A stretch of 34,331 bases of DNA, taken from the NCBI GenBank assembly GCA_014382125.1, contig JACNKI010000086.1, positions 1 to 34,331 of the forward strand. The letters run 5' to 3'. The notes under the pieces were generated by a model. It ran no database searches. It had not been told where the DNA came from and saw only the letters and a program-made list of their open reading frames with translations. Origin of the DNA: Bacteroidota bacterium. GTDB taxonomy: Bacteria > Bacteroidota > Bacteroidia > Bacteroidales > FEN-979. This document shows positions 1-34,331 of the stretch, piece after piece (position 1 is the stretch's first letter; every line of letters begins with the position of its first letter). The position numbers and the translations under genes are program-made.

Positions 1-2472
1 TTCTGCAATATGGTATCCGGAGATAGAGACTGAATAGAAATTCCTGACATTATTCAGGATGAAATACTCCTGGACATCGCCCATCATCTTCAGGGCAAAA
101 TCAGTCGACAGGATGCATGTGTTTTGTGCCTGGTCTTCTTTTAATATATCTGCCTGGATTGTTCCGCGAACCTGGTGCAAAGTTTCTGTCTTTATCTTTT
201 CATACACCTTTTTTGGCAATACCTGATCACCGGTGATGCCAAGCAACATCAGGCCCAATCCGTCATTTCCTTCAGGAAGCTTACCCTGGTAGCGAGGCCG
301 TTTTGTTCCTCTCTTTTTATAGATCGCTTTGATCTTTGCTTCCACCTCCTTTTCCAGGCCATGTTCCCGGATATACTTCTCACACTGCTGATCGATGGCT
401 GTGTTCATGAAGTAGCCAACCATTGAAGGTGCAGGGCCATTGATAGTCATAGATACAGAGGTGTTCGGATTCAGCAGGTCGAACCCGGAGAGCAGTTTTT
501 TTGAGTCATCCAGACAGGCGATGGAGACTCCGGAATTACCAATCTTTCCATAGATATCGGGGCGCTCACCCGGATCGAATCCATACAGTGTAACAGAATC
601 GTATGCGGTTGAAATCCTCACGAAAGGCATCCCGAAAGAGAGATAATGAAATCGTTTGTTTGTTCGCTCCGGGCCTCCTTCACCGGCAAACATCCGGGTG
701 GGATCTTCACTTGTTCGTTTAAAAGGGAATACACCGGCTGCATACGGAAATTCACCGGGCACATTCTCGCGAAGGTTCCACTTCAGTATATCTCCCCAGC
801 TTCTGTATGCAGGCATCGAGATCTTGGGTATCTGAAGATGAGATAACGACTCGGTATGTGTCTCGATTTTGATCTCTTTATTCCTGACTTTGTAAGAAAA
901 AATTTCCTCTTTGTATTTCCGGATCTTATCCGGCCAGCTCTTCAGGATTTCCCTGTTCACCGGGTCCAGTTCCTTTTCTACCTCTTTATATGCATTTTTC
1001 AACTCCTTAATGGTCACTTTCTGATCCCTGGTGAGGCCCTCGCTCTGACTCTCTTCTACATTCCGGAGTGTTTGCAGGGTTTCGTAGATGGCATAGAGTC
1101 GCTGGGCAACATCCGACTGGTTATCCGCCCATTGGTTGTAATCCCTCACTGTATCGGCAATCTCGGCCATGTATCGGGTTCGGGAAGGAGGTATAATGAA
1201 TATCTTCTCCTTCATCTCATCTTTTCCTTCAAAGTGGCTGGTGAAAGTGATCCCCGTTTTTTCCTTGATCTTCCGGATGGTTGCCTGATAGAGTTCATTC
1301 ACACCAGGATCGTTGAACTGGGAAGCAACTGTTCCGTAAACAGGCATGGTATCCGGATCATCGTGAAACAGGTTGTGATTGCGCTGATATTGTTTCTTCA
1401 CATCGTGCAACGCATCCTGAGCTCCCCGTTTATCAAATTTATTGATCGCGATCAGGTCGGCGAAATCAAGCATGTCGATCTTCTCCAGCTGGCTGGCGGC
1501 ACCATACTCAGGAGTCATCACATAAAGGGTCAGGTCGCTGTGGTCGACGATCTCGGTATCGGCTTGTCCAATGCCGGATGTCTCTACGATGATCAGGTCG
1601 AAACCAGCTGCTTTTGTGATGACGATCGCATCTTTCACATATTTCGACAATGCCAGATTAGATTGCCGGGTGGCAAGCGAGCGCATATAGACCCGGGAAT
1701 CGTTGATGGCATTCATACGGATACGGTCACCCAGCAGAGCGCCTCCGGTTTTTCTTTTGGTCGGATCGACCGAGATGATGGCGATTGTTTTAGCCGGCAG
1801 GTCATTCAGATAGCGCCTGACGAGTTCATCCACCAGACTTGATTTCCCTGCTCCTCCGGTACCCGTAATACCCAAAATCGGAATCTGCTTATTTTCCGCT
1901 TCGTTAGCCAGTTTTTCCAGTGTCGGACGGGTGGCTTTCGGCTCGTTCTCAGCCCTTGTGATCAGTCTGGCAATCTCCCTATAATCCTTCTTGGTAATGT
2001 TGGTATCAATTGATATTTTCTCCAGTGGGTTCAGTGAAAAATCACATTGCTCCAATACATCGTTGATCATTCCCTGCAGGCTCATCGCCCGTCCGTCGTC
2101 AGGAGAGTAGATCCGGGTAATCCCGTAATCATGTAACTCCCTGATCTCTTCCGGAAGGATCACTCCTCCCCCTCCTCCAAAGATCATAATATGGTTGCAT
2201 CCCTGTTCACAAAGGAGATCATACATGTATTTAAAAAATTCCATATGCCCCCCCTGGTAGGAAGTGACGGCAATAGCCTGAGCATCTTCCTGAATGGCGC
2301 AATCAACGATCTCCTGTACGGAACGGTTGTGGCCAAGATGAATCACTTCGGCTCCGCTCGACTGTAAAATCCGGCGCATAATGTTAATTGCAGCATCGTG
2401 TCCATCAAAAAGAGAAGCTGCCGTAACTATGCGAATGTGGTTTTTCGGCTTATACGGTTTAGGAATTTTCAT
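1..2472 (-). CDS. icmF: Fused methylmalonyl/isobutyryl-CoA mutase (IcmF-like): B12-binding domain, MeaB/ArgK-like G domain and start of the mutase domain; partial, C-terminus beyond the left edge
   Basis: Manual reverse translation from the ATG at complement(2470..2472) is open for 824 codons to the edge: [51 protein letters not shown] (B12-binding), [20 protein letters not shown] (P-loop), INKFDKRG, then [19 protein letters not shown] (mutase). Missing from the ORF track because it runs off the window. Confidence 0.9.
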
Positions 2473-2486
2473 TGAAAAAAATCAAG

Positions 2487-3629
2487 TTAATCGTTCATGA
2501 TTGCCCGGGCGATAATGATTTGCTGGATCTCGCTCGTACCTTCATAAATCTGAGTCAGTTTCGCATCACGCATCATACGCTCCACATGATATTCCTTCAC
2601 ATAACCATAGCCGCCATGGATCTGAACCGCTTCCGTTGTTACATACATAGCTGTTTCGCCAGCCCAGTATTTCGCCATAGCACTAGCTGTCCCATAAGGC
2701 ATTCCCTGGTCTTTCAGCCATGCTGCTTTCACAGTGAAAAATTGTGCAGCCTCGATCCGAGTATGCATTTCGGCAAGTTTGAAGCCAATCGCCTGGTGGT
2801 TGATGATCTCTGTCCCGAATGCTTTTCGTTCCTGCGCATACTGAAGAGCACGTTCGTAAGCACCCTGCGCAATTCCAACAGCCTGAGCTGCAATTCCAAC
2901 ACGGCCGCCTTCTAACGTCTTCATGGCCATTTTGAATCCAAAACCGTCATCGCCAATCCGGTTCTCCTTGGGAACCTTCACGTCGTTAAACATAACAGAA
3001 TGAGTGTCGGAACTACGCATACCCATCTTGTCTTCATGAGGTCCGAGGGAGATGCCTGGAGAGTCTTTATCCACAATCAGGGCATTGATCCCACGATGCT
3101 TCTTGTCAGGATGTGTTTGTGCGATAAGAATATATGTGGATGCACAATTTGCACTGGTAATCCAGTTCTTGGTGCCATTAACCAGGTAGTAATCTCCCTT
3201 ATCTTCTGCTGTCGTGCGTTGTGATGTGGCATCCGATCCGGCATCCGGTTCAGAGAGTAAAAAGGCTCCAATCTTTGTTCCATTTGCCAGAGGTTTCAGG
3301 TATTTGTCTTTTTGCTCTTCCGTTCCAAACTCTTCAAGTTCGTAACAGACAAGTGAGTTATTAACAGACACAATAACCCCTATAGATGCGTCTACCTTCG
3401 AAAACTCTTCCACCGCAAGGACATAGGAAACCGTATCCATACCTCCTCCTTCATATTTGGTGTCAACGGTCATCCCCATGAAGCCTAGTTCGCTTATTGC
3501 TTTTACGTGCTGCGTAGGGAATTCACATGTGGTGTCGCGTTCGATTACATCTTTGATCAGTTCCCGTTCAGCGTAATCACGAGCGGCTTGCTGGATCATC
3601 AATTGTTCTTCAGTAAATTCGAAATTCAT
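2487..3629 (-). CDS. Acyl-CoA dehydrogenase (short/branched-chain type)
   Basis: 380 aa; GAFLLSEPDAGSDA, NGTKNWITSANCA and IHGGYGYVKEYHVERMMRDAKLTQIYEGTSEIQ motifs. Confidence 0.93.
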   Translation of the reverse strand: MNFEFTEEQLMIQQAARDYAERELIKDVIERDTTCEFPTQHVKAISELGFMGMTVDTKYEGGGMDTVSYVLAVEEFSKVDASIGVIVSVNNSLVCYELEEFGTEEQKDKYLKPLANGTKIGAFLLSEPDAGSDATSQRTTAEDKGDYYLVNGTKNWITSANCASTYILIAQTHPDKKHRGINALIVDKDSPGISLGPHEDKMGMRSSDTHSVMFNDVKVPKENRIGDDGFGFKMAMKTLEGGRVGIAAQAVGIAQGAYERALQYAQERKAFGTEIINHQAIGFKLAEMHTRIEAAQFFTVKAAWLKDQGMPYGTASAMAKYWAGETAMYVTTEAVQIHGGYGYVKEYHVERMMRDAKLTQIYEGTSEIQQIIIARAIMND

Positions 3630-3658
3630 TGGTTCAGAGATTTAAAATTTGTGTCTTT

Positions 3659-3666
3659 CAAAAGTA
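3659..3666 (-). promoter_or_regulatory. Possible Bacteroidota -7 element (TACTTTTG) upstream of the acyl-CoA dehydrogenase
   Basis: Minus strand TACTTTTG, 29 nt before the ATG; no well-spaced -33 TTTG (nearest is N15). Confidence 0.4.
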
Positions 3667-3689
3667 CATCATTTCTTTGAACAAAAAAA

Positions 3690-3823
3690 CAGAAAAGAAA
3701 AACCCACCAGAGGTGGGCTTTTCTTCCTCCGCGTTATCGGAGGTGTCATGAAAGAAACCAATAAAAAGAAACCAAATTTAAGAGTATTAACCTTCCTGTA
3801 ACATAAATTACCATGCAAATATA
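3690..3823 (-). ncRNA. Candidate small RNA or attenuator leader: promoter, short ORF, hairpin, intrinsic terminator
   Basis: Minus strand TTTG-N19-TATATTTG promoter (3816..3846), 22-codon ORF complement(3746..3814), hairpin CCTCCG-ATAACG-CGGAGG (3726..3743), terminator AAAAGCCCACC-TCT-GGTGGGTTTTTCTTTTC. Confidence 0.5.
3698..3722 (-). terminator. Intrinsic terminator, better formed on the minus strand
   Basis: Minus RNA AAAAGCCCACC-UCU-GGUGGGUUUUU: the position that is a G-U wobble on the minus strand is an A-C mismatch on the plus strand; T-rich tract follows on the minus strand. Confidence 0.6.
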
Positions 3824-3846
3824 ATTAAATTTAGACTAATTCCAAA
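3816..3846 (-). promoter_or_regulatory. Bacteroidota-type promoter, TTTG-N19-TATATTTG
   Basis: Read on the minus strand: TTTG GAATTAGTCTAAATTTAAT TATATTTG; matches the TTTG-N(about 19)-TAnnTTTG consensus. Confidence 0.6.
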
Positions 3847-4047
3847 TATTATTTTAATCTTTTTTAAATAAAAATTTTATATTTAACAAGAAATCCAAGA
3901 TGCAACCAAGTTCTTATAGCTGGTTCTACCTTATTTTAAGATTTTTTTCTCTTTTCTTACCAACCATGAATAGCGTTTGCAATGGTATTGAAAATAGGAA
4001 GGCAGCTGAAAAATTCCTAATATTGCAGCTAATTTAAACGATGAATT

Positions 4048-5397
4048 ATGAGAAAATTATCTGTGATTTTACTGGTTAGTATCTTTACTGCCATTTCACT
4101 TCAAGCTCAGGATGAAGGAGTTAAAAAACCAAAGTTTGGGATCGAATTATCCGGTTTTATCAAAACAGATATATTCTTTGATTCCCGTCAGGTGATCACA
4201 GCCCGGCAAGGTCATTGGCTGCTATATCCGGCGAATGAGAAACTGGATGCCGATGGAAAAGACATCAACGCCAAGTGGAACTACAACATTCTTTCGATAC
4301 AAACACGTATAGCCGGTTCAATCTGGGGCCCGGATGTTCTTGGCGCAAGGTCTTCAGCCTATGTTGAGGGGGCATTTTTCGGGAACATCAATCCTGCGAT
4401 CAATACATTTCGACTGCGACAAGCATTCATCAAGCTCAACTGGAAAACCACAGAGCTGTTAACCGGACAAACATGGCATCCGATGTTTTCGCTCGATTGC
4501 TTTCCCGGCACGGTTTCTTTCAATACCGGAGCCCCTTTTGTGGTCTTTACCCGGAATCCTCAAATACGCCTCACACAGAAGCTCGGGAAGTTTAAGCTAC
4601 AGTTGGCTGCACTTTCCCAGGTGGACTTTGTCAGTACCGGTCCTGATGGGCCAAACACAAAATATCTGCGAAATTCTGTGTTACCGGAACTCGATTTACA
4701 GCTTCAGTTCAAGACGGCCAATAATGCTATGGGTACATCAATCGTGATTGGAGCAGGCATTGACTTTATGATGTTAACACCCCGATTGGCTACCACAGTT
4801 ACCACATCACCTGCTTATGACACTGTGATCAATGGAATTGTAGAGCATGTGGATGCCATAACACAGGACTACAAAACCAACACGAAGACATCAGCATTTG
4901 CTTATAACTTCTACACCAAATTGAAATTTCGCCCGATCACGATTAAACTGGCTGCACAGTATGGAGGAAACAATTATTCCTTCACGATGTTAGGGGGCTA
5001 TGCAGTGAAGCGTATCACAGATTCGGCCAAAGGGTATGTGGACTATGCCAATGTTCGTTCATGTGCCGTATGGGGAGAGATTCACACCAATGGAAAGCAC
5101 TGGCAAACCGGTATATTTGGTGGATTCACAAAAAATCTTGGTGCTGGGGTAACTTTGTATGATAAAAATAACGATCCCACCGATCCAGAATATTTAATGT
5201 ATGTCAGAGGTGCAGACATCGACTACGTTTGGCGCGTATCACCACGGTTGGTCTATAATATCCAAAAACTAAGAATTGCGGCTGAGTTTGAGTACACTGT
5301 TGCCGGGTATGGAACTACTACGCCAAAAGGGTATGTTTCCAATCCAAAAGCTGTTGGAAATGTGAGAGCGTTACTGGCGTTCTTCTATTTTTTCTAG
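4048..5397 (+). CDS. Outer-membrane beta-barrel (porin-like) protein
   Basis: 449 aa; signal peptide MRKLSVILLVSIFTAISLQAQ, many alternating aromatic/hydrophobic strands, C-terminal aromatic FFYFF. Confidence 0.65.
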   Translation: MRKLSVILLVSIFTAISLQAQDEGVKKPKFGIELSGFIKTDIFFDSRQVITARQGHWLLYPANEKLDADGKDINAKWNYNILSIQTRIAGSIWGPDVLGARSSAYVEGAFFGNINPAINTFRLRQAFIKLNWKTTELLTGQTWHPMFSLDCFPGTVSFNTGAPFVVFTRNPQIRLTQKLGKFKLQLAALSQVDFVSTGPDGPNTKYLRNSVLPELDLQLQFKTANNAMGTSIVIGAGIDFMMLTPRLATTVTTSPAYDTVINGIVEHVDAITQDYKTNTKTSAFAYNFYTKLKFRPITIKLAAQYGGNNYSFTMLGGYAVKRITDSAKGYVDYANVRSCAVWGEIHTNGKHWQTGIFGGFTKNLGAGVTLYDKNNDPTDPEYLMYVRGADIDYVWRVSPRLVYNIQKLRIAAEFEYTVAGYGTTTPKGYVSNPKAVGNVRALLAFFYFF

Positions 5398-5410
5398 GGA
5401 ATAGTTATTG

Positions 5411-5443
5411 CCTCCTCTTCAAGGGGAGGGCCAGGGAGGGGTT
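5411..5443. repeat. GC-rich intergenic palindromic (REP-like) element, variant A
   Basis: CCTCCTCTTCAAGGGGAGGGCCAGGGAGGGGTT: stem CCTCCTC/GGGGAGG with loop TTCAA, then a GGGAGGGG tail. Related to the element at 10566..10605; overlaps the KBL stop codon. Confidence 0.5.
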
Positions 5444-6689
5444 ACATCCCGTACATTTCAATGATCTCCTGCTTTGTCTTACCCAGGATGTTGTATTTCT
5501 TCCCTACTTTAATGAAAGCCGAAAGGGCTTTCTCCAGGTGATGGATCTCGTGTCCGGCAGAGATCTGTGTCCGGATCCTGGCCTGACCCTGAGGCACGAC
5601 CGGGAAGAAAAAGCCTATTGCATAGATTCCTTCATCATAAAGATCTTTTGAAACGTCTTGGGCAAGCTTAGCGTTGAATAACATGACCGGTACAATTGGT
5701 GTATCGCCATCTTTCAAGACAAAGCCGGCTTCTGTAAGCCCATTGCGCCAGAACTCAGTATTCTTCTCTAATTTATCGCGAAGTTCGGTATTCGCTGAAA
5801 GAATCTCCAGCACCTTGATCACACCTGCTACTACAGGTGGAGCAATGGTGTTTGAAAAAAGATACGGTCTAGCTTTCTGACGGCACATTTCAACCAGTTC
5901 TTTCCTCCCGGAAACACACCCGCCGGAAGCACCTCCTAATCCTTTTCCAAAAGTAGTGGTGATGATGTCTACTTTGTCCATTACACCATATTTCTCATGT
6001 GTTCCCCGACCTCTTTTACCAATAAAACCACTGGCATGAGAGTCATCCACAAAGAGCAGGGCATCGTATTTTTCACACAAAACTGCCATCTCATCCAGCT
6101 TAGCCGTATCTCCATCCATGGAGAAAACACCATCGGTAATGACTACTTTTAGTCGCTGATCATGATGCAATTGCAATTTGTTCTCAAGGTGTCTCATATC
6201 GGAGTGCTTGAACGTATCGTGCATTGCACTGCAAAGACGGATCCCGTCAATGATGGAGGCATGAACCAATCGATCCGAGATCATCACGTCATCTTTCGTC
6301 AGAATGGCTTCAAATACACCTGCATTGGCATCCATACAGGATGGAAAAAGAATGGTATCTTCTGTACCGAGGAATTCGGTCACTTTCTGTTCCAACTCAT
6401 GGTGAATATCCTGCGTGCCACAGATAAACCGTACTGAAGACATCCCATAGCCATGCGTATCCAATCCTTCATGAGCCGCTTTCACCACTTCCGGATGACT
6501 TGACAGTCCTAAATAGTTATTCGCACAAATATTGATTACCTCTTTTAATGGTGATCCTGCCGGGTATTCCACTTCGATATCGGCTGCTTGTGCAGAATGA
6601 ATAAATCGTTCCTGTTTAAAAAGCCCGGCATCCTGAATCCCTTTCAGGACATCCTTGTACATCCCTCGTGTTTTTTCTGAGTAAGCCAT
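5442..6689 (-). CDS. kbl: Glycine C-acetyltransferase / 2-amino-3-ketobutyrate CoA ligase-like alpha-oxoamine synthase (PLP)
   Basis: KBL-like throughout: CANNYLGLSSHPEV, GMSSVRFICGTQDIHHELE, FVDDSHASGFIGKRGRG, TTTFGKGLGGASGG, FFFPVVPQGQARIRTQ. Start placed at MAYSEK (6689), not 6737, because AAGGAGGATACACAA-ATG gives a strong Shine-Dalgarno and avoids overlapping the ACP. Confidence 0.9.
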   Translation of the reverse strand: MAYSEKTRGMYKDVLKGIQDAGLFKQERFIHSAQAADIEVEYPAGSPLKEVINICANNYLGLSSHPEVVKAAHEGLDTHGYGMSSVRFICGTQDIHHELEQKVTEFLGTEDTILFPSCMDANAGVFEAILTKDDVMISDRLVHASIIDGIRLCSAMHDTFKHSDMRHLENKLQLHHDQRLKVVITDGVFSMDGDTAKLDEMAVLCEKYDALLFVDDSHASGFIGKRGRGTHEKYGVMDKVDIITTTFGKGLGGASGGCVSGRKELVEMCRQKARPYLFSNTIAPPVVAGVIKVLEILSANTELRDKLEKNTEFWRNGLTEAGFVLKDGDTPIVPVMLFNAKLAQDVSKDLYDEGIYAIGFFFPVVPQGQARIRTQISAGHEIHHLEKALSAFIKVGKKYNILGKTKQEIIEMYGM

Positions 6690-6706
6690 TTGTGTATCCT
6701 CCTTTG

Positions 6707-6949
6707 TTAACCCATGTACTCCTTCACAAGGGCGCAAATCTTATTGATGGAGTCAAACGCCTCAGGAGTGGCTTTGTCGTCAGGAATTGAAATCTCATAT
6801 TTATTTTCCAGAAATCTCTTCAATGATACCATCGAAAAGGAATCTACAATCCCACCGGTTATCAGCGGTGTGTCATATGTAATCTCTGTGTCGTCTTCCA
6901 CATACTCATCGATCACATATTCCTTTACATTTTCTAACATCTCTTCCAT
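6707..6949 (-). CDS. Acyl carrier protein
   Basis: 80 aa acidic protein with phosphopantetheine site GGIVDSFSMVSLKRFLE. Confidence 0.85.
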   Translation of the reverse strand: MEEMLENVKEYVIDEYVEDDTEITYDTPLITGGIVDSFSMVSLKRFLENKYEISIPDDKATPEAFDSINKICALVKEYMG

Positions 6950-6987
6950 AATGTTCGTTTTTTATCTTGTTTACGTTTTATTGGTTG

Positions 6988-8691
6988 CTAATCATCTTCC
7001 AGCGTTGAGGTATCACCGATCTCTTCGCCCCACTCTTTTGCATGGAGAATCCGGCGCATGATCTTGCCACTACGGGTTTTCGGGAGTGAGTCCACAAATT
7101 CAATCTCCTGCGGCATCGCGAGCGGAGAGAGTTTCTTGCGTACAAAGTTCATGATTTTCAGGTCCAATTCTTTACTCGGTTCAAACCCCGGTTTCAGGTT
7201 AACAAAAGCTTTCACTACCTCCATATTGACAAAATCCGGCTTACTTACAACAGCCGATTCAGCAACTGCTTCATGTTCCAACAATGCTGATTCAACTTCA
7301 AATGGGCTCACCAGATGGCCTCCTGTGTTGATCACGTCATCGTCGCGACCCACAAACCAGAAATAACCTTCGTTATCAATGCTGGAACGGTCGCCCGGAA
7401 TATACCATCCGTTTTGGAATTTCTTATTGTAAACCTCTTCGTTTCTCCAATATGTACGCATCATGGCAGGCCATCCTGGCCTGAATGCGATCAATCCAAC
7501 TTTCCCGGTCTCCTTAATAGGCTCATAGGTATTCACATCCACCACACAAGAATCAATTCCCGGAAAGGCGAGTCCCATGGATCCGGGCTTTACTTTCATG
7601 CCTGGAAAGTTTGAGATCATGATACTTCCTGTTTCCGTTTGCCAGTATGTATCATAGAATGGTTTGCCAAATACCTTTTCCGACCAGATTACCGCTTCTG
7701 AATTCAGCGGTTCTCCAACAGATGCCAGATGGCGAAGACTGGATAGATCATATTTCTTCACGACATCATCGCCGGCTTTCATCAGTGAACGGATGGCTGT
7801 TGGTGCAGAATACCATACTGTAACCCGGTATTGTTCAATAAACCTGTACCAGTTATCGGCAGAAAAACCGGCATCGAGTACACATTGTGTGACACCCAGA
7901 CTAAATGGACCAATGATCCCGTATGAGGTTCCTGTAACCCACCCCGGATCGGCTGTACACCAATATACATCGTCTTCCCGGAGATCTAAAACCCATTTGG
8001 TGGTCAGGTATTGAGAGATCAGGGAGTAGTGGACATGTTTCACTCCTTTAGGCTGCCCGGTTGTTCCGGATGTATAGTGTAATACCGATGGAGATTCGGC
8101 TTTGGTTGGGTGGATCTCAATGTTTTCCACGTTGGGAGTCTCTTCAAGGTTGAACGCAATCTCACGTTCCTGCAACGGTTTGCTGGGATCGTGGTCTACC
8201 ACAATGATAAACTCCAGATACGGCATTTTATCGATGATCTTCCGTATTTTAGACACATGCTTTTTTTGCGTGATAATGGCCCGGGTTTGAGCATTATCCA
8301 GTCGAACAAAAAGAGATTCATCGCCAAAGGCCGAAAAGAGGGGTTGCGCTATAGCACCGATTTTCAGGATACCCAGAAAACCCAAGTATAATTCAGGGAT
8401 CTTATCCATAAAGAGGCAAACGCGATCCTCTGCCTTTATGCCCAGGCCTCTCAGGAAATCTCCAATGGTATTACTTGTCAGGCGAATATCATTATATGTG
8501 TACTTTTTTGCTTTGCCGGCATGACCCTCCCAGATCAATGCCATTTTATCGGCTTTCCCCATTTCACAGATCCGGTCGGAACAATACCAACCAATATTGA
8601 TCAGGTCACCATCCTTGTAATCCAGCTCTTTTTCTGCAATGTTCCAGTCAAAATTTTTTGCTCGTTTGTCATAGGATCCAATGTTCGACAT
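6988..8691 (-). CDS. AcsA-like acyl/acetate-CoA ligase (AMP-forming)
   Basis: 567 aa; LHYTSGTTGQPKGVKHVH, WCTADPGWVTGTSYGI, YDTYWQTETGS, PKTRSGKIMRRIL. Confidence 0.9.
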   Translation of the reverse strand: MSNIGSYDKRAKNFDWNIAEKELDYKDGDLINIGWYCSDRICEMGKADKMALIWEGHAGKAKKYTYNDIRLTSNTIGDFLRGLGIKAEDRVCLFMDKIPELYLGFLGILKIGAIAQPLFSAFGDESLFVRLDNAQTRAIITQKKHVSKIRKIIDKMPYLEFIIVVDHDPSKPLQEREIAFNLEETPNVENIEIHPTKAESPSVLHYTSGTTGQPKGVKHVHYSLISQYLTTKWVLDLREDDVYWCTADPGWVTGTSYGIIGPFSLGVTQCVLDAGFSADNWYRFIEQYRVTVWYSAPTAIRSLMKAGDDVVKKYDLSSLRHLASVGEPLNSEAVIWSEKVFGKPFYDTYWQTETGSIMISNFPGMKVKPGSMGLAFPGIDSCVVDVNTYEPIKETGKVGLIAFRPGWPAMMRTYWRNEEVYNKKFQNGWYIPGDRSSIDNEGYFWFVGRDDDVINTGGHLVSPFEVESALLEHEAVAESAVVSKPDFVNMEVVKAFVNLKPGFEPSKELDLKIMNFVRKKLSPLAMPQEIEFVDSLPKTRSGKIMRRILHAKEWGEEIGDTSTLEDD

Positions 8692-8717
8692 AGTTTTTAA
8701 TCTTTTAAGTTTATTTC

Positions 8718-8735
8718 ATCCCGTATATACGGGAT
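8718..8735. repeat. 18-bp perfect palindrome ATCCCGTATATACGGGAT
   Basis: ATCCCGTAT/ATACGGGAT is exactly self-complementary; lies between acpS and the AMP-ligase gene. Confidence 0.8.
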
Positions 8736-8738
8736 CGA

Positions 8739-9128
8739 TTATGACAAATGTTCCTGAATTTCAATAATTACGATAGCTGTTGCTATCTCTTTCAGATGCG
8801 ACAAAGATACATGAATATTTGAAACAGATTCCTTCTCAACCCACTCTTTTGCCTTGCCGTAGACGTTGATTTCAGGCTTTCCCAGTTCATCATGGGTCAC
8901 CTCAATATCACCAAAGCGGATACCGAACCGCCATCCCGTACCGATGCCTTTTAAGAAGGACTCCTTGGCTGAAAAACGGGCAGCGTAATGCTGGTATTTA
9001 TGTCGTTTCGATTCACAATATTCAATCTCATGTGGGGTAAAGATTTTATCCCGGAAACCGATGTCTCGCTCCATTACTTTTTGGATGCGTGCCACTTCTA
9101 TGATATCTGTTCCTATTCCTAAGATCAA
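8739..9128 (-). CDS. acpS: Holo-[acyl-carrier-protein] synthase (4'-phosphopantetheinyl transferase)
   Basis: ILGIGTDIIEVARI, ARFSAKESFLKGIGTG, HVSLSHLKEIATAIVII. Start trimmed to the TTG at 9128 because the ORF-track start (9152) lies inside a TACCTTTG -7 element. Confidence 0.88.
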   Translation of the reverse strand: MILGIGTDIIEVARIQKVMERDIGFRDKIFTPHEIEYCESKRHKYQHYAARFSAKESFLKGIGTGWRFGIRFGDIEVTHDELGKPEINVYGKAKEWVEKESVSNIHVSLSHLKEIATAIVIIEIQEHLS

Positions 9129-9149
9129 ATCGTTCTCTTTTTTCGGCCG

Positions 9150-9157
9150 CAAAGGTA
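9150..9157 (-). promoter_or_regulatory. Bacteroidota -7 element (TACCTTTG) for the acpS/ligase/ACP/kbl operon
   Basis: Minus strand TACCTTTGC just upstream of acpS; no matched -33 element seen. Confidence 0.45.
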
Positions 9158-9248
9158 GAAAAAAAGATCCTATCTTTCCTTTCTTACAAAGCTACTCAGA
9201 AAACAGGATTGCCGGTTATAACTGTCCTTATCACTTCTGCAACCGGGT

Positions 9249-9269
9249 AGGAGATCAATTCGATCTCCT
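9249..9269. terminator. Stem-loop AGGAGATC-AATTC-GATCTCCT
   Basis: 8-bp perfect stem with a 5-nt loop, between the MFS gene end and the acpS promoter; role as terminator is inferred. Confidence 0.4.
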
Positions 9270-9306
9270 TAATTCAATCTAAAATCTAAGATCGTCAATC
9301 GTAATT

Positions 9307-10563
9307 CTACTTGAGGGCTCTAAGGTTCAGTCGCCGTAGTAGTGGCGCTTTTTTGGCAATGGCCGTTACAATAAGCAGAGTCATCGATCCGCCGAAGATG
9401 ACAGAAGGAATCAATCCCATGATCTTTGCTGCTAATCCGGATTCAAAGGATCCGATTTCGTTGGAGGAGCCGATGAAAATACTGTTAACAGAGGCTACCC
9501 GTCCCCGCATTTCATCAGGAGTTAACAGTTGAAGTGTTGTCGCCCGGATGATTACGCTTACGTTATCAAAGACACCACTCATGAAGAGCAGAAAAAGGGA
9601 GAGGTAAAAGTTCTTTGAGATAGCGAAGCAGATGATGCTGAGACCGAATCCGGCAACGGATATCAGGAGCCATCTTCCGGCATTCGCTGCCGGTGGCCTG
9701 TAGGCTAGTATCAGTGACATCAATACGGCTCCCACCATAGGGGCTGCCCTTAGGAAGCCAAGTCCCTGTGGACCGACAAACAGGATCTCAGCGGCAAAGA
9801 TGGGGAGCATCGCAACGGCTCCGCCAAAAAGAACAGCTAACATATCCAGCGACATGGTTCCCAGCAGGATCTGGTTCTTGAAGACAAAGCGTAATCCCGT
9901 GCCTAGTCGTCTCCAGATCGTTTCGGTTAATTCCACATGCGGAGTGGGGTAGTGTTTGACTGTAAACAACAGGGTCAACGCGACCATCACGAAAAAGATG
10001 ACGATCATATAGGCGACTTCTACTCCGAAAAACCCATAAATCATGCCTCCTATTGCCGGACCCGAAATGGCCGCAACATGCCATACGGTACTGTTCCATG
10101 TTGAAGAATTCGTATAAAGATACCGGGGTACCAGTTGCGCCATCAAGGCGATTGTTGAAGGGTAAAGAAAAGCACGAACAAATCCGGTTATTGCCACAAC
10201 AAAATAGATCGGCAGAACCCCTAATGCCATAAAAGCGATCAATCTATCATAACTAAAAGCTAACAGAAAAAGTGTTCCCAACAGAAAGAGCAGGGAGAAC
10301 CAGGTGATTATTCGCTTGCGGTTGTAACGATCGGCTACATGACCTGAATAGAGTGCTACTGAAATAAAGGGAATAGCTTCAGCCAGCCCGATCAAACCCA
10401 GTGCTAATGGGTCTTTCGTGAGTTCATACATTTGCCAGCCAACGATCAGGCTCTGCATCTGAATAGCCAGGGTAATGAAAAAACGGTAACTGATAAAGAG
10501 CCGAAAGTCCCGGTGCTTCAGGACAGCATAGGCATCGTGTTTCTTTCCGGGATCAGTCATCAT
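9307..10563 (-). CDS. MFS transporter (EntS/MFS_3-like)
   Basis: 418 aa, many TM segments; SGHVADRYNRKRI and DEMRGRVASVNSIFIGSSNEIGSFESG motifs. Confidence 0.85.
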   Translation of the reverse strand: MMTDPGKKHDAYAVLKHRDFRLFISYRFFITLAIQMQSLIVGWQMYELTKDPLALGLIGLAEAIPFISVALYSGHVADRYNRKRIITWFSLLFLLGTLFLLAFSYDRLIAFMALGVLPIYFVVAITGFVRAFLYPSTIALMAQLVPRYLYTNSSTWNSTVWHVAAISGPAIGGMIYGFFGVEVAYMIVIFFVMVALTLLFTVKHYPTPHVELTETIWRRLGTGLRFVFKNQILLGTMSLDMLAVLFGGAVAMLPIFAAEILFVGPQGLGFLRAAPMVGAVLMSLILAYRPPAANAGRWLLISVAGFGLSIICFAISKNFYLSLFLLFMSGVFDNVSVIIRATTLQLLTPDEMRGRVASVNSIFIGSSNEIGSFESGLAAKIMGLIPSVIFGGSMTLLIVTAIAKKAPLLRRLNLRALK

Positions 10564-10565
10564 TT

Positions 10566-10605
10566 AAGCCCCTCTCCTTCAGGAGAGGGGTTTGGGGTGA
10601 GGTGA
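10566..10605. repeat. GC-rich intergenic palindromic (REP-like) element, variant B
   Basis: AAGCCCCTCTCC-TTCA-GGAGAGGGGTTTGGGGTGAGGTG: 9-bp perfect stem plus flanks, then a GGGGTGAGG tail. Confidence 0.6.
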
Positions 10606-10615
10606 GTAAGGGTAA

Positions 10616-12751
10616 TTAATCCTCCTCCTGTTCCTCTGCTTCATAAACTTTCAGCAATTTATCCTGAATATCGGAAGGCACCTGGACATACTCGGCAAAG
10701 GTCATGTCGTAGGTGGCTCTTCCACTGGTCAGGGAGCTGAGAGCCGTGGAGTAGCGATTCATTTCGGCCAGTGGAACTTTGGCTTTGATCTTCTGGTAGT
10801 TGCCTTCGCTATCCATCCCCATGATAAGGGCACGGCGTCCCTGCAGGTCGGTCATCACTTCACCCATCTTATCTTCCGGCACAATGACTTCCACATCATA
10901 GATCGGTTCAAGAATTTTCGGGCCTGCATTTTTAAAGGCATCCTTAAAGGCATGTCGACCGGCCAATTTGAATGATATCTCGTTGGAATCGACCGGGTGC
11001 ATCTTCCCATCGTATACGTTAAAAACGATATCACGAGCATATGAACCTGTCAACGGGCCTTCTTCCATCTTCTCCATAACACCCTTCATAATTGCCGGCA
11101 TGAAGCGGGTATCGATCGCGCCGCCAACGATACAACTGTTCATAATCAGCTTTCCGCCCCATTCCAGATCAACTGTTTCACGGCTACGGATCGAATATTC
11201 CTTCTGGTCTGCCATTCCTTCTTTGTATGGCTGGATCATCATAAATACTTCACCAAACTGCCCGGCGCCACCTGATTGTTTTTTGTGTCGGTAACTTGAT
11301 TTCGCTGATTTGGTGATTGTTTCACGATATTGAATCCGAGGAGCCAGATAGTCGACCTCGATCTGCTCGATATTCTCCAAATGCCATTTCATCAAATTCA
11401 GGTGAAGTTCACCCTGACCCTGCAGGATCATCTGCTTCAGCTCTTTGGAATAACCAAAGATCAGAGTTGGATCCATTTTCGCCAGATCGTTCAGAACCGC
11501 GCCGATCTTCTCATCGTCATTAGCATTTTTAGCCTTTACAGCAACTCGGAATTTTGGATTTGGATAGGTTATGGACTCAATGATGTCATCAGGATTCTTC
11601 AAGGAATTCAAGGTGTTGTTGGTGAATGTGTTCTTTAATTTAATCGTGGCTCCGATATCACCAGCAACGAATTTTTCAACTTTTTCACGGTTCTTTCCAT
11701 TCATCACGAAGAGTTGGGAAATACGCTCCTTTGTATTGCGGTTTGCGTTTATCATATCCTGGCCCTCAGTCAACTCTCCGGCATATACTTTGAAAAAGGA
11801 AACCTCTCCGAGGTGTGCTTCAATAGAAGTTTTAAAGACAAACAGGGAGGTCGGATCAGAAGCCTTGCACGTAAGGACCTTCCCGTCTGTTGTCTTAACG
11901 CCGGGCATCTCATCAGGAGCCGGTACCGAGTTGCTGATAAATTCCAGGAACCTGCTTACACCGATGTTGTTCTTTGAACAAGTGCACATGACCGGAAACA
12001 TACCTCGCGTTTTCAGTCCGATCTGCATTGCCTGATTGATCTGTTCTTCAGTAAGGGTTTCTTTATCAAAAAACTCTTCCATGAGCGCTTCATCCTTCGA
12101 TGCCAGCTCTTCAATCAAAGCTGCATGCATCTCTTCGGCTTTATCCTTTTCCTCAGCAGGAATATCCAGAACCTCCGGTTTTCCACCATCTGCAGGATAC
12201 TTGTACATCTTCATCTTCAACAGGTCGATGATAGTATTGAATCCGTTCCCCTGGTTGACGGGATATTGAACAACCGTAACATAATTTCCAAATTGCTGTT
12301 TCAGCTGGCGTACAGTCTCATCAAAATTGGCGAGTTCCACATCGAGGTGGTTCACCACGAGGATAACAGGCTTTTCCAATCTGTCGGTATGTCTCCAGGT
12401 AATTTCCGTACCCACTTCCACTCCATTTTGGGCATTCACCGTCATCACTGCAGTATCTGCTACGTGCAGGCCGGAGATTACTTCTCCAATAAAATCATCG
12501 AAACCGGGTGCATCGATGATATTGATCTTCTTGTCGTTGAAAAGTGTGAAGAGCACCGTAGCAGAAACCGAATTCTGACGCTCCAGTTCAATTGGCCGGT
12601 AATCGGATAGTGTATTTTTATCATCTACACTTCCTCGGCGGTTGATTACACCACCCTCAAACAGCATCGTCTCAGCCAGGGTTGTCTTTCCTGATTTCGC
12701 ACCGCCAATCAATGCGATGTTGCGGATCTCATTCGTCTGAAATACCTTCAT
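10616..12751 (-). CDS. EF-G-like translational GTPase paralogue with degenerate G motifs
   Basis: 711 aa, EF-G domain order including HKKQSGGAGQFGEV, GKMHPVDSNEISF and SSLTSGRATY; P-loop GGAKSGKT, but DAPGF instead of DTPGH and NHLD instead of NKxD. Confidence 0.88.
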   Translation of the reverse strand: MKVFQTNEIRNIALIGGAKSGKTTLAETMLFEGGVINRRGSVDDKNTLSDYRPIELERQNSVSATVLFTLFNDKKINIIDAPGFDDFIGEVISGLHVADTAVMTVNAQNGVEVGTEITWRHTDRLEKPVILVVNHLDVELANFDETVRQLKQQFGNYVTVVQYPVNQGNGFNTIIDLLKMKMYKYPADGGKPEVLDIPAEEKDKAEEMHAALIEELASKDEALMEEFFDKETLTEEQINQAMQIGLKTRGMFPVMCTCSKNNIGVSRFLEFISNSVPAPDEMPGVKTTDGKVLTCKASDPTSLFVFKTSIEAHLGEVSFFKVYAGELTEGQDMINANRNTKERISQLFVMNGKNREKVEKFVAGDIGATIKLKNTFTNNTLNSLKNPDDIIESITYPNPKFRVAVKAKNANDDEKIGAVLNDLAKMDPTLIFGYSKELKQMILQGQGELHLNLMKWHLENIEQIEVDYLAPRIQYRETITKSAKSSYRHKKQSGGAGQFGEVFMMIQPYKEGMADQKEYSIRSRETVDLEWGGKLIMNSCIVGGAIDTRFMPAIMKGVMEKMEEGPLTGSYARDIVFNVYDGKMHPVDSNEISFKLAGRHAFKDAFKNAGPKILEPIYDVEVIVPEDKMGEVMTDLQGRRALIMGMDSEGNYQKIKAKVPLAEMNRYSTALSSLTSGRATYDMTFAEYVQVPSDIQDKLLKVYEAEEQEED

Positions 12752-12807
12752 TGTAAAGAATCTTATTTACGTATGTACTTGATTAATATTTAGTTCGAAA
12801 AGGGATG

Positions 12808-12838
12808 CAAAGGTACGAGGTAAAAATGAAAAATCAAA
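12808..12838 (-). promoter_or_regulatory. Bacteroidota-type promoter TTTG-N19-TACCTTTG for the EF-G-like gene
   Basis: Minus strand TTTG ATTTTTCATTTTTACCTCG TACCTTTGC; consensus spacing. Confidence 0.65.
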
Positions 12839-12872
12839 GGAATTGCAGGAGTGATGTAACCTAATTACCTTG

Positions 12873-13853
12873 TTACCCTGCCACCTTTTTCTTTACATCC
12901 CCCCATCGCGCTTCCGACATTTTCGCGCCGATCTCTTCAATGATATTTCCAGCGAGAAGGGCCCCGGCTTCGCCACATTTTTCCAGTGGCCATCCGAGAG
13001 AGTGGCCGTAGAGGAACCCAGATGCATAGAGGTCTCCGGCTCCGGTTGTGTCGACAGGATCGACAGGGATGATCCCAATCTCAGAAACGACTTCCTGTGA
13101 TTTTACAAGTGATCCGCTTTCACCGATTTTTACGACAACCACTTCGCAAAACTGGCTGATGTGATGCAGCGCTTTCTCGGGTTCATGCCCGGTAAACACC
13201 TGAGCCTCCTCTTCGTTGGCAAAGAGGATATCGACGTGCCTGGTCACAATATCTGTAAGAAATTCCAGATTCGCTTCAACCACATTGTAACTTGCCAAAT
13301 CGAGAGAGACCAGGAGTCCGTTGACTTTTGCCAGCTCGACAGCTGCGCGGATCAGATCGTGGTTCTGGACCAGGTAGCCTTCGACGTGGAGGTAACCGAA
13401 AGAAGAGAAGATGCTGGATCCTAGATCCTGGATGTTGGATACTGAGAGTTCGATAGCGGCTCCCAGATAGGTGGCAAATGTACGTTCGGAGTCGGGGGTG
13501 ATCAGCGTGATGGCTCGTCCGGTTTCAGTGTTGCTCCGGCTGAGATATGGCTCCACACCTGCATCGTATATGTCCTGTTCAAAAGATTCGCCCAGTTCGT
13601 CCCGGCCAATCACTCCGATATATCCGGCCTGTACTCCCAGCATACCCAAACCGTGAATGGTGTTGGCGGCTGAACCTCCGGCAGCCAGGCTTCGCGGAAA
13701 ATCAATAAGGTTCGCCAGAATCTCATCACTTTGTTCTTTATTCACGAGCTGCATGCTCCCCTTAGGGAGATTCAGCTGATCTAGTGTTTTTTCATCTTCA
13801 ATCCGGATTAACATATCCACCAGGGCATTTCCTATTCCAAGAATTTTCTTCAT
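12873..13853 (-). CDS. PfkB-family carbohydrate/adenosine kinase
   Basis: MKKILGIGNALVDMLIRIE, LNLPKGSMQLV, AAGGSAANTIHGLG, DTTGAGDLYASGFLYG. Start moved from 13913 to 13853; a TACTTTTG -7 motif at complement(13874..13881) supports this. Confidence 0.9.
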   Translation of the reverse strand: MKKILGIGNALVDMLIRIEDEKTLDQLNLPKGSMQLVNKEQSDEILANLIDFPRSLAAGGSAANTIHGLGMLGVQAGYIGVIGRDELGESFEQDIYDAGVEPYLSRSNTETGRAITLITPDSERTFATYLGAAIELSVSNIQDLGSSIFSSFGYLHVEGYLVQNHDLIRAAVELAKVNGLLVSLDLASYNVVEANLEFLTDIVTRHVDILFANEEEAQVFTGHEPEKALHHISQFCEVVVVKIGESGSLVKSQEVVSEIGIIPVDPVDTTGAGDLYASGFLYGHSLGWPLEKCGEAGALLAGNIIEEIGAKMSEARWGDVKKKVAG

Positions 13854-13954
13854 GATATTGTCTATTTTTCCGGCAAAAGTACAAATTCGAATTCGCTCGT
13901 GTAATAATTGCATCTTCCTTTCGTTTTTATTTAGATTGATTCTTGATTTATACT

Positions 13955-14560
13955 ATGAAATCAACAGTATCTATTGTACTTTTGTTACTGCTTTCGATGC
14001 AATGTGGCAGTCAGCACAAACCTGAAAAGCGAATGGGATACACCAAACTGATACCCGAAGAGGAACGCGTGATCATTCATGAAGACACTGCCATCTTTGC
14101 CGGAGGATGTTTCTGGGGTGTCGAACATTACCTTCAAAAAGCTCCCGGGGTACATTCGGTGATTTCAGGATATATTGATGGCCACAGTGAAAATCCAACT
14201 TACGAGGAGGTCTGTTCTGGTACTTCCGGTCATTATGAGGCCGTGCAGGTAAGGTTTGATCCGGCACAGATCAGTTTTAAACAACTGACTAAATTATTCT
14301 TTGAGATCCACGATCCTACTCAGTGGAACCGTCAGGGCCATGATGTGGGTGAGCAATATCGCTCTGCCGTTTTTTATCTGAATGAAGAACAGAAGGTTAT
14401 CACCGAGCGGTTGATCAACATACTAACTCAGAAGGGTTATAAGATCGTGACAGAGGTGAAGCCGGCTACTACATTCTGGCCAGCGGAAACGTATCACCAG
14501 AACTACTACGAGCAGAAAGGTTCAACACCCTATTGTCATAGGTATACCAAACGGTTCTAA
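13955..14560 (+). CDS. msrA: Peptide-methionine (S)-S-oxide reductase MsrA, predicted lipoprotein
   Basis: AIFAGGCFWGVEHYLQKAPGV, GYIDGHSENPTYEEVCSGTSGHYEAV, HDPTQWNRQGHDVGEQYRS; N-terminus MKSTVSIVLLLLLSMQCGSQ has a lipobox-like LSMQC. Confidence 0.92.
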   Translation: MKSTVSIVLLLLLSMQCGSQHKPEKRMGYTKLIPEEERVIIHEDTAIFAGGCFWGVEHYLQKAPGVHSVISGYIDGHSENPTYEEVCSGTSGHYEAVQVRFDPAQISFKQLTKLFFEIHDPTQWNRQGHDVGEQYRSAVFYLNEEQKVITERLINILTQKGYKIVTEVKPATTFWPAETYHQNYYEQKGSTPYCHRYTKRF

Positions 14561-14632
14561 TATTTTTTTCATTGATTGCCATCGTTCACAACTCCTTCAA
14601 CTGGGAGGAAGGGATTGAAAGAGCTTTTTTCA

Positions 14633-14640
14633 TAACTTTG
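14633..14640 (+). promoter_or_regulatory. Bacteroidota -7 element (TAACTTTG)
   Basis: TAACTTTG 16 nt before the TTG start at 14657. Confidence 0.4.
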
Positions 14641-14656
14641 ACAAAAATCCAACCGT

Positions 14657-15253
14657 TTGAGATCTACTCTTTTAAAGCATTTTAAGAACAGGATAAAGAA
14701 GTGGAATACCCCTCTGCTCATTCAACTCTGGATCTTTCTCCTCTTTATTTTCTTATATCAACTACTCTGGGATAAATTCGAAATTGACCTGAACACCATT
14801 CCTCTATTTGTAAAGATCAGTGACCACATCGGAAATCTCTTACTGGTTACGACACCAGCATTGCTAAATCCCCTTTTCGATGTAGAGATCGTTCGCAACG
14901 GGATCAGCATCATCCTTCCTAATGGATTTTCCATCGACTATGACTTCTATCTATCAGGGATCAAACAGATGTGCCTGGTTATTCTCCTTTTCATCCTGAT
15001 TCCCGGTCCCTGGAAAAAGAAAATCTGGTATGTTCCGCTTACTGTGATCGGTATTTTTATCACTGTATTTATTCAGTTCCTGATATTGACCTTCCATTGC
15101 CTTATCCATCCTGAACATCTTCATCTCATTCAGGATCTGCTGGTTGGACCCATCTTCTATTTTGTAATTCTGGTGATGTGGATGGCGTGGGTGCTGGTGA
15201 TTGCGAAGACTGCATCCCTTAAAATTACACGGCAACCTGATACAACTCGTTAA
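14657..15253 (+). CDS. Exosortase/archaeosortase-like multi-TM protein, probably without the catalytic Cys and Arg
   Basis: 198 aa, hydrophobic; SIDYDFYLSGIKQM lies where family members have xxCSGIxxx, and C-terminal HLIQDLLVGPIFYFVILVMWMAWV resembles the H-containing last segments. TTG start. Confidence 0.45.
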   Translation: MRSTLLKHFKNRIKKWNTPLLIQLWIFLLFIFLYQLLWDKFEIDLNTIPLFVKISDHIGNLLLVTTPALLNPLFDVEIVRNGISIILPNGFSIDYDFYLSGIKQMCLVILLFILIPGPWKKKIWYVPLTVIGIFITVFIQFLILTFHCLIHPEHLHLIQDLLVGPIFYFVILVMWMAWVLVIAKTASLKITRQPDTTR

Positions 15254-16362
15254 TTCCCTGCACTCAACTGAGGAACTTTGATCTTTTCATCTTCGGTTAA
15301 ACCGGATATCACCTCTATGTTTATTCCATCAGAGAGACCGGTTTTAATAAAGCGCTTTTCATACTGCTGCGGACCGATTTCCACTTCGACAAATGTTGAA
15401 TCATCTTCAAATTGCAAAAGGCTTTCTTTGATTGTCAGGACCTGATCAACCCGCTGAAGAACAATATTTGCATTGGCGCTGTATCCGGCACGGATGAATT
15501 GGTCTGATTTCAGTTTCACATCCGCTTTGACCTCAAACTGCACCGCACCGTTTTCCAGGACTCCTTTCGGAGAAATATATTGAAGTGTGGCATCAAAGGT
15601 GTCGTTTTCAATAGCGCCAACCATGAGCATCAGGCTCATACCCGGTTCAATCTTTCCGATCTCCGTTTCATCTATTTTTCCCTGGAAGATCATATCACTA
15701 ATATCAGCAATAGACGCGATGGTGGTTCCGGGATTAAAATTGTTCGCCTCAATCACCGAACTACCTACTTTCACTGGAACATCCAGCACCATCCCGTTGA
15801 TTGTGGAGGTAATGAGTGTGTTGGTTGTAGATCCGGTTTTTTTCGTTGCGCCCTCTCTCACCAGTTCAAGGTTGGCCTCAGCTGCCTCCATTTCCTGCTT
15901 TGCATTACGAAAAGCAATCTGAGCAACCTGAAATTCTGATTCGGCAATCACGCCGCCTTTCATCAGCTTATCCTGGCGTTCAAAGTTTATCTTGGCATCC
16001 TCGTATGCAATATTGGCCCGCTCCAGTCTGGCTTCTGCATTGTTCAGGTTTACCAGATTAGGGATGATCCGTACCTTGGCAATCACATCGCCTTTTTTGA
16101 CGTTATTACCCGGTTCCACATAAATTTTCTCCACGATACCTGAAACTTTTGGCTTGATCTCGATCTCCTGCCGTGGAATGACCGATCCGGTTGCAACAGT
16201 TTTTTTGATGATGTCTGAGGTAAAGGGTTTCTCGGTTGTGTAGACTACCGGTTTCTCCTTCGATTTATTATAAAGATAGTAAATGGTGATGGCGAAAGCC
16301 GCTAATATTATTACCAATACAACTATCTTGATAATCTTTTTTACAACACTTTTCTTTTTCAT
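15250..16362 (-). CDS. Periplasmic adaptor subunit (HlyD/MacA-like)
   Basis: N-terminal TM, biotinyl-lipoyl-like VSGIVEKIYVEPGNNVKKGDVIAKV, alpha-helical hairpin, beta-barrel region. Confidence 0.9.
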   Translation of the reverse strand: MKKKSVVKKIIKIVVLVIILAAFAITIYYLYNKSKEKPVVYTTEKPFTSDIIKKTVATGSVIPRQEIEIKPKVSGIVEKIYVEPGNNVKKGDVIAKVRIIPNLVNLNNAEARLERANIAYEDAKINFERQDKLMKGGVIAESEFQVAQIAFRNAKQEMEAAEANLELVREGATKKTGSTTNTLITSTINGMVLDVPVKVGSSVIEANNFNPGTTIASIADISDMIFQGKIDETEIGKIEPGMSLMLMVGAIENDTFDATLQYISPKGVLENGAVQFEVKADVKLKSDQFIRAGYSANANIVLQRVDQVLTIKESLLQFEDDSTFVEVEIGPQQYEKRFIKTGLSDGINIEVISGLTEDEKIKVPQLSAGN

Positions 16363-16399
16363 CTGTATGTTATTTATTCAATTTCCAATTTCGTTTTAT

Positions 16400-17665
16400 T
16401 TATTGCTCGTATCTTAATGCATCTATGGGCTTTACTGCCACAGCTCTTCTGGCCGGAATGAAACCAGCCAGGGCTCCGGAAAAGACCAGGATGCTCAATG
16501 CGATCATCGCGATCCTGAAATCGACTCCCGGCTGATAGAACATATTTGTATCTGCACCTGATGACTCCATGGCGAAGTTAACCAGTTCCAGAATACTTAC
16601 GCCGATAACCAGGCCGATATAGCCGGCAAAAGTTGTCAATACGACAGCTTCCGTGATGATCTGACTGATTATCTTAAAGGGTGTGGCTCCGATGGCCCGT
16701 TGAATGCCAATCTCTTTGGTGCGTTCTTTCACCACAACCAGCATAATATTGCTCACACCAATGATGCCAGCCATCAGTGTGCCAATCCCAACGATCCATA
16801 CTAGCACCTTGATTCCGGTAAAGAGTCCTTGAAATTTTCTGAACTCTGCCTCCAGGTTAAAATGACCGATTGCCCGGTCGTCATGTGGGGCAACACCATG
16901 TCGTTGCTTCAATATACTGATCGCTTTCTCTTCCACAACTGACACCGGTATGCCATCCTGTGATGTAATTGCGAAGAAACCGACAACATTTCCATAGTTG
17001 TAGGTTTTCTGCAATGTAGTAAAGGGCATAAAAATATTTTTGTTTTCACGATCCGCCTGTTCTCCTGTTCGTTTCGATTTACAGATCCCGACCACTTTGA
17101 AATAGATTCCCTGAATCTGAATGTATTCGCCAATGGCCTCTTCATCCTCCTCAAACAACAACTCTTTCACCCCTTTACCGATCACGACAATTTTTCGTTT
17201 CTCCTCAATATCAAGCTCGTTGATTAATCGTCCATCTGTGATATATAATGGATCTATCAGAAAAAATTCCGGATACTCTCCCATGATTGAAAAGGAGCCC
17301 GCCTCCTTGCCCCGGATTACGTTATTGGTGCTAAAAAAATCTCCTCCCCGTATGCGTGGTGCCAGGTATTTGATCTCGGGAATGGCATTGCGAAGTACAA
17401 CCGCATCATCGTTATCGTAGTTAAACCGTCGTCCACGCGGGAATCCCTTGTAGGGTATTGTCGTTTGTTGTGTCCAGATGAAGACGCTGTTGGTCGCCAT
17501 GTCGGCAAAATTCCGTGATACGGAATTCTCCAGTCCATTCCCCGAGCCCAGCATAATCACCAGCATGAAGATTCCCCAGAAAACCCCAAAAGCGGTCAGG
17601 AAGGTCCTCATTTTATTGGACCTTAGTACGTGATATATCTCCTGCCAGCGGTCTAGATCAAACAT
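16400..17665 (-). CDS. MacB/FtsX-type ABC transporter permease (copy 1)
   Basis: RSNKMRTFLTAFGVFWGIFMLVIMLGSGNGLE, VKERTKEIGIQRAIGATP, FIPARRAVAVKPIDALRYE. Confidence 0.9.
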   Translation of the reverse strand: MFDLDRWQEIYHVLRSNKMRTFLTAFGVFWGIFMLVIMLGSGNGLENSVSRNFADMATNSVFIWTQQTTIPYKGFPRGRRFNYDNDDAVVLRNAIPEIKYLAPRIRGGDFFSTNNVIRGKEAGSFSIMGEYPEFFLIDPLYITDGRLINELDIEEKRKIVVIGKGVKELLFEEDEEAIGEYIQIQGIYFKVVGICKSKRTGEQADRENKNIFMPFTTLQKTYNYGNVVGFFAITSQDGIPVSVVEEKAISILKQRHGVAPHDDRAIGHFNLEAEFRKFQGLFTGIKVLVWIVGIGTLMAGIIGVSNIMLVVVKERTKEIGIQRAIGATPFKIISQIITEAVVLTTFAGYIGLVIGVSILELVNFAMESSGADTNMFYQPGVDFRIAMIALSILVFSGALAGFIPARRAVAVKPIDALRYEQ

Positions 17666-17681
17666 TCTTTTTCAGGTTCAA

Positions 17682-17775
17682 GATTCAAAACTCAAGGTTC
17701 AAGGCGATTATATCTTTTAATGTTCTCTGTTCCACTTTTTTTCACTCACCTGCTCACCAGTTCACCAGTTCACTA
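17682..17775. repeat. Degenerate short direct repeats in the spacer between the two permeases
   Basis: GTTCAAGATTCAAAACTCAAGGTTCAAGG and CTCACCTGCTCACCAGTTCACCAGTTCAC. Confidence 0.55.
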
Positions 17776-17779
17776 ATTA

Positions 17780-19018
17780 TCATTCGTCTCTCAGTGCTTC
17801 TATCGGTTTAATTTTCGCGGCTTTTCGGGCTGGGAAGAGCCCTGCCAATGTTCCAGCGATGATGAGCAAAATGGTCGCACCAACTGCAATGGAAAAATTC
17901 GCTTCCGGGCTTCTGAAGAAATCGATCTCCGGTAAATTCATGGAGATAATTTCTAATACACCGATGCCAAGCACGAGGCCGATATATCCTGAGAATCCTG
18001 TGATGATAATTGCCTCCCGGAGGATCAGGGCAATCACGGAAAAAGGCGTTGCACCCAGCGCTTTTCGAATTCCGATCTCTTTGGTACGCTCCTTTACCGA
18101 GATCATCATGATATTGCTTACGCCAACAATCCCGGCGATGATAGTCCCGATGCCGACGATCCAGATGAAGAGCCGGATCCCCAAAAACAATCCTTGAAAT
18201 CTCCGGAAATCTTCATTTTTACTCCAGATAAAAACGGCTCGTTCATCCTCTTTATCAAATGTGTGTTTTCTGGCCAGTAAATTGCGTGTCTGCTCCAAAA
18301 TCATATTTACTTCCTCCACTGTCGCATCACCGGTAGTAAGAGATATCTGACTCACCACATTCTGTCCGCTGAAGACCCGCTGAGCTGTTGTGATTGGAAT
18401 ATAGATCCTTCGCAGTTCGCTGTCGTCCCGTCCAAAATCCCTGAAAACTCCTACAACCTTGAATAGTACTCCGTTGATATTGAGATACTCCCCCATGGCA
18501 ACCGTATCCGATCCCTTGAAGAGATCCTCTTTCACCTTCTCTCCGATTATCGCAACTTTTCTGTATTGATTGATATCGAAAATATTCAGGAAACGCCCTT
18601 CCAACATCTCTACCTCTTTGATATGTCCATAATCGGGATGACATGGAGAGAGATAGAATGTGCCATATTCATTCTTATAGGATGTGATTGTGTTTCCCAG
18701 AAACATTCTTGAAGACATGAACTCATGATCACGTATGGAAGCCTTGAGGAGGTCATAATCCTCGTTTGTAAACCGGATTAACCGGCCGGCCTGCAATCCT
18801 TTGTATTCCAGGCTGGTCATCCCACTACTGATCCAGATGCCGTTATTGGCCCCTCCTCGAAACTGATCGGTGACACCATTTTCCAATCCTTTTCCGGATC
18901 CCAGTAATATGATCAGCATAAAGATTCCCCAGGCAACGGCAAATCCTGTCAGGAAAGTACGCAATTTATTCTTTCGAATTGTACTGTAAATCTCCTGCCA
19001 CTTATCCAGCTCAAACAT
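17780..19018 (-). CDS. MacB/FtsX-type ABC transporter permease (copy 2, paralogue of copy 1)
   Basis: RKNKLRTFLTGFAVAWGIFMLIILLGSGKGLE, VKERTKEIGIRKALGATP, LFPARKAAKIKPIEALRDE. Confidence 0.9.
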   Translation of the reverse strand: MFELDKWQEIYSTIRKNKLRTFLTGFAVAWGIFMLIILLGSGKGLENGVTDQFRGGANNGIWISSGMTSLEYKGLQAGRLIRFTNEDYDLLKASIRDHEFMSSRMFLGNTITSYKNEYGTFYLSPCHPDYGHIKEVEMLEGRFLNIFDINQYRKVAIIGEKVKEDLFKGSDTVAMGEYLNINGVLFKVVGVFRDFGRDDSELRRIYIPITTAQRVFSGQNVVSQISLTTGDATVEEVNMILEQTRNLLARKHTFDKEDERAVFIWSKNEDFRRFQGLFLGIRLFIWIVGIGTIIAGIVGVSNIMMISVKERTKEIGIRKALGATPFSVIALILREAIIITGFSGYIGLVLGIGVLEIISMNLPEIDFFRSPEANFSIAVGATILLIIAGTLAGLFPARKAAKIKPIEALRDE

Positions 19019-19024
19019 TGATTC

Positions 19025-19540
19025 TCAGGCTACTTTTTCGCACTTGGTATCCCTTACTTTGGGTTTGGTGATCAATGCCCTGGCGATAGCAACACGTTGC
19101 TTCTGGCCACCGGAGAGCTCGCTTGGAAGGTGGTGAGCCCACTCTTTCAGTCCCAGCTTATCCAGGTATTCCACGGCTATCTTGTTGCGTTTCCGCCGGC
19201 TTACCTTTTGATAGTATAATGGTAGTGCTACATTCTCCATGGCATTTTTAAAGGAGACAAGATTAAATGACTGAAAGACAAATCCCAGAGTTTTATTCCT
19301 GAGCTGAGCAGCTTTCCGTTCATTCAGATGCTGGATCTTCTTCCCATCAAGCTGGTATACACCATCATCATAGTTATCCAGGATTCCAAGGATGTTCAAC
19401 AGTGTCGATTTTCCTGATCCTGATGGCCCCATAATTGAGATCATTTCTCCTGCTTCGATTTTCAAATCGATACCTTTTAGTACATGCAAGCTATTCTGGC
19501 CGTTTGTATACGATTTATGAATGCTTTTAATATTTATCAT
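19025..19540 (-). CDS. ABC transporter ATP-binding protein, C-terminally truncated (no Walker B, D-loop or H-loop)
   Basis: Walker A GPSGSGKST, Q-loop FVFQSFNLV, signature LSGGQKQRVAIARALITKPK, then VRDTKCEKVA and stop. Confidence 0.85.
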   Translation of the reverse strand: MINIKSIHKSYTNGQNSLHVLKGIDLKIEAGEMISIMGPSGSGKSTLLNILGILDNYDDGVYQLDGKKIQHLNERKAAQLRNKTLGFVFQSFNLVSFKNAMENVALPLYYQKVSRRKRNKIAVEYLDKLGLKEWAHHLPSELSGGQKQRVAIARALITKPKVRDTKCEKVA

Positions 19541-19758
19541 GATAAAATTGCTGTTTTAATATAGTTAGTAAGACTCACTTCAGCTGATTACGTTACATAC
19601 ATTTTAAAAAAACTATATCTTCCTGATATATAACGCAAAATTCATTCAAACAGCCGACAAAGAGAAAAGAATTAGATATACATAATCAGGAAAACGATGA
19701 AAGCATCAGAAACCGGGATTTTAGATTAGAAAATAGATTCCGGAAGCAAGAAAACCTG

Positions 19759-19766
19759 TATCTTTG
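19759..19766 (+). promoter_or_regulatory. Bacteroidota -7 element (TATCTTTG) for fusA
   Basis: TATCTTTGC 19 nt upstream of the ATG at 19785; overlaps the ORF-track TTG start, so that start is rejected. Confidence 0.5.
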
Positions 19767-19784
19767 CGCCCCAAAAAAATCATT

Positions 19785-21833
19785 ATGCCTTTAACAAAAC
19801 TCCGAAATATAGGTATCGCTGCTCATATTGATGCTGGAAAAACAACGGTGACTGAAAGGATCCTGTTTTTCACAGGAACCACCCGAAAGATGGGCGAAGT
19901 TCATGACGGGCAAGCCACTATGGATTTCATGAAGCAGGAGCAGGAACGAGGAATCACGATTGCTTCTGCAGCGATCTCATGTGGCTGGAAAGATTACCAG
20001 ATAAACCTGATTGATACTCCGGGGCATGTTGACTTTACCGTCGAAGTAGAGCGTTCCCTCCGTGTGATAGATGGAATGGTTGCGCTATTCTGTGCCGTTG
20101 GAGGTGTTGAACCACAGAGTGAAACTGTATGGAACCAGGCAGACAGGTACCGCGTTCCCCGTATCGGTTTAATCAATAAAATGGATCGAACCGGTGCTGA
20201 TTATCATCACGTGGTCGATCAAATGAATAAATACCTGGATGCCAATGCATTTCCATTCCAAATCCCCATTGGAGAAGAAGATTCATTCGAAGGCATTTGC
20301 GACATCATTGAACGGAAAGCATACATCTTCAAGGAGTATGATCGCATAGAAACCGGGATTCCTGAAGAATATCAGGCTAGGTGTGAAGAGGCACGAGCCA
20401 AACTGGTGGAGAAAGTAGCTGAATTCAACGATGAGATCATGGAACTCTACTTTGAGGAAGAGGATGTCCCTGCCGATCTTCTGAAATCAGCTGCCCGGGA
20501 TGCCACGCTCAAGTTGCTGATCACCCCGGTTTTTTGCGGGGCTGCATATAAAAACAAGGGAATTCAACTGTTACTGAATGCCGTGCTGGATTACCTGCCA
20601 TCTCCTATCGACGTTGGGGCAGTTGTGGGAACAGATCTGGATGATCCAGCCAAAACTCATACCTGTCAACCTTCACCAACGGAACCATTTTCAGCACTGG
20701 CATTTAAACTAATCCATGATCCCTTTGTCGGTCAACAAACGTTTACCCGGATCTTTTCCGGAACACTGAAAAGTGGGATGCGTGTATTTAACTCAACAAA
20801 AGGGAAGTATGAGCGTATCGGCAGGATCCTGAAGATCCATGCCAAGGACCGGGAAGAAGTGAGTGAAGCATTTCCGGGTGATATTGTTGCACTTATTGGC
20901 ATGAAACTGACCAAAACCGGTGACACGCTTTGCAGTGAAGAACATAAGATGTTGCTGGAGTCCATTCACATTCCGCCGGCTGTAATCGAATTGAAGGTCG
21001 TACCCGCCAAACGCCAGGATCAGTCGAAGCTGGGTGAAGCGCTCGCCAAACTGGCAAACGAAGATCCCTCCTTCAATGTCCGTTACGACCATGAAACTGA
21101 AGAGACCGTGATCTCTGGCATGGGTGAATTACACCTCGAGATACTTATCGACAGGTTGAAGCATGAGTTCAACGTTGATGCTGTTGTTGGAGAGCCGTCG
21201 GTCGCTTTCCGTGAAACCATTACCTCCGAAGCGGTTTCAAACTACAAACACAGCAAGCAAACCGGTGGTAAAGGTCAGTTTGCTCATACGGTGATGAGGC
21301 TGGAACCCAATGAGGGTGAGGGGTATGCGTTTTCTGATAAGATTAAAGGCGGGGTTATTCCTGTTGAATTCATTCCGAGTGTAAACAAAGGGATCAAGAA
21401 AACGCTTGCTCGGGGCATTTTGGCCGGTTATCCGATTGTTGATGTAAAAGTAGTATTGCTTGATGGCGCTTTCCACCCGGTCGACTCCTCAGATATGGCT
21501 TTTCAAACCTGTGCCTCTATTTGCTTTAAAAATGGATTTATGAAAGCAAATCCGGTCTTGCTGGAACCGATCATGAAAGTCGAGGTTAATACACCGGATG
21601 AGTATATCGGGGATATTGTAAGTAACCTGAACCGGCGCAGAGGCCGGATTGAGGCGATGCGTCGTTACCGGAAAGGATCTCAAAAGGTGAACGCGTTTGT
21701 CCCGTTGTTGGAGATGTTCGGTTACGCTACACAGCTACGTAACCTATCCAGCGGCCGGGCAAACTATTCGATGGAATTTTTTCAGTACCAGGCGTTGCCA
21801 ACGAAGATTCAGGAAGAGATACTGAAGAAGTGA
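19785..21833 (+). CDS. fusA: Elongation factor G (canonical GTPase motifs), outside a str operon
   Basis: [57 protein letters not shown]. Confidence 0.92.
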
Positions 21834-21917
21834 TTGCCATAATTAATTGCCATTATTGCCATAAAATATTTTAGAAATAATGTGCAATAGTGTGCATTCT
21901 TGCGCAATTGTGTGCAA
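21834..21917. repeat. Degenerate tandem short repeats between convergent fusA and the helicase gene
   Basis: Three ATTGCCAT units followed by repeated TGTGCAAT/TGTGCATT/TGCGCAAT units. Confidence 0.6.
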
Positions 21918-23129
21918 TTACCTCCGTCTTGAAAATCCTCTGGGTTTCTTTGGATTATACTCCGGTGCTTCACCAAGCTGTTTTGGCACGACTCCTTTAT
22001 AGACCTTTTTGCCCAGTAACTTTTCGATCTCTGCAAATTTCCATTGACCATCAGGATTGATGAATGTAATGGCTACGCCGGAAGCTTCCGCCCGGGCAGT
22101 TCTGCCGATTCGGTGGATGTAATCCTCTGCGTCGTTGGGAACATCGTAGTTTAACACCAGGTCGATATTTTCCACATCGATGCCACGGGAGACTACATCG
22201 GTTGCCACCAGAACCTGGATCTCTTTAGCCCTGAAACTGTTCATCACCCGTTCCCGCTCTTTCTGGTCCAGGTCAGAATGGATCTCCTGCACCTCCAGTC
22301 CGGCTCTTTTTAACTCCCTGCTCAGCAGTTTCGTGCTGCTTTTTGTTGAGCAGAAGATCAGGATGGTCCTTCCCTTGGAAGTGCCCAAAAGGTATTTAAC
22401 CAAAGGGAGTTTCTGGGTATCGTAAACCGAATAGGCCAATTGGAGAATCTTTTCAGCAGGTTTCGAGAGAGCAATATTAACCTCTGCCGGATCATGCAAT
22501 ACTTTTTTGGCCAGATTCAGTATGTCGGTTGGAATGGTTGCTGAGAAAAGTAGGGTCTGGCGCTTCTTCGGTACATGCGAGATGATCTTCATGATGTCGT
22601 CATAAAAACCCATATCGAGCATCCTGTCGGCTTCATCCAAAATGAGGAATTTGATGGTTGAAAAATCCACATATCCCATGTTCAGGTGGGCGATCATCCT
22701 CCCGGGAGTACAGACCACAACATTCACCCCACTTGTCAGGGCATCTTTCTCCCTGGTAAACGTAGCTCCGTCGGTTCCGCCGTAGATGGCCAGGGAGCTA
22801 ACCGATGTGAAATAGGATAACCCCTCCATGTGTTGGTCAATCTGCACAGCCAGCTCCCTGGTGGGAACGACCACGAGGGCTTTAATCCCTGGACTAGTGT
22901 TTTCCTTCAGGATTCTGTCTGTTATAGGCAATAAAAATGCGGCAGTTTTTCCGGTTCCGGTCTGCGCCGAACCGATCAGGTCTTTTCCCTCCATGATGAT
23001 GGGGATGCCTTGTTCCTGGATAGGGGTGGGTATTTCAAATCCAAGCGAATCAATCCCTTCTGCCAATTGGGGATTAAAATTAAAGTCAGAGAATTTCAAC
23101 TGTTGATGGTGATAATATGGATTATTCAA
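21918..23129 (-). CDS. DEAD-box ATP-dependent RNA helicase
   Basis: GSAQTGTGKTAAF, PTRELAVQI, CTPGRMIAHL, LDEADRMLDMGF, FSATIP, DVVSRGIDV, HRIGRTARA. Confidence 0.95.
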   Translation of the reverse strand: MNNPYYHHQQLKFSDFNFNPQLAEGIDSLGFEIPTPIQEQGIPIIMEGKDLIGSAQTGTGKTAAFLLPITDRILKENTSPGIKALVVVPTRELAVQIDQHMEGLSYFTSVSSLAIYGGTDGATFTREKDALTSGVNVVVCTPGRMIAHLNMGYVDFSTIKFLILDEADRMLDMGFYDDIMKIISHVPKKRQTLLFSATIPTDILNLAKKVLHDPAEVNIALSKPAEKILQLAYSVYDTQKLPLVKYLLGTSKGRTILIFCSTKSSTKLLSRELKRAGLEVQEIHSDLDQKERERVMNSFRAKEIQVLVATDVVSRGIDVENIDLVLNYDVPNDAEDYIHRIGRTARAEASGVAITFINPDGQWKFAEIEKLLGKKVYKGVVPKQLGEAPEYNPKKPRGFSRRR

Positions 23130-23140
23130 AAAAATTTTCG

Positions 23141-23148
23141 CAAAGATA
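23141..23148 (-). promoter_or_regulatory. Bacteroidota -7 element (TATCTTTG) for the helicase gene
   Basis: Minus strand TATCTTTGCG, 11 nt from the TTG start. Confidence 0.45.
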
Positions 23149-23234
23149 CAACCTTTGTTTGATTAATCTTTGCACTTGATGACACGTTAATGATACTGAT
23201 CATGGTGCATATGAATATGAATTATTAATTTTTC

Positions 23235-23265
23235 TTGGTTTCGATGTGAGATTTTCTTATATTTG
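23235..23265 (+). promoter_or_regulatory. Bacteroidota-type promoter TTG-N20-TATATTTG
   Basis: TTG GTTTCGATGTGAGATTTTCT TATATTTG, about 40 nt before the ATG at 23307. Confidence 0.5.
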
Positions 23266-23306
23266 AATGCTCTATATGTTTATGAGTGTTCATTAAATCC
23301 ATCATC

Positions 23307-26135
23307 ATGAAAAAGATTTCCGTTCTTCTTCTGGTCTCCGGATTCATTCTCGTATCCGGATATTATTTGATTGTTTCACAATCCTCCCGGGATCACTCTT
23401 CTCAACAGAGAACAGAGAAACAGATTAGCCACAAACAGTTACCTAAAAGCGCCATGCTTCCTTACATGGCAGAGTTGCAATGGATGAAACTGAGAGATCC
23501 TCAAACCGGGGAGGTACCTTCAGGAATCCGCAGCCGGGAGCTGGCTTTTGCATCAGGATTACCGGTTAAAGAGAGTTCACGAAGCCAGGTTTGGAACTGG
23601 CGGGGCCCTGACAACATCGGAGGCCGGATGCTCTGCATTGCGATCGATATGGATGATGAAGATCATATCCTCTCCGGAAGTGCGTCGGGAGGGATGTGGC
23701 AGTCGGCAGATGGTGGTCAGAACTGGTCGAAAGTGACGGCTCCGGACGCCGAACAGAGTGCCACTTGCCTCATCCAGGACAGCCGTCCGGGAAAGCATAA
23801 TACCTGGTATTACGGTACCGGTGAGCTGCTCAGTACTACCAAGCGAAATGTCAGTACCAACGTCAGGACCATTGGCATCGGCGACGGAATATTTAAATCA
23901 ACTGACAACGGAGCTACCTGGGAACCATTGCCCTATACTCAGGGTGGGTCTCCCGCTTTCCTGGATGAAGTCTTCCAGGGAGTCTGGAAGATCGTCACCG
24001 ATCCGGTTACAATGGATAAAGATATTGTGTATGCCGCCTGCTACGGTGCGATCATGCGGTCGGAAGACGGCGGTGCAAGCTGGCAAATGGTGCTGGGAGA
24101 CATGGAAAACAAATCGTTTGCTACTGATATCGCCATCACCACCGAGGGCATCCTTTATGCTGCTATGAGTAGCTACTGCTGGTCTATTGAACGTCCGGCC
24201 AAAGCCGGGATCTGGCGTTCCGTTGACGGGATCGACTGGAAAGAGATCACCCCTCCGGATTTTCCAGAAGAGTATAGGGTAACCAGACTGGTTATCGCCC
24301 CGTCAAACGAAAACGTGCTGTATATCTTTACAGAAACACCCTCCAGTGAGCTCTCTCCCTTTAATGGGGTGTTTAATACAGTAAACACCTTCTGGAAATA
24401 TACCAGGCAGGCACCCGCCGATACCGGATTCTGGGACGAGAGATCCTCCAACATCCCTGGCGGAGGAAATGGAAACATGAACAGTTTTCCATTTTCTTTC
24501 ATGGTTTACGGAGGGTATACATTCGACATGAAAGTAGGACCTGAAGATGAAAATGTGGTGTTTCTGGCCGCCATGAATATGTTCCGTTCCGATAACGGAT
24601 TTGCCGATTCCATTCAGACAACTTTCATGGGGGGATATCCTTTTGACATGGATTCATTACATGCACTTCACCCGGATCAGCATGGGATTACCTTCCTGCC
24701 TTCCGATCCGGATGTCCTGTTCATGGCCAACGACGGAGGTGTATACATCAATTACGATTGCATGGCCGATAGTGCAGATATGGTCTGGAACCGGCTGAAC
24801 AATAAGCTGACTACCACCCAGTTCTACTCTGTGACCATTGACCATGAAGGCACCAACGACGACTGGATCCTGGGCGGATTACAGGACAACAACTGGTATT
24901 ATACCGTGACTGATGACCCATCAGCGTTTTGGTTTGATATAGACATCTGTTTCGATGGTTTTGCTACTTGTGTGGCCCCTGACTGGGAATATTGCATCAT
25001 TTCGGCCTACAGCGGAAATATCTGGACAACACAGTTTGATACCGGGATGCATACCAAAAACATCTTTCGCCAGCTTCCCGATACTTTGTTAAAATTCTAT
25101 AATCCGATCATGGGTTCAAATTCACTTTTTCCGTTTTATCAGAACTTTGCCCTTGACCCAAACAACTATGAAACCTTTTACCTGCCAACCATCACCAGTA
25201 TCTGGCGGAAGGCGAACCTGAAGGCGGCATCATACGACAGCAATCTGCGAAATGCCGGATGGGAGCATTTGAGCAATGTCGATGTGGGTGATGCCTCAGA
25301 GATCAGCTACATCACGATTTCTAAAACTCCGGCAAACCGGATCTATTATGGTACCAACCTGGGACGGGTATATAAGCTTGATGATGCTCATACCGGGAAT
25401 GGCATGCCGGTAGAGATTACCGGCCCGACTTTCCCATATTATGCCTTTGTAGCTTGTATTGACATCGATGAGAACAATGCCGACAACATCATGGTCGTTT
25501 TTTCGAACTATAATGTTCAGAGTATTTACTATTCCGAAGATGGCGGAATCACCTGGAGTCCACAGGGAGGTAACCTGGAAGAAAATCCCGACGGTACGGG
25601 ATCCGGGCCTTCCATTCGCTGGGTAAAATCGCTCACTTACCAGGGGCACCAGGTATGGTTTGCCGGTACATCGGTCGGACTCTATTCCACAAATGAGTTG
25701 AAAGGGGACTCAACCATATGGAAAAAGGAGGGAGCCTCTTCAATCGGATCTGTGCTTGTCGATATGATCGATGCCCGTCAAACTGATGGTTTCATTGCAG
25801 TTGGAACCCAGGGAAACGGGGTCTACAGTACCTGGTATGATCCGGCTGCGTACATCGAAGAGCCTGAACCGGTAATTACATTGTTTGTCGGTAATCCCTA
25901 TCCGAATCCTTCACAGCAAAACGTATCCCTGGAGGTAAACTCTAATATTCAACAATCGGTTGAAATTATTCTCTATACATCAGAAGGGAAAGAGAAGGCT
26001 TTGTTGTATCGGAATCTAATCACACCCGGTCGTCAACTCATCCGGTTGAATGTGAGTCACCTTGAAGCCGGCATGTACTATGTTACGGTAATCACATCAA
26101 ATGAGAGAATAGTCAGAAAACTACTGGTCAATTGA
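23307..26135 (+). CDS. Secreted BNR/sortilin-type beta-propeller protein with type IX secretion C-terminal sorting domain
   Basis: Signal peptide MKKISVLLLVSGFILVSGYYLIV; repeated SxDGGxxW motifs (SADGGQNWSKV, STDNGATWEPL, SEDGGASWQMV, SEDGGITWSPQ); C-terminal PYPNPSQQNVSLEV...LEAGMYYVTVITSNERIVRKLLVN. Confidence 0.88.
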   Translation: MKKISVLLLVSGFILVSGYYLIVSQSSRDHSSQQRTEKQISHKQLPKSAMLPYMAELQWMKLRDPQTGEVPSGIRSRELAFASGLPVKESSRSQVWNWRGPDNIGGRMLCIAIDMDDEDHILSGSASGGMWQSADGGQNWSKVTAPDAEQSATCLIQDSRPGKHNTWYYGTGELLSTTKRNVSTNVRTIGIGDGIFKSTDNGATWEPLPYTQGGSPAFLDEVFQGVWKIVTDPVTMDKDIVYAACYGAIMRSEDGGASWQMVLGDMENKSFATDIAITTEGILYAAMSSYCWSIERPAKAGIWRSVDGIDWKEITPPDFPEEYRVTRLVIAPSNENVLYIFTETPSSELSPFNGVFNTVNTFWKYTRQAPADTGFWDERSSNIPGGGNGNMNSFPFSFMVYGGYTFDMKVGPEDENVVFLAAMNMFRSDNGFADSIQTTFMGGYPFDMDSLHALHPDQHGITFLPSDPDVLFMANDGGVYINYDCMADSADMVWNRLNNKLTTTQFYSVTIDHEGTNDDWILGGLQDNNWYYTVTDDPSAFWFDIDICFDGFATCVAPDWEYCIISAYSGNIWTTQFDTGMHTKNIFRQLPDTLLKFYNPIMGSNSLFPFYQNFALDPNNYETFYLPTITSIWRKANLKAASYDSNLRNAGWEHLSNVDVGDASEISYITISKTPANRIYYGTNLGRVYKLDDAHTGNGMPVEITGPTFPYYAFVACIDIDENNADNIMVVFSNYNVQSIYYSEDGGITWSPQGGNLEENPDGTGSGPSIRWVKSLTYQGHQVWFAGTSVGLYSTNELKGDSTIWKKEGASSIGSVLVDMIDARQTDGFIAVGTQGNGVYSTWYDPAAYIEEPEPVITLFVGNPYPNPSQQNVSLEVNSNIQQSVEIILYTSEGKEKALLYRNLITPGRQLIRLNVSHLEAGMYYVTVITSNERIVRKLLVN

Positions 26136-26180
26136 ACCTGATAATTTTTGCAGAAAGAGACTATGTGTGAAAAGTTTTAA

Positions 26181-26188
26181 TACTTTTG
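26181..26188 (+). promoter_or_regulatory. Possible -7 element (TACTTTTG) for the GH130-receiver gene
   Basis: TACTTTTG 33 nt before the ATG at 26222; no well-spaced -33. Confidence 0.35.
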
Positions 26189-26221
26189 AGATACTATTTT
26201 CATGTTCAAAAATGTGAGTTT

Positions 26222-28084
26222 ATGAGTACTACTGTCTACAGAAAGGATGTGTTTTTTTATCCGGACCCAAAACGTATTATTGCCCGTTTTTTCTTTCCCG
26301 GACCTGAGACCCGTGTGCAATCAATCATCCAGAAAGTGATTGACATGCCGGAACAGGCAGCACAATTGGTACTCAACCAAACATTGCGCGATTTCTCTTC
26401 ACGACACCGGAATATCTCAAAGATTTTTCAAAAGCACTTTGATCGTGTTCGTGATATTATGGCTGGTAGAAATGGTGATATGAACACATTGCCAGAAATT
26501 AAGCGCCTTCTTATAGGAGCCTATTTTACGAATGAGTATTCCATTGAGTCAGCTGCTTTTTTTAATCCTTCAATGGTTGAGCATCCTGACCAAACCGGAT
26601 TACAGGAAGGCCAAAAAAGAGTGATCATAAGTTTTAGGGCTACAGGCGAAGGGCACATTTCATCACTTGTTTTCAGAAGTGGAATCCTCGATCAGAATAA
26701 TAATTTGACAGTACAACTGCCAGGTAACCTGGTTGATGAAGCTGAAGCAGTCAGGAATTTTGTCTACCAGAAAGAGACTTTTTGTCAGAAACTTTCTGAA
26801 ATGCATACGGATATGAGAATTGTGAACAAGGTCATGGATAAGCTTCGTTTCGAATTTGATTATAATGAACTCACTCATGCTGTGGAAGAGACGATACGTG
26901 AGCTGGACCCTGATTTTGCCCAAGAAAAGATGCTCCAAACCATTACCTGGCTGGCCGATTCTCATTATGAGATCTCCTTTTCTCTGGATACAGCAATATC
27001 AGAGCGTGTGATTTTTCCAATCGCAGCCGCAGAGAGTAATGGGATTGAGGATGCCAGATTCGTCAAATTCACTGATGATGATGGAAGTGTAAAGTATTAT
27101 GCCACGTATACTGCTTACAATGGCTACTCCATCATGCCAAAACTGATCGAGACGAAAGATTTTTACAACTTTAACTTTATGCCAATCCATGGCGAGAACG
27201 CACAAAATAAAGGCATGGCTCTTTTTCCTCGAAAAATAAACGGTCAGTACACCATGCTCTCACGACTTGACGGCGTGAATAATTATATCATGTTCTCAGC
27301 TGATATTAATCTCTGGCATGAGGCAATCAAGCTTCAGGAGCCCAAATTTCCCTGGGAATTTATTCAAATTGGTAACTGTGGTTCTCCCATCGAAACCAAA
27401 TATGGCTGGCTGGTGATCATCCATGGGGTAGGCCCCATGCGAAAGTATTGCCTGGGAGCTACATTGCTCGATCTGGAAGATCCGACAAAAATCATCGGGC
27501 AATTAAGCGAACCTCTTATCTCACCCAATGAAGAAGAGCGCGAAGGGTATGTGCCAAACGTTGTTTATTCGTGTGGCTCTATCGTTCAGAATGGGCATTT
27601 AATCATTCCATATGCCATGTCTGATACAGCATCTACCTATGCTGCCGTACCCCTTGATGATTTGCTCAACAGGTTGATCCCGTCAGATTTTCGGAAAGAT
27701 AAAGGTGATGTTAAAGCAAAGGCAAAGATTTTAGTAGTGGAGGATGAAGCACTAAATCAAAAGATTGTTTCGGGGATGTTAAAATCTGCTAATTATGAAG
27801 TAGAAATTGCCCCGGATGGGATTATCGCCCTTATGCAGATTGCAAAAGGAAAATTCGACCTGATCCTTTCTGACATCTCGATGCCAAATTTTGATGGATA
27901 TCAGCTGCTTGAATATCTGAAGCAGAACAATATTGATATCCCGGTTGCTTTTATGACAAGTTTTACAAGCAAAGAGGAAGAGATTAAAGGGTTGCAAATG
28001 GGTGCGGTAGAGTATATCAAGAAGCCTATCGATAACGAGTTGCTGCTTCTGAAGCTTGAAAAGATCTTAGCTCTCAGGAAGTGA
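26222..28084 (+). CDS. GH130-family-like glycoside phosphorylase/hydrolase fused to a C-terminal response-regulator receiver domain
   Basis: NGIEDARFVKF...YYATYTAYNG, KGMALFPRKINGQYTMLSR, GNCGSPIETKYGWLVIIHGVGPMRKYCLGATLLDLEDP, REGYVPNVVYSCGS; then AKILVVEDEALNQKIVSGML...DLILSDISMPNFDGYQLL...MTSF...YIKKPI. Confidence 0.85.
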   Translation: MSTTVYRKDVFFYPDPKRIIARFFFPGPETRVQSIIQKVIDMPEQAAQLVLNQTLRDFSSRHRNISKIFQKHFDRVRDIMAGRNGDMNTLPEIKRLLIGAYFTNEYSIESAAFFNPSMVEHPDQTGLQEGQKRVIISFRATGEGHISSLVFRSGILDQNNNLTVQLPGNLVDEAEAVRNFVYQKETFCQKLSEMHTDMRIVNKVMDKLRFEFDYNELTHAVEETIRELDPDFAQEKMLQTITWLADSHYEISFSLDTAISERVIFPIAAAESNGIEDARFVKFTDDDGSVKYYATYTAYNGYSIMPKLIETKDFYNFNFMPIHGENAQNKGMALFPRKINGQYTMLSRLDGVNNYIMFSADINLWHEAIKLQEPKFPWEFIQIGNCGSPIETKYGWLVIIHGVGPMRKYCLGATLLDLEDPTKIIGQLSEPLISPNEEEREGYVPNVVYSCGSIVQNGHLIIPYAMSDTASTYAAVPLDDLLNRLIPSDFRKDKGDVKAKAKILVVEDEALNQKIVSGMLKSANYEVEIAPDGIIALMQIAKGKFDLILSDISMPNFDGYQLLEYLKQNNIDIPVAFMTSFTSKEEEIKGLQMGAVEYIKKPIDNELLLLKLEKILALRK

Positions 28085-30290
28085 GATAGGGTTCGGTAAT
28101 TAACCACGACATCAGGTAAGCGATGATACTTTCTGCTCCCTGGTCCTGACTGATGCTTAATTCTTCTATTCCATCGTTACACCCCTTTGTTTCACTGTCG
28201 TAAAGGGGCAGGTTCAAATCGTTAATCCCGAAAAACCATCCAAAACACATCCTGATCTTATTCACGCTCTCAGGATCTTTCTTGATTTTATTGATCGTAC
28301 CGTACAGGATGATCATTGCCAGGGCGTCAACAGGCTGTTGTGCAAAACCCGGAATCTCTTCACCTCCCCTGAACCACTGTTTATTCCCGATAATAGATAA
28401 ATGCCCGGTTTGGAAGCATTTGCTCTCCAGAAAGTGGGTCGTCACATCAGCGATAGTGAGATATCTCTCATCGGTTGTCAGCTGATACGCTTTGTATAAA
28501 GAAGCGGGTAAGAGTCCGTTATCATAGGTAAGGGTATCTTCAAACCAATCCCAGCTCTTTTTTTTGTGCTTTTCGTAACATCCGCATAAATTGTCAGCCA
28601 GTAAGCGAAGGGTTTCTACCGGTTGTTCCTGATTGGGGAATCGCTTGATGTAATGACAAAAACCGAGGATACAATTGGCAAATCCACGGGCATATGTCAA
28701 TTGTGAAATTCTCCGTGTAGCTGCATTGAATAATTCAACAGCCGTTTGAAACAGGGAATCACTGTCGGCAAACCTGATAAGGTAACCCAATGCCCAAACG
28801 GCACGGCCATAGGCATCATCAGACCCGCTGAGTTCAAAGGTTCCCCGATTGTAATTGAGGAAATTTTTAAAATCACCTTCCTGGTTTTGCATAAAAATCA
28901 AATAGGCAAGATACCGGTGAATATAGGTGATGTATTTTTGATCGCCAAACCGCCGATACGCTTTGACACTCAGGATTAATGCCCTGGAGGTATCATCGAG
29001 GGAGTAGCCGGTTTGGTAATTTGGAATACACCCTTTGCAGTGTTGAATGATGCTTGTGTAATCGGTTAGTCGTTCAACATGTTGAAAACAAAATTCAGGT
29101 ACATCAAAGGAATCGACTGCCTCTTTCCCTTTCTTATGCTTCCGCTCTACGTATATCTCTTCAAACAGCTCAAGATACTGGTTTCCAATTTTAGGCCATG
29201 CAATTTGACAGCCATAAGAGAATGAATTTTTCCTTAATCGATCCAGTTTTTTTGGATGATTGAGCAAATCATTGACAATGTCAGCCAATTGCAAATGATC
29301 CTTAAAATCAAAGAGGATGCCCCGATCTTCAGCCAACAACTCTTCGGCATGCCAGTATGGAGTAGAAATTACAGCCAATCCGGCACCCACTGCATACGCT
29401 AACGTGCCACTTGTGATTTGCGTTTTATTCAGGTAAGGTGTAATATAAATATCACCTGATAAAAGAAATGTTGCGAGTTCTTCTTCTGAGGTATATTCGT
29501 TGAGGAATTTGACATGATCTTCAACACCTCGTTCTATGGTCAGTTCTTTAAGATAAGTTCGATACTCTTCACCATGTAATTTTATCACATGAGGGTGGGT
29601 TTTCCCTAAAACAATAAACACTATTTCAGGATGTTTCTCTACAATCAGAGGTAACGCCTTGATAACAGTCTCAATTCCTTTATTTCTGTTAATAAGCCCA
29701 AATGTGAGAAGTGTTTTTCTGTTCTTACCAATCCTGGGCGCATCAGGATTCATTGTTTTGAGTAGTTCAAAATCAGGTACTCCGTGTTCAATCCGGATAA
29801 TTTTTTCCCTGGGAATATCAACTTTGCGGGTTAAAAAATCAATAGCAAGATTGCTCATGACAACAAGCTTGCTCGAGTAGGCACCAATCTTTTTAATTAC
29901 CTCTTTCTGATGAAAAGAAGGCTGCTCTAAAACAGTATGAAGAGTGGTTATTATAGGTATGTTTAACTGCTTCAATAAAGTCAGGATCAGGAGTCCGTTG
30001 TTTCCACCGAAAATTCCATATTCATGCTGTAGTAAACAGATCGTTGCTCCCGACTGATTGATATATTCCGCTGCTTCTAAGTAACCTTCTTTGTCAAGGT
30101 CATCGATGGTGTGTGTTACAATTGCAGGGTAGTCGTACTCCTGACCGGGATCATTCATCGCAATCACCTCAATGTCAACATCTTATTTTTGAGCTACTGC
30201 TGCTGTTCGGATGGATTGTACCAGGTTTTCAGTAAACGTGGCAATGCCGCATTTTCGTGGGGGATAGTTACCAATACAAACAATTTTCAT
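28074..30290 (-). pseudogene. GT4-family glycosyltransferase with C-terminal alpha/alpha-barrel-like domain; in-frame TAA at codon 36 of the apparent full-length frame
   Basis: Minus frame from ATG 30290: MKIVCIGNYPPRKCGIATFTENLVQSIRTAAVAQK-stop-DVDIEVIAMNDPGQEYDYP..., continuing through LLQHEYGIFGGNNGLL, HTVLEQPSFHQKEV, RIEHGVPDF, FGLINRNKGIETVIKALP. The ORF track gives only 28074..30167. Confidence 0.75.
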
Positions 30291-30337
30291 GTTGAACTGA
30301 ACTAAATATCTGCAAGGTACAAAAGAATTAGCTGATA

Positions 30338-31006
30338 TCAGAATCCGTATTCCTCTCCGATCATCACAACTTTTATCCGGTCATTGGTCATGCTTGCTTC
30401 GATCACGACCAGTTGTCCGCAGATCCGGTTTGGTGGAGTACATTTCGGGTCCTGACATAAACCGGTAACGAAACATGGGGTTTGTTTATTAACCCGAACA
30501 GCATTCATTGGGGCTGCCGTGGTTTTGATCCGGGTAATGGCTTCCATCACAGTCGGAACGACTTTGTTCATTCCCAGCACAAGGATCACTTTCTTCGGCC
30601 CATAGATCATGGCTGCTACCCGGTTTCCCATCCCATCCATATTGACCAGCTTTCCATCCAGGGTGATCGCATTTGAACTGGCAATAAAGACATCAGCGAG
30701 CATACTTTCATGCCGCATAGCATCCACCTCTTCAACCGTAACACCATCCCGGAAACGATCCAGCAATCGGATATCCTGCTTCCTGAGCGCTTCGATGAGT
30801 CCGGTTTCAATGACAGTGACCGATCCTCCCAGCCCAACCAGGGAGCCGGCAGGAATCATGCTGCAAACCGCTTCTACTGCCGGCAACGCATTGTCGAAAT
30901 AAAATCCCTCCATGCCCTGTCTTTGCAAATGACCGATGATCTGTTCCGCCTGTTTGCGATAAATTAGTTGCCGAGGCTCCTTTGATTGTTGGTTTCGTGT
31001 ATCCAT
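30338..31006 (-). CDS. LUD-domain (LutC/YkgG-like, DUF162) protein
   Basis: PAGSLVGLGGSVTVIETGLIEALR, ADVFIASSNAITLDGKLVNMDGMGNRVAAMIYGPKKVILVLGMNKVV, CxxPKCxPPNRICG. Confidence 0.85.
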   Translation of the reverse strand: MDTRNQQSKEPRQLIYRKQAEQIIGHLQRQGMEGFYFDNALPAVEAVCSMIPAGSLVGLGGSVTVIETGLIEALRKQDIRLLDRFRDGVTVEEVDAMRHESMLADVFIASSNAITLDGKLVNMDGMGNRVAAMIYGPKKVILVLGMNKVVPTVMEAITRIKTTAAPMNAVRVNKQTPCFVTGLCQDPKCTPPNRICGQLVVIEASMTNDRIKVVMIGEEYGF

Positions 31007-31014
31007 TACTGATG

Positions 31015-34000
31015 CTAGCCTTTATGATTTGTTGGGACGATAAACCAGAACGTGCTTCCTTTTCCTTCATCGCTGGTAGCCCCGATTCGGCCTCTGTTTT
31101 TAACGATAAATTCTTTGGAAAGGATTAGACCCAGTCCTGTACCTGATTCATTATTCGTTCCTTTTGTCGATACTACATTTTCGATATTGAACAGGCCTTT
31201 CAGCACTTTTTCATTGATGCCTCCTCCTGAATCCCTGACATTCACAATTACTTCATTTCGATTTTCTTTCCTGGCATTTATCTCAACACTTCCATTCGAG
31301 GATGTAAATTTAATCGCATTGGAAAGCAAATTTCTGATCACCGTGTTGATCATATTCCGGTCGGCATAGACCAGAACAATCTCCGGATCAGGTTTGATAA
31401 GAGTGATCTGTTTTGATTCTGCAGCAGACTCAACTAACGAGATATTCTCCTGAACCAGTTCCATCACATTAAATTTTTCCGGTTCAAAGGGGAGTATCCC
31501 TTTTTGGGATTGAGACCAGGTAAGCAGATTGTCCAGAAGATTAATTGTGCTGCCGGCAGATGTCTTCAGGTTTTTCAGAATTCGTTGTCTTTCCTGGTCG
31601 CTGAATTCATCATATTCGGTAGTGAGTAAATCAAGGAATCCCAATATGGCATTGAAGGGGCTTTTCAGGTCATGAGCAATGATGGAGAAGAATTTATCTT
31701 TTGCCAGATTGCTCTCCTTTAGTTTTTTCTCCGATCGCTGCAATGCGCGGGTTTTGTATGAAACCATTTTTTCCAATCGGTTTTTATACTGCTGGATGAT
31801 AGAAAATCTGATTGCCATATAGGATATACCTGCCAGCACAACGATGCAAATTGCTATAAACCAACCCCGGAACCAGAATGGCGACCTGACTTTAATAATT
31901 GATGAACAAACCGGTTCGCTCCAGATTCCAAGTGCATTTTTAGCTTTTACACAGAACGTATAGGTTCCGGGATTTAAATTGTTATAATGATAGCTGCCAG
32001 TTGGTGACTGAAACTCTTTAGACCACTGTTTGTCAAATCCTTCCAGGAAGCATGAGTAGAAAATCTTCTCCTCGTTGATAAATGAAATGGCCCTGAAATG
32101 AAAGTTCACGTTGTTTTGGGTGCTTTCCAGAACCAATCTTTTTTCAGGACTTATTGTATCGTTGTCAACTTCAATCCATTGAATGGTAGTAATTGGGGCA
32201 GGGACTTCTGTCATCTCGTATTCATATTCGGGCTTGTATAGAGTGAGACCACTATTCGTTCCGAACCAGATATGATTCTGATGATCCATGAAGCCGGCAT
32301 CCCTGTTAAGGTCCTGCCCCAGGATCCCTTCAGCTTTCGTGAAATGATCCAGTTTCTCACCATTCCATCTGATGACTCCATTATCTGTTCCAAACCACAG
32401 ATTGCCAAGATGATCTTCCAGGATCAAGTAAATCGGCCGGTTTATTGTTAAGCCGTTACTATCGTATTGGACCAGATCTCCTTCTGCTATAATATATAAA
32501 CCATCATTTGTTCCAACCCAGCGACGCTCTCTGGAGTCGGTCAGGAAAGCAAACACATTGTTTCCATTCAGATTTGCAGGTGATTGGATAAGGATTGATT
32601 CTCTCTCTCTTTTCGCCAGAATTCCGCTGTTGATGGTTGCCACGTAGAGCGTCGTATCATCCCCAGCAAAAAGTTTCCGGATTCGGGAATTTCGAATTTT
32701 TGGTGTTGAAACCGGGATAAACTTGTCCTCTGATGATAATGCAAATATCTGTTTACCATTTGCGGCATAAATGTTTCCATCTGGGATGACAACTACGGAG
32801 ACCATGTCGCCCTTTATTCCTTCGGGTTTTCGATACCATTTCACCCGTCTTTTTTGATCAATCCGGGCAATCCCTAATTTAGAACCCGATAGCCAGATAT
32901 TTCCCTTTTGATCATAGTCAAGATCCTGAATCCTGATCTCATAATTTGGCATCTCATCTGAAGGATTGAAATTCAACGTCTCAAAACTTTTCCCGTCATA
33001 AAAGGTGATGCCGCCAAGATGACCAAAAATATAGGATCCGGGTGCGTATTCCAGGGCAGAGGCTACTTCATTATCAAGAAGTCCCTCTATGGCCGTAAAG
33101 CTTGAAAAACGAAAAGATGGAATCTTGTTAACACCCCGAAAACTGGTGAGCCAGGTATTTTTTTCGCGATCAATAAGTACTGAAGTCGCTCCGTCAGAGA
33201 TCAATCCATTATCTCTGTCCATGCGTTCGAAGGAATCAGCACAGGAAGGCGCTAAATAGTAAAGGTCATATGGATTTCCAAAGAATAATCCATTATTCTC
33301 ATCAGGGTAGATAAATGAGTTGGATGTTACTTTATAGATAGCTAGATCAAATCCTTCGGTGATCATTGTGAAAGCGGAGTCTGACAACGTGCCCAGCCAT
33401 CCATTACCCATTAAGTATATCTTCTGGTTTCCAGCTGTTGTTTCCGAATTTCGTGCCAGCGCCAAAGCAAGAATCTCCTGAGAACCAGTAGGCAACAAAG
33501 CATTCAACTCATTCGAGACATGACCACCTCGAAGAACTGATAATCCCATTTTTGTTCCGATAAATATCTGATCTCCAAGAGCGACAATGCTTCTGATTTT
33601 ATTGCTGATAAGTCCCTCTTTTTCACCATAATGTACCCATTGTTTATTCCGGCTGACGAATATCCCGTCTTTTTGGGTTCCTAGGGCTAAAATAGGCACA
33701 TCGTCCTGATAGAAAACATCAAAAGCACTAATAATAACTGGGTGAGTCTTCCCGGTTTTACAATCGAACTTATGCCACTCTTCTCCTGAAAACCAGAAAG
33801 CAGTTGGCTCACTTTGAAGAGGAACAGCCCATAATTTTCCTCTTTCATCAGTCATGATAAAAGCGAAACTTGGAGATATCTGATTAGCAGATGGATTATA
33901 GTGTGTCCAATTTACTCCATCATAAGAGGAGATCCCATAACGGGTGGCAAACCAAAGCAGACCTGATGTGTCTTGAGTAATATCAAATACCATGTTGCTT

Positions 34001-34122
34001 GGAAGACCGTCTGCTTCAGAATAGCTCCGGGTAAAATAGCGCTGGGAAAACAGATTCCCCTCTATTCCGAAAAAAAGAAAAAAAACTAAAATCCAACTTC
34101 GTATCAAACGATTGATCAGCAA
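31015..34122 (-). CDS. Membrane sensor histidine kinase: periplasmic Reg_prop propeller, Y_Y_Y domain, TM, HisKA, HATPase; no REC or AraC domain. Start uncertain (34122 or 34107)
   Basis: DTSGLLWFATRYGISSYDG, LGNLWFGTDNGVIRWNGE; FFSIIAHDLKSPFNAILGFLDLL (H box); NLLSNAIKFTSSNG (N box); GTGLGLILSKEF (G box); ends FWFIVPTNHKG. Confidence 0.9.
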   Translation of the reverse strand: MLINRLIRSWILVFFLFFGIEGNLFSQRYFTRSYSEADGLPSNMVFDITQDTSGLLWFATRYGISSYDGVNWTHYNPSANQISPSFAFIMTDERGKLWAVPLQSEPTAFWFSGEEWHKFDCKTGKTHPVIISAFDVFYQDDVPILALGTQKDGIFVSRNKQWVHYGEKEGLISNKIRSIVALGDQIFIGTKMGLSVLRGGHVSNELNALLPTGSQEILALALARNSETTAGNQKIYLMGNGWLGTLSDSAFTMITEGFDLAIYKVTSNSFIYPDENNGLFFGNPYDLYYLAPSCADSFERMDRDNGLISDGATSVLIDREKNTWLTSFRGVNKIPSFRFSSFTAIEGLLDNEVASALEYAPGSYIFGHLGGITFYDGKSFETLNFNPSDEMPNYEIRIQDLDYDQKGNIWLSGSKLGIARIDQKRRVKWYRKPEGIKGDMVSVVVIPDGNIYAANGKQIFALSSEDKFIPVSTPKIRNSRIRKLFAGDDTTLYVATINSGILAKRERESILIQSPANLNGNNVFAFLTDSRERRWVGTNDGLYIIAEGDLVQYDSNGLTINRPIYLILEDHLGNLWFGTDNGVIRWNGEKLDHFTKAEGILGQDLNRDAGFMDHQNHIWFGTNSGLTLYKPEYEYEMTEVPAPITTIQWIEVDNDTISPEKRLVLESTQNNVNFHFRAISFINEEKIFYSCFLEGFDKQWSKEFQSPTGSYHYNNLNPGTYTFCVKAKNALGIWSEPVCSSIIKVRSPFWFRGWFIAICIVVLAGISYMAIRFSIIQQYKNRLEKMVSYKTRALQRSEKKLKESNLAKDKFFSIIAHDLKSPFNAILGFLDLLTTEYDEFSDQERQRILKNLKTSAGSTINLLDNLLTWSQSQKGILPFEPEKFNVMELVQENISLVESAAESKQITLIKPDPEIVLVYADRNMINTVIRNLLSNAIKFTSSNGSVEINARKENRNEVIVNVRDSGGGINEKVLKGLFNIENVVSTKGTNNESGTGLGLILSKEFIVKNRGRIGATSDEGKGSTFWFIVPTNHKG

Positions 34123-34191
34123 AATATATCTTTCAGGAGTTCACTTAGTTTAACGTCTGTAAAACTACAAAAATTAGAAATAGCTTGATTT

Positions 34192-34331
34192 TTATTTTCT
34201 GTTTCGCTTTCGGAACAAGTTCATGTATAATGAAATAGAGAGGGCAAGGAAAAATAGTCCCACCGTCATGGCATCCACCCATTGTTCATTCGAAGTTAAT
34301 CCGGTCAGGCGGTGGATCAGATAGGTAATGT
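34192..34331 (-). CDS. C-terminal fragment of a probable membrane protein; starts beyond the right edge
   Basis: Open minus frame from the edge: ITYLIHRLTGLTSNEQWVDAMTVGLFFLALSISLYMNLFRKRNRK-stop. Confidence 0.5.
   Translation of the reverse strand, partial: ITYLIHRLTGLTSNEQWVDAMTVGLFFLALSISLYMNLFRKRNRK

Follow-up and report, generated by a model that had tools for sequence, protein, structure and literature searches.

A minus-strand promoter-hairpin-terminator unit in a Bacteroidota genome is very probably what is left of a lipoprotein gene after deletion

The window analyzed here is a stretch of 34,331 nucleotides from the Bacteroidota assembly GCA_014382125.1 (contig JACNKI010000086.1; genome G000). 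In the 418-bp gap between an acyl-CoA dehydrogenase (ACAD) gene and a divergent gene for a beta-barrel-like outer membrane protein, the minus strand carries a compact unit that is, in all likelihood, what remains of a lipoprotein transcription unit whose coding part was lost here and is present in sister species. The deletion that produced this remnant is probably recent.

The minus-strand unit and its counterparts in related genomes

A preliminary description of this gap had reported a promoter, a 22-codon frame, a stem-loop and a terminator, and had read them as an attenuator or a small RNA (sRNA) gene. We found all four elements where they had been placed (Table 1). TTTG (3846-3843) is separated by a 19-nt spacer from TATATTTG, thereby forming a promoter of the Bacteroidota type (TTTG-N19-TATATTTG), for which the consensus TTTG / TAnnTTTG is documented (PMC7366714; PMC9723704). 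A sigma-70 promoter scan is uninformative for Bacteroidota. The 22-codon frame extends from an ATG (3814-3812) to a TGA (3748-3746) located 2 nt before stem-loop 1, and the terminator core is followed by a T-rich tract. An IcmF-like ORF (2472-1) lies downstream of ACAD. A search of Rfam returned no match in the window at gathering threshold, and only chance-level matches at E <= 10.

Table 1. Predicted features of the minus-strand unit and its surroundings, in window positions
Feature	Position	Strand	Basis
Acyl-CoA dehydrogenase (ACAD) gene	2487..3629	-	Pfam acyl-CoA dehydrogenase domains; protein 96% identical in G005
ACAD's own promoter/leader, with -7 element TACTTTTG (3666-3659)	3630..3684	-	52/54 sites identical to G005
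Intrinsic terminator, core CCCACC-TCT-GGTGGG (3717-3703) plus A/U extension	3693..3727	-	Fold; compensatory change
Stem-loop 1, CCTCCG-ATAACG-CGGAGG	3726..3743	-	Paired in G000, G004 and G005
22-codon frame MVIYVTGRLILLNLVSFYWFLS, putative chance frame across the junction	3746..3814	-	No counterpart in G004/G005; composition control; position of the -7 box
Putative remainder of the lost gene's 3' UTR, with tandem TTGGTTTCTT repeats	3754..3783	-	Motif search and alignment
Junction segment (putative deletion scar), without detectable match in sister loci	3784..3807	-	Lies between two local alignments to G005
Promoter region putatively kept from the lost lipoprotein gene: A/T-rich block upstream; inverted repeat TTTGGAATTAGTCTAAAT (3846-3829) overlapping the -33 TTTG; -7 box TATATTTG (3823-3816)	3808..3876	-	88% identity to G005, 69 columns
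Barrel/p162 intergenic remnant and probably first codons of the lost p162	3877..4045	-	Local alignment to G004
Beta-barrel-like outer membrane gene, divergent	4048..5397	+	Orthologues border this interval in G002-G005 and G009

A DNA search of 60 relatives, which according to GTDB-derived records are uncultured Bacteroidales of lakes, sediments and similar waters, revealed that two genomes of the same genus, G005 and G004, match both halves of the query. In both genomes, the promoter half and the repeat-hairpin-terminator half lie ~800 bp apart, and the interval between them is occupied by a gene encoding a 250-aa lipoprotein. By local alignment, window positions 3876-3808 correspond to the lipoprotein promoter of G005, and positions 3783-3630 to its lipoprotein 3' UTR, terminator and ACAD leader. 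The 24 nt between these two blocks match nothing in G005, and the ~800 bp of G005 that contain the lipoprotein gene are missing from the window at this junction. In six genomes searched for the double TTGGTTTCTT motif, it was found at this locus alone in G000, G004 and G005, the other matches being at a different place in G003.

The order of an ancestral-type locus (the barrel gene in one orientation, followed by p162, the lipoprotein gene and ACAD in the other) was observed in G004, G005 and G009, the latter belonging to another genus of the family and carrying one extra gene after the barrel gene. The promoter core TTTGGAATTAGTCTAAAT is identical at 18 of 18 positions in G005 and G009 and at 17 of 18 in G004. 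The shared gene order and intact core in a genome of another genus indicate that presence of the cassette is the older state. In these three genomes the promoter is predicted to drive the lipoprotein gene, with the repeats, hairpins and terminator forming its 3' UTR, which ends just before ACAD in the relatives. G002 and G003 lack the cassette, as their gaps of ~207 and ~165 bp, respectively, contain neither its promoter nor its terminator; loss of the cassette is therefore recurrent in the genus. This comparison leaves out G001, whose contig ends too early.

Searches of the G000 assembly, which is 84% complete, gave no match for the lipoprotein or for p162; the same kind of search matched the lipoprotein in 13 of 43 genomes of the family. 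Furthermore, window positions ~4045-3877 aligned with G004 over the spacer between the barrel gene and p162 and the initial codons of p162, with a score of 33.5, compared to a maximum of 32.5 in 500 dinucleotide shuffles, and more weakly with G005 (score 24.5, at the 95% level). Taken together, these findings indicate that two coding sequences were cut out while the spacer, promoter and 3' UTR stayed. The locus has what characterizes a gene-deletion remnant: noncoding flanks are kept, the coding part is gone, and relatives have an intact gene at the corresponding position. No second copy of the unit beyond chance was found in the G000 genome, and none of the scar was recognized in an ACAD search of GTDB contigs. 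We also considered that the promoter might have come from a different gene of the regulon and rejected this, as the sole exact site of the core in G000 is at this locus and the similarity to the lipoprotein promoter includes the A/T block upstream.

We infer the order and age of the deletions. One deletion probably eliminated the bulk of p162 and ended shortly ahead of the lipoprotein promoter. Another probably removed the lipoprotein gene, beginning at approximately the transcription start and extending slightly beyond the stop codon, such that the promoter now directly abuts the 3' UTR and terminator of its own gene. The predicted transcript would begin near 3811 and end near 3694, a noncoding RNA of ~120 nt that presumably has no needed role. 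ACAD would be transcribed from its own promoter below the terminator, and this terminator would prevent read-through from the orphan promoter into ACAD. If the orphan promoter, a short distance upstream of ACAD, is still active, a working terminator would be expected to persist. The situation resembles that of Sodalis glossinidius pseudogenes (PMC7067036), in which a protein gene is lost in one lineage, regulatory sequence persists and residual transcription is possible; in contrast, nearly the whole coding sequence is gone here, leaving a clean promoter-to-terminator unit instead of a decayed ORF.

The lost lipoprotein has no match in Pfam, NCBIfam or PDB. In relatives, p162 is directly upstream of the lipoprotein gene (L009, 57-545; L043, 4391-4927) and is a short ORF that resembles a secreted protein, with a variable central part rich in Pro, Thr and Ala and no Pfam match. 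The beta-barrel-like protein is conserved beside ACAD in the genus and has no match in Pfam or NCBIfam. Throughout the family, variants of the inverted repeat TTTGGAATTAGTCTAAAT are found ahead of the lipoprotein orthologues. In G004 (L166), a site much like it also lies in front of a gene encoding a small membrane protein (MACPVINWWAVIVATVAFWVLG...), which we take to be DUF1761-like, and in G005 (L167) such a site adjoins the orthologue of that gene. TTTRGAANNNNTCTAAA gave 8 matches in three genomes and 0 for the reversed control. The inverted repeat looks like a putative operator of some regulator. In genus g1 (L009, 1490-1545; L010, 1610-1690), the terminator of the lipoprotein gene is immediately preceded by tandem TTTGGTTTCT repeats within the 3' UTR, and in G009 (L048, downstream of the lipoprotein gene) the motif occurs twice between the hairpins. 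In intact relatives, this repeat region could be a candidate 3' UTR-derived RNA.

The short reading frame and the dehydrogenase promoter

The 22-codon frame had been described as a leader ORF rich in aromatic and branched-chain residues, a view that did not withstand comparison with shuffled sequence and with relatives. The gap contains 2 ATG-initiated ORFs of at least 20 codons, compared to a mean of 1.06 in the shuffled gap. F/Y/W/L/I/V codons account for 15 of 21 in the frame, with a shuffle mean of 12.8 and equally high counts in 16% of composition shuffles; this richness is explained by a T content of 51%. The frame has no counterpart in G004 or G005 and is formed only across the deletion junction, and its TGA sits in the 3' UTR block TTTCATGA, which is identical in G000, G004 and G005. 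In Flavobacterium psychrophilum, the -7 box covers positions -12 to -5 (PMC9723704). The same spacing would put +1 at ~3811 and the ATG at -3 to -1, outside the predicted transcript, in line with an earlier caution that the ATG lies at or near the start site. Judged from these alignments, the frame is an accident of the deletion.

We observed that ACAD has its own -7 element (TACTTTTG) downstream of the terminator, as the preliminary description had allowed for. This element is conserved in G001-G005, including the cassette-less G002 and G003, and none of the 54 leader sites compared carries a G000-specific change. Such a conserved element below the terminator makes attenuation very unlikely. 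In the attenuator reading, a leader peptide with aromatic and branched-chain codons would govern read-through into ACAD and the IcmF-like gene. What speaks for it is a stop codon close to the stem-loop, the presence of a terminator ahead of genes for acyl-CoA metabolism, and a weak sub-threshold match to the Rfam Phe_leader family that, at 20.3 bits for a gathering threshold of 55, is at chance level. Likewise, the succession of short ORF, stem-loop and terminator is that of leader-peptide attenuators (Phe_leader RF01859 and similar). However, unlike in such attenuators, the unit has no conserved translated short ORF, its start codon is predicted to lie outside the transcript, and its codon usage shows no enrichment beyond composition. 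Furthermore, the minimum free energy (MFE) and centroid folds both keep two independent hairpins, in which no alternative antiterminator fold was seen, in agreement with an earlier remark that no convincing antiterminator pairing could be found, and ACAD does not appear to depend on read-through. The comparison with relatives already contradicts attenuation, which we hold to be almost certainly wrong.

Hairpin pairing, conservation and the orphan transcript

The putative transcript folds more stably than its shuffled versions (z = -3.9 for 123 nt and -4.9 for 118 nt, with 0 of 200 shuffles as stable), which is accounted for by the 6-bp stem-loop and the terminator. Stem-loop 1 keeps its pairing in G000, G004 and G005, although two of its base pairs differ at both positions and G000 has lost a pair that closes the loop, and the terminator shows a compensatory G-C to A-U change between G000 and G004/G005. 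In a covariation check of orthologous regions, as proposed earlier, with rows hand-trimmed to the two hairpins, 97% of pairs are kept across three species and three are altered on both sides; with only three sequences, the covariation score was reached by 35 of 500 shuffles. This pattern suggests a role for the 3' UTR structure in the ancestral mRNA rather than one for the orphan RNA.

Between G000 and G005, the kept blocks are 88% and 85% identical, compared to 57% and 43% at 4-fold sites. Conservation this far above neutral sites could reflect either a deletion that took place rather recently, late in the branch, or constraint that persists. The promoter block accumulated 4 changes on the G000 branch and 3 on the G005 branch; for the 3' UTR, in which few sites are available, these numbers are 8 and 2.

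Could the deletion exist only in the assembled contig? The scar is seen in one genome only, and its assembly is fragmented (243 contigs, 84% complete). However, one contig contains two separate non-repeat junctions with correct synteny on both sides, the kept blocks carry G000-specific substitutions, lipoprotein and p162 matches are absent elsewhere in the assembly, and G002 and G003 display a parallel loss. An assembly artefact is consequently very improbable.

An sRNA gene was the other reading offered by the preliminary description, and part of it stands: the unit is self-contained, with its own predicted promoter and intrinsic terminator, and would be able to give an RNA of ~120 nt. It is not conserved as a stand-alone element, a form found only in G000, as relatives carry either the full gene (G004, G005 and G009) or no cassette (G002 and G003). 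Similarly, promoter and hairpins are kept in relatives as parts of the lipoprotein gene (G004 and G005, with the core in G009), but the leader frame is not. The RNA may nevertheless have been taken over from the gutted mRNA, its promoter, stem-loop and terminator being kept by selection for a regulatory role. In favor of this unlikely scenario, the two deletions left a complete promoter-to-terminator unit, pairing was maintained through the three double-sided changes, the promoter did not evolve faster on the G000 branch, the fold is stable (z = -4.9), and Bacteroides commonly has terminator-bearing sRNAs that come from 3' UTRs or intergenic regions (PMC7366714). Conversely, the stand-alone unit is confined to one genome, G002 and G003 lost the unit entirely, the 3' UTR changed more on the G000 branch, and the compensatory changes may predate the deletion. 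The unit resembles Bacteroidota sRNAs such as GibS and the BTnc candidates of B. thetaiotaomicron (PMC7366714) in its TAnnTTTG-type promoter, length of ~120 nt, intrinsic terminator and 3' UTR-derived sequence; unlike them, it has no Rfam match and is not conserved as a stand-alone unit. We consider it distinctly unlikely that an sRNA is being born here, loss of the ORF having placed a regulated promoter in front of a structured 3' UTR with its terminator, and the resulting ~120-nt RNA being selected and continuing or taking over the role of the old 3' end. In the literature, we found papers on pseudogene transcription but no named case of an sRNA that originated through deletion of an ORF.

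The remains of a deleted lipoprotein unit, as we read this locus, serve as a warning that promoter, short ORF, hairpin and terminator can mimic an attenuator or an sRNA after gene excision, and comparison of congeners at the same locus decides between a scar and an attenuator or sRNA gene. If the RNA is made and kept, the unit would be a clear example of a bacterial sRNA arising from a gutted mRNA.
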